From: Flavobacteriales bacterium
GTDB taxonomy: Bacteria; Bacteroidota; Bacteroidia; Flavobacteriales_D; CAJJDF01
Length of the DNA stretch: 45,193 nt
Direction of reading: 5' to 3'
Assembly (NCBI GenBank): GCA_020630395.1
Contig: JAHDBM010000022.1
Location: forward strand, 1-45,193
The notes under the pieces were generated by a model. That model saw only the letters and a list, made by a program, of their open reading frames with translations, was not told the origin of the DNA and did no database searches. Of this stretch, positions 1 to 45,193 are shown in pieces. Made by a program: the position numbers and the translations under genes. Within the stretch, counting starts at the first letter, position 1. Each line of letters starts with the position of its first letter.

Positions 1-66
1 GTTAATAAAAAGATTTAATCAAATCGTCTTTTTTCCGTATTTTACATACGTTAAAAAGAAAATTAA

Positions 67-1725
67 ATGGCTATAGAATCAGCAAAAGCTATCAAGCAAA
101 ACTTGGAACATAATAAGAATGAAGACCATATGAAACTTTTGATCTCCAAAATGGAACAAAAGTTAGCAGTGGTTAAACTAGGAGGAGGGAAGAAGAAGAT
201 CGAAAAACATCATGCAAAAGGTAAACTTACTGCACGAGAACGAATTAATTTATTGTTAGACGAAGGAAGCGATAGAATAGAGATTGGAGGATTTGTTGGA
301 GATGGCATGTATGAAGAGTATGGAGGATGTCCTTCTGGTGGAGTAGTAATAAAAATTGGCTATGTAGAAGGTAAGCAATGCATTGTAGTAGCAAATGATG
401 CTACAGTTAAAGCTGGGGCTTGGTTTCCAATTACTGGTAAAAAGAATTTAAGGGCACAAGAAATTGCAATGGAGAATAACTTGCCTATTATCTACTTAGT
501 TGATAGTGCAGGAGTATTTTTACCCTTACAAGATGAAATTTTTCCAGATAAAGAACATTTCGGACGTATTTTTAGAAATAACGCCATTATGAGTTCAATG
601 GGTATTGTGCAAATTGCGGCTGTTATGGGGAGTTGTGTTGCTGGTGGCGCTTATTTACCTATTATGAGTGATGAATCATTAATAGTAGATAAAACAGGAT
701 CTATCTTTTTAGCAGGTTCTTATTTAGTAAAAGCAGCTATTGGAGAAGATATAGACAATGAAACACTAGGTGGAGCAACAACTCACAGTGAAATATCGGG
801 TGTAACCGATTACAAATGTGATGATGATACCGATTGTATTAATAAGATACGTGCTATTGTAGATAAAATTGGAGCATTTGATAAGGCAGGTTTCGATAGA
901 AAAAAAGCAAAGCTTCCTGCTAAAGATCAAGAAGAAATTTATGGACTGTTTCCAAGAGAACGCTCTAAACCTTATGAAGTAAGAGATATAATAGATCGTT
1001 TAGTAGATGATTCTGAGTTTACGGAGTATAAAAAAGGATTTGGAAAAACCATTGTATGTGGAGTTGCACGAATTGATGGTTGGGCTGTTGGTATTGTTGC
1101 AAATCAAAGATCACTAGTGAAGTCTAAAAAAGACGGGATGCAGTTTGGAGGTGTCATTTATAGCGATTCTGCTGATAAAGCTGCTCGTTTTATCATGAAT
1201 TGTAATCAAAAGAAAATTCCACTAGTATTTCTTAAAGATGTTACAGGCTTTATGGTGGGTTCTAAATCAGAACATGGAGGGATTATTAAAGATGGGGCAA
1301 AGCTAGTAAGTGCTATGGCAAATTCTGTAGTTCCTAAGTTTACCATTGTAATGGGAAATTCTTATGGTGCTGGAGATTACGCAATGTGTGGTAAAGCCTA
1401 TGACCCTCGTTTAATTGTGGGATGGCCTACTGCTGAGATTGCGGTAATGGGAGGTGCCCAGGCTGCTAAAGTGCTGCTTCAAATAGAAGTAGCTTCTATG
1501 AAAGCTAAAGGTGAAAAAATTACTGAGGAAAGAAAGAAAGAATTATTCGATAAAATAAAGAATAAATACGATAGCCAAATCAATCCATATTATGCTGCTT
1601 CTAGGTTATGGATAGATGCTATTATTGATCCTTTAGAGACACGAAAAGTAATTTCAATGGGTATTGAAGCAGCAAACAATAAGCCTATCGAAAAGCCTTA
1701 TAATGTAGGTGTAATTCAAACATAG
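67..1725 (+). CDS. acyl-CoA carboxylase, carboxyltransferase (beta) subunit
   Basis: Carboxyltransferase half of a biotin-dependent acyl-CoA carboxylase (propionyl-, methylcrotonyl- or related acyl-CoA); it moves CO2 from carboxybiotin to the acyl-CoA. The 552 residues hold both crotonase-fold halves. The N-half has the GKLTARERI start typical of the family and a GGAYLPIMSDE segment (about residue 195); the C-half has VVPKFTIVMGNSYGAGDYAMCG and the PTAEIAVMGG motif (about 460). Length is normal. The VDSAGVFLPLQDEIFPD stretch resembles methylcrotonyl-CoA-type subunits, but substrate cannot be fixed from sequence. No biotin carboxylase subunit lies downstream, so it must be upstream of the window or elsewhere. 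A methylmalonyl-CoA mutase at 26984-29104 makes a propionyl-CoA role possible. ATG start; a small inverted repeat (CGTA/TACG) lies just upstream at 36-50. Confidence 0.93.
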   Translation: MAIESAKAIKQNLEHNKNEDHMKLLISKMEQKLAVVKLGGGKKKIEKHHAKGKLTARERINLLLDEGSDRIEIGGFVGDGMYEEYGGCPSGGVVIKIGYVEGKQCIVVANDATVKAGAWFPITGKKNLRAQEIAMENNLPIIYLVDSAGVFLPLQDEIFPDKEHFGRIFRNNAIMSSMGIVQIAAVMGSCVAGGAYLPIMSDESLIVDKTGSIFLAGSYLVKAAIGEDIDNETLGGATTHSEISGVTDYKCDDDTDCINKIRAIVDKIGAFDKAGFDRKKAKLPAKDQEEIYGLFPRERSKPYEVRDIIDRLVDDSEFTEYKKGFGKTIVCGVARIDGWAVGIVANQRSLVKSKKDGMQFGGVIYSDSADKAARFIMNCNQKKIPLVFLKDVTGFMVGSKSEHGGIIKDGAKLVSAMANSVVPKFTIVMGNSYGAGDYAMCGKAYDPRLIVGWPTAEIAVMGGAQAAKVLLQIEVASMKAKGEKITEERKKELFDKIKNKYDSQINPYYAASRLWIDAIIDPLETRKVISMGIEAANNKPIEKPYNVGVIQT

Positions 1726-1731
1726 TAACTA

Positions 1732-2322
1732 ATGAGTTCATTTCTTACCAGTGCCATAAAACAATTCGAGTACTATAAATTATTAGGAGATAAAACGTTT
1801 AAGCAATTATCTGAGAAAGATATTCTGTATAAACCATCTGATTCTGATAACAGTATAGCAGTTATTGCTAACCATTTAATAGGTAATATGCTATCTAGAT
1901 GGACTGATTTTTTAACTGCAGATGGCGAAAAAGAATGGAGAAATAGAGATCAAGAGTTTGAAGATGTTATCAAAACTAAACAAGAATTGCTTGATGGATG
2001 GGAAAAGGGATGGAGTTGTGTTTTTAATGCCATTAAACCCTTAAAAGATACACAAGTTGAAGATTTGATTGTAATTAGAAATCAACAACATACAATTACA
2101 GAAGCTATTAACAGGCAGTTGTGTCATTATGCTTATCATATTGGTCAACTGGTGTTTTTAGCTAAAGTGATAAAAAAAGAAGATTGGACTTCGCTTTCTA
2201 TACCAAAAGGAAAATCTAAAGATTACAATAAAGAGAAATTTTCACAAGAAAGTAAACGGGCACATTTTACTGATGAATTTATAGATACTAATAATGATAA
2301 CAATAATAGTAGGAACGAATAG
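1732..2322 (+). CDS. DinB/DUF1572-family protein
   Basis: A 196-residue protein with the helical-bundle layout of the DinB/DUF1572 superfamily, whose members are often metal-dependent thiol transferases or have unknown roles. Three histidines lie where the family's metal triad sits: H48 (in IANHLIGNM), H132 and H136 (in CHYAYHIGQ). The C-terminal 45 residues are polar, rich in Asn, Lys and Asp, and probably disordered. It starts six bases after the carboxylase stop and its 3' end overlaps the next gene by 29 bases, so it is probably co-transcribed with both. The substrate is unknown. Confidence 0.82.
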   Translation: MSSFLTSAIKQFEYYKLLGDKTFKQLSEKDILYKPSDSDNSIAVIANHLIGNMLSRWTDFLTADGEKEWRNRDQEFEDVIKTKQELLDGWEKGWSCVFNAIKPLKDTQVEDLIVIRNQQHTITEAINRQLCHYAYHIGQLVFLAKVIKKEDWTSLSIPKGKSKDYNKEKFSQESKRAHFTDEFIDTNNDNNNSRNE

Positions 2323-2827
2323 AAAAGAAAGTAACTCACTAAAAGTGGCTTTAAATTATAAAGAAATGCTTTCTGCTAAAGGGGTCGAAAGTCAAATTTA
2401 TAACTTAATGGATTTGCCAGTAGACTTTTTATTGTCTGATATGTATGGGACACGATCATCTAATATTGAAGAAGTAATAAAAAAATATATTGATTCTGTA
2501 AATTGTTTTGTTTTTATTCTGCCAGAATATCATGGAGGTTTTCCAGGTGTTGCTAAGTTGTTTTTAGACGGAGTCGATAGTCACTATTTTCAGCATAAAC
2601 AAGCAGCATTAATTGGGGTTTCATCTGGTAGACAAGGAAATTCAAGAGGATTAGATGCTTTTGGTAATGTGCTTAATTATCTTCAAGTAGAAGTATTGTC
2701 AAAAAAAGTAAAATTATCTGGAATAGAGTCATTATTAAACGAAGAAGGCGAATTTATTAACGAAGAGTGTTTAAATACTCTTAATAGCCAAATCGATAAA
2801 ATGTTAACATATTTTGTAAAAGTTTAG
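2294..2827 (+). CDS. NADPH-dependent FMN reductase family protein
   Basis: Flavodoxin-fold oxidoreductase of 177 residues that probably binds FMN and uses NAD(P)H to reduce quinones, azo compounds or chromate-like substrates. The N-terminal phosphate-binding loop (IIVGTNRKESNSLKVA) binds the FMN phosphate. The central PEYHGGFPGVAKLFLDGV segment is the family's signature around the isoalloxazine ring. Length is standard. Its ATG lies inside the DinB-type gene, a 29-base overlap that is longer than usual but keeps the full nucleotide-binding strand, so I keep this start. Translational coupling is likely. The physiological substrate is not visible. Confidence 0.87.
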   Translation: MITIIVGTNRKESNSLKVALNYKEMLSAKGVESQIYNLMDLPVDFLLSDMYGTRSSNIEEVIKKYIDSVNCFVFILPEYHGGFPGVAKLFLDGVDSHYFQHKQAALIGVSSGRQGNSRGLDAFGNVLNYLQVEVLSKKVKLSGIESLLNEEGEFINEECLNTLNSQIDKMLTYFVKV

Positions 2828-2834
2828 TAGAACC

Positions 2835-3680
2835 TTGAATAAATTTAAAGTATACATAGTAACACTATTAATATGTTGTAGTATATCTTGTTTTAGTCAA
2901 GATACGCTTCGTGTAGCTACATGGAATACGTTTTTATTACCAAAATTTATTCAAAAAACAAATCAAAAAAGTAGAGCAAAGGAAATTGCAACATGTTTAT
3001 TAAATCAAGAATTAGATGTAATTTGCTTGCAGGAAGTATTTTATAAAAAAGCTAAAAGAATAATTATAGATTCTTTAAAAAAGATTTACCCTTATTATAT
3101 AGTGGGTAATCAAGGGAGATTCTTAAAAACAAGCTCAGGGTTAATTACATTTTCTAAGTATCCAATTAGTTCATCTAAGTTTGTTGAGTATAAAAATAAG
3201 AGAGGAGTTGAAAAATTTGCAACAAAAGGAGTTCTTAAAACTGACATAAGAGTTGGGAGAGATTCAATATCTTTTTATAATACGCACATGCAATCTTCGG
3301 ATAATAAAAAGTCTAAGTTGATTAGAAAAAGACAATTAGTTCAAATTAAAAGCATATTCTCAAATAATCTCAATCGTGTTTTTATGGGAGATTTTAACAT
3401 AAGAAAACAAGATGCTCTTTCGTACCATAATATGCTAAGTGTATTGAAAGCAAGTGATGTTAATACTATTTCAGCTGTAAAAGTAACTTGCCATACCGTT
3501 ACAAATGAGCTAAACAAAAATAAAGATATTACAAAAGAATATGTGTTAGACTATATTTTATTAGCTCAAGATGCTAGTGAAATTAAAGTACAAGATAAAC
3601 AAGTTATAGAAGTTAGAGGGAAAGATAAACAATCGTTATCGGATCATAGTTTAGTTAAGGCAAAAATTATAGTAGAATGA
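2835..3680 (+). CDS. secreted endonuclease/exonuclease/phosphatase-family protein
   Basis: A 281-residue exported metal-dependent phosphoesterase of the EEP (DNase I / neutral sphingomyelinase) fold. A signal peptide ending about FSQ (residue 22) precedes the domain. Family motifs in order are RVATWNTF (metal-binding Asn), LDVICLQEVF (metal-binding Glu), FYNTHMQS (catalytic His region), FMGDFNI (Asp/Asn) and the terminal LSDHSLVKA (catalytic Asp-His). The pattern YPYYIVGNQGR...SSGLITFSKYPI resembles sphingomyelinase-like members more than nucleases, so phosphodiester or phospholipid substrates are possible. The start codon is TTG, directly before the hydrophobic signal segment; no in-frame ATG would preserve it. 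The stop overlaps the tpiA start (ATGA). Confidence 0.85.
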   Translation: MNKFKVYIVTLLICCSISCFSQDTLRVATWNTFLLPKFIQKTNQKSRAKEIATCLLNQELDVICLQEVFYKKAKRIIIDSLKKIYPYYIVGNQGRFLKTSSGLITFSKYPISSSKFVEYKNKRGVEKFATKGVLKTDIRVGRDSISFYNTHMQSSDNKKSKLIRKRQLVQIKSIFSNNLNRVFMGDFNIRKQDALSYHNMLSVLKASDVNTISAVKVTCHTVTNELNKNKDITKEYVLDYILLAQDASEIKVQDKQVIEVRGKDKQSLSDHSLVKAKIIVE

Positions 3681-4453
3681 GAAAAAAAATAGTAGCAGGA
3701 AACTGGAAAATGAATATGCATGATATAGATGTAATTCAATACTTAAAAGAATTAGATGAATTATCATCAACCATTCCAACAGATGTTGAAGTGGTTGTTT
3801 TTCCTCCAGCCATTTATTTAGATATGGTTACTAACTTAACGGATTATGAGTTAAAATCGGGAGCTCAAGATTGCTCAGCTAATGAAAATGGAGCATATAC
3901 AGGAGAAATATCTGCTAGTATGTTAGCATCTATGGATAATGAAGAAGAGACGAAAAGATTAACATATTGTTTAGTAGGGCATTCCGAAAGAAGACAATAC
4001 CATAATGAAATGAATGAGCTATTAGCAAGCAAAGTAAATCAATTGTTAGCGAGCAAATTAATGCCAGTTTATTGTTGTGGAGAATCTAAAGAAGAAAGGG
4101 AAAGTAATAATCAAGAAAAGGTAGTGAAATCACAAATAACAAAAGGGCTATTTCATTTACCTAAAGAAAAATTCAGTAATGTTGTAATAGCTTATGAGCC
4201 TGTTTGGGCTATTGGTACAGGTTTAACGGCTACAAGCGAACAAGCACAAGAAATGCATGCGTATATTCGTTCTTTAATAGAAGAACAGTATGATGTAGAA
4301 ACAGCTAATAGTACTTCTATTTTGTATGGAGGTAGCTGTAAGCCATCTAATGCTAAAGAATTATTTGCTCAACCTGATATTGATGGCGGATTAATTGGCG
4401 GAGCATCTCTTAAGCCAGATTCATTTATTGAAATAACCAAAGCATTTAACTAA
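3677..4453 (+). CDS. tpiA: triosephosphate isomerase
   Basis: Interconverts dihydroxyacetone phosphate and glyceraldehyde 3-phosphate in glycolysis and gluconeogenesis. The complete 258-residue TIM barrel has all catalytic residues: N9 and K11 in GNWKMN, H102 in VGHSERR and E174 in AYEPVWAIGTG. The phosphate-binding tail LYGGSCKP...GGLIGGASL is present. The ATG overlaps the previous stop by four bases and prmA follows after two bases, so it is part of a compact operon. There is nothing unusual in length or motifs. Confidence 0.98.
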   Translation: MRKKIVAGNWKMNMHDIDVIQYLKELDELSSTIPTDVEVVVFPPAIYLDMVTNLTDYELKSGAQDCSANENGAYTGEISASMLASMDNEEETKRLTYCLVGHSERRQYHNEMNELLASKVNQLLASKLMPVYCCGESKEERESNNQEKVVKSQITKGLFHLPKEKFSNVVIAYEPVWAIGTGLTATSEQAQEMHAYIRSLIEEQYDVETANSTSILYGGSCKPSNAKELFAQPDIDGGLIGGASLKPDSFIEITKAFN

Positions 4454-4455
4454 TC

Positions 4456-5289
4456 ATGGATTATATACAATGTAAATTTATTTTTGATGAACCTATTCCT
4501 TGGAGAGAAGTCATGGTAACGTATTTGTGTGAAATGCCTTTTGAAAGTTTTGAAGAACCAACAGAAAAGGAGTTGCTTGCTTACATACCCAAACCTAATT
4601 TTGATAAAACGCAATTCGAAGAATTGATAACTATATTTCCAAATCAAGAGTTTACAACTCAAACAAAAGAAATAAAAGATGAAAACTGGAATGCGCAATG
4701 GGAAAGTAATTTTGACCCAATTATTGTAGATGATGAATGTATTGTTAGAGCACCTTTTCATGACATAAAGGATAATTATAAATATGATTTGATTATAAAT
4801 CCGCAAATGTCATTTGGAACAGGTCATCATCAAACTACATTTTTAATTCTTGGTCATTTAAAAACTATGGATATCAAGAATAAAAGTGTACTCGATATGG
4901 GATGTGGAACTGGTGTGCTTGCAATTTTAGCCCATAAATTACAGGCTAAAGATATAGTAGCGATAGATATTGATGAGTGGTCTTATAATAATACCAAAGA
5001 AAATAATGTGTTAAATGATTGTGAAAACATAGAAGTTTTGCTTGGTGGAGCAGAACAATTAGAAGAAAATCAAAAATTTGACGTTATACTAGCAAACATT
5101 AATAGGAATATACTGTTGAAAGACTTTGAGGTGTATAATAAATCGCTTAACGAGAAAGGGAAAATTATTATGAGCGGTTTTTACACAACTGATGTTTCAT
5201 TTATCGAGAAAAAAGCTAACGAATTAGGATTAGTTAAAACAAATGAACGACAAAAAGAGGGATGGGCAATGGTAGAATTTACGAAGTAA
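4456..5289 (+). CDS. prmA: ribosomal protein L11 methyltransferase
   Basis: SAM-dependent methyltransferase expected to trimethylate ribosomal protein L11. The 277 residues have an N-terminal L11-recognition domain (about 1-100) and a Rossmann methyltransferase domain. MSFGTGHHQTT and VLDMGCGTGVLAI form the SAM-binding site, and DVILANINRNIL is the motif-IV segment of PrmA proteins. Length matches the Bacteroidota form. It is packed two bases after tpiA and followed six bases later by the large exported protein, so it belongs to the same transcription unit. Confidence 0.95.
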   Translation: MDYIQCKFIFDEPIPWREVMVTYLCEMPFESFEEPTEKELLAYIPKPNFDKTQFEELITIFPNQEFTTQTKEIKDENWNAQWESNFDPIIVDDECIVRAPFHDIKDNYKYDLIINPQMSFGTGHHQTTFLILGHLKTMDIKNKSVLDMGCGTGVLAILAHKLQAKDIVAIDIDEWSYNNTKENNVLNDCENIEVLLGGAEQLEENQKFDVILANINRNILLKDFEVYNKSLNEKGKIIMSGFYTTDVSFIEKKANELGLVKTNERQKEGWAMVEFTK

Positions 5290-5295
5290 GTGAAT

Positions 5296-8200
5296 ATGAA
5301 TAAAAGTATACAATTTTATATAACAAGAACATTATTAATTATTACGGGTGTACTAATAACGTTTTACAGTAAAGCTCAGTTAACATCATTTAGAACAAAT
5401 GATGCCGATTTTATAGAAGATTTAGAGAAATACTTAACACCAAACAATAAAAAAGAAGCAAAAGATTTAATAGAAGCATTTCAACCTGTGTTTACGGGTA
5501 AGTTTATAAAGGAACAAAGAGAAGATATTGTATTTATAGCAAATGATTTGCTAAAGAAAAGAACTAAAGTATCCCCCGATTTTATCAACTATATTAAGAC
5601 GCTTAAGATTTATGGCTCTGCTGATTTCTTTACCAATCCCGAATTTGATAAATGGATGTCAATACTTAAAGAACTTACTAAAGGAAGAAACTCTAAAAAA
5701 ATAGTAAAGTTTATTGATTTTTCTAAAGAACTGTTTGAGAATAACATTATATATAAATCATCATCCGTTCAATGGAAGATGAATAAAGGCAAATTTGTTT
5801 TCTCATTTGATAAAGTTCCTTACGTTACATTTACAGAAATGGATCTGCAGTGTAATGCTAAAAACGATAAGTCAATTATTTATGAAACTCAAGGTGTTTT
5901 TAATACAAGTACTAATCAATGGATAGGGAAAGGGGGGACTATTACTTGGGAAAGAGTTGGTTTACCAAAAAATAAGACGTATGCTGAGATAGATAAGTAT
6001 AAAATGAGTTTAAGAGGACCTGGGTTTAGAACAGATTCTGTTATTTTTCATTCTCCTTATTTCAATAAGCCTATTCTCGGGAAATTAAGTGAAAAGGTAG
6101 TTACGATAAAGGATTCTGCAGATGCAAACTTTCCATATTTTACATCTTATGATCAAACATTAAGAATTGATAATATTTTTAATCAAATTGATTATGAGGG
6201 AGCATTCCGAATGAAAGGACTAAAAGTTGAAGGTGGTGCTGAAGGAAATAAAAGAGGAACACTTACCGTAAAAAATAAAGGAAAGGCTTTTATGATTATC
6301 GAAGCCAAAAATATTCAAATTACACCTACAACCATTGCAGCTCCTGATAGTCGTTCAACTGTTTTTATATATGGCGGAGAAATTATTTCTCATCCTTCAG
6401 TGAAGTTTAATTATAAAAAAGAAACTGATGAGTATACGTTAATTAGAGAAGGTAATTCTTTTATTAAGAGCCCCTTTGAGTCTACTTTTCACCAATTAGA
6501 CATGCATTTTGAAGCTTTATTTTGGAAAAGAGGAGAAGATAAAATCAATTTTGGTTCTCTTAAAGGTAATACCGATAGAAAAGCTTACTTCGAATCAAAA
6601 GATTTTTTTAGCGTAAAAAGTTATAATCAGTTTCAAGGGTCAAGAACTAATACACTATATGATTTATATAAGTTTTACAAGCAGAATAATGAGAATGCCG
6701 AAATACCAGCTATAGATTTTGCAAAAAAATCTAAACTGCTAATAGATCAATTAGAACCTATGCTAGCAAAGATGAATAACATGGGGATTATTTATTATGA
6801 TAAAGGATCTCAAGTTATTTACATAAAAGAAAGACTAACAAAATATATTAAAGCTAGGTCTAAAAAAGGAGATTATGATGATATTAGAATTCTTTCGGAG
6901 GTAAAAAATGGAAACAATGCACATATTAATTTAACAAATAATGATTTAAACATAATAGGGATTAAGGGGTTCCCTGTAGCACAAAATAAAAACGTTAAAA
7001 TCTTTCCTAAAGGAGGTCAAATTGTATTAAAGAAAAACAGAGATATTGATTTTTCGGGAGTTATTAATGCGGGTAAAGCTGAGTTTTTTGGAGAAAATTT
7101 AAATTTTGTTTATGATGATTTTAAAGTGAACTTGCCTTTAGTAGACTCCTTAAGATTAAGAGTTTACCCTATGACTAGAGATGTAAAACAAAGAGAAGTT
7201 AGATTAGTTTCTCAAATAGAACAGGTACAAGGAACATTATATCTAGATGATCCTAATAATAAGTCGGGTAATGACACGAATATGTTTGATTACCCTAAAG
7301 TGGACGTGACAAACGAAACATACGTATATTATGATCAAGGTTATATTCAAGGTGGGGCTTATGATCGTAACGATTTTAAATTTAAAGCCTATCCATTTAG
7401 AAAAGATAGTTTATCATACTATACAACTAGAGGAGTTAAGTTTACTGGGAAATTATATTCAGCAGGAATATTTCCAGTTATGGAGGGAGATTTAACGGTA
7501 CAAGATGATTATTCGTTAGGATTTAGAATTGATAATGTATCGGAGAAAATATATGATAACAGAGCAAATTATACTAATGTATTAATATTAAATAGTAAAG
7601 GTTTACAGGGTAAAGGAGGACTTAAGTACTTGACGAGTTCATGCGAATCAGATGATATTGTTTTCTTCCCAGATTCTTTAGTAGCTCAAGCAGAAACTTA
7701 CACTAATAAAGGTCAGTCTGGAGGACCAAACGTTCCTTTTTTATCAGCTGTTGGAGCTAAAGTAATTTATCAACCTAAAAAAGGTATTTGGAGGACTCAA
7801 TCTCAAGATTCATTAATTAAAGTATTTGATGATGGAATAACTAAATTAAAAGGAGAAATTAAACTAACTACTGCTGGTATGACTGGTGAAGGTGCGTTAT
7901 CGTTTAATAAAATAGAAGTGCTGTCTTACACCTTTAAATTAAAAGAGAGAATTGTTGATGCCGATACATGTGAATTTATTGTAAAAGGAGGAGATCCTAG
8001 AGATCCATTATCTTTTCAAGCGATTAACATGAATATGCACATTGATTTTGATACAAGAATAGGTGATTTTGAATCGAATGATGGTAATTCTTTTCTTGAG
8101 TTTCCAGATAATAAGTTTATGTGTTACATGAATAAATTTCAATGGTTTATGGATTCTGATGAAATGGGTCTTGCTAATGATAAAGATTCTAGTGGATTTA

Positions 8201-9924
8201 ATATTAAGAGTGAGTTAGAAATTGTAGATCCAAACTTTTTCTCAACACATCCAAAGCAAGATTCTCTAGGTTTTGCTTCAAATGCAGCTCGGTATGATTT
8301 AAAAAACAAAATATTAACTTGCTTTAACATACCATATATACCAATAGCAGATGCAAGAATTTATGCTGATTCAGGAACATTAATGATAAAACCCAATGCT
8401 GAGTATGTACCACTAGAAAAAGCAGTTATTGTAGCTAATTCCATCACTAAATATCATGAGTTTAGAGATGCAACAGTTCAATTAAGAACAAAAAAATATT
8501 ATGAAGCAACCGGTACATATACTTCTTCAGAGGATACAACCCTATTTAGCGATATTTATTTTGATAAAATTGAACCAAATAAAGATCAAGTTACTATAGC
8601 AGAAGGTTCAGTTAGTGAAGCTGTTGGTTTTAGTATTAGTCCGGAGTTTAAGTTTTATGGTAAAGCATATATTAATGCAAGTGAACTAGGAGTAACCTAC
8701 ACAGGAAAAACGAGTATAGTTCATGATTGTAGAGATATGGCTTCTGGGTGGATAGATTTTGATGCTAAAGTAGATACAAGTAATATTTTAATACCACTAG
8801 GTAAAGATTTTGAGGCATTTACATCTGGTTTAATGATATATTCTGAAGATTCTATTGGGTATTACCCTTCTTTTTTAGCAAGAAAAGAGAATGCAACAGA
8901 TCATTCTATAACTCCTGCTACAGGCTGGTTAGGATTTGATAGAGCAACTAAGGAATTTCAAATTGGTAATAAAGAAAAAATTAAAGAACGATCTGAGCCG
9001 GGAAATTTTGTTAGTTTAAATACAGAAGATTGTAGTTTGTTTGCAGATGGCTTAATTGATTTTGCCAATGGTCTTGGACAATTAGAGGTTGTGCCAATTG
9101 GACAGTTAAAATTTAATGAAAAAAATGATACTGTACTAAAAATAAAGGCTTCCATGAGTTTTAACTTTCCATTTAATAAAGAGGCTATGTTAGAAATGGG
9201 AAGGCAACTAAATAATATTCCTGCTGATGAACCATTGGATTTTGCAACTTCTAAATATGACATGATTATAAAAAATAAGTTAAAAAAGAAAAAAGCTGAT
9301 AAAGCTATTTCTGATTTAAACTTATATGGTAAAATGACATCTTTCCCTAAAGATTTAGTTACTAACTTTACCTTAATAGATGTTGAGACGTATTGGAGCG
9401 AAAATTTAAAATCTTTTATTTCCAAAGGAGATTTTGCTATTGCAAATGTTGGCGATCTTCAAATATTTAAGAAATGTAAAGTAACCATGATGCTCGAGAA
9501 AAGACGAAATGGAGACTTATTGCATTTATATTTAGAACCTTTTGCAGGACAGTTTTACTATTTTAATTATAAGAATGGTGTATTACAAGCTGTTTCCTCT
9601 AATTCTAGATTCAATGAATTAGTGAATAATACTAAACCTAAGAAAGCTACTTTTAAAGCTAAAAATGGTCTTCCAAGTTTTCAATTTATGCCTTGTTCTA
9701 GATCCAAACCATTATTGTTCTTAAGAACATTAGAAGATGAAGTTGGTAATGCTGAAGAAGATGAAGAGGAAGAAACCGATCCTTTTGGAGATGTTGAAGA
9801 ACAAGAAGAAAAGAAAGAAAATAATGACGGAGAGGATACGGATGCAGGAAGTAAAGATGACGATATAGAAGAAGAAGATGCAACCGAAGAAGAGGAGGAA
9901 GATGATGATGAAGATGATTGGTAG
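5296..9924 (+). CDS. giant exported protein of unknown function with acidic C-terminal tail
   Basis: I do not recognise a named family. The protein is 1542 residues from ATG 5296 (an in-frame GTG lies two codons earlier). An N-terminal signal peptide (hydrophobic about 10-25, ending YSKAQ) indicates export across the inner membrane. The body is rich in alternating beta-strand-like segments, with repeated phrases such as GKAEFFGENLNFVYDDF and GKLYSAGIFPVMEGDL, suggesting a long beta-rich, possibly beta-solenoid fold. The last 80 or so residues are extremely acidic (runs of E and D) and end DDDEDDW. No membrane barrel, lipobox or obvious secretion-sorting domain is visible. It sits directly after prmA. 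A periplasmic or surface role is inference only. The acidic tail could bind calcium or basic partners. Confidence 0.85.
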   Translation: MNKSIQFYITRTLLIITGVLITFYSKAQLTSFRTNDADFIEDLEKYLTPNNKKEAKDLIEAFQPVFTGKFIKEQREDIVFIANDLLKKRTKVSPDFINYIKTLKIYGSADFFTNPEFDKWMSILKELTKGRNSKKIVKFIDFSKELFENNIIYKSSSVQWKMNKGKFVFSFDKVPYVTFTEMDLQCNAKNDKSIIYETQGVFNTSTNQWIGKGGTITWERVGLPKNKTYAEIDKYKMSLRGPGFRTDSVIFHSPYFNKPILGKLSEKVVTIKDSADANFPYFTSYDQTLRIDNIFNQIDYEGAFRMKGLKVEGGAEGNKRGTLTVKNKGKAFMIIEAKNIQITPTTIAAPDSRSTVFIYGGEIISHPSVKFNYKKETDEYTLIREGNSFIKSPFESTFHQLDMHFEALFWKRGEDKINFGSLKGNTDRKAYFESKDFFSVKSYNQFQGSRTNTLYDLYKFYKQNNENAEIPAIDFAKKSKLLIDQLEPMLAKMNNMGIIYYDKGSQVIYIKERLTKYIKARSKKGDYDDIRILSEVKNGNNAHINLTNNDLNIIGIKGFPVAQNKNVKIFPKGGQIVLKKNRDIDFSGVINAGKAEFFGENLNFVYDDFKVNLPLVDSLRLRVYPMTRDVKQREVRLVSQIEQVQGTLYLDDPNNKSGNDTNMFDYPKVDVTNETYVYYDQGYIQGGAYDRNDFKFKAYPFRKDSLSYYTTRGVKFTGKLYSAGIFPVMEGDLTVQDDYSLGFRIDNVSEKIYDNRANYTNVLILNSKGLQGKGGLKYLTSSCESDDIVFFPDSLVAQAETYTNKGQSGGPNVPFLSAVGAKVIYQPKKGIWRTQSQDSLIKVFDDGITKLKGEIKLTTAGMTGEGALSFNKIEVLSYTFKLKERIVDADTCEFIVKGGDPRDPLSFQAINMNMHIDFDTRIGDFESNDGNSFLEFPDNKFMCYMNKFQWFMDSDEMGLANDKDSSGFNIKSELEIVDPNFFSTHPKQDSLGFASNAARYDLKNKILTCFNIPYIPIADARIYADSGTLMIKPNAEYVPLEKAVIVANSITKYHEFRDATVQLRTKKYYEATGTYTSSEDTTLFSDIYFDKIEPNKDQVTIAEGSVSEAVGFSISPEFKFYGKAYINASELGVTYTGKTSIVHDCRDMASGWIDFDAKVDTSNILIPLGKDFEAFTSGLMIYSEDSIGYYPSFLARKENATDHSITPATGWLGFDRATKEFQIGNKEKIKERSEPGNFVSLNTEDCSLFADGLIDFANGLGQLEVVPIGQLKFNEKNDTVLKIKASMSFNFPFNKEAMLEMGRQLNNIPADEPLDFATSKYDMIIKNKLKKKKADKAISDLNLYGKMTSFPKDLVTNFTLIDVETYWSENLKSFISKGDFAIANVGDLQIFKKCKVTMMLEKRRNGDLLHLYLEPFAGQFYYFNYKNGVLQAVSSNSRFNELVNNTKPKKATFKAKNGLPSFQFMPCSRSKPLLFLRTLEDEVGNAEEDEEEETDPFGDVEEQEEKKENNDGEDTDAGSKDDDIEEEDATEEEEEDDDEDDW

Positions 9925-9951
9925 GATTTACACCTAAAAACTTTACTTTTG
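9918..9951 (+). promoter_or_regulatory. predicted Bacteroidota promoter for the DHH phosphoesterase gene
   Basis: A perfect -7 element TACTTTTG (9944-9951, consensus TAnnTTTG) lies 23 bases after a TTG (9918-9920). The -7 box ends only four bases before the ATG at 9956, so transcription from it would begin at or next to the start codon. Confidence 0.5.
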
Positions 9952-9955
9952 CTTT

Positions 9956-10984
9956 ATGATAAATCCAATCTTTGATAAAGAAACATTAAGTAACCTTGAG
10001 CAAACACTTAAGGAAGCAAATAACATAGTAATAATAAGTCATAAAAGTCCTGATGGAGATGCTGTTGGCTCGTCAATTGCTTTACAACAATATTTAGAAA
10101 AAAAAGGATTAGTATCCTCAGTAATACTTCCAGATAAGGCACCTTCTTTTTTAAATTGGATGAATGGTATTGATGATATTATAATATTTGATAAACAGAG
10201 GAAAGAAGTTATTGACAAATTATACCATGCTGATGTAATATTTACCTTAGATTTTAACGATCAATTAAGAGTAGGTAATGATATGGGAAAATACTTGATT
10301 AATAGTCCTGCTATTAAAATAATGATAGATCATCATCAAGCTCCCAAAGATTATGCAAACTATATGTTTTCAGATGTAAAATCATGTTCAACAGCCCAAT
10401 TAATTTATGAATATATTGAAGCCAATGATGATATTGAATTAATTGATATCCCAATTGCCGAGTCTATTTACACAGGAATTGTAACCGATTCAGGGTCTTT
10501 TAGATTTTCTTCAACAACTCCTAAAACTCATGAAATAGCCAGCAAATTATTAGAAAAAGGATTAGATCAAAGTCTTATTCATGAGTCTATATATGATGTA
10601 AATACTCAAGATAGATTAAACTTATTGGGATACACATTAAATGAAAAACTGGAAATATTAGAAGGTGGCACAGTAGCCATCATTAGTCTAACAAGGGATG
10701 AAATGTTAAAGTTTAATACTCAAAAAGGATATACAGAAGGGTTTGTAAATTATGCATTATCAATTTTAGGTGTTCAAATAGGTATTTTTGTTAAAGAAGA
10801 TGAACATTTAGTTAAATTATCTTTTAGATCTAAAAGAGATATTCCCGTTAATGAATTTGCTAAAACTTTTTTTGAAGGTGGTGGACACATAAATGCAGCA
10901 GGGGGGAGAAGTGATTTATCAGTATTGGAAACAATTGATAAAATAAAAAATCATATTGGTATTTTTGTTAAAGACAATGTATAA
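9956..10984 (+). CDS. nrnA: DHH-family phosphoesterase (NrnA-like oligoribonuclease / pAp phosphatase)
   Basis: Metal-dependent exonuclease that degrades very short oligonucleotides and may dephosphorylate 3'-phosphoadenosine 5'-phosphate. The 342 residues have a DHH domain with H29, D33 and D35 (SHKSPDGDAVGSS), D99 (TLDFND) and the DHH triad (D125, H126, H127), followed by a DHHA1 domain ending in GGGHINAAGG. Length fits NrnA. The gene for a GldI-like lipoprotein overlaps its 3' end by eight bases; I recall this pairing in Flavobacteriia. A promoter-like element almost touching the ATG suggests a leaderless transcript. Confidence 0.92.
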   Translation: MINPIFDKETLSNLEQTLKEANNIVIISHKSPDGDAVGSSIALQQYLEKKGLVSSVILPDKAPSFLNWMNGIDDIIIFDKQRKEVIDKLYHADVIFTLDFNDQLRVGNDMGKYLINSPAIKIMIDHHQAPKDYANYMFSDVKSCSTAQLIYEYIEANDDIELIDIPIAESIYTGIVTDSGSFRFSSTTPKTHEIASKLLEKGLDQSLIHESIYDVNTQDRLNLLGYTLNEKLEILEGGTVAIISLTRDEMLKFNTQKGYTEGFVNYALSILGVQIGIFVKEDEHLVKLSFRSKRDIPVNEFAKTFFEGGGHINAAGGRSDLSVLETIDKIKNHIGIFVKDNV

Positions 10985-11504
10985 GTTATTAATCATAGTA
11001 AAAGTGGGAATATTTTTTTTGATGCTTACATCATGTAATACTGATGTAGAGCAAGAAAAATATATAGATTTGCCGTCTCATAAAGAGTCATCCGATATGA
11101 ACAAGGCATGGGTGAAAGAAGAGCATGAGCTTATTAATAAGTTTGTCCAAAGAAATCAGTGGAATACTACTAAAACAGGTACAGGTTTACAATACTTTAT
11201 ATATAAACAAGGGAATGGAGAATTTGCTAAACCTGGAATGCAAGCAATGGTTCATTTTTCAATTACATTATTAGATGGGACTGAGTGCTATTCTACTTTA
11301 GATTCATCACCTGTATCGTTTAGAATTGAACGAGATCTTGTAGAATATGGATTACACGAAGGGATTACTAAAATGAAAGTAGGAGATAAAGCAAAACTTA
11401 TTATCCCATCATATCTTGCACATGGCTTAGCAGGTGATTTAAATAAAATACCTACCTTAGCAACAATAGTTTATGATATAAAACTCTTAGGAATTTCTGA
11501 ATAA
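10977..11504 (+). CDS. gldI: FKBP-type peptidyl-prolyl isomerase lipoprotein, GldI-like
   Basis: A 175-residue lipoprotein with an FKBP-type cis/trans prolyl isomerase domain. I start it at ATG 10977 because this places a lipobox (LTSC, lipid-modified C20) at the normal distance. The FKBP core runs from about residue 60: GLQYFIYKQGNG, GMQAMVHFSITLLDGTECYST and VGDKAKLIIPSYLAHGL. In Flavobacterium the equivalent gene gldI follows the DHH phosphoesterase and is needed for gliding and type IX secretion, so context supports the name. No other gld gene is in the window, and motility itself cannot be inferred. It overlaps nrnA by eight bases and is followed by a hairpin terminator. Confidence 0.8.
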   Translation: MYKLLIIVKVGIFFLMLTSCNTDVEQEKYIDLPSHKESSDMNKAWVKEEHELINKFVQRNQWNTTKTGTGLQYFIYKQGNGEFAKPGMQAMVHFSITLLDGTECYSTLDSSPVSFRIERDLVEYGLHEGITKMKVGDKAKLIIPSYLAHGLAGDLNKIPTLATIVYDIKLLGISE

Positions 11505-11512
11505 AAAAATAA

Positions 11513-11532
11513 CCCCAAAAATTAATTTGGGG
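11513..11532 (+). terminator. hairpin terminator after the gldI-like gene
   Basis: Perfect 7-bp stem CCCCAAA/TTTGGGG with a 6-base loop, eight bases after the stop codon. There is no strong T-run on the plus side; an A-run precedes it, so it would also look like a terminator on the minus strand. Confidence 0.65.
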
Positions 11533-11609
11533 CTAAAAGCAAATTTAGTAGAACAAATAAATTATTATTTATTTATATCGTAAATGTAAATCATTATTAA
11601 AGTAGCCGC

Positions 11610-11630
11610 AATACCCAAAAATGGGGTATT
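11610..11630 (+). promoter_or_regulatory. hairpin in the leader of the histidine kinase gene
   Basis: AATACCC and GGGTATT pair around a 7-base loop, 19 bases before the ATG at 11650. It could be an operator, a leader hairpin or a second terminator for the upstream operon. No T-run follows it, so simple termination is less likely. Confidence 0.4.
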
Positions 11631-11649
11631 TATATAGTTAACTGAAAAT

Positions 11650-13533
11650 ATGCGAATTAAGTTTAAATGTTTTTTTGTATTAACCCTTTTCATTGTTTTT
11701 TTTAATGAAAATAAGGCTCAGATAGTTGTTGATGACAGTTTTAATCACTCTTTATTTGGAAAAAAAATGGAGTGCTATAGAGATAGCACGTTTTTATTAG
11801 AGTTAAAAGATATTGTATCCATACAAGAAGATTTTAAAAAAGTAGAAGAAGATATATTTTCTGAGGCATTTAATGATGTGGCCTATTGGTTTAAAATAAA
11901 AGTAAAAAACACTTCAAAAAATGAATTGTTTATAATAGAATGTCAAAATCCTGATGTAAATCATATTGAAGTATTTCAAGTTAATGATTCTGGTAAGCTA
12001 TTTTCTTCTTTCACTAATGCAGGGGATTACTATCCGTTTAATGACAGACCTAAAAAATATGTAAATTTTGCTTTTCCTTTTTTTGCTCCTAAAGGGTCAG
12101 AAATGACTTATTACATTAGAACTTATTTTCATGGAGAGCCAGTAACACTTCCTTTATATTTATGGAACTTTAATAAGTTCTATGAAAATGCTAATGATAA
12201 AAGTTTTTTATTTGGAGGTTACTTTTTTATATTATTCACTGTAACCATTTTTATGTTTGTTACTTGGTTAATTGGTAAATCTAAAATGAATTTATATTAT
12301 AGTTTGTTTGTATTGTCACTATCCCTTTTTTTAATAGCACGAGTAGGGTATAGCTATCAATACTTTTATCCTAATTATCCATTCTTAAGAAATTTAGATC
12401 AACCAATATTTGCAGGTTTTTTATTTTATTTTTTTCTGTTGTTTTCTATGCAATATTTACAGTTAAAACAGCAATTGCCTCTTTGGTATAAGTTATTTAG
12501 ATGGTTATCTATTTTTATTGTGATTCAAATTTTATCGGTACCTCTTTTTATGCATGATATTTTACCAATGGAGCCATTTCAATTTTCTTATTTAGTGACC
12601 TTAATATTATCATCAATAGCAGTTTTAATGGTATCATTATACTTATCTATTAAAATTAAAAATAAGCGCTTTTATATCTTTTTTATAGCTTACTTGTTTG
12701 AGTTAATAGGTTTTATTTACCATTTTTTTAATGTATTTGATATTATAGATATTACGTTATTTGGAAGATATTTTATGTATTATGCAGTTTTGTTAGAGTT
12801 GATTATTTTTTCAATTTATTTAACGTATCAATTAATAGCCATAAGAAGAGATAATCTATATATGAGTCTTGAATTAAATAAACAAAAACAACAAGCATTG
12901 GTAGGAATAATGTTAGGGGAACAGAGTGAAAGAAAAAGACTGTCTCATGAATTACATGATGGTTTAGGACTCATGTTAAGTACAATAAAAGCTAGATTGT
13001 CTAATATTACCATTAATGATCAAATAGAAAGTGAAAAATTAAATCATATTATTACCGAAGTAGATCATGCATGTAATGATATTCGGATAATGTCACATAA
13101 TTTATCTCCTTATAAAATTGAAGAAGAAGGATTAAAATCGGTTTTAGAATCATTGTTTTATCAATTAAACTCTACTTATAATATTCAGTTTAAATTAAAC
13201 TATAATTTAAAAGAACAAGATAAATTACCCTCGATATTAGAATCTAATATTTACAGAGGTATTCAAGAACTTGTTCAAAACATTATAAAACACTCATTGG
13301 CAAATAAGGCATCATTAATTATTGAAAAGGATAATGAAGAGTTTTATTATATACAAATGAAAGATAATGGTGTTGGCTTTAATCCAGCAGATAAGAAAAA
13401 TTGGGGTATTGGATTAGCTAATGTGAAAAGAAGAGTAAAATACTTTGGAGGTACTTTTGAAATAAACTCTAAACCCAATAGAGGAACACTAATAACAGTT
13501 AAGTTCAAACTACATGATGATCCTTTATTATAG
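11650..13533 (+). CDS. 7TM-type sensor histidine kinase (HisKA_3 / LytTR-NarL class partner unknown)
   Basis: Membrane sensor kinase of 627 residues. A signal peptide (ending NKAQ, about residue 24) is followed by a periplasmic 7TMR-DISM extracellular domain (about 25-165), seven hydrophobic helices (about 180-400), a short coiled coil, a HisKA_3 dimerisation domain with SHELHDG (phospho-acceptor probably H436) and a HATPase_c domain (N box ELVQNIIKHS, G1 DNGVGF, G2 GIGLANVKRR). HisKA_3 kinases usually partner NarL/LuxR-type regulators, but none lies beside it, so it is an orphan here. DISM extracellular domains are thought to bind carbohydrates or other small ligands; the ligand is unknown. 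It converges on lptD with 16 bases between the stops. Confidence 0.93.
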   Translation: MRIKFKCFFVLTLFIVFFNENKAQIVVDDSFNHSLFGKKMECYRDSTFLLELKDIVSIQEDFKKVEEDIFSEAFNDVAYWFKIKVKNTSKNELFIIECQNPDVNHIEVFQVNDSGKLFSSFTNAGDYYPFNDRPKKYVNFAFPFFAPKGSEMTYYIRTYFHGEPVTLPLYLWNFNKFYENANDKSFLFGGYFFILFTVTIFMFVTWLIGKSKMNLYYSLFVLSLSLFLIARVGYSYQYFYPNYPFLRNLDQPIFAGFLFYFFLLFSMQYLQLKQQLPLWYKLFRWLSIFIVIQILSVPLFMHDILPMEPFQFSYLVTLILSSIAVLMVSLYLSIKIKNKRFYIFFIAYLFELIGFIYHFFNVFDIIDITLFGRYFMYYAVLLELIIFSIYLTYQLIAIRRDNLYMSLELNKQKQQALVGIMLGEQSERKRLSHELHDGLGLMLSTIKARLSNITINDQIESEKLNHIITEVDHACNDIRIMSHNLSPYKIEEEGLKSVLESLFYQLNSTYNIQFKLNYNLKEQDKLPSILESNIYRGIQELVQNIIKHSLANKASLIIEKDNEEFYYIQMKDNGVGFNPADKKNWGIGLANVKRRVKYFGGTFEINSKPNRGTLITVKFKLHDDPLL

Positions 13534-13549
13534 AAAAAATCAGTTTATA

Positions 13550-16207
13550 TCATTGGATTTGGTTATCAAACCAAGCACGTTTTCTATTTAGTTTTAAATC
13601 CTTTAATACAGATGACTTTACATTTATTTGGAAGTTATAACTCTGTTGTGGACCAAAAGGTATCCAGTTAAACGACATTTCCCAACAATGTAAGTTCCTG
13701 TAAATGTTTATAGCTGTATATGATAATTTCTTTTCTGTTATATCTACATTCATCCAGATACCTACTTTCCAGTTTTTTGTAAGGTTAACATCACCAGTAA
13801 AATCAATAGTTTGTTTAATTGTTGCAGAGTCAAGAATTTCGTTTTTATCAGTAAGATTATTGTATATGAGGTAATATCTTCTGCTATAATTTATATTGTA
13901 AGCAAAAGATGCATTCCAAGGGATATCAAAATCAACAAATCCATCAGGATTATTTTTGATAGCTTCAAGTTCAGGATTTACATTCTCGTTTTTATCTGCT
14001 TCATTTTCTACTTTTTGCTTGAATTTATCAGCATTAAGGTTAAAATTTAATGCAAGGTTAGCATTCGTAATCCTTCCTAGCTTACCAGTATTATCATATA
14101 ATGACTGATTTAATTGTGTAATTACACCATTAACAGTATCAAAATAATAGGGGTTTAAAGTGGCGTTACCATTAATGCTAAATAGTTTAAACAAGGTGGT
14201 TCTAGCATTCATAGTAATATTTGAAAACTTAAGAGAATCTTTAAAAATATCATAAGAACCAATAACCGAGAAATTATCTAACAATGAGTATTTTTTTGAA
14301 ACAAAACCCGTGTCAGATTTTTGATTCATTTTCATTTCAATATTGTTAACTAAACTTAAGTTAATTCTGCCTGATTCATTAGTTGGTGGCGGACCGTAAA
14401 CTCCTAAATCAAGAGGTGAATATGAACCAGCTGTACCATTAGCGCCATAGAATCCAAAAACTCTAGAGTCAAAACTCGGATTATACGATAAACTTAAAGA
14501 TGGTGTAAGAACATGTCGAATTTGAGTTTTTCGATAAGTTTGTAAAAACTTAGCAAAACCAAAATATCCATAAACTTTAGTAGTTAATTGAGCACTGGCA
14601 CTATAATTATGTGCTCTTTGCCAATTAGAAGGGCCTTTTAAGGTGTCTGATATAACTTCTCCTAGTGTGTTATCGAATGTTTTATTTAATTTCTGTAAAT
14701 ACCATCTTTCAGTAAATCGAACGCTTGGGTTAAATGTTACTTTTTGATTTAAAATTTTAAAAGAAGTACCCGAACTAAAGTTATGTTGTATACCATTTCT
14801 CATTTGAGAAGTTAAGTATGGAGTGTTGTTTAATGCTATTGTACTATCTGCAACAGATAAAGTGTTCTTAAACTGAGAGTTCCAAGTTAACCATATCTTA
14901 GATAATTCTTTTTTTAATCCTTTTTGCTTAACGGATTGTTTAGTCAAAAATTCTAATGGATTTATTCTATTCATATTCCAGTTTATATCTGGAAGGGTTA
15001 GCGTTACAATTTTTGTTTGTGTATTTTGATTATGATTCGCATTAATATTCAAAGAAAAAGGAGTGTTGGGAATTGTTTTTCGATACTGTATTGAAGAAGC
15101 AAAGGTGTTAGTTAAGAATTGCTCTCCAGTAGCGCTAAAACTTTCTTGGAAATTATTAATGGAGCTTACATTAACATTGGCAGAGAAACTAGAATAAGGT
15201 CTAGCTTTGTTGTCTTGCCTATGTGTCCATCTAAGAGCAAAATTATTAGATTTACTAAAGTTGTTAAGATCTTTATGACCAGATTTATTAAGTTGATAAC
15301 TAAAATTTAAGTTCCCATCATACTGATAAATGCTTTTATATCTACTAATTGCTTTAACTCCCCAATTACCTCTGGTGTATATGCTTCCAAGTAGTTGAAG
15401 GTCAGCTATAGCTTCTCCATTGCTGTCTAAGAAAGGGATATAATATCCACCATCTAAAAAGCCATTTCCAAACCTTACTGAATTATCATAAGTTGGTATG
15501 ATGATACCAGCACCTTTTCTTTGTTTATTTGGAAAAAAACCAAATGGTAGAGCAAGTGGAGTAGGCACATCATTAACATACATCATTAATGGACCAGCAA
15601 TAATCTTATCATTTTGTTTTACGATTGCTTTTGATATGTTAAAATAGTAATGAGGATGATCTAACTCACAAGTAGAGTATTTAGCATTTTTCATGTGTTG
15701 CTCAGTAGCAGAATGACTTTTAACAGTGTCTCCCTGTAAATAACCTTCATCTTGTTTTGTTTTAGCTCCAACAACTAACCCCTTTTTGGTGTCGAAATTA
15801 TAATCCATTAAGTCGGCAGTGAAATTCTGATCTCCTTCAGTGAAATTTGGTAATTCTATTTCTTTTCCAGCACTATCCTTTACAGGTCTCGCTCTTACTG
15901 TCTTGGTTTTAAAGCTCATTTCGATAAAACCGGCTTTTAGTTCAATATCTTCATATTTTACAAAAGCTTTTCCATATAGGTATACTTTTTGATTAGGTAT
16001 ATCAAAACGAATGGAATCTTCTGCGTTATATTCAACATTTGCATCAATAAAGCCTCCAGTTTCTATAGTAACTGTAGAATCTTTAATGGTGTCGGTTTGA
16101 GAAAATGATGGTATAGCTGAAATGGACAACATTATTAACAACAAAACGCTAATAAGTATGAAACGACTTAATAAAATAGACCCTTGTATAATATTACTTT
16201 TGTTCAA
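13550..16207 (-). CDS. lptD: LPS assembly outer membrane protein LptD
   Basis: Outer-membrane beta-barrel that inserts lipopolysaccharide into the outer leaflet. The 885-residue protein has a signal peptide, an OstA-type N-terminal domain (about 50-200: QKVYLYGKAFVKYEDIELKAG) and a long barrel domain starting near VPTPLALPFGFFPNKQRKGAG, a hallmark of Bacteroidota LptD. I place the start at TTG 16207: it gives a normal-length signal peptide and lies just downstream of a good promoter (16229-16261), whereas the longest frame (TTG 16270) would start upstream of that promoter and inside the amidase leader. The only nearby ATG lies inside the signal peptide. It is divergent from the amidase gene. 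Confidence 0.9.
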   Translation of the reverse strand: MNKSNIIQGSILLSRFILISVLLLIMLSISAIPSFSQTDTIKDSTVTIETGGFIDANVEYNAEDSIRFDIPNQKVYLYGKAFVKYEDIELKAGFIEMSFKTKTVRARPVKDSAGKEIELPNFTEGDQNFTADLMDYNFDTKKGLVVGAKTKQDEGYLQGDTVKSHSATEQHMKNAKYSTCELDHPHYYFNISKAIVKQNDKIIAGPLMMYVNDVPTPLALPFGFFPNKQRKGAGIIIPTYDNSVRFGNGFLDGGYYIPFLDSNGEAIADLQLLGSIYTRGNWGVKAISRYKSIYQYDGNLNFSYQLNKSGHKDLNNFSKSNNFALRWTHRQDNKARPYSSFSANVNVSSINNFQESFSATGEQFLTNTFASSIQYRKTIPNTPFSLNINANHNQNTQTKIVTLTLPDINWNMNRINPLEFLTKQSVKQKGLKKELSKIWLTWNSQFKNTLSVADSTIALNNTPYLTSQMRNGIQHNFSSGTSFKILNQKVTFNPSVRFTERWYLQKLNKTFDNTLGEVISDTLKGPSNWQRAHNYSASAQLTTKVYGYFGFAKFLQTYRKTQIRHVLTPSLSLSYNPSFDSRVFGFYGANGTAGSYSPLDLGVYGPPPTNESGRINLSLVNNIEMKMNQKSDTGFVSKKYSLLDNFSVIGSYDIFKDSLKFSNITMNARTTLFKLFSINGNATLNPYYFDTVNGVITQLNQSLYDNTGKLGRITNANLALNFNLNADKFKQKVENEADKNENVNPELEAIKNNPDGFVDFDIPWNASFAYNINYSRRYYLIYNNLTDKNEILDSATIKQTIDFTGDVNLTKNWKVGIWMNVDITEKKLSYTAINIYRNLHCWEMSFNWIPFGPQQSYNFQINVKSSVLKDLKLNRKRAWFDNQIQ

Positions 16208-16222
16208 CCGTATAATTGATAG

Positions 16223-16254
16223 TTGGCACAAAGCTAAATTAAAATCTATGTTTT
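16223..16254 (+). promoter_or_regulatory. possible amidase promoter overlapping the lptD promoter
   Basis: TTG (16223-16225), 21 bases, then TATGTTTT (16247-16254), one mismatch from TAnnTTTG. It would read toward the amidase ATG at 16278 and overlaps the lptD promoter on the opposite strand. Confidence 0.4.
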
Positions 16255-16261
16255 TAACAAA
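16229..16261 (-). promoter_or_regulatory. predicted lptD promoter
   Basis: Read on the minus strand: TTTG (16261-16258), 21 bases, then TAGCTTTG (16236-16229), a perfect TAnnTTTG. The start TTG at 16207 follows about 20 bases later. This match is the main reason for choosing that start. Confidence 0.6.
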
Positions 16262-16277
16262 TTTTGGCAATATAAGG

Positions 16278-17363
16278 ATGATCTTTTACGCAAAACGTAA
16301 TCTATTAGGATTTCTTGTGTGTATATCAATTTTATTTTTTTCTAGTATACAAGCACAAACTTCTGGTTGTAAAACTGTGGTTATAGATCCTGGTCATGGA
16401 GGTAAAGATCCTGGGTGTTCGGGGTCAAAGAGTAAAGAGAAAACAGTTGCTTTAGGTATTGCGCTTAAACTTGGCAAAATGATCCAAGACAATTATAAAG
16501 ATGTTAAGGTCATTTACACAAGGGACACAGATAAATTTGTAGAATTAGACGAACGAGCTAAGATAGCCAATAGAAATAAAGCAGATTTATTTATTTGTAT
16601 TCATGCTAACGCGAATAATAGTAGTTCACCGCATGGAGCAGAAACTTATGTGTTAGGACTTCATAAAACTGCCGATCAAAAAGAAATTGCTAATCGTGAG
16701 AATGCAGTAATAGAATTAGAAAGTAATAGTGAAAAATATAAAGATATTACTCCTGACAAAATTATTGGAAGAGCTATGCAATTAAGTGTATACCTTAATC
16801 AAAGTATTTTATTCGCAAGTAATATTCAAAAAGAGTTTAAAAAATTAGGACGAACAGATAGAGGAGTTAAACAAGCTGGATTTGTTGTGCTATACAAAAC
16901 AACCATGCCAAGTGTGTTAATAGAGTCTGGTTTTTTATCCAATGCAAGTGACCAAGCTTTTTTAATGAAAGCTGAAAACCAGAAGAAAATGGCTGGAGCA
17001 ATATTTAATGCATTTAAAAAATATAAAGAAGAAAGAGATAAAGTAGCAACTGCAATTAAAAAAGAAGCTGAAGATAAAGTTGTAGAAGAAGTGAAAAAAG
17101 AAGTGATATTTAAAACTCAAATAGCATCTTCTAGTAAATCTATAGAGACAAAGTCTTTTAATTTTAAAGGATTAACAGATGTAGAGCGAAAAAAAGTAAA
17201 TAAATATTACCGTTATTATTATGGTAAAACAACTTCGTATAAAGAAATTAAAAAGAAGTTGAAAATAGCTCAAAATAAGGGATATAATGATGCATTTATT
17301 ATCGCTTTTTCCGAAGGAAAACGCATTAGTTTGAAAAAAGCTATTAATTTAGCAGAGAATTAA
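16278..17363 (+). CDS. N-acetylmuramoyl-L-alanine amidase with SPOR-like tail
   Basis: Zinc-dependent Amidase_3 enzyme that cleaves the amide between MurNAc and the stem peptide, in the periplasm. From ATG 16278 the protein has 361 residues: signal peptide ending SIQAQ (about 27), a catalytic domain with VVIDPGHGGKDPG (zinc His), FICIHANAN (second His) and VLIESGFLSNASD (catalytic Glu), a lysine/glutamate-rich linker, and a C-terminal segment (NKGYNDAFIIAFSEGKRIS) that resembles the second half of a SPOR domain and may bind denuded septal glycan. The open frame extends 52 codons further upstream, but ATG 16278 has AAGG in front and gives the proper signal peptide. It is paired with the MlaD-like gene, a common Bacteroidota arrangement. 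Confidence 0.94.
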   Translation: MIFYAKRNLLGFLVCISILFFSSIQAQTSGCKTVVIDPGHGGKDPGCSGSKSKEKTVALGIALKLGKMIQDNYKDVKVIYTRDTDKFVELDERAKIANRNKADLFICIHANANNSSSPHGAETYVLGLHKTADQKEIANRENAVIELESNSEKYKDITPDKIIGRAMQLSVYLNQSILFASNIQKEFKKLGRTDRGVKQAGFVVLYKTTMPSVLIESGFLSNASDQAFLMKAENQKKMAGAIFNAFKKYKEERDKVATAIKKEAEDKVVEEVKKEVIFKTQIASSSKSIETKSFNFKGLTDVERKKVNKYYRYYYGKTTSYKEIKKKLKIAQNKGYNDAFIIAFSEGKRISLKKAINLAEN

Positions 17364-17380
17364 CTCAATATTATAATAAG

Positions 17381-18439
17381 TTGAAAGGAAAGAAGGAAAT
17401 AGTTATTGGTGTAACCATTATCATAGCAGTGCTATTATTAATATTTGGAATTAATTATTTAAAAGGTATTAATTTTTTTAATAGCAATAGATCATTAGTT
17501 GTAATGTATGATGATGTTCAAACACTAGTGCCGGGTTCTTTAATTAAGTATAAAGGACAACAAGTTGGTGTAGTAGAGGATATATATATTGAGCCAACTT
17601 CTCAAGAAAAATTAATAACGATATTAAATATTGCTGATCCCGATTTAAGAATACCTCACGACAGTAAGGCAAAATTAGTTCCCGAAGCACTTGGAACAAG
17701 TTATATTGAATTAATTTTAGGTCATGATACGCTTAAATTGCCTAATGGAGAATTTAAAGTTTTGCCTAGTAAAGGCCCTTTTTTACAACCAAAAGATACT
17801 ATTACTGCCGATTATAAATTCGGATTAACAGAAATGCTTACATCAAAAGTAGCTCCGGTAGAGGTAAAAGTAAATTCTGTTCTTGGTCGTGTAGATGATC
17901 TATTAGCAAGTGTAGAAAAAGTAGTTGGTAAAGATGGTAAGGAGTTGTCTTCCATTATGTATTCATTAAAAACTTCTTTAAATACATTAAGTAGTACAGT
18001 TTCTGATGCAGATAATTTAATTAAAGCTAATTCACAAACGATTACCAATACGCTTAAAAATGTTGAATCAGTTACTCGTAACCTAAAAAAGAGTAATGAA
18101 AAAGTAACTAAATTAATTGCAAATTTCACAGATTTATCTGATACATTAAAGAATACGGACATAACGGGTACTGTTAAAGAAGCTAAAGAGGCATTAGCAG
18201 GGGTGTCTAAAATGATGGACGAAATTAACAATGGAGACGGTTCAGCACATCAATTAATCTATAACGATAGCCTTATAAATAATGTAAATGGGATGATTCA
18301 AGAGGCTCAAACATTAGTAGAGAATATTAAGGCACATCCTAATAGGTATTTACAGTTTGCTGTATTCGGAAGTAAAGATAAGGGAGTTAAATTAGATTCT
18401 CGTGAAGAGAAAAAATTAAAGCAAATGCTTAAAAATTAG
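17381..18439 (+). CDS. MlaD/MCE-family lipid-transport protein
   Basis: Membrane-anchored substrate-binding component of an Mla-type phospholipid transport system. The 352 residues have one N-terminal transmembrane helix (about 7-25), an MCE domain (about 35-115, with VPGSLIKYKGQQVGVVEDI) and a long helical, Ser/Asn/Thr/Lys-rich tail predicted to form a coiled coil across the periplasm. The start is TTG, 17 bases after the amidase stop; the next in-frame ATG would remove the membrane anchor. The permease (MlaE) and ATPase (MlaF) genes are not in this window. A 17-base palindrome lies right after its stop. Confidence 0.9.
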   Translation: MKGKKEIVIGVTIIIAVLLLIFGINYLKGINFFNSNRSLVVMYDDVQTLVPGSLIKYKGQQVGVVEDIYIEPTSQEKLITILNIADPDLRIPHDSKAKLVPEALGTSYIELILGHDTLKLPNGEFKVLPSKGPFLQPKDTITADYKFGLTEMLTSKVAPVEVKVNSVLGRVDDLLASVEKVVGKDGKELSSIMYSLKTSLNTLSSTVSDADNLIKANSQTITNTLKNVESVTRNLKKSNEKVTKLIANFTDLSDTLKNTDITGTVKEAKEALAGVSKMMDEINNGDGSAHQLIYNDSLINNVNGMIQEAQTLVENIKAHPNRYLQFAVFGSKDKGVKLDSREEKKLKQMLKN

Positions 18440-18441
18440 TT

Positions 18442-18458
18442 TTTAGAATAATTCTAAA
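18442..18458. promoter_or_regulatory. 17-base palindrome between mlaD and the Fe-S operon
   Basis: TTTAGAAT-A-ATTCTAAA is a perfect palindrome around one base, two bases after the mlaD stop and about 85 bases before the Fe-S operon. It is too tight to form an RNA loop, so a dimeric-repressor operator is possible. I found no convincing promoter match nearby, so this is weak. Confidence 0.3.
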
Positions 18459-18541
18459 TAAAATTTGAAAACGATCTATAACCTTAATTAATTTCATTAA
18501 ACACATAGTTTTTACGAAATTCGAATAGTAATTTTTATTAT

Positions 18542-19876
18542 ATGATTAGTAGTATTATTTTTTCAATCCTTTTAATAGGAGGTTTTGCTTGGTTTGGTAT
18601 TAATATCAAACGAATAGCAGCTAACATTAATATTGGACGTGATCTTGATCGATCTGATAACAAAATGGAACGTCTTAGATTAATGACTTTGGTAGCACTT
18701 GGACAAAAGAAAATGTTTAAGAAACCTGTTCCTGCACTTTTGCATACCTTTATTTATGTTGCTTTTTTAATGACTCAAATTGAGCTAATCGAAATTATTA
18801 TTGATGGTTTTACAGGAGGTCATAGATTTTTCTATCCAATGGCAGGAGATTTTTACACCATAGCGATTAGTATTATTGAAATTTTATCAGTGTTAGCCTT
18901 AGTTGCAACATTTGCTTTTTTAGCTAGAAGAAATTTATTAAAAATCCCTCGATTTAGAATGGATGAAATGACTGGATGGCCTAAGCTTGATGGTAACATT
19001 ATTCTTTATATGGAATTTTTATTAGTGATTTTCATATTTACTATGAATGGAACTGATGAAGCATTACACTTAAGAGGAGAAAGCCATGCAGCAGGAGAAG
19101 GTGGATTTGGTTTTGCTATGAGTAGCTGGTATGGACCTGCTATTTTTGGTGGAATGGAAACAGGAACATTACATATATTAGAAAGAGTAGGATGGTGGGG
19201 TCACATTATTATGGTGTTAACTTTTATGAATTACCTTCCATACTCTAAGCATTTTCATATTTTCTTGGCTTTCCCAAATGTGTTTTATGCTAATCTTAAG
19301 CCAAAAGGTAGGCTTACAAACATGGAATCGGTAACAAATGAGGTTAAACTAATGTTTGACCCTAATGCAGATCCTTATGCGGCTGCGCCACCAACTGATC
19401 CTAATGTTGTTCCTCAAGCGTTTGGAGCTAAAGATGTAAACGATCTTACTTGGATGAATTTACTCAATGCTTATACTTGTACAGAATGCGGTAGGTGTAC
19501 AGAGCAATGTCCAGCTAACCAAACAGGGAAATTATTATCTCCAAGAAAAATCATGATGGATACTCGTGATCGTTTAGAAGAGTATGCAACAAATAAGAGA
19601 AAAAATGGTAAAGATGCTGATGATGGTAAAGCATTATTAGGAGATTATATTACGGAAGAAGAATTATGGGCATGTACATCATGTAATGCATGTGTAGAAG
19701 CTTGTCCAGTAAATATTGATCCATTAGCAATTATAGTCGATTTAAGAAGATACTTGGTAATGGAGCAATCTAAAGTACCAACTGAATTAACAGGTATGTT
19801 CAGTAATATTGAAAATAATGGAGCTCCATGGCAATTTGCTCAAGCAGATCGTTTAAAATGGGCAGAGGAGGATTGA
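18542..19876 (+). CDS. membrane-bound (Fe-S) oxidoreductase subunit, HdrC/NarI-like fusion
   Basis: Inner-membrane electron-transfer protein of 444 residues. An N-terminal membrane domain with about five hydrophobic segments (residues 1-260) is followed by a ferredoxin-like domain with two 4Fe-4S motifs, CTECGRCTEQCP (about 312) and CTSCNACVEACP (about 378). This matches heterodisulfide-reductase-like Fe-S proteins that pair with a CCG-domain HdrB-like subunit, here at 20353. In most Bacteroidota I expect the two genes to be adjacent; here a four-helix-bundle gene separates them. The partner and substrate are unknown; a quinone-linked or electron-confurcating role is inference. Confidence 0.9.
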   Translation: MISSIIFSILLIGGFAWFGINIKRIAANINIGRDLDRSDNKMERLRLMTLVALGQKKMFKKPVPALLHTFIYVAFLMTQIELIEIIIDGFTGGHRFFYPMAGDFYTIAISIIEILSVLALVATFAFLARRNLLKIPRFRMDEMTGWPKLDGNIILYMEFLLVIFIFTMNGTDEALHLRGESHAAGEGGFGFAMSSWYGPAIFGGMETGTLHILERVGWWGHIIMVLTFMNYLPYSKHFHIFLAFPNVFYANLKPKGRLTNMESVTNEVKLMFDPNADPYAAAPPTDPNVVPQAFGAKDVNDLTWMNLLNAYTCTECGRCTEQCPANQTGKLLSPRKIMMDTRDRLEEYATNKRKNGKDADDGKALLGDYITEEELWACTSCNACVEACPVNIDPLAIIVDLRRYLVMEQSKVPTELTGMFSNIENNGAPWQFAQADRLKWAEED

Positions 19877-19904
19877 TAGAATAATCAATAACCAATACTG
19901 AATA
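19877..19904 (-). repeat. left heptad array (four units)
   Basis: On the plus strand the units are TAGAATA, ATCAATA, ACCAATA and CTGAATA; on the minus strand they read TATTCAG, TATTGGT, TATTGAT and TATTCTA. The array starts immediately after the TGA of the HdrC-like gene. Confidence 0.7.
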
Positions 19905-19915
19905 TTCATTGATTA

Positions 19916-20299
19916 ATGACTAGAACAAACAATAAATATGATTTAGAAGAAAGACTTATTAACTTTTCTGTTCAAATAATTAAAATGACAGAAAAAATGA
20001 ATAAGTCTTATGCTAGTAATAATTTAGCAAATCAAATTGTTAGGTCTGGTACATCAGTATCTCTAAACTATGGAGAAGCACAGAGTGCAGAATCTAGAAA
20101 GGATTTTATACATAAGATGAAAATTGTTTTAAAAGAATTAAGAGAAACAATAGTATGCTTAAAAATTATTGAAAAAGCTAGATTAACAAGTGAATTAGGT
20201 CAATTAATTAATGAGAATGATGAGTTAATTGCAATTTTTGTAAAAAGTATTGAAACATCAAAACAAAAGTTAATTCAAAAAGGAAATGTTTACACTTAA
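19916..20299 (+). CDS. four helix bundle protein (23S rRNA intervening-sequence / S23 family)
   Basis: A 127-residue all-helical protein of the S23 / 23S rRNA-intervening-sequence-protein family (the same fold as the Avd accessory protein of diversity-generating retroelements). Diagnostic segments are YASNNLANQIVRSGTSVSLNYGEAQSAESRKDFIHKM and LKELRETIVCLKIIEKA, seen here in fragments along residues 36-85. The protein is basic and may bind RNA; its biochemical role is unsettled. It is unrelated to the redox genes on each side. Flanking inverted 7-base repeats suggest it arrived as a unit. No reverse transcriptase or variable repeat is present, so it is not part of a retroelement here. Confidence 0.9.
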   Translation: MTRTNNKYDLEERLINFSVQIIKMTEKMNKSYASNNLANQIVRSGTSVSLNYGEAQSAESRKDFIHKMKIVLKELRETIVCLKIIEKARLTSELGQLINENDELIAIFVKSIETSKQKLIQKGNVYT

Positions 20300-20300
20300 A

Positions 20301-20342
20301 TATTGGATATTGGATATTGGATATTCATTATTGAGTATTGAA
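20301..20342 (+). repeat. right heptad array (six units)
   Basis: Six consecutive 7-base units: TATTGGA three times (20301-20321), then TATTCAT, TATTGAG and TATTGAA. They are inverted relative to the left array, and end ten bases before the ATG of the HdrB-like gene. Confidence 0.8.
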
Positions 20343-20352
20343 ATTATAAATT

Positions 20353-21147
20353 ATGTCACAACCACTAAAAGTACACACAATGGCCGAATACCTTGCAAAA
20401 GGTGAAGTGCCAGAAATATTATTTTGGGTAGGATGCTCAGGAAGTTTTGATGATCGTGCAAAAAAGATTACCAAAGCAATAGCAAAAATCTTAACCAAAG
20501 CAGAAATTAAGTTTGCTGTATTAGGAGCAGAAGAGTCTTGCACTGGAGATCCAGCAAAAAGAGCAGGAAACGAATTTTTGTTTCAAATGCAGGCTATGCA
20601 AAACATACAGGTGTTAAATGGTTATGAAGTAAAAAAAATTGTTACGGGTTGTCCACATTGTTTTAATACCCTTAAAAATGAATACCCAGAGCTAGGAGGT
20701 AACTATGAAGTTATTCATCATACTCAGCTTATTCAGGAGTTAATCAATACCAATAAATTAACCATTTCTGATGGTGAAGCTTTTAAAGGAAAGAAAATTA
20801 CTTTCCATGACCCATGTTACTTAGGTAGAGCGAATGATGTTTATGATGCACCAAGAGAAGTTATCGAAAAATTAGATGCTGAGTTAGTAGAGATGAAAAG
20901 ATGTAGAACTAAAGGGCTATGTTGTGGAGCAGGGGGTGCTCAAATGTTTAAAGAAGCAGAAAAAGGGAACAAAGAGATAAATGTAGAACGTACAGAAGAT
21001 GTTATAGAAACTAAAGCAAATATTGTTGCTACAGGTTGTCCCTTTTGTAATACTATGATGACTGATGGAATTAAACTTGCTGAAAAGGAAGGTTCTGTTG
21101 AAGTATTAGATGTAGCTGAGCTTATTGCTAAGGCAGCTGATTTATAA
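20353..21147 (+). CDS. (Fe-S)-binding protein, heterodisulfide reductase subunit B-like
   Basis: Cytoplasmic 264-residue protein with two cysteine-rich CCG domains, each expected to help bind a noncubane Fe-S cluster. First-domain cysteines are C28, C63, C100 and C103 (VTGCPHC); second-domain ones are C155 (HDPCYLG), C190/C191 (LCCGAGGAQMF), C229 and C232 (ATGCPFC). It is the likely catalytic partner of the membrane Fe-S protein at 18542. The intervening four-helix-bundle element pushes the two apart by 476 bases. A conserved small protein gene follows after two bases. The real electron acceptor or substrate is not known for this Bacteroidota group. Confidence 0.92.
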   Translation: MSQPLKVHTMAEYLAKGEVPEILFWVGCSGSFDDRAKKITKAIAKILTKAEIKFAVLGAEESCTGDPAKRAGNEFLFQMQAMQNIQVLNGYEVKKIVTGCPHCFNTLKNEYPELGGNYEVIHHTQLIQELINTNKLTISDGEAFKGKKITFHDPCYLGRANDVYDAPREVIEKLDAELVEMKRCRTKGLCCGAGGAQMFKEAEKGNKEINVERTEDVIETKANIVATGCPFCNTMMTDGIKLAEKEGSVEVLDVAELIAKAADL

Positions 21148-21149
21148 GA

Positions 21150-21647
21150 ATGCTTATTGAACATCAAATATCACTTGGGGCTTCTGTTGAGGAATTAGCA
21201 AATGATGCTAAATGCTGGGTGTATACTGCTAAGCAGGCGCTAACTGATAAAAATGTTAGTCACGTTACGCAATTAGCAGATGTATTTCTATCTCAATGGG
21301 AATCTCACGGTAAACTATTAAAGGGGGCTTTTTTAATTGTAAAGAATAGATTTTTAGTGGTTTTTGCTGATGCTGAGGGAGATGATATGTGTGGAAGAGC
21401 ACAGGATGGTCAACTTAAATTTATTAAAGAATTAGAAGAGGTTACTGGTAATGTGTTTATTGATAGAATGCTTATTGCTTATGATAATCAGGGTAATATT
21501 GATGTTTTACCATTTACCGATTTAAAATCAAAAATTGCTTTAGGAGATATTAATAAAGAAACTTTTTTTTATAATTCGTTAATTCAAACTAAGCAAGATT
21601 TTCAAACAAATTGGCATATTCCTATAGCCAATAGTTGGTTGGTATAA
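21150..21647 (+). CDS. conserved Bacteroidota protein of unknown function (165 aa)
   Basis: A cytoplasmic 165-residue protein without signal peptide or membrane segment. Recognisable features are a Trp/Tyr-rich N-half (AKCWVYTAKQAL, FLSQWESHGKLLKGAF), a beta-strand pair (FLIVKNRFLVVFAD) and GDDMCGRAQDGQLKF. I recall homologues being labelled 'ABC transporter ATPase', but there is no Walker A or B motif, so that label has no support here. It starts two bases after the HdrB-like stop, so it is probably part of the Fe-S operon and may assist that complex. This is inference from position only. Confidence 0.8.
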   Translation: MLIEHQISLGASVEELANDAKCWVYTAKQALTDKNVSHVTQLADVFLSQWESHGKLLKGAFLIVKNRFLVVFADAEGDDMCGRAQDGQLKFIKELEEVTGNVFIDRMLIAYDNQGNIDVLPFTDLKSKIALGDINKETFFYNSLIQTKQDFQTNWHIPIANSWLV

Positions 21648-21688
21648 ACCATTTTTTACTGATTTATAAGGGGTTTTAAAACTATATG

Positions 21689-21710
21689 CATTTTAGACTA
21701 ACTTAAAATG
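21689..21710 (+). terminator. possible weak terminator before rpoD
   Basis: CATTTTA and TAAAATG pair around an 8-base loop, about 40 bases after the end of the Fe-S operon and before the rpoD promoter. It is AT-rich with no clean T-run, so support is modest. Confidence 0.35.
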
Positions 21711-21732
21711 TTTAATTACGTACACTAAAAGG

Positions 21733-21763
21733 TTGACAATAATAATTTATTGCCGTATTTTTG
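21733..21763 (+). promoter_or_regulatory. rpoD promoter
   Basis: TTGAC (21733-21737) and a perfect TAnnTTTG element, TATTTTTG (21756-21763), with 20 bases between TTG and TA. This is the classic Bacteroidota sigma-ABfr promoter. Transcription would start near 21767, giving a leader of about 16 bases. Confidence 0.8.
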
Positions 21764-21782
21764 CACAAATCAAAAGAGATAG

Positions 21783-22646
21783 ATGAGACAACTAAAAATT
21801 ACTAAATCCATTACTAACAGAGAAAGTCAATCTCTGGACAAGTATTTACAAGAAATTAGCAAGGAGGAGCTTATTACAGCTGATGAGGAGGTTACCTTAG
21901 CACAAAGAATAAAGCAAGGAGACCAAATAGCGTTAGAAAAGCTAATTAAATCAAACTTAAGATTCGTAATTTCTGTTGCTAAACAATATCAAAATCAAGG
22001 ACTAACTTTACCAGATTTAATAAACGAAGGAAATTTAGGGTTAATTAAAGCTGCTCAAAGATTTGATGAAACGAGAGGATTCAAATTTATATCGTATGCT
22101 GTATGGTGGATTCGTCAGTCAATACTTCAAGCATTAGCTGAACAAAGTAGAATTGTTCGTTTGCCTTTAAACCAGGTAGGTTCTTTAAATAAACTAAACA
22201 AAACGTTTTCTAAATTAGAGCAACAATACGAAAGGGCTCCAAGTACTTCTGAACTTGCTGCTGAATTAGATATTACGCAAGATAAAGTTAACGATACATT
22301 AAAAGTAGGTGGTCGTCATGTATCAATGGATGCACCATTCCAAGAAGGAGAAGACAACTCTTTACTAGATGTATTAATCAATAGTGACTCACCAAATGCA
22401 GATATTGATTTGATGAGTGAATCTCTTCATAGAGAAATTAAACGATCATTATCTACTTTATCAGAAAGAGAAAGAGAAGTTATCATCTTATTCTTTGGTA
22501 TTGGAATGAAGCATGGTTTAACTCTTGAAGAAATTGGAACTAAGTTTGATTTAACAAGAGAACGTGTTCGTCAAATTAAAGAAAAAGCAATTAGAAGATT
22601 AAGACAAACTTCTAGAAGTAAAATCCTTAAAACATATTTAGGCTAA
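21783..22646 (+). CDS. rpoD: primary RNA polymerase sigma factor (SigA/RpoD type)
   Basis: The housekeeping sigma factor of Bacteroidota, which recognises TTTG / TAnnTTTG promoters. At 287 residues it is the short form lacking most of region 1.1. Region 1.2 ([21 protein letters not shown]), region 2 ([30 protein letters not shown]), region 3 ([17 protein letters not shown]) and region 4 ([16 protein letters not shown]; helix-turn-helix [21 protein letters not shown]) are all present. It has its own strong promoter, 20 bases upstream. A GAPDH gene starts three bases after the stop, which I find unusual. Confidence 0.97.
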
Positions 22647-22649
22647 GCC

Positions 22650-24110
22650 ATGAGCAACACATTAACTAACACTAACTACGATCAAGAATTAGAAAGTTGG
22701 GTAGGTAAAGAAAAAGCAGCAATTAACCTTATTAGTTCAATAGGTTATTTATTGTATGAGAAATCAGTAGAATTAGTTCTTTTTAGAAATCCTTTAGTTG
22801 ATAATAGTGTTTCTGAAATTTTAAGCCTTCATAAATATGCAGGAGAGATTGTAGATCAACCTATTGATGTTGAACATTCAGCTGCATTAGCAAGTGAATT
22901 ATTAAATTTTAATCTTGCACCTTCAAAAATAGACATAGGTCTATTAGCTAGTGAGTGGAAAAGCGAAGGAGGTAATTTTGCTTCTAAAAAAGAGTTTTTA
23001 GAGAATAAGTTAGCAAGTTTTAAAGCAGAAGACACTGAGCCCATAGCACCTAAAGATGTTATTTTATATGGTTTTGGACGTATTGGTCGTTTAGCTGCAC
23101 GTGAATTAATCAAGCAAGCAGGCAAAGGTCAGCAGTTAAGACTAAAAGCTATAGTTGTTCGTAATAATTCAGATGATCAAATTAGAAAAAGAGCGGCATT
23201 ATTAAGAATGGATTCGGTTCATGGACCATTTCCTGGTACTGTAATTGAAGATTTTGAAAATAAAGCGTTAATTATTAACGGACAAATCATTAAAATTATA
23301 GCTGCAAATCATCCTTCAGAGATTGATTATACAGTTTATGGTATTAATGATGCATTGGTTATTGATAATACAGGTGTTTTTAGAGATAGAGAAGCGTTAG
23401 GTAATCATTTAAAATCAAAAGGTACATCTAAAGTTATTTTAACTGCACCAGGAGCTGAAGTTCCTAATATTGTTTATGGAATTAACCATAAAGAATTTGA
23501 TTTAGAAAACGAAGATATTTGGTCTGCGGCAAGTTGTACTACAAATGCTATTGCTCCAGTATTAAAAGTAATAGAAGATAGTTTTGGTGTAGAAAAAGGT
23601 CATATAGAAACGGTACATGCTTATACTAATGATCAAAATTTACTAGATAACTATCACAAAAAGCATAGAAGAGGTCGTTCTGCTGCAATAAACATGGTAA
23701 TTACAGAAACAGGAGCTGGAAAAGCAGTTACTAAAGTAATTCCAAGTTTTAAAGACAAACTAACAGCCAATGCAGTTAGAGTTCCAACTCCAAATGGATC
23801 GTTAGCGATAATGAATATTACATTCAACAAAACAACCAATAGAGAAGAAGTATTAGAAGTATTAAAGAAATCTGCTTTACAAGGAGATTTAGTTAACCAA
23901 ATACGTTTTTCAATAGAGGAGGAGCTTGTAAGTAATGATATTATTGGTAATACATGTTGTTCGGTATTTGATGCTCCCGCTACAATTGTAGCTAAAGATG
24001 GTAAAAATGCTATTCTTTATGTTTGGTATGATAATGAGTTTGGCTATACAAAACAAGTGATTCGTTTAGCAAAATATGTAGCTAAAGTAAGAAGGCTACT
24101 TTACTATTAA
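22650..24110 (+). CDS. gap: glyceraldehyde-3-phosphate dehydrogenase, long form
   Basis: Oxidises glyceraldehyde 3-phosphate to 1,3-bisphosphoglycerate. At 486 residues it is the Bacteroidota long form: an extra N-terminal domain of about 130 residues precedes the Rossmann NAD(P) domain (ILYGFGRIGRLAAREL). The catalytic domain has the nucleophile C296 in ASCTTNAIAPV and the base His in TVHAYTNDQ. The usual substrate and phosphate residues follow (RRGRSAAINM, VRVPTPNGSLA, WYDNEFGYT). The long form may run in the gluconeogenic direction, as suggested for other second GAPDHs, but this is not shown here. It is co-transcribed with rpoD and ended by a strong terminator. Confidence 0.95.
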   Translation: MSNTLTNTNYDQELESWVGKEKAAINLISSIGYLLYEKSVELVLFRNPLVDNSVSEILSLHKYAGEIVDQPIDVEHSAALASELLNFNLAPSKIDIGLLASEWKSEGGNFASKKEFLENKLASFKAEDTEPIAPKDVILYGFGRIGRLAARELIKQAGKGQQLRLKAIVVRNNSDDQIRKRAALLRMDSVHGPFPGTVIEDFENKALIINGQIIKIIAANHPSEIDYTVYGINDALVIDNTGVFRDREALGNHLKSKGTSKVILTAPGAEVPNIVYGINHKEFDLENEDIWSAASCTTNAIAPVLKVIEDSFGVEKGHIETVHAYTNDQNLLDNYHKKHRRGRSAAINMVITETGAGKAVTKVIPSFKDKLTANAVRVPTPNGSLAIMNITFNKTTNREEVLEVLKKSALQGDLVNQIRFSIEEELVSNDIIGNTCCSVFDAPATIVAKDGKNAILYVWYDNEFGYTKQVIRLAKYVAKVRRLLYY

Positions 24111-24132
24111 TAATCAGTTTAAAAATTAATCT

Positions 24133-24160
24133 AAGCCATTCAATTTGAATGGCTTTTTTT
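24133..24160 (+). terminator. intrinsic terminator after gap
   Basis: A 10-bp perfect stem AAGCCATTCA/TGAATGGCTT with a 3-base loop and a following T-run. This is the clearest rho-independent terminator on the plus strand in the window. Confidence 0.9.
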
Positions 24161-24225
24161 ATGTTAAGTTTATAATGTTTAGAGCTAATTAGAGTTATTG
24201 TTAAGAATTCAATCTGTTTGTATAT

Positions 24226-24756
24226 ATGAAGTTTAGTTTATTCATACTTTTTATAATTGGTGTATCACTTTCTTTTTCTCAAGGATTTAATAAAGCTATC
24301 AATAAAAAGAAACCGTTAGTTACAGTAAAAAAAAGAGGAGGCTATATTGGCTTGCAAAGAGGTAAGTATAATAATTTGGAATTTGGTTTTGAGCTTCAAA
24401 AAAAATCAATAAAATTAGTTAAACCTGTTACACATGCTTTTAATGGAGGGTTTGATTATAATCTTAATGAAAATATTTTAGGTTTTTCTGCTGGTTATTG
24501 GCAAAAAAAAGGAAGACTTAATTTAACCTACGGGGGTAACATAGTGTTTAAATCAAATTTCGATCAAAATCGACTTGGTTTTTCACCAACAGTAGGGTAT
24601 AAGTTATCATTATTGCATCTTCAAGTAGGATATAATGTTTTAGTGCCCAATACATTTAAAAATACAAATACGCTTTTTATCTCGTTAAGATTAGTACTAA
24701 TAACGGATAGGAAGTTTAAGTGGAGAAAAAGAAAGAAAAAGAAAAAAGACAAATAA
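24226..24756 (+). CDS. small secreted beta-rich protein, unknown function
   Basis: A 176-residue protein with a signal peptide (ending SFSQG, about 20). The mature part alternates short beta-strand-like segments with glycine turns (GGYIGLQRGKYNNLEFGFEL, GFSAGYWQKKGRLNLTYGGN, LGFSPTVGYKLSLLHLQVGYN), suggesting a small outer-membrane barrel of perhaps 8 strands. The last 15 residues are almost all Lys and Arg. I do not recognise a family. It stands alone between the gap terminator and convergent glycoside hydrolases. A small hairpin follows it. Confidence 0.7.
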   Translation: MKFSLFILFIIGVSLSFSQGFNKAINKKKPLVTVKKRGGYIGLQRGKYNNLEFGFELQKKSIKLVKPVTHAFNGGFDYNLNENILGFSAGYWQKKGRLNLTYGGNIVFKSNFDQNRLGFSPTVGYKLSLLHLQVGYNVLVPNTFKNTNTLFISLRLVLITDRKFKWRKRKKKKKDK

Positions 24757-24768
24757 TGATATTTTTCG

Positions 24769-24788
24769 AGCATTATAGAAATAATGCT
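24769..24788. terminator. possible bidirectional terminator between convergent genes
   Basis: AGCATTAT and ATAATGCT form a perfect 8-bp stem with a 4-base loop, between the stops of the convergent genes ending at 24756 and 24816. T-runs on either side are imperfect. Confidence 0.45.
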
Positions 24789-24815
24789 AATTATGATGTT
24801 GGTTAACTTATTTTA

Positions 24816-25871
24816 TTACTGATTATAATAATCACTGATAACAGTTTCTGCTAGTTTGTTTTGTGGGCTATAATCAATTGGGGATAGTCCATTTAGGCTA
24901 TTGGTGTCCATATGCCATAACCAAGAGAATCCACCTCCAAACCAATCTTCTTCCCAAAAAGTTTCAAATACAGCTTTGTAAGCATTTGCCTGTCCTATTT
25001 GATTAACGTTATTGTTATAAGATCCATTCCATGGTTGAAAACCAGCATAATCTCTACTTTGAAATCCAAATTCAGTAAAAACGATAGGTATATTATATTG
25101 GTCGTGAAAATTTTTTAAAGTTGATTTGATAGGAATTAAACCATTTTTACATGCTTGAATTGTTGGTTGCTGAGCACTACTAATCGTAAAGTAAGCATCA
25201 ATACCAATGAAATTTAATTTATTCCAAAAGGATACTTGTGTGTAGTCATCCCAATTTGCACAATAGGTAAGTTGCCCTTTAAATAATTGTTTGCAGGAAT
25301 CTATCATCATATTCCAATAGGAAGGACGATTGGCAACAAAAGATCTTAATTCAACTCCCAAGGCAAAAGCATCTACCTCTAATGAGTCAGATATTTTTAT
25401 GATATCTTGAATATAATCGAAATATGTTGTTTCAAATTTTCGCCAATTTGCTTCAGATGAAAAATTTAGATCACCATGCCATGTTCCTGGAGCACCAGAT
25501 TCAACCCAAACATGTGGCTTTACAAAGACCTTTTGGCCTTTAGCTTTTGCATCAGTAATATATTGTTTTAAACCATCAAGAGTAAAACCATACCAGTAGT
25601 TTTGTCTATCGTAATCAATGCCTCCCGTATCAGATGAGACATAACAATAGGGTACAAGTGCAACCCAATTCGCATGTACATCATTTACTATTTGAAAATC
25701 ATTTGGATGTGGAGCAAATTCATCCATCCATAATGTTATACCATTCATTTTTTTATTTACTTCGGAAGGAGTATGAGTAAAAGGTTTACATTCATCTAAC
25801 TTTTGTTTCTTTTTACATGCTGATAAAGTAAAAAGAAGAACTAAACTCGTTATGTAAATAAAAAGATTCAT
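24816..25871 (-). CDS. glycoside hydrolase lipoprotein, GH113-like (copy 2 of tandem pair)
   Basis: Surface or periplasmic lipoprotein of 351 residues with a TIM-barrel fold like GH113 beta-mannanases and related 'GTA-TIM' proteins. A lipobox (LSAC, C19) follows the signal helix. The barrel has the MNGITLW start, WVALVPY, VFVKPHVWV, the acid/base candidate in FALGVELRS, GIDAYF and the nucleophile candidate Glu in PIVFTEFGF, ending with a WLWH-type aromatic segment. Substrate (mannan or another hexosan) is not provable from sequence. Its ATG overlaps the stop of the upstream paralogue by four bases, so the two are translationally coupled. Confidence 0.8.
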   Translation of the reverse strand: MNLFIYITSLVLLFTLSACKKKQKLDECKPFTHTPSEVNKKMNGITLWMDEFAPHPNDFQIVNDVHANWVALVPYCYVSSDTGGIDYDRQNYWYGFTLDGLKQYITDAKAKGQKVFVKPHVWVESGAPGTWHGDLNFSSEANWRKFETTYFDYIQDIIKISDSLEVDAFALGVELRSFVANRPSYWNMMIDSCKQLFKGQLTYCANWDDYTQVSFWNKLNFIGIDAYFTISSAQQPTIQACKNGLIPIKSTLKNFHDQYNIPIVFTEFGFQSRDYAGFQPWNGSYNNNVNQIGQANAYKAVFETFWEEDWFGGGFSWLWHMDTNSLNGLSPIDYSPQNKLAETVISDYYNQ

Positions 25872-26920
25872 TTTGTTTTCCCGTAAATTTCTTTAATGAA
25901 ATTTTCAACAGGTTTATTCTGTGGTGTGAATCGATTATTGTTATCACCACCAGCAGATGAATGATTAGGAAACCATTTCCATAAAAAACCACCTTTAAAC
26001 CAAGATTCATTCCAAAATTTACAGAATAAGCCTTTATAAGCGTTTATTTGAGCATCATTATTATAAGTAGTATTATTGTTGTCATCCCATGGTTCTTTTC
26101 CTGTAAAATCTACGTTTCGATAACCGTATTCTGTAAATGCTATTGGTTTTTCTGTAGTATTATTTAACTGTTTTAACTTGTTAAAGTCATTCTCCCATCC
26201 GTTATAACAGGATTCAATAGTTGGTGTTTTTTCTTGAGAAACAGGAAAGTATGCATCAATACCTATAAAATCTAGTTTATTCCAAAAGGTAACATATTGA
26301 TAATTATCCCAGTTAGCAGCATAAGTAATTTCTCCAGTATAAACTGCTCTCACAGAATCAATAAGCCTATTCCAAAGGTTGGGTTTGTTTTTAACGACTT
26401 GTTTAAGTTCTACACCAACACAAAATGCTTCAACTTGCAGGGAGTCAGCTATTCGTGCAAAATCTAAAATATAAGCGCGATAGGTATTTTCGAAATTATT
26501 CCAATCTGTTTCGTTATCAAAATTTAAATCTCCAACCCATTTATCCCAAATCCATAAATGAGGTTTAAGTAATATTTTTAATCCTTGTTGTTTAGCTGCA
26601 GCAATATATTCTATAGTGCCTTGTTTGGTTTCTCCATACCATTGTCCACTAGTGCTATATTCTACAGTAGAGCTATTGGATCTAATAAAACCAAAAGGAA
26701 TAATAGCTGTCCAAGAAGCATTAACATTAACAATTGGTCTAAAATGTGAACTATCGAGAGGAGCATTTATTGAAACCAAACTAACACCATTCATTTTATT
26801 TTGATCTTGTGAAACTTCACAAGAAAAAGGAACCGGAGTATTACATAATTCACTATTATCTTTTATCACCTTTTTACAAGAGCATGAGAGTAATATAAAA
26901 AAGAATAAATATTTAACCAT
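25868..26920 (-). CDS. glycoside hydrolase lipoprotein, GH113-like (copy 1 of tandem pair)
   Basis: A 350-residue paralogue of the neighbouring downstream gene with the same order of motifs: MNGVSLV, WTAIIPFGF, ILLKPHLWI, the acid/base candidate in FCVGVELKQ, GIDAYFP and the nucleophile candidate in IAFTEYGYR. I start it at ATG 26920, not the longer frame at 26950, because this yields a tight lipoprotein signal (FFILLSCSC). Both copies keep the two putative catalytic glutamates, so neither looks decayed. The pair follows methylmalonyl-CoA mutase by 63 bases, with a promoter-like -7 box between. Confidence 0.78.
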   Translation of the reverse strand: MVKYLFFFILLSCSCKKVIKDNSELCNTPVPFSCEVSQDQNKMNGVSLVSINAPLDSSHFRPIVNVNASWTAIIPFGFIRSNSSTVEYSTSGQWYGETKQGTIEYIAAAKQQGLKILLKPHLWIWDKWVGDLNFDNETDWNNFENTYRAYILDFARIADSLQVEAFCVGVELKQVVKNKPNLWNRLIDSVRAVYTGEITYAANWDNYQYVTFWNKLDFIGIDAYFPVSQEKTPTIESCYNGWENDFNKLKQLNNTTEKPIAFTEYGYRNVDFTGKEPWDDNNNTTYNNDAQINAYKGLFCKFWNESWFKGGFLWKWFPNHSSAGGDNNNRFTPQNKPVENFIKEIYGKTK

Positions 26921-26969
26921 GAATGTTTTATAATCTAATGGTATAGTCATTTGTATGTGTTAATCCTTA

Positions 26970-26977
26970 CAAAATTA
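26970..26977 (-). promoter_or_regulatory. possible -7 box for the glycoside hydrolase pair
   Basis: On the minus strand TAATTTTG matches TAnnTTTG exactly, about 50 bases before the ATG at 26920. No convincing TTG lies at the -33 distance, so confidence is low. Confidence 0.35.
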
Positions 26978-26983
26978 ACCTGT

Positions 26984-29104
26984 TTATAGTTTATTAATTA
27001 AATTATTAAGGATATCAATAGCTGCAGTAGCAATTTTAGTACCTGGTCCAAAAATGCCTAAAACACCAACTGAATTAAGAAATTCATAATCTTGTTTTGG
27101 AATAACACCTCCTACAACTACTTCAATATCTTCGCGTCCAAGAGCTTTTAATTCTGCAATTACTTGAGGAACTAACGTTTTATGACCTGCCGCAAGTGAT
27201 GAAACTCCAAGTATATGAACATCATTTTCTATGGCTTGCATAGCAGCTTCTTTTGGTGTTTGAAAAAGAGGACCTATATCCACATCAAACCCTATGTCAG
27301 CAAATGAAGTAGCAATTACTTTTGCACCTCTGTCATGCCCGTCTTGTCCCATTTTTGCAATCATTATTCTAGGTCTTCGCCCCTCTAATTCAGCAAATTT
27401 GTTAGATAGCTCTTGCGCAGTAATAAAATCTTGATCTTTCATAGCTTGTGCTGCATATACACCAGATATTGATCTGATGGTGGCTTTATATCTCCCATAC
27501 GTTTCTTCTAGTGCATCAGAAATTTCTCCTAAAGTAGCTCGTTCTCTAGCTGCATTAACTGCTAATGCTAGTAAATTTTGTTCTTGTTTTTTAGCTGCTT
27601 GTTTTAATTGGTTAAGTGCATCTTGAACTTTTGCTTCATTTCTGTTTTCTTTTAATGCTTTAAGTCGTTCAATTTGTTCTAGTCTAACCTTTGTATTGTC
27701 TACATCTAATATTTCAAGATTACTTTCTTCTTCAACTTGATATGCATTTACACCTACAATAACATCTGTTCCAGCATCTATTTTAGCTTGGCGTTTAGCA
27801 GCAGCCTCTTCAATTCTCATTTTTGGCAAGCCAGATTCGATTGCTTTGGCCATTCCACCAAGTTCTTCAACTTCTTGGATGAGCTCCCAAGCTTTATCAG
27901 CTATTTCTTGTGTAAGTTTCTCCACATAATTAGAACCTCCCCATGGATCAACTACTTTGGTAATATTGGTTTCATTTTGTATAATAAGTTGAGTATTTCT
28001 TGCAATTTTAGCCGAATAATCGGTTGGTAAGGCAATTGCTTCATCTAATGCATTGGTATGTAATGACTGAGTACCTCCTAATACAGCAGCCATTGCTTCA
28101 ACATTGGTTCTTGTAACATTGTTATATGGATCTTGTTCGGTTAAGCTCCAACCACTTGTTTGGCAATGAGCACGCAAAGCCATGGATTTAGGGTTTGTTG
28201 GGTTAAATTGCTTTACAATTTTAGCCCATAACAATCTACCTGCTCTCATTTTAGCTATTTCCATAAAGTGATTCATGCCAATTCCCCAAAAAAACGAAAG
28301 TCTAGGAGCAAAGTCATCAATTTTAAGTCCTGCTTTAATCCCTGTTTTAAGGTATTCTAACCCATCAGCAAGGGTGTAGGCAAGTTCAATATCTGCAGTG
28401 CCACCTGCCTCTTGAATATGATACCCTGATATACTAATAGAGTTGAATTTAGGCATGTTTTTAGCCGTATATTCAAAAATATCTGAAATAATCTTCATAG
28501 ATGGAAGAGGAGGGTAGATATAGGTATTACGAACCATAAATTCTTTTAAAATATCATTTTGGATCGTTCCAGATAGTTTTTCTGGAGAAACACCTTGTTC
28601 TTCGGCAGCTACTATATAAAAAGCCATAATAGGTAATACAGCTCCATTCATGGTCATGGAAACTGACATTTTATCGAGAGGGATTTGATCGAACAGTACC
28701 TTCATATCCTCAACAGAATCTATTGCTACACCAGCTTTACCAACATCTCCAACTACACGTTCATGATCGCTATCATACCCTCTATGAGTAGGTAAATCGA
28801 ATGCTACTGAAAGTCCTTTTTGCCCAGCTGCAAGGTTTCGTCTATAAAAAGCATTTGATTCTTCGGCAGTACTAAATCCAGCATATTGTCTGATAGTCCA
28901 TGGACGAATAGCATACATAGTCGAATAAGGACCTCTTAAATAGGGAGGTAATCCAGCAACAAAATTTAAATGATTAAGGTGTTTTTTATCACTTTCAGTG
29001 TATTGATTCTTTACCTCAATATCTTCGTTTGTTAACCAAGATGTTGGTTCTTTTTTAGAAGATTCGGATTGTTTTAGTGGGATGTCAGTGAAATCAATTT
29101 TCAT
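26984..29104 (-). CDS. scpA: methylmalonyl-CoA mutase, large (catalytic) subunit
   Basis: Adenosylcobalamin-dependent mutase that interconverts methylmalonyl-CoA and succinyl-CoA. The complete 706-residue protein has the substrate barrel ([39 protein letters not shown], then the [20 protein letters not shown] segment, about 315-335) and a C-terminal B12-binding domain with the cobalt-ligating His in the motif [10 protein letters not shown] and downstream [15 protein letters not shown]. In Bacteroidota the enzyme is usually a heterodimer whose small subunit gene lies just upstream; here dGTPase lies upstream, so the small subunit must be elsewhere or missing. It can work with a propionyl-CoA carboxylase, possibly the subunit at 67-1725. 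Confidence 0.96.
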
Positions 29105-29286
29105 AATTAGTTAAATCATTCTAGGCTGTCATCTTTAACTTGATTGAAGATCTAAAATTATCCTATTAGTTTTTAGACTCTTAATAAAGTCAGAATTGAC
29201 ATTTAATATTGGTTTAGCTTTGATTACTAAAATACGAAAAGAAATATAGCTAAATAAATATCTTTGATGTTATAACTTGAAAAAAA

Positions 29287-29333
29287 CACTTCGACTCCGC
29301 TTTGTGTGACAGTCATGCTGAACAGATTTGAAG
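29287..29333 (-). repeat. decayed copy of a Bacteroidota dispersed intergenic repeat
   Basis: The stretch begins with CACTTCGACTCCGC and continues with GTGTGACAGTCATGCTGAAC. It strongly resembles the TTCGACTNCGCTCAGTGTGACA...CATGCTGAAC repeats scattered through many Bacteroidota genomes. Only one copy is in the window, so repetition cannot be shown here. It lies in the 269-base gap between scpA and dgt, the longest gap in the window; nothing else there is convincing except one orphan promoter-like motif. Confidence 0.5.
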
Positions 29334-29373
29334 TATAATTTATCTTTTGTTATAGATTTAAAATATTACATTT

Positions 29374-30723
29374 TTAATACCCCGCTAATTCTATTCCATT
29401 AAGGTTTTTATATAATTCTACAGCATGCCTATCCGTCATAGAACTTACAAACATGGTCATGTTGAGTATGTTTTCGTAATTAGAGGTTAGTGGTTTGCCA
29501 TTTAATAAATATTCATTAGGAATTAGTTTAAATACATATTTATTCTCTTTAGGATTTAAAATGGCTTTTGTAAAATGATCTAGTAGGTTTGGAAGTACCT
29601 TAAAACCTGCAATTTCGAGTTTTAAAACGGTTTCTGATTGATAAATTTCGTTTATACTTTGTTTTTTGATACTGTCTAATACTTCAATTGTCTTAGAATC
29701 TATATGATCGATTAATGATTTATCGAAACTACCTGATAGTATGTTTTGTTCTTCTGTTAAAAATAGATCAGCTGCTTTGCCAATAAGTGTATTAATAGCC
29801 ATGCTTCTTAAAAAAGCAATTTTACTAGATTTATTATTGATTTTATGATACTTATCTTGATGTTTTTTCCAATCTAATCCTATAGCTGCTATTAATTTTT
29901 CTTCTATCGTATTAAACGGTATATATCCAATATTATAGCCGTCTTCATAGTCAATAATAGAATAGCATATATCATCAGCAGCTTCTACTAAAAAAGCTAA
30001 AGGAAAACGATCAAATACATGATGATTATCAAAACTATTGTTATTTAAATTAAGTTTGGATGCTATCTCAAGAAAGGTTTCTTTTTCTGATTGAAAAAAG
30101 CCATACTTCTTTTGACTGCATTTACCTGATTGCTTTAAATTTGGTAAAGACTCTTTAGGATATTTTGTAAAAGTAGCATAAGTGGCATATGTTAACCTTA
30201 ATCCTCCATTAAACTGAGAATCATTTGCTAGTGTATTAGCTATTATTCTAAAACCTGCTGCATTACCTTCAAAATTTTGTAAATCTCCTTTTTGTTTATC
30301 AGTAAAATCAGTTAAAAATTGACTGCCCTCTTCTTTAAAGTATTTAGAAATAGCATCTTCGCCAGCATGCCCAAAAGGAGGATTCCCAATATCATGTGTT
30401 AAACAAGCTGCAGAAACTATTGCTCCAAAATCAGAAGGCGTTAAGGATAACTTATATGTTGGAATTATTTTTTCTCCAACAATATAACCTAATGATCTAC
30501 CAACTGATGCTGTTTCTAACGAATGAGTTAATCTATTTCTTACAAAATCAGATTTTGGTAAAGGGAGAACTTGTGTTTTGTTTTGTAATCGTCTAAAAGC
30601 GGGGGAGAAGACTATTCGGTCAAAATCTCTTTGAAAGTCTGTTCGTACATTTTTTTCGGTTGCAGATGTTTTCTTTCCTAGTCGATTTCCTGCATGTTCG
30701 AAAAGATTATTCCATGTTGTCAT
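29374..30723 (-). CDS. dgt: deoxyguanosinetriphosphate triphosphohydrolase (dGTPase)
   Basis: HD-domain enzyme that hydrolyses dGTP (or other dNTPs) to nucleoside and triphosphate, controlling dNTP pools and sometimes restricting phage. The 449 residues from ATG 30723 include the metal-binding residues H67 (RLTHSLETA), H110-D111 (CLTHDIGNPPFGHAG) and H119, plus the SAMHD-like FVRNR lead-in. I use ATG 30723 (MTTWNNLFE, typical of the family); the longer frame reaches into the upstream gene. The upstream gene ends ten bases before it, so it may be transcribed with the surface-protein locus. Confidence 0.93.
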   Translation of the reverse strand: MTTWNNLFEHAGNRLGKKTSATEKNVRTDFQRDFDRIVFSPAFRRLQNKTQVLPLPKSDFVRNRLTHSLETASVGRSLGYIVGEKIIPTYKLSLTPSDFGAIVSAACLTHDIGNPPFGHAGEDAISKYFKEEGSQFLTDFTDKQKGDLQNFEGNAAGFRIIANTLANDSQFNGGLRLTYATYATFTKYPKESLPNLKQSGKCSQKKYGFFQSEKETFLEIASKLNLNNNSFDNHHVFDRFPLAFLVEAADDICYSIIDYEDGYNIGYIPFNTIEEKLIAAIGLDWKKHQDKYHKINNKSSKIAFLRSMAINTLIGKAADLFLTEEQNILSGSFDKSLIDHIDSKTIEVLDSIKKQSINEIYQSETVLKLEIAGFKVLPNLLDHFTKAILNPKENKYVFKLIPNEYLLNGKPLTSNYENILNMTMFVSSMTDRHAVELYKNLNGIELAGY

Positions 30724-30733
30724 AAAAAATTGT

Positions 30734-31303
30734 TTATGGAGCTGCTTTAAAGGTAAAATATTTATCGTAAAGAGGAACTCCTTCAAAAATAGCTATACCC
30801 GAAGTTACAGAAGAGGCTTCAATAAAATAAATATTTGTTAATGAAGGGTTATTCGCTACTCCAATTTTAACTTGATTTGGAGCTAAACCAGTATTTGCTC
30901 CAATTAATGATAAATCTAACGAGATAGTTACAGTACCAATATTACCTGTCATGTTTGCAAACCAAGTTCTTTGAATAACATTATTTTCTCCTCCAACTGT
31001 TATTCTGCTTAACGCATTGTTGTTATGCCCACAAACTAAGTAGTTGTTAGAAGATATTTCTGTAGTGGTTTCTACTGTTACAGCAGGGTATGATACAGAG
31101 GTAGATTTTTTTGCATAAAAAAGTAAGGAAGTATCATTTCCTATCCCAAATATGTCATGATTATAAGTGGAAGGATTATCATATACAATGATTGTATCTT
31201 CGAAACAGTCAGGAATTTCTTCATCAATACTTATAAAAGCAGCATTTTGAGCATGTACATTAAATATGTTTAGAATAAAATATATTAATATTAAAGCTTT
31301 CAT
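30734..31303 (-). CDS. secreted protein resembling the second half of a DUF8202-like domain
   Basis: A 189-residue protein with a signal peptide (ending VHAQN, about 19). The mature sequence (YNHDIFGIGND near residue 50, NYLVCGHNN near 90, TWFANMTGNIGTV and a GVPLYDKYFTF end) looks like the downstream half of the surface domain that normally follows 'YLGIKYGIT' in Bacteroidota surface proteins. The neighbouring 1803-residue protein ends exactly at that junction. The two genes are one base apart, and the small one carries its own signal peptide, so this looks like one domain split over two secreted polypeptides. Family assignment is from memory and should be treated as likely, not certain. Confidence 0.7.
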   Translation of the reverse strand: MKALILIYFILNIFNVHAQNAAFISIDEEIPDCFEDTIIVYDNPSTYNHDIFGIGNDTSLLFYAKKSTSVSYPAVTVETTTEISSNNYLVCGHNNNALSRITVGGENNVIQRTWFANMTGNIGTVTISLDLSLIGANTGLAPNQVKIGVANNPSLTNIYFIEASSVTSGIAIFEGVPLYDKYFTFKAAP

Positions 31304-31304
31304 G

Positions 31305-34300
31305 TTACATTCTATAAGTTACAGGTATCGTAATACCATATTTGATTCCAAGGTATGACATAATTCTTCCAATTTCATTATCAGTTAATCTACGGTTGTA
31401 CATAATGATTTCTGCTATTTTTCCTGTAAAAGAATTAGATATAGTTGTGCCATCTGTTTCACCACCAATAGTGAAGTAGTGTTGAGGATTTATAGTAGCT
31501 GCAGTTGTTCCAGTAGTACCGTCAATTGTTATTGCTCCGTTATTAATTACTTTAAATTGTGAACCAGCAACATTCGCGTTAGCGCCTATTATTTGTGGAA
31601 TAATATTACTAGTATTAATATTAATGTTTTCGGTATTGGAGAGTATATAATCACTATTTCGACAACTAAAGTATTCACTATTTTTATTTTGATAAGCGAA
31701 ACTTGTTTCGTTAGTTGCTCCAGATATTCTAACAGCTATTATAGTTACATCATTTCCGGCAACAATATTTCCTTTAAATATAGAGTCGTATAGTATCGCA
31801 TTATTGGTACTAAAGTCTATGTATGGATGAAAATTAAATGTTTGGCTTGTTTGGTTAACAAATTGTGCTCTATTGGCAGAGAAGTTAGTAAACGTTCTAT
31901 TACTAATAATATCGGTCCAAGAGGTAACATTAGTTCCAGATAAGACTACTCCTTTATCAGCTCTTAACCATAACATTAAGCTGTCGAGAATACATCCAGG
32001 ACCAATGGAGTCACATCCAGGAATAAAATCAATATCAAAAGTATGGAAGCTAGAATCACAAATACAATTTATGGTGTCGATAAATGCTGTTACTTTACAT
32101 GCACTATTTGGAATGAATATTTTATGGTTTATCAATAAAGAATCAAGTGTGTTTAAACTGTCGGTAATAACATATTCTTGGCCAGTTAATAAAGAATCAC
32201 CTAGATCATAAGTAGCATTATTGTTTTTGTCAACAGCAAATTTAATTATAGAATTTGTTCCATTTGGAATCAATGCTCCTATATTTTGAATGTTCATGTC
32301 AACTGAAACAGAATCTACACATAGGGAAGTATAGGCATATACAGATTTAAAAATAATATTTCCTTTATCAATAACAATTGAGTCATTTTTTACATCAATA
32401 TTAAAATTCACTCCACACACAGTTGAGTCTGACAAGCAAGTTATATCGTGAGTTTCGATTGTTTTAATAGAAATAGGTAGCTTTTTACAATCTAAAAGCG
32501 TGTAATTATTAGCAGCTATTTTAATTTTAAATACTATGCTATCTCCAGCAAGTAAACCTGATTTTAATTCCCATTCATATCTTTTTGTTGTGAAAACATT
32601 TGAGTCACTCGGTAGAAGAGATTTTAATAAAGATCCATTAATTGTGTCATAAATTGTTCCAATATGTAGATTAGTATCTTGAATTTCTAAAATTATTTTT
32701 TCTTTACCATTGGATGGACCTCCTACAGCATTTAAAATATTAATTAGTATTTCAGCAGAATCGTTACACATATTAAGGGTGTCAACTGTAAAATCATTAA
32801 TGATAATATTATTAGGAGAAGGAGGCAGACCTCTAACAAAAATAGGTTTACTAACAAGGGTAGGAGACTGTACTACTTGGCCACATATTTTTTCTCCTTC
32901 GATAGAAAAGCTAAGTTGATCGCCAGTTGTAAATGGACAACCTGTTAATATATCATATCGAATATTAAATTTATTACTATCTAGCGGTATGCCAGTTCCA
33001 GGTAGTTTACCTGAAATAAAATTACTCGATAAGTCCCATTCATAAATATTTGCTGCTAGTGTAGGATCAGAAATTGAAACCCAATTTCCAGAGTTTGCAG
33101 GCCATTCTAATTCTGATGATCCAGCAATAACTAAGAATGTTGAAGTTGTAGGTAGTGTTAGTTTTTGCCTTAAATTAACAGCAGGAGCTGTATTCGCATT
33201 TTGTCCGAAAAGAGTATAAGAAACGGTATCACATAAGTTTATTGTATCTGGAGGTTGATTGGTGAGTGTGTTTTGAAGTAAAGGAGATTCATCAGAAAGA
33301 TAAAATTTAGTTGATAATATATCATCATTACATGAGTAACCATTTTCTGGGTATCCTTGAGATGGATCAGTAGGATATTGTGCACAATTATAACTGGTGT
33401 TTAATATTAGCGAATCATCAAAACAACTGGTATATGTAGATTTAATTGTATAAGAAATAGAGGTGTTGGCAGGTATATTTCCTAACCTGCACCAATATCC
33501 TCCTGCATGAGTCAAGACAGGATATGATGTTGTTCCATCAGTAACTACTACAGGTGTTATGTTTCCAGATGGAGATCTCAAATCAATCCATGTGTTAGAC
33601 ATTATTTCTGAAGGGTGCGTATTAAATATAGATGCAACCCATTCTACAGTATCTTTATTTGCAATGTCATTAGGAACAATGTTAGTTAATGTTTGTATTG
33701 GTAAAATTCTTGTAGGTGAACTATATGCTATTGTGGAAACTGCATTTGCTGTAATTGGTCCACCATAAGCTTGGGGGTAGTACTTTCTATAAGCCGTCCA
33801 GTTTATACGGTTTATTCCTGTTCTAACTGCTAAATCTCGGTTACAGGCATTTCTTAACGGTATTACAGCTTGAAGGTGATCTCTAACACCTTGACCATAT
33901 CTTTTATAAATACTATCCATTCTAATAACCACATTAGAACCAGATTTTACATTTACAAATTTATTGGGAATAGGATATCCTTGTGGAGGAGTAATTGAGT
34001 AACTTCCATAATACCCTCTAGCAGAATAAAAACCTGCAGCAGTATCTAGAAACCAAACTGATTCATCCCAAGTAAATTCAATTGAATCAAAACTAGTATA
34101 GGGTTTATATTCAACAGGGTCAAAATTACCAATTAATGAGTTTGCCGGAGATTGAGTGGCTCCAGCATCTAAATATGAAAATCCAGCACCAGCATACCAT
34201 ACTCTAGAGCAGCTAAACCAGTTTCCATATCCTCCATGTCTTGCAAGTCGCTCTGCTTCATGATCTATGTATATATTAACTCCTTTATAAATACAAGGTG

Positions 34301-36716
34301 GAGATGCTGCAATTTCAGCATTAGATGATCCACTAATTATTGACCCATTAATACTATAATCAGCAAGTCGGTCACTATATACGTAAAAATTAACTCGTAT
34401 AGTATCTGCAGAATAAGTTGAGCTTCCTACATCACCTCCAAATAGATATAGTGGGTTAAGTAAACTAGTTCTCATATTATTTACTAATCCTGATAAATCT
34501 AATTGAAATTTCTTTTTTGTAGCACTAATAGTGGTTTTAGTGATAGCAGTTATAGGAAAAGTAAAGGTGTTGCCAGAACTAACATCAGTAATAGTTGCTA
34601 CGTGTGAACCCGGTATTTCTTTAAGAGGATCGGTTGTTGAAGGTCCATGATCGTATTCAAAATCTACTAAAAAATTACTATGAGCAGTGTCTTTAGTAAT
34701 AATTGTTAGGTCTAATTTTATAGAGTCATAAGGATGAGCTTTATCTAATATAACACCAGGAGTATTTTCATTAACCTTAGTTGTTCTTGTTGAATCTGTC
34801 CAACCAAAAGTAGCTCTGTTAAGTGATTGATCGATCACATTAAATCCTTTAACTAATACACCACAATCTTTAATAACTGATATTGAGCCACAGCCAATAG
34901 GACTTATGTAACAAGGTTGTGTAATATCTCCGCTATCGATATGAACATAGGATTCTGCTTTAATTACTAAATCGGCACACTGGTCTATATTTAGCGCACA
35001 ATTATTTACTAAATCAATGGTGAAATTATCGTCACTATTATTATTACCTCTCATTCTATCAGTAAATACGCTTAGTGTGTCATGAGTTGTACCTGGTTTT
35101 ACTACAGTAGAATAATTTACTGATCCATTATTTGTTACACCATACCAAGATATATTAAGAGGGGTACCAAAAGAAACTCCTTTGGGTACAATAAAACGTT
35201 TTTCTAATCTTACTTTAGTCCAATCGAAGCGAGCAAATTGAGCCCATTCATTAAATGTTATTTTAAATGGAATACCATCAGAACTTATTGCATCACCTGT
35301 AAATGTTCTACTATTAAAATCTAGATATTGATAGGATTGTTGTCTTCTAAATTGAGTCATAGGTTCACCACACATATCTTCAAAATCAATATATAATCCC
35401 TTGTGGGCATAAAAATATATTATTTTACGACCCGTAGAGCCCAATCCACAAGTATGGGTTGGAGGAATATTTCGGTAAAAAACTTCAATAGTTAATGAGC
35501 TATCGTATGGAAGGTCGTTCAAAAAACCATCATTATTTAAATCAACTAAACCTCCACCATTATAGTCTGATGCGGTTAGTGAATCTATTTGAGGGTAGTA
35601 ATTATGTAGACCTTGATCAAAAGGAACATTCACACCATTAATTGTGACTGAGTCAAAAATTATTGTATTAGGAAAAGATGAGGGGTTATATGTATTACTA
35701 TTATTTCTTACAAATGGTGTGTGAATAACTAAGTTATAAGCGATATCTGCATTGTTTCCACTTAAATTTTGTGTGTTTTTAACAGTAAATTTATAAGAAC
35801 TTGTTGTTTGACAAAAATTAGTAAGATTGGCAGATTGAGATACATAAGATATGATAGGTTTATCTCCAGCCAAACTACCAAGAGCAGTAATATTAACGTT
35901 TTGGCATTTTTCAGTGTAACATCCCCAACTTAATTCAACTTCAGCATTAATAGCTAACGTATTTAATGGACAAGATTTTACTTCAACAGTATCAGAAAAA
36001 ATAAAAACATTATTACTAGGGCTTAAAGGAGAACCTCCAAAATCAAATCTATCAAATTTATAATATACTGAATCACCAGTACTACTTAAACTAGCTGTTC
36101 CGCTTGAACTCCATATTAAATTATGGTATGGTTTTTCAATTAAGAGGGTAAGAGAATCTAGGCGACCAACAGCAGACGTATATTCAATTCTATAGGTTCT
36201 AATGTATTTATCGCCAACAGCTAATTGAGATAAATTTATTCCACTTTGATTGGTTAAATCAGTATTTACAGTACCCGAAAGTAATAAGTTTGGCTTATTT
36301 ATATTAATTGTAGATGATACTACGGGTGAACCAACATTAGTTCCAGAACTATTTTTTAATTGAAAAGATACACTTCCAGATGTTGCGCCACATTTAGCTC
36401 GAACTCTAAATTGTACTCTTTTAGTCGTTCCAGCAGGTATAGATGCTATTTGTAACAATGGTAGTTCTTTATTAGATGTGTCTAAAATGGAAATTCCAGA
36501 AGCTGGTATTAATGAATGGAAAGTAAACTCTGATGGTAAGGTAGATTCTAATTGAAAATTAGTTGCTCCAGAAATACTTTGTATATCAATAATTAATTTT
36601 TGTTCTCTTCCACAGGTGTTAAGATCTAATGGAACAATAGTAGTACTAATTGATGTTTGAGTATGAATATTAATCCATACCACAAGAAAACATAATATGC
36701 TAATTAGTTTTTTCAC
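31305..36716 (-). CDS. giant secreted surface protein with C-terminal LamG-like domain
   Basis: A 1803-residue exported protein starting at GTG 36716 (signal peptide to about HTQTS, residue 20). The body is Ser/Thr/Asn-rich and looks like a chain of Ig-like or DUF11/CARDB-like beta-sandwich modules (about 20-1600), with many cysteines in pairs. The last 180 residues resemble a concanavalin/LamG-like fold: LMLWLRADKGVVLSGTNVTSW, IAEIIMYNRRLTDNEIGRI and YLGIKYGITI just before the stop. No type IX sorting domain is evident at the C-terminus. It lies between a YadA-head-like gene and the 189-residue gene, so an adhesive or matrix role is likely. The exact function is unknown. Confidence 0.82.
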   Translation of the reverse strand: MKKLISILCFLVVWINIHTQTSISTTIVPLDLNTCGREQKLIIDIQSISGATNFQLESTLPSEFTFHSLIPASGISILDTSNKELPLLQIASIPAGTTKRVQFRVRAKCGATSGSVSFQLKNSSGTNVGSPVVSSTININKPNLLLSGTVNTDLTNQSGINLSQLAVGDKYIRTYRIEYTSAVGRLDSLTLLIEKPYHNLIWSSSGTASLSSTGDSVYYKFDRFDFGGSPLSPSNNVFIFSDTVEVKSCPLNTLAINAEVELSWGCYTEKCQNVNITALGSLAGDKPIISYVSQSANLTNFCQTTSSYKFTVKNTQNLSGNNADIAYNLVIHTPFVRNNSNTYNPSSFPNTIIFDSVTINGVNVPFDQGLHNYYPQIDSLTASDYNGGGLVDLNNDGFLNDLPYDSSLTIEVFYRNIPPTHTCGLGSTGRKIIYFYAHKGLYIDFEDMCGEPMTQFRRQQSYQYLDFNSRTFTGDAISSDGIPFKITFNEWAQFARFDWTKVRLEKRFIVPKGVSFGTPLNISWYGVTNNGSVNYSTVVKPGTTHDTLSVFTDRMRGNNNSDDNFTIDLVNNCALNIDQCADLVIKAESYVHIDSGDITQPCYISPIGCGSISVIKDCGVLVKGFNVIDQSLNRATFGWTDSTRTTKVNENTPGVILDKAHPYDSIKLDLTIITKDTAHSNFLVDFEYDHGPSTTDPLKEIPGSHVATITDVSSGNTFTFPITAITKTTISATKKKFQLDLSGLVNNMRTSLLNPLYLFGGDVGSSTYSADTIRVNFYVYSDRLADYSINGSIISGSSNAEIAASPPCIYKGVNIYIDHEAERLARHGGYGNWFSCSRVWYAGAGFSYLDAGATQSPANSLIGNFDPVEYKPYTSFDSIEFTWDESVWFLDTAAGFYSARGYYGSYSITPPQGYPIPNKFVNVKSGSNVVIRMDSIYKRYGQGVRDHLQAVIPLRNACNRDLAVRTGINRINWTAYRKYYPQAYGGPITANAVSTIAYSSPTRILPIQTLTNIVPNDIANKDTVEWVASIFNTHPSEIMSNTWIDLRSPSGNITPVVVTDGTTSYPVLTHAGGYWCRLGNIPANTSISYTIKSTYTSCFDDSLILNTSYNCAQYPTDPSQGYPENGYSCNDDILSTKFYLSDESPLLQNTLTNQPPDTINLCDTVSYTLFGQNANTAPAVNLRQKLTLPTTSTFLVIAGSSELEWPANSGNWVSISDPTLAANIYEWDLSSNFISGKLPGTGIPLDSNKFNIRYDILTGCPFTTGDQLSFSIEGEKICGQVVQSPTLVSKPIFVRGLPPSPNNIIINDFTVDTLNMCNDSAEILINILNAVGGPSNGKEKIILEIQDTNLHIGTIYDTINGSLLKSLLPSDSNVFTTKRYEWELKSGLLAGDSIVFKIKIAANNYTLLDCKKLPISIKTIETHDITCLSDSTVCGVNFNIDVKNDSIVIDKGNIIFKSVYAYTSLCVDSVSVDMNIQNIGALIPNGTNSIIKFAVDKNNNATYDLGDSLLTGQEYVITDSLNTLDSLLINHKIFIPNSACKVTAFIDTINCICDSSFHTFDIDFIPGCDSIGPGCILDSLMLWLRADKGVVLSGTNVTSWTDIISNRTFTNFSANRAQFVNQTSQTFNFHPYIDFSTNNAILYDSIFKGNIVAGNDVTIIAVRISGATNETSFAYQNKNSEYFSCRNSDYILSNTENININTSNIIPQIIGANANVAGSQFKVINNGAITIDGTTGTTAATINPQHYFTIGGETDGTTISNSFTGKIAEIIMYNRRLTDNEIGRIMSYLGIKYGITIPVTYRM

Positions 36717-36721
36717 TAATC

Positions 36722-38281
36722 TTATTTAGTAAAGAATCTTACATCAATAACTTGATGTTTTGATGGTATAGCAGAAATTACATCATATGTTAACACACCT
36801 AATGAATTTATAGATACATTGGCAAATACAGCTGTATCAAAATAAAAAACATAAAAATCTAATTTATTAAGAGGGATTGGTGTTAACCCGGCATTGGTTA
36901 ACTGAGTGGCATAGTGGTTGTAATAATTAAAGGTACTAGGTGTAGATGTAATTGTAGTAACATTTAGAGCAACAGTAGGAGGTATGATTTCTCTTCTACC
37001 ACTTTTAATATTTCCATTAATATCAGTATATAAATCATTTAATCTTGCAGTTGTATCATCTCCTCTTGTTTCGGGGAAGTTGGTTAGCATTACTTCACCA
37101 TTAGTATATATATCATCATTTATAGATCCAGGAGAAGAATTAGTTCCAATTTTAAACCAATCTTCATCATCAGTTTGCTTTTTTAAAGAATCTATATCTA
37201 AATATCTTACTGTACCGTTAGTTGGATCAATAACTAATACGGTAGAGTCGTTTGCATTTGCAACATTCATTTGTTCTATCCTTAATGGATCAATTGATGT
37301 TTGAGGTCTAATATGTAATGTTGCTGTTTGATTAGTGTTACCATCAACACCTATACCCAAGCGACCATCTTTAAGTAAAGTTAAAGCATTAGATCTTGCT
37401 GCGTTTGAGGTACCATTTCCAACAACTAATAATTTATCAGTTGAATTTATTCCTATTGCATTTGTAGGTGTGTAAACAGTATTATATGTACCTAATACTA
37501 CTTCAGCATAAGAGTATGAAGTATCTCCAAATCCTCCAATTACAGCTCCTTGATCTCCTAAAACTCCATTTTCTTGACCTGCTAATATACCACCTTGAAA
37601 TCCGGAAACTTGGTTTGAAACTCCCCCCAAAATAACTGATCTAAACCCAGAAATAGTATTCGTATTTCCAGAAAACACACCAGATCCTAACCCGCTAACA
37701 CTATTGGAATTACCACCAAATACAAAGGAAGCAAAGCCAGATGCTGTATTCCCAGCTCCTCCTGATATACTATTATCTCCAGTTGCAAAATTACTTGTAC
37801 CATTTAAAACAGAGGAGTTAACACCTGAAGCTGTATTATTTTGGCCACCTAATACTGAACTATAATTTCCTGAGGCAGTAGAGTTATTACCTATTGCAAT
37901 AGCGTGGAGACCTGATGCTGTATTGTTTCCTGCTGGAGCTGCTTCTAAACCAGTGCCATTAGTATTAATATCCCAATCATTATCATTAATATCAAGATAC
38001 ACTGAATCATTACCTTCAACAATTACTATACTGTCACCTATTAACATAACGGTATCAATTTTTTCATCTAGTGTATCACCAATTTTAGCAATTTGACCGT
38101 TTGTAAGTCCAATATAATAGTCTTTGTTTATTGTGTCGAGATATAAATCACCCTCATAAGCTGCTTTAGTAACGTTAATGGTGTTAATTTGAGTTGGGGT
38201 GAAATAAGGAGCTTGAGAGTAAGAATTTATCCATAATAAAGAGCTTAACACTACAAATAGAAAAATTTTTAAGGATATCAT
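36722..38281 (-). CDS. YadA-head-like secreted repeat protein
   Basis: A 519-residue exported protein starting at ATG 38281 (a GTG lies one codon upstream), with a signal peptide ending NSYSQ (about 23). Residues 120-268 contain about ten 14-15-residue repeats of the type ASGxxSxVxGGxxN, the left-handed beta-roll motif of YadA and other trimeric autotransporter adhesins. The C-terminal third (LTLLKDGRLGIG, TLHIRPQTS) resembles Bacteroidota tail-fibre/adhesin proteins. There is no YadA membrane anchor, so anchoring or assembly must differ. It begins 24 bases after dgkA and is followed by the giant surface protein, giving a three-gene surface locus. Confidence 0.82.
   Translation of the reverse strand: MISLKIFLFVVLSSLLWINSYSQAPYFTPTQINTINVTKAAYEGDLYLDTINKDYYIGLTNGQIAKIGDTLDEKIDTVMLIGDSIVIVEGNDSVYLDINDNDWDINTNGTGLEAAPAGNNTASGLHAIAIGNNSTASGNYSSVLGGQNNTASGVNSSVLNGTSNFATGDNSISGGAGNTASGFASFVFGGNSNSVSGLGSGVFSGNTNTISGFRSVILGGVSNQVSGFQGGILAGQENGVLGDQGAVIGGFGDTSYSYAEVVLGTYNTVYTPTNAIGINSTDKLLVVGNGTSNAARSNALTLLKDGRLGIGVDGNTNQTATLHIRPQTSIDPLRIEQMNVANANDSTVLVIDPTNGTVRYLDIDSLKKQTDDEDWFKIGTNSSPGSINDDIYTNGEVMLTNFPETRGDDTTARLNDLYTDINGNIKSGRREIIPPTVALNVTTITSTPSTFNYYNHYATQLTNAGLTPIPLNKLDFYVFYFDTAVFANVSINSLGVLTYDVISAIPSKHQVIDVRFFTK
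37478..37924 (-). repeat. in-frame YadA-type repeat array
   Basis: About ten diverged 14-15-codon units (42-45 bases) encode the beta-roll repeats (residues 120-268 of the protein). They are degenerate at DNA level, so array expansion or contraction by slippage is not obvious. Confidence 0.7.
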
Positions 38282-38305
38282 CACAAACTAACTTTTGTTA
38301 TAAAG

Positions 38306-38668
38306 TTAAGAAAAATAAGGAATAAAGATTATTAACCCAATTATTAGTGATGCTATAGATAATATAAGCACAGCCCCTGCTGCTAGGTCTTTTGTGTTTT
38401 TAATTAAAGGATCCTTATTAGGTTCTACTTTATTGGCAAGAGCTTCTATAGAGGAATTAAAAGCTTCTGCTGCTAATACCAATCCAAAACAGAGTATTAA
38501 TATTATCCATTCAATTGAAGTTATTTTAAAGTAAAATCCAGCAGATGTTGTTAATAATACAGCAAATACATGAATCCATGCATTATGTTCATTTTTTAAT
38601 AATGTTACAATGCCATTAAATGCATAGCCAAAACTTTTAATTCGATCTTTGATAGAGAATTTAGGCAT
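38306..38668 (-). CDS. dgkA: diacylglycerol kinase / undecaprenol kinase family protein
   Basis: Small integral membrane kinase of 120 residues that phosphorylates diacylglycerol or undecaprenol. Three transmembrane helices are visible: AWIHVFAVLLTTSAGFYF, WIILILCFGLVLAAEAFNS and AAGAVLILSIASLIIGLIIF. The catalytic AEAFNSSIE and the DLAAGAV motif are intact. I start at ATG 38668; the open frame extends 40 codons upstream but only overlaps the SUI1 gene. It is one base after the SUI1 stop. With the patatin upstream in the same operon, a link to lipid turnover is plausible. Confidence 0.9.
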   Translation of the reverse strand: MPKFSIKDRIKSFGYAFNGIVTLLKNEHNAWIHVFAVLLTTSAGFYFKITSIEWIILILCFGLVLAAEAFNSSIEALANKVEPNKDPLIKNTKDLAAGAVLILSIASLIIGLIIFIPYFS

Positions 38669-38669
38669 A

Positions 38670-39017
38670 TTATTTACCACCAGATTTTTTAGCTTGATAC
38701 CCCATATCATGAAGTAAATTAAGGATTTTATCTCTGTGATCACCTTGTATAATAATTTCATTATCCTTTGCAGAACCTCCAACACCACATTTAGACTTAA
38801 GTATTTTACCTAATTCTTTTAAATCACTTTCATTGCCTATAAATCCTGTAATTAATGTCACTGCTTTACCTTTTCTTGATTTTGTATCAAGTTGTACTCT
38901 TAGATTCTGTTCATTAGGTTCAAGCATATCATCAACTGGATCATGTTCATAGTCAAATGAATAATCAGGGTTGGTAGAGTATACTACATTGATTTTCTTT
39001 TTGCTTTTCTTTCCCAT
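38670..39017 (-). CDS. SUI1/YciH-type translation initiation factor-like protein
   Basis: A 115-residue bacterial homologue of eIF1/SUI1. A basic N-terminal tail (KKSKKKINVV) is followed by the SUI1 fold: LRVQLDTKSRKGKAVTLITGF, LKSKCGVGGSAKDNEIIIQGDHRDKI and the final GYQAKKSGGK. The conserved KCGVGG and IQGDHR segments are complete. Bacterial members may improve start-codon fidelity but are often dispensable. Its ATG overlaps the DUF389 stop by one base (TAATG), a coupling signal, and the next gene begins one base after its own stop. Confidence 0.93.
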   Translation of the reverse strand: MGKKSKKKINVVYSTNPDYSFDYEHDPVDDMLEPNEQNLRVQLDTKSRKGKAVTLITGFIGNESDLKELGKILKSKCGVGGSAKDNEIIIQGDHRDKILNLLHDMGYQAKKSGGK

Positions 39018-40510
39018 TATTTACTTGTTGTTTCTACAAGTTCGAATTTTTTAGTGTTAAATTCAATACCTATAAAGTCTTTTAATTTTTTTGTCCTAAT
39101 GTTATTGATGGTAGAATCACTCCAGTCTGCTCTAAAGAGTAGTACAGTGTCTACTTTATTATTCATGTTAATTTGATACGCATTAGAAGCGCTAAAGGAT
39201 TTTAAATTTTTAAAATCATCTTGAAAGCCAAGCCATTTCTCTGTCTTAGTCATATCTAAATTATGGAAAGTATTGGAGTTTATTTTTGCCTCTAGATTTT
39301 TTATTTCTTTTTCCTTTTCAGCTAAGATGGTGTTGTAATTATCTATCATAGCGTTAAAATCTTCTAAAGTAAGGTGGTTTTTATCTACTTTGTTTTGGAA
39401 AATTTTGAGTTCACATTTGGGATAATTTTTATGAAGAATCATATCTAATTCTTTTTTCCGGGCCTCACTAACCCTACCATTACCAGTTAAGTATATGTTT
39501 ATTTGTTGATTTTCTTCACCATATACTATGTCTTTACTACTAATTCCAAAATCATTGGCTAGTCCCATTTGTTCAATTTCATCTTGTATAAAAAGCTCAG
39601 CATCCGCTATAAAAGTTGACTTGTTCCATACTTCAGCAAACTTAAATCCACTAGGTACTAATACTAATAAAAGGAATACTAAAACATATATTTTAATTCT
39701 TCTTTCAGTCTTTTTATTTACGTAAGATACAAGAGGAAACTTTAAATATCGAATAACAATAATAGTTGTTAAACAGATAAATATTGAGTTTAATATGAAT
39801 AGATAAAAAGAACCAAAGAAATACTCCCAATTTCCTGTAGCAAGACCAAATCCAGCAACACAAAGTGGAGGCATTAAAGCTGTTGCAATGGCGACACCAG
39901 GAACTACTGTAGAATTATCATTCTTAGATGCTGCAATTATACCCGCTAATCCACCAAACGAGGCAATTAAAACATCTAGTATTTGAGGTTCAGTTCTTCC
40001 CAGTACTTCTGGAACAGCTTCTTTAAAAGGCGTTAATTTAAAGTAGATGAAAGAAACTAGAATACTTACTCCAGTCGCTACTCCAAAATTGATTAAAGAA
40101 AATATCAGTAATTTAAAATCGTTTGTACCAACTGCAAGTCCAAGTCCTCTTATAGGTCCCATTAACGGAGAAATAAGCATGGCTCCTATAATAACAGCAG
40201 GAGAATTTAGGTTTAAGCCAATTGATGCTATAAATATAGAACAGATTAATACCCAAACGTTATACCCTCTAAATTCGATAGATTTTTTAATGGATTCGGA
40301 TACTTCAACTGGATTAACATCTTCATCATTACTAAAACTGAAAATAGAAATCACAAAGTTAAGTAGGGTAGATGGTATCTTTTTTAAATCGTCTTTATTG
40401 GTTTTCTTAAAAGGATCTGTTTGAGCATCTTTTTTTCTGGAATTTTTATTAGTTTCTTCCTGTTTTATTGGCTCATCCTCATGTAATGAATCGTTTTGTT
40501 CTTCGTTCAT
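39017..40510 (-). CDS. DUF389 multi-pass membrane protein
   Basis: A 497-residue inner-membrane protein of the DUF389 (TIGR00341-like) family. A long charged N-terminal region (1-70) leads into six or more hydrophobic helices including VIIGAMLISPLMGPIRGLGLAVG and GVAIATALMPPLCVAGFGLA, the two family signatures (PLMGP and ALMPPL). A soluble C-terminal segment (about 290-497) contains a coiled coil around IDNYNTILAEKEKEIKNLEAK. Function is unknown; some family members are linked to membrane stress. Its ATG overlaps the patatin stop (ATGA), so the two are coupled. Confidence 0.9.
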   Translation of the reverse strand: MNEEQNDSLHEDEPIKQEETNKNSRKKDAQTDPFKKTNKDDLKKIPSTLLNFVISIFSFSNDEDVNPVEVSESIKKSIEFRGYNVWVLICSIFIASIGLNLNSPAVIIGAMLISPLMGPIRGLGLAVGTNDFKLLIFSLINFGVATGVSILVSFIYFKLTPFKEAVPEVLGRTEPQILDVLIASFGGLAGIIAASKNDNSTVVPGVAIATALMPPLCVAGFGLATGNWEYFFGSFYLFILNSIFICLTTIIVIRYLKFPLVSYVNKKTERRIKIYVLVFLLLVLVPSGFKFAEVWNKSTFIADAELFIQDEIEQMGLANDFGISSKDIVYGEENQQINIYLTGNGRVSEARKKELDMILHKNYPKCELKIFQNKVDKNHLTLEDFNAMIDNYNTILAEKEKEIKNLEAKINSNTFHNLDMTKTEKWLGFQDDFKNLKSFSASNAYQINMNNKVDTVLLFRADWSDSTINNIRTKKLKDFIGIEFNTKKFELVETTSK

Positions 40511-42750
40511 TTTAGAATTTCTTTCAGTTTTTCTAGAGAAGCTTGATTGCTTTCAGAATTAATTTCTTTTAAAACTAGCTCCTTGTCTTTCTTTGTTAAA
40601 TGTAAACTTAATGATACTTTTTTGGAAGACCTAAGACAAAAATTAATTTGATTAATTTGATTAAAGTGTGGAGCCATGTACCTAAACATTTCATCACTTA
40701 CAAAATCTTGAACTCCAAAAAAGTTTTGATAAGGTAGTGAGATTGGAGTAATCATACTACTTTCTATAGAAGTTGATACACTTTTAACGCTTTTTCGTAG
40801 TTTATTTTCAGTATCTCTAATATTTAATATGATAACACCACTTGTGTTTCTGTTTATCCAATCTTTTAGTTCAAATAGATACCTGTATGTGACTTTAACA
40901 CCTAAATTATCCCTTCCGCCAGCATCTACAACTTTCATTTGCGGTTCTGATGGCAAATGAGTCATTGGTAAAATATATGGAAATGTTGCACTCATTCTAA
41001 TAGCACTTGAAATTCTCATATTAAGTGCATCTTGTTTTTCAAAGAGCCTAGTAAATTCAATATTTTCTACTGATGGGGTATATCCTAATTTACGTTCATT
41101 ACCTGTGTAGGTTAAAAAAGAAAGTGGTTGAGCACCAATTAATAATCTTCTGTTTTCATGAGCAATTGTTGGTGAATATACCATCATGGGTATTGTGCCT
41201 AAGTGTTCATCTTTTTTATAATCTTTTAATCTTTTTTTGAAAACATTATTAACGTTTTTGTTAAGCACTTTTTCAAAGATGAAGCCTCTATCTTTGGTGT
41301 AGGTGTATTTTCCATCATTATACTCTTGAAATCTAGGCAGTAAGTCAGCTGTTGTTAAGCTAAAACTTAAAGGATTTAGGATGTCTTTTGATAAGTTGTT
41401 AAGGTGTTCTTTATCCATATAATTAATGGAATCATATTGTTGAGATAATAAGTATATTTCTCTAAAATAAGAAGCTCCAATCATTCCTCCAGATGCTCCT
41501 GATATAAATTGTAGCTGATTAGTTATTTTGCCATTGAAAACACTATCCAAATATTGAAGAGTGCTATATGTCCAAAGTGCTGACCTTGAACCACCTCCAC
41601 TCGTATTTAATACAATTAATTTAGGTTTATATTGTCCTGTTTTCTTTTTCCAATTTTTTAAGGTTTTTAAAGCTCTTTCTATGTCTTTATCATATTGTGC
41701 TTTATTATTGGCTAAATTATAAACACTTTCTTCACTGTAATTTGCTTGCTCAGTGTTGTAGTTTATTCCATAAGCGTAACATCTAAATTGAAAAAAGTCG
41801 AGTTTAGAAGTGAAAATGTTTATACTGATAATAATGAGTATAAGCACAGTTAGAGACCATCTTTTAAAAAAGGAATAGAACGTATTGATGAGCATTAATA
41901 CAAGTGAAAATAGAACTAGAATACTCGCTCCAGCAGGAATCATAAATATTGGAGACTCTCTAAGTAGTCCTAACGAAATAAACGTGATGATAACACCTAT
42001 TTCAAAAATAGAAGCATTTACATGATTTCTCGTGAAAAAGAGTTTAACAAGCTGTCTGTTGTAGTGGTTAGAAGATCTTGCTCGTGATATTTTAAAAGGT
42101 TTTGTAAGGTATGATTCAATTTTCCAAGGACCTATTCTTTTTAACCTTCTTTCCCATATTTTTCTTTGCAATAAACCATCAATGGGTTTATCATAAGAGG
42201 TTTTATATTGTGATAACTCTTTTTCAGTTAAACCACTTATACTATATATGTTTTTATCGAATCTTAAAAAGTATAGATAAGCTACAATAATGAAAATTAA
42301 TATTCCAGATAAGAAACCTATTATATTGAGAACTATTTGAGTAGAAGCAATAAGTTCTTCAGTATGTTGAAAAATAATAGAATTATAAATATAGGTGCCA
42401 ATAAAGGTCAAAGGAATAATACAGTTGTTATAGGTATATTTGATAAATGGCCGTGCAACAGTTGCCATAAATGGAAATACAAGAACATTCAGTTGGTAAC
42501 TATATATGTTAAATGCAACAATAAAACTACCAACCATTAACCCAATAATACCATAGGAAATGTAGTTTATTTCGCCTAAATATTCAGGAGCTAAAAAAAG
42601 ATGATGTACCCCATAAAATGTACCAATGTTTCTTGTAACAATACCAAATAGGAGTAACCAAAATAGTAATAGAAGGTGATTTCTTTTAAAATGAATAATT
42701 ACTAGTGCAACAGGAAAGAAGAAAATAAATCTTTTATACAAGTTGTACAT
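40507..42750 (-). CDS. patatin-like phospholipase with N-terminal membrane domain
   Basis: A 747-residue protein. About the first 330 residues carry eight or so hydrophobic segments, followed by a patatin-like acyl hydrolase domain. Catalytic dyad candidates are the serine in the GxSxG motif FISGASGGMIGAS (about residue 420) and the aspartate of VVDAGGRDNLG near 600. The oxyanion segment LNTSGGGSRSALW precedes the serine. Family members hydrolyse lipid acyl esters; the long membrane-embedded N-half is not common in simple patatins. It is coupled to DUF389 and six bases after the arginase-like gene. Target lipid is unknown. Confidence 0.87.
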   Translation of the reverse strand: MYNLYKRFIFFFPVALVIIHFKRNHLLLLFWLLLFGIVTRNIGTFYGVHHLFLAPEYLGEINYISYGIIGLMVGSFIVAFNIYSYQLNVLVFPFMATVARPFIKYTYNNCIIPLTFIGTYIYNSIIFQHTEELIASTQIVLNIIGFLSGILIFIIVAYLYFLRFDKNIYSISGLTEKELSQYKTSYDKPIDGLLQRKIWERRLKRIGPWKIESYLTKPFKISRARSSNHYNRQLVKLFFTRNHVNASIFEIGVIITFISLGLLRESPIFMIPAGASILVLFSLVLMLINTFYSFFKRWSLTVLILIIISINIFTSKLDFFQFRCYAYGINYNTEQANYSEESVYNLANNKAQYDKDIERALKTLKNWKKKTGQYKPKLIVLNTSGGGSRSALWTYSTLQYLDSVFNGKITNQLQFISGASGGMIGASYFREIYLLSQQYDSINYMDKEHLNNLSKDILNPLSFSLTTADLLPRFQEYNDGKYTYTKDRGFIFEKVLNKNVNNVFKKRLKDYKKDEHLGTIPMMVYSPTIAHENRRLLIGAQPLSFLTYTGNERKLGYTPSVENIEFTRLFEKQDALNMRISSAIRMSATFPYILPMTHLPSEPQMKVVDAGGRDNLGVKVTYRYLFELKDWINRNTSGVIILNIRDTENKLRKSVKSVSTSIESSMITPISLPYQNFFGVQDFVSDEMFRYMAPHFNQINQINFCLRSSKKVSLSLHLTKKDKELVLKEINSESNQASLEKLKEILK

Positions 42751-42756
42751 AAGGTG

Positions 42757-43716
42757 TTAATTATTGGCTTTAATAAAATCAGATACTAAGTATGAAAGTG
42801 TTTTTCCAACAATTTTATTTTCTAAAGAATTTGTAGGAGCACCTTCTGCAAGATGAAGATACTCAAAATTTGATTGTTTAGATAATTGGTAGATTAATTT
42901 TCTTATTTGCTCAACACTAAACCCAGAAGGCGAATAAGCACTTGTTGGCATGTTTGCTATAGCGTCTAGATCAATTTCTAATCCAATAGTAGGATCGTCT
43001 AAAAACCTAAGAGAAGCTTTTATTATTTCTTGATTAGTAACATCATGTCTTAAAATATCTTCAAAAGATAAAAAAGATAAATTGTCATTTTGACTAAACT
43101 TCTCTAGCATATAATGCGCATTGTATTGTTCATGAAGTCCCAAAACAAAATATTTATTTAAGTATTGATGCTCTAAAGCGTAAGAGAATCCATTTCCGCT
43201 ATGTCTACCTTCAAGAGCCCTTAAATCAGCATGAGGATCTATATTTAAAACTGAAATTGGCTCTGTTTTAGCTAATGAACATCCTTTTATTATTGGATAT
43301 GCATTATTATGTCCACCACCAATAACAATAGGGATTTTATTGTTCTGTTTAATTTTTTCTATGATAGGGAATACTAGATCGTCTATTATTGAAACCTTAT
43401 CGTATAATGATTGTTTTGAGTTTGTTTTTTCAATAGAAATTTCACCAAGTAATAAAATGTCTTGAGCATTTATAAACCCATTTGCTTGAATATTTAAAAA
43501 TGCATTTAAAAACGCATTCCATCCATTTTTAGCTCCAGGATTACCATGATTTGCCTGTGGACCAATGTCTTCAGGTATTCCTAAAATCACATACTTCCCT
43601 TTAAAACCTGACAAAGAAGAAAAAGACAAAGCTTCTCCAAGTTTTGTTTCATTATCTCTTTTGGAAAGATATTGTTCTATACTTTTTTTCGTGTAGTAGA
43701 TAACGTTATTCATCAT
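42757..43716 (-). CDS. arginase/agmatinase/formimidoylglutamase-family hydrolase
   Basis: Metal-dependent ureohydrolase of 319 residues from ATG 43716 (TTG lies one codon upstream, and a second ATG immediately follows). The binuclear Mn site is visible: VIGGGHNNAYPI (His), VLNIDPHADLRALEGRHSG (Asp-His-Asp) and GLEIDLDAIANMP (Asp-Asp). Length fits the family. The closest type looks like formimidoylglutamase-like members of Bacteroidota, but substrate (arginine, agmatine, formimidoyl-glutamate or a guanidino compound) is not decidable, and no other hut gene is near. Its start overlaps the DUF1015 3' end by about 11 bases. Confidence 0.86.
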   Translation of the reverse strand: MMNNVIYYTKKSIEQYLSKRDNETKLGEALSFSSLSGFKGKYVILGIPEDIGPQANHGNPGAKNGWNAFLNAFLNIQANGFINAQDILLLGEISIEKTNSKQSLYDKVSIIDDLVFPIIEKIKQNNKIPIVIGGGHNNAYPIIKGCSLAKTEPISVLNIDPHADLRALEGRHSGNGFSYALEHQYLNKYFVLGLHEQYNAHYMLEKFSQNDNLSFLSFEDILRHDVTNQEIIKASLRFLDDPTIGLEIDLDAIANMPTSAYSPSGFSVEQIRKLIYQLSKQSNFEYLHLAEGAPTNSLENKIVGKTLSYLVSDFIKANN

Positions 43717-44923
43717 CAAATTGGTAAATAGTTAATCCAGTTCTTAGTTTTGGTTCAATCCAAGTAGATTTTGGAGGCATGGTTAGGTCATGATCTGCTA
43801 TTTTAACGAGTTCATCATAAGCGACAGGGTATAAGCAAAATCCTGCTTTGTATTTACCACTATTAACTCTTTCTTTTAATGGGGTAACTCCATGTTTTCC
43901 AGATATAAAATTAATTCGCTTATCAGTTTTTAAATCTTTTATATTGAGAATAGGAGAGAGTATTAGATCTGTAAGTAATTGAGCATCTAGTAATTCACTA
44001 GCGTTTTTATTAACTAATACATGAGGTTTAATTTGAAGTGAATAGTAAGTGTTTTCAATATACAGACTGAATGTGTGTTTTTTCTTTGGTTTTTCTAGAT
44101 CAGTGCTTTTTTCTTCAAAAATAAAATTATTAGATAATCTATCAATGAATTCTGTTTTTGATAAGCCATTTAAATCTTTAACGATTCTATTAAAATCATA
44201 AATATCTATTTCTTTATCAGAAATTAAAAAAGATAAGATTGACTTGACATTAGTTTGTTTTGATAATCTATGTGAGGAAGCTGATCTGTGATGGCCATCT
44301 GCAATATATACTTTTGGAACATTTTCAAATGCTTTAATAATATTATGTTGCTCCTCATCCTTATCAATTAACCATAAACAATGGTTGCTATTATCATCAG
44401 ATGAATGAAAAGATAAAAAATGTTTGGTAAGTTTTATTTTGTTTATGAGTTGATTTATTTCGTTTGTTTCTGGATAGGTGAGTAGAACTGGTTCAGCATT
44501 AAACCCACATATTTCTAGATATTCGGTAAAAATTTCTTCTCTTTTAGCTAATGTTTGTTCGTGTTTCTTAATAATACCATTTTCATATTCTTCAGTTGCT
44601 ATTCCTGATATAAAACCAATATACGATCGATTATTAATGGTTTGTTCGTAAAGAAATAATGCTGGCTTTTTTAGAGTGTCAAAGTAATTTTTCTTAACAA
44701 ACGCAGTAAAAGCATTTTTTACTTTGGTAAATCGTTCTTTGGTGTTTCCTTTAGTTCCAGGATTTTCATTAATATCAGGTTGTACGATATGTATAAATGA
44801 ATAAGGGTTATTATGAAGTTTGATAACCTCATCACTTGAATACGTGTTAATTGATTTCGTGCTTATTTTTCCAATATATTCTTTGTTTGGAACAACAGCT
44901 TTAAAAGGTAATATTTTAGCCAT
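43706..44923 (-). CDS. DUF1015 family protein
   Basis: A 405-residue cytoplasmic protein of DUF1015, whose N-terminus starts with ILPFKAVVPN and which has YIADGHHRSASSHRL near residue 215, the family signature. A basic helical N-third and a C-terminal segment (FISGKHGVTPLKERVNSGKYKAGFCLYPV) are intact. Function is unsettled; the family has been tied to serine metabolism in some genomes because it neighbours serA/serC, but no such gene is here. It heads the long minus-strand run. The upstream terminator abuts its ATG. Confidence 0.9.
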   Translation of the reverse strand: MAKILPFKAVVPNKEYIGKISTKSINTYSSDEVIKLHNNPYSFIHIVQPDINENPGTKGNTKERFTKVKNAFTAFVKKNYFDTLKKPALFLYEQTINNRSYIGFISGIATEEYENGIIKKHEQTLAKREEIFTEYLEICGFNAEPVLLTYPETNEINQLINKIKLTKHFLSFHSSDDNSNHCLWLIDKDEEQHNIIKAFENVPKVYIADGHHRSASSHRLSKQTNVKSILSFLISDKEIDIYDFNRIVKDLNGLSKTEFIDRLSNNFIFEEKSTDLEKPKKKHTFSLYIENTYYSLQIKPHVLVNKNASELLDAQLLTDLILSPILNIKDLKTDKRINFISGKHGVTPLKERVNSGKYKAGFCLYPVAYDELVKIADHDLTMPPKSTWIEPKLRTGLTIYQFDDE

Positions 44924-44956
44924 AAAAAAAGCAGAGATCGTAAATGATCTCTGCTT
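44924..44956 (-). terminator. strong terminator of the OmpA-family gene, abutting the DUF1015 start
   Basis: On the minus strand AAGCAGAGATC and GATCTCTGCTT form a perfect 11-bp stem (44929-44956) with a 6-base loop, followed by a T-run (44930-44924) that ends directly at the DUF1015 ATG. No promoter-like element was found between the OmpA stop and this hairpin. Confidence 0.88.
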
Positions 44957-44977
44957 ATAAATATAAGAATATATTAA

Positions 44978-45193
44978 TTATTTACTAACAACTCTAAACT
45001 CAGTTCTTCTGTTTTCTCTGTGTTGAGCTTCAGTACATGACTGTCCATTAACACAGTGGTTTTTTAATTGTTGCTCACCATAACCTCTCGCAATTAATCT
45101 TGAATCATTAATTCCTTTAGCAATTAAGTAATTTACAACTGAACGAGCTCTTCTTTCAGATAAATCTAAGTTAGAAGCATCATCTCCTCTAGA
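44978..45193 (-). CDS. OmpA-family peptidoglycan-associated protein, C-terminal fragment
   Basis: The last 71 codons of a gene that continues past the right edge. The translation includes LSERRARSVVNYLIAKGI, RLIARGYGEQQL and the C-terminal HRENRRTEFRVVSK, which is the OmpA C-terminal peptidoglycan-binding domain with its conserved Arg-Arg-Thr-Glu-Phe end. The two cysteines (NHCVNGQSCTEAQH) are typical of Bacteroidota OmpA-type proteins and may form a disulfide. The N-terminal part, probably a barrel or Peptidase/TPR-type region, is outside the window. It ends in a strong terminator. Confidence 0.92.
   Translation of the reverse strand, partial: SRGDDASNLDLSERRARSVVNYLIAKGINDSRLIARGYGEQQLKNHCVNGQSCTEAQHRENRRTEFRVVSK

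What the first reader, a model, noticed from the sequence alone, without database searches (positions are those of the whole stretch)
19877..20342. An intervening-sequence-like element inside an mRNA rather than 23S rRNA
A four-helix-bundle (S23-family) gene sits exactly between two Fe-S subunit genes that I expect to be adjacent in related genomes. Its edges are complementary, as in 23S rRNA intervening sequences, which encode this same family and are excised by RNase III. The transcript could fold its ends together and be cut, separating expression of the HdrC-like and HdrB-like subunits. Insertion and processing are inference; the gene, its position and the complementary ends are visible.
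Basis: partly seen in the sequence, partly recalled or inferred. Interest (0 to 1): 0.72.

Follow-up and report, generated by a model that had tools for sequence, protein, structure and literature searches.

The report
Hairpin-ended S23-protein insert between operon genes
A small element, so far described from ribosomal RNA genes, sits between two enzyme-subunit genes here; the same kind of insert, with ends built of matched 7-letter repeats, turns up between operon genes in at least three bacterial phyla and has no known function.

Summary
A PF05635/TIGR02436 (23S-IVP, 'S23') gene, 19916-20299, lies between an HdrC-like and an HdrB-like gene. Its edges are complementary beyond chance (1 of 2000 shuffles pairs as well). 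No other examined relative carries it: in a same-genus genome the two genes are 18 bp apart, and in 24 of 29 relatives no gene lies between them.

It is one of a widespread kind. I examined 171 IVP genes from Bacteroidota, Cyanobacteria and Xanthomonadaceae. Their flanks are arrays of degenerate heptads or octads. Left and right arrays are complementary within a copy but differ between copies, even at orthologous sites. Many copies lie, mostly in sense, at tight junctions between genes for subunits of one enzyme: sdhA-sdhB, accB-accC, carA-carB, atpA-atpG, sufB-sufC, cysD-cysN, scoA-scoB. IVP lineages are largely site-specific, and the proteins are under purifying selection.

RNase III excision is plausible but untested. 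A test for RNA-level selection (G.U against A.C mismatches) was null, so arm matching may arise at the DNA level. The genome has no detectable reverse transcriptase. The apparent link between S23 genes and the unexplained heptad repeats of cyanobacteria and Xanthomonas is the most novel part. No paper found in the searched library makes it.

The parts
18542..19876 (+). HdrC-like membrane Fe-S subunit gene (upstream host cistron)
   Evidence: Fer4 domains; C-terminal part matches HdrC models below their cut-offs
19880..20341 (+). inserted segment (IVP element), boundaries inferred to within about 10 bp
   Evidence: the same-genus genome G001 has only 18 bp between the two genes; arm pairing
19885..19919 (+). 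left arm: five degenerate heptads, overlapping the IVP start codon
19916..20299 (+). IVP / S23-family four-helix-bundle protein, 127 aa, pI 9.4
20300..20341 (+). right arm: six heptads (ATATTGG x3 then variants), reverse complement of the left arm
20353..21147 (+). HdrB-like CCG-domain subunit gene (downstream host cistron)

Best explanation
This is an IVP element: a cassette of about 460 bp with one gene for a basic, Avd-fold S23-family protein, bounded by inverted arrays of heptad repeats. It was inserted into the hdrC-hdrB junction of this lineage after it split from its sister species, probably from a distant source. Shown: the insert, the paired arms, the general anatomy, strong site-specificity of protein lineages, purifying selection on the protein, and non-homologous duplicate copies that share the arms. 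Inferred: (1) the element persists because inter-cistron positions tolerate an insert whose transcript loops out. RNase III may cut the stem, leaving hdrC and hdrB as separate messages, as it cuts IVSs out of 23S rRNA. (2) The protein binds the heptad arms, as RNA or DNA, and is needed for maintenance or spread of the element. (3) The two arms stay matched at least partly through DNA-level events in hairpin DNA (slippage by one heptad, template switching between arms), because mismatches show no bias towards G.U.
For: Empty site in same-genus G001 (18 bp) and no gene between hdrC and hdrB in 24/29 relatives. The converse at sdhA-sdhB: G001 filled, this genome empty with 14 bp. Arm complementarity over 112 copies: own 13.9, shuffled 7.9, outer flanks 7.5. 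Period-7 autocorrelation at lags 7, 14 and 21, z 12-25, which persists in array-poor genomes. 42 arrays in 56 kb of IVP flank against 0 in 138 kb of outer flank. Arms co-vary at orthologous sites: comM p 2e-4, fadBA p 0.002, sdhAB p 0.009, cysDN p 0.04. IVP tree follows site: 11 changes against 23.4 shuffled; sdhAB one group, support 96/86. Sense 97, antisense 25 between co-directional genes. Subunit pairs named by NCBIfam. Orthologue pairs with measurable dS: dN/dS 0.02-0.37. Duplicate copies in G039 and G008 are alike only over ORF plus arms. The window protein is 57-61% identical to copies in distant genomes, at most 37% to the 26 same-order copies aligned. Same anatomy in Cyanobacteria and Xanthomonadaceae. 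IVS precedent: 28-bp stem, S23 ORF, RNase III cut (PMC4990558).
Against: No RNA data. The G.U/A.C test does not support selection on RNA pairing. About 35% of copies have no significant arm pairing (73 of 112 at p<=0.05), and some arrays are direct rather than inverted (L098, L130). No target duplication or transposition enzyme was seen, so mobility is indirect; the element carries no catalytic domain. Copies share ancestry, so the counts are not independent. Orthologous-site tests were not significant for hmg-hpd (p 0.07) and scoAB (p 0.17).
Confidence: 0.66

Rival explanations
1. Inter-cistron control element: the host keeps the hairpin and IVP gene to set the ratio or stability of two subunits of one complex, with the IVP protein binding its own stem as a regulator.
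For: Recurrent subunit junctions, sense bias, purifying selection, and arm pairing kept while the sequence changes. Cyanobacterial heptad (STRR) hairpins between hupS and hupL were proposed to aid transcript stability or coupling (PMC2670836).
Against: Patchy: sdhA-sdhB is filled in only 5 of the 60 relatives searched, hdrC-hdrB in 1 of 30, and close sisters lack it with no sign of compensation. No G.U bias.
Confidence: 0.2
2. Selfish DNA element related in logic to REP/RAYT: the IVP protein helps mobilise heptad hairpins at the DNA level, and ORF-less arrays are its non-autonomous derivatives. RNA processing is incidental.
For: In genus g10 the two IVP-bearing genomes have 143 and 74 octad matches and four IVP-free congeners have none. 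Array density is 195 per Mb in IVP-rich G024. Paralogues at new loci share their arms. Arrays mostly lack an ORF: 1 of 80 loci has one.
Against: No nuclease, transposase or RT in the element, and no RVT_1 in this genome. IVP lineages stay at one site for long times. IVP-bearing G000 and G007 have few other arrays.
Confidence: 0.25
3. An ordinary small operon gene; its flanking repeats and complementarity are chance or simple slippage.
For: The window copy's pairing alone is modest (shuffle p 0.015).
Against: Copy-specific complementarity and heptad periodicity across 171 genes in three phyla; empty sites.
Confidence: 0.04

Closest known systems
23S rRNA intervening sequences with S23/IVP ORF (Coxiella, Leptospira; PMC4990558)
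   Same: Size (428-444 nt in Coxiella), one S23-family ORF, complementary ends, site-conserved but patchy distribution
   Different: Lies in a protein operon, not in 23S helix 25 or 45; arms are heptad arrays; the protein is under clear purifying selection in its relatives here, whereas the Coxiella ORF is described as decaying
Cyanobacterial STRR heptad hairpins (e.g. hupS-hupL; PMC2670836) and the Nostoc trnL P6b heptads (PMC4476775)
   Same: Degenerate 7-nt units forming a hairpin, between subunit genes of one enzyme in the hup case
   Different: Described without any IVP gene or named protein partner
Xanthomonas GGGAATC and Nostoc GGGGATT heptad arrays (PMC4692102)
   Same: 7-nt arrays, about 70 inverted pairs per Xanthomonas genome; the same unit type flanks IVP at accB-accC in Xanthomonas
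   Different: Mostly ORF-less; the paper discusses G-quadruplexes and does not mention S23 or IVP
Avd of diversity-generating retroelements (4dwl, 8ub7)
   Same: Same helical-bundle fold, Z about 13
   Different: No reverse transcriptase in this genome; no TR/VR repeat was looked for beyond the window's tandem repeats
REP/RAYT systems (own knowledge)
   Same: A rarer protein gene flanked by repeats that are dispersed genome-wide
   Different: IVP is not a Y1 transposase

Membership tests
PF05635 / TIGR02436 (23S_rRNA_IVP, four helix bundle protein) | score above the curated cut-off | tested here: met
   57.7 bits against 33.8; 85.4 against 24
PF05635 / TIGR02436 (23S_rRNA_IVP, four helix bundle protein) | S23 four-helix-bundle fold | tested here: met
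   2rld Z 16.6, 2gsc Z 16.0
23S rRNA intervening sequence | inserted in 23S (or 16S) rRNA | tested here: not met
   lies between two protein genes; no Rfam match in 18000-22000
23S rRNA intervening sequence | complementary ends forming a stem | tested here: met
23S rRNA intervening sequence | excised from the transcript by RNase III | not testable with these tools
   needs RNA ends or an in vitro cleavage assay
Heptad (STRR-type) hairpin | tandem 7-nt units on both arms, complementary | tested here: met
   five left and six right heptads; period-7 signal across the family
Diversity-generating retroelement accessory protein (Avd) | associated reverse transcriptase | tested here: not met
   no RVT_1 in the genome, 98.75% complete
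REP/RAYT | Y1 (REP-associated tyrosine) transposase encoded by the element | tested here: not met
   the element's only gene-sized ORF matches PF05635 and no transposase family

The most novel reading that the evidence does not exclude
S23/IVP genes and the long-unexplained heptanucleotide repeats of bacteria (cyanobacterial STRRs, Xanthomonas GGGAATC, and copy-specific arrays in Bacteroidota) are one system. The IVP protein acts on heptad hairpins, which insert at cistron junctions; ORF-less arrays are its derivatives; the 23S rRNA IVS is one special case of this element class.
Probability: 0.4. Interest if true: 0.87.

Novelty: new variant of a known kind. Interest (0 to 1): 0.7.

Why it matters
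S23/IVP proteins have had solved structures since 2006-2007 and are common across bacteria, yet have no assigned function. Heptad repeats have been reported in cyanobacteria, Xanthomonas and Beggiatoaceae without an explanation. Finding that IVP genes sit inside such arrays, with arms matched copy by copy, at junctions of enzyme-subunit genes in three phyla gives both puzzles a common, testable handle and moves the IVS concept from rRNA to mRNA.

Tried and rejected
23S check: no 23S rRNA in this assembly, so a genomic 23S copy of the element could not be tested. Rfam on the window segment: nothing; on 20 IVP loci with unclear neighbours: only tRNAs, no rRNA. Retro-mobility through a host reverse transcriptase: none detected. 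RNA-level selection by G.U/A.C asymmetry: null. Array side: 80 loci with GGGRATY arrays yield one IVP ORF, so arrays do not simply mark IVP genes. Literature: nine searches in the open-access library found no paper joining S23/IVP with heptad repeats; subscription journals were not searched.

Full report
Observation. The ORF at 19916-20299 (+) is an IVP/S23-family gene: PF05635 at E 1.6e-15 and TIGR02436 at E 2.9e-24. AlphaFold gives four helices at pLDDT 90.9. The nearest solved structures are the S23-family proteins 2rld and 2gsc (Z about 16), followed by the DGR protein Avd (4dwl, Z 13.3), which is only a little above unrelated bundles. The gene lies between an HdrC-like gene (18542-19876) and an HdrB-like gene (20353-21147). 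The left arm is TCAATAA CCAATAC TGAATAT TCATTGA TTAATGA (19885-19919). The right arm read in reverse complement is TCAATAC TCAATAA TGAATAT CCAATAT CCAATAT CCAATAT (20300-20341). The duplex energy is -22.2 kcal/mol; 1 of 2000 shuffles and 1 of 432 same-geometry pairs elsewhere in the window are as low. With a strict threshold, the window's right arm is the only 7/8-nt array in the window plus 334 kb sampled from this genome.

Insertion. The same-genus genome G001 has hdrC and hdrB 18 bp apart. Of 29 relatives whose junction could be read, 24 have no gene between them (gaps -2 to 114 bp), five carry a different ORF, and none carries an IVP gene. The mirror case exists at sdhA-sdhB: G001 carries an IVP element and this genome has 14 bp. 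The window protein is 57-61% identical to several copies in distant genomes but at most 37% identical to the 26 same-order copies aligned with it. That suggests horizontal arrival; this is inference.

A general anatomy. I collected 112 IVP copies from the order. Left and right flanks of one copy are complementary: mean score 13.9, against 7.9 for shuffled flanks and 7.5 for flanks 450 bp further out; 73 of 112 reach p<=0.05. Pairing left of one copy with right of another gives 7.6, so the match is copy-specific. Autocorrelation of the flanks peaks at lags 7, 14 and 21, with a weaker peak at 8 and 16, z 12-25 at the 7-multiples. It remains when the analysis is limited to 50 copies from 17 mostly array-poor genomes. 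Strict arrays: 42 in 56 kb of flanks against none in 138 kb of outer flanks; the outer flanks are largely coding, so the 334 kb genome sample, with none besides the window's own, is the better baseline. In six cyanobacterial and four Xanthomonadaceae genomes the 30 copies show the same: lag-7 identity 0.37 and 0.36 against 0.26, own complementarity 18.2 against 7.4. In Xanthomonas the IVP gene at accB-accC is flanked by GGGAATC-type units, the unexplained repeat of PMC4692102.

Where they sit. Of 164 copies with two readable neighbours, 97 lie in sense and 25 in antisense between co-directional genes; 71 of the sense ones have both gaps within 150 bp (neighbours are ORF calls, not curated genes). 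Recurrent junctions join partners of one complex or pathway. NCBIfam names cysD-cysN, BCCP-accC, carbamoyl-phosphate synthase small-large, 3-oxoacid CoA-transferase A-B, sufB-sufC, atpA-atpG, PDH E1 alpha-E2, sdhA-sdhB, 3-hydroxyacyl-CoA dehydrogenase-thiolase and YifB-priA.

Evolution. IVP proteins cluster by site: 11 changes on the tree against 23.4 in shuffles; the sdhA-sdhB copies from five families form one group, support 96/86. At orthologous sites each species' left arm matches its own right arm better than its orthologues' right arms: comM p 0.0002, fadBA 0.002, sdhAB 0.009, cysDN 0.04; hmg-hpd 0.07 and scoAB 0.17 not significant. dN/dS of orthologue pairs with measurable dS is 0.02-0.37, so the protein is kept by selection. 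In G039 and G008, copies at different loci are similar only over ORF plus arms, which points to duplication or movement of the unit.

Mechanism. Two families of explanation remain. At the RNA level, the element is transcribed in the operon, the arms pair, and RNase III cuts, as shown for the Coxiella IVS (PMC4990558). That fits the sense bias and the shared preference for transcribed positions that tolerate a cut. However, mismatches in the arms show no preference for G.U over A.C on the coding strand (115 against 102, p 0.42), the signature expected if RNA pairing were the selected property. At the DNA level, slippage by heptads and template switching in hairpin DNA would produce copy-specific, strand-symmetric matching without RNA selection. 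Both can be true together. No reverse transcriptase is detectable in this genome, which argues against an Avd-like retro-mechanism here now.

Relation to heptad repeats. In genus g10 the IVP-bearing genomes G039 and G057 hold 143 and 74 octad matches; four IVP-free congeners hold none. G024 (8 IVP matches) has 195 arrays per Mb in a 200-kb sample. IVP-free samples had 0/200 kb, 0/80 kb and one A-rich array in 120 kb; but IVP-bearing G000 and G007 have few arrays beside their IVP copies. Of 80 loci chosen for GGGRATY arrays, only one carries an IVP ORF, next to the array. So arrays are mostly ORF-less, and the link, though suggestive, is not one-to-one. Published hairpins of heptads between hupS and hupL in cyanobacteria (PMC2670836) look like the ORF-less counterpart.

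Verdict. It is not a 23S IVS by membership, because it is not in rRNA, and excision is unproven. It is a new variant: a heptad-armed IVP element of operon junctions, present in at least three phyla.

Noticed in passing
L010, L011, L012, L013, L034 (hdrC-hdrB junction of relatives): A different ORF, with a HAD-phosphatase look (motif YMIDIDGT), occupies the hdrC-hdrB junction in five relatives, so the junction accepts other genes too.
   Followed up: partly
L018, L021, L032 (hdrC-hdrB); L152, L159 (sdhA-sdhB): ORF-less hairpins or heptad stretches of about 75-120 bp (e.g. ACTAAAG-type units in L159) sit at the same junctions where relatives hold IVP elements; possible remnants.
   Followed up: partly
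L412-L421 (genome G024): About 195 heptad arrays of many different motifs per Mb; only 3 of 39 sampled arrays have an inverted partner within 1 kb.
   Followed up: partly
G039 and G057 (L119, L120, L130): A species-specific octad (CATTAGCA) is spread genome-wide in two species and absent in four congeners.
   Followed up: partly
G000:C137:5068-5356 (L005, L006): A broken IVP copy with in-frame stops elsewhere in the same genome.
   Followed up: no
L108, L134, L399: Some IVP genes lie next to tRNA genes.
   Followed up: no
window 24816-26950 (-): Two neighbouring, similar secreted TIM-barrel-like proteins, apparently a tandem duplication.
   Followed up: no
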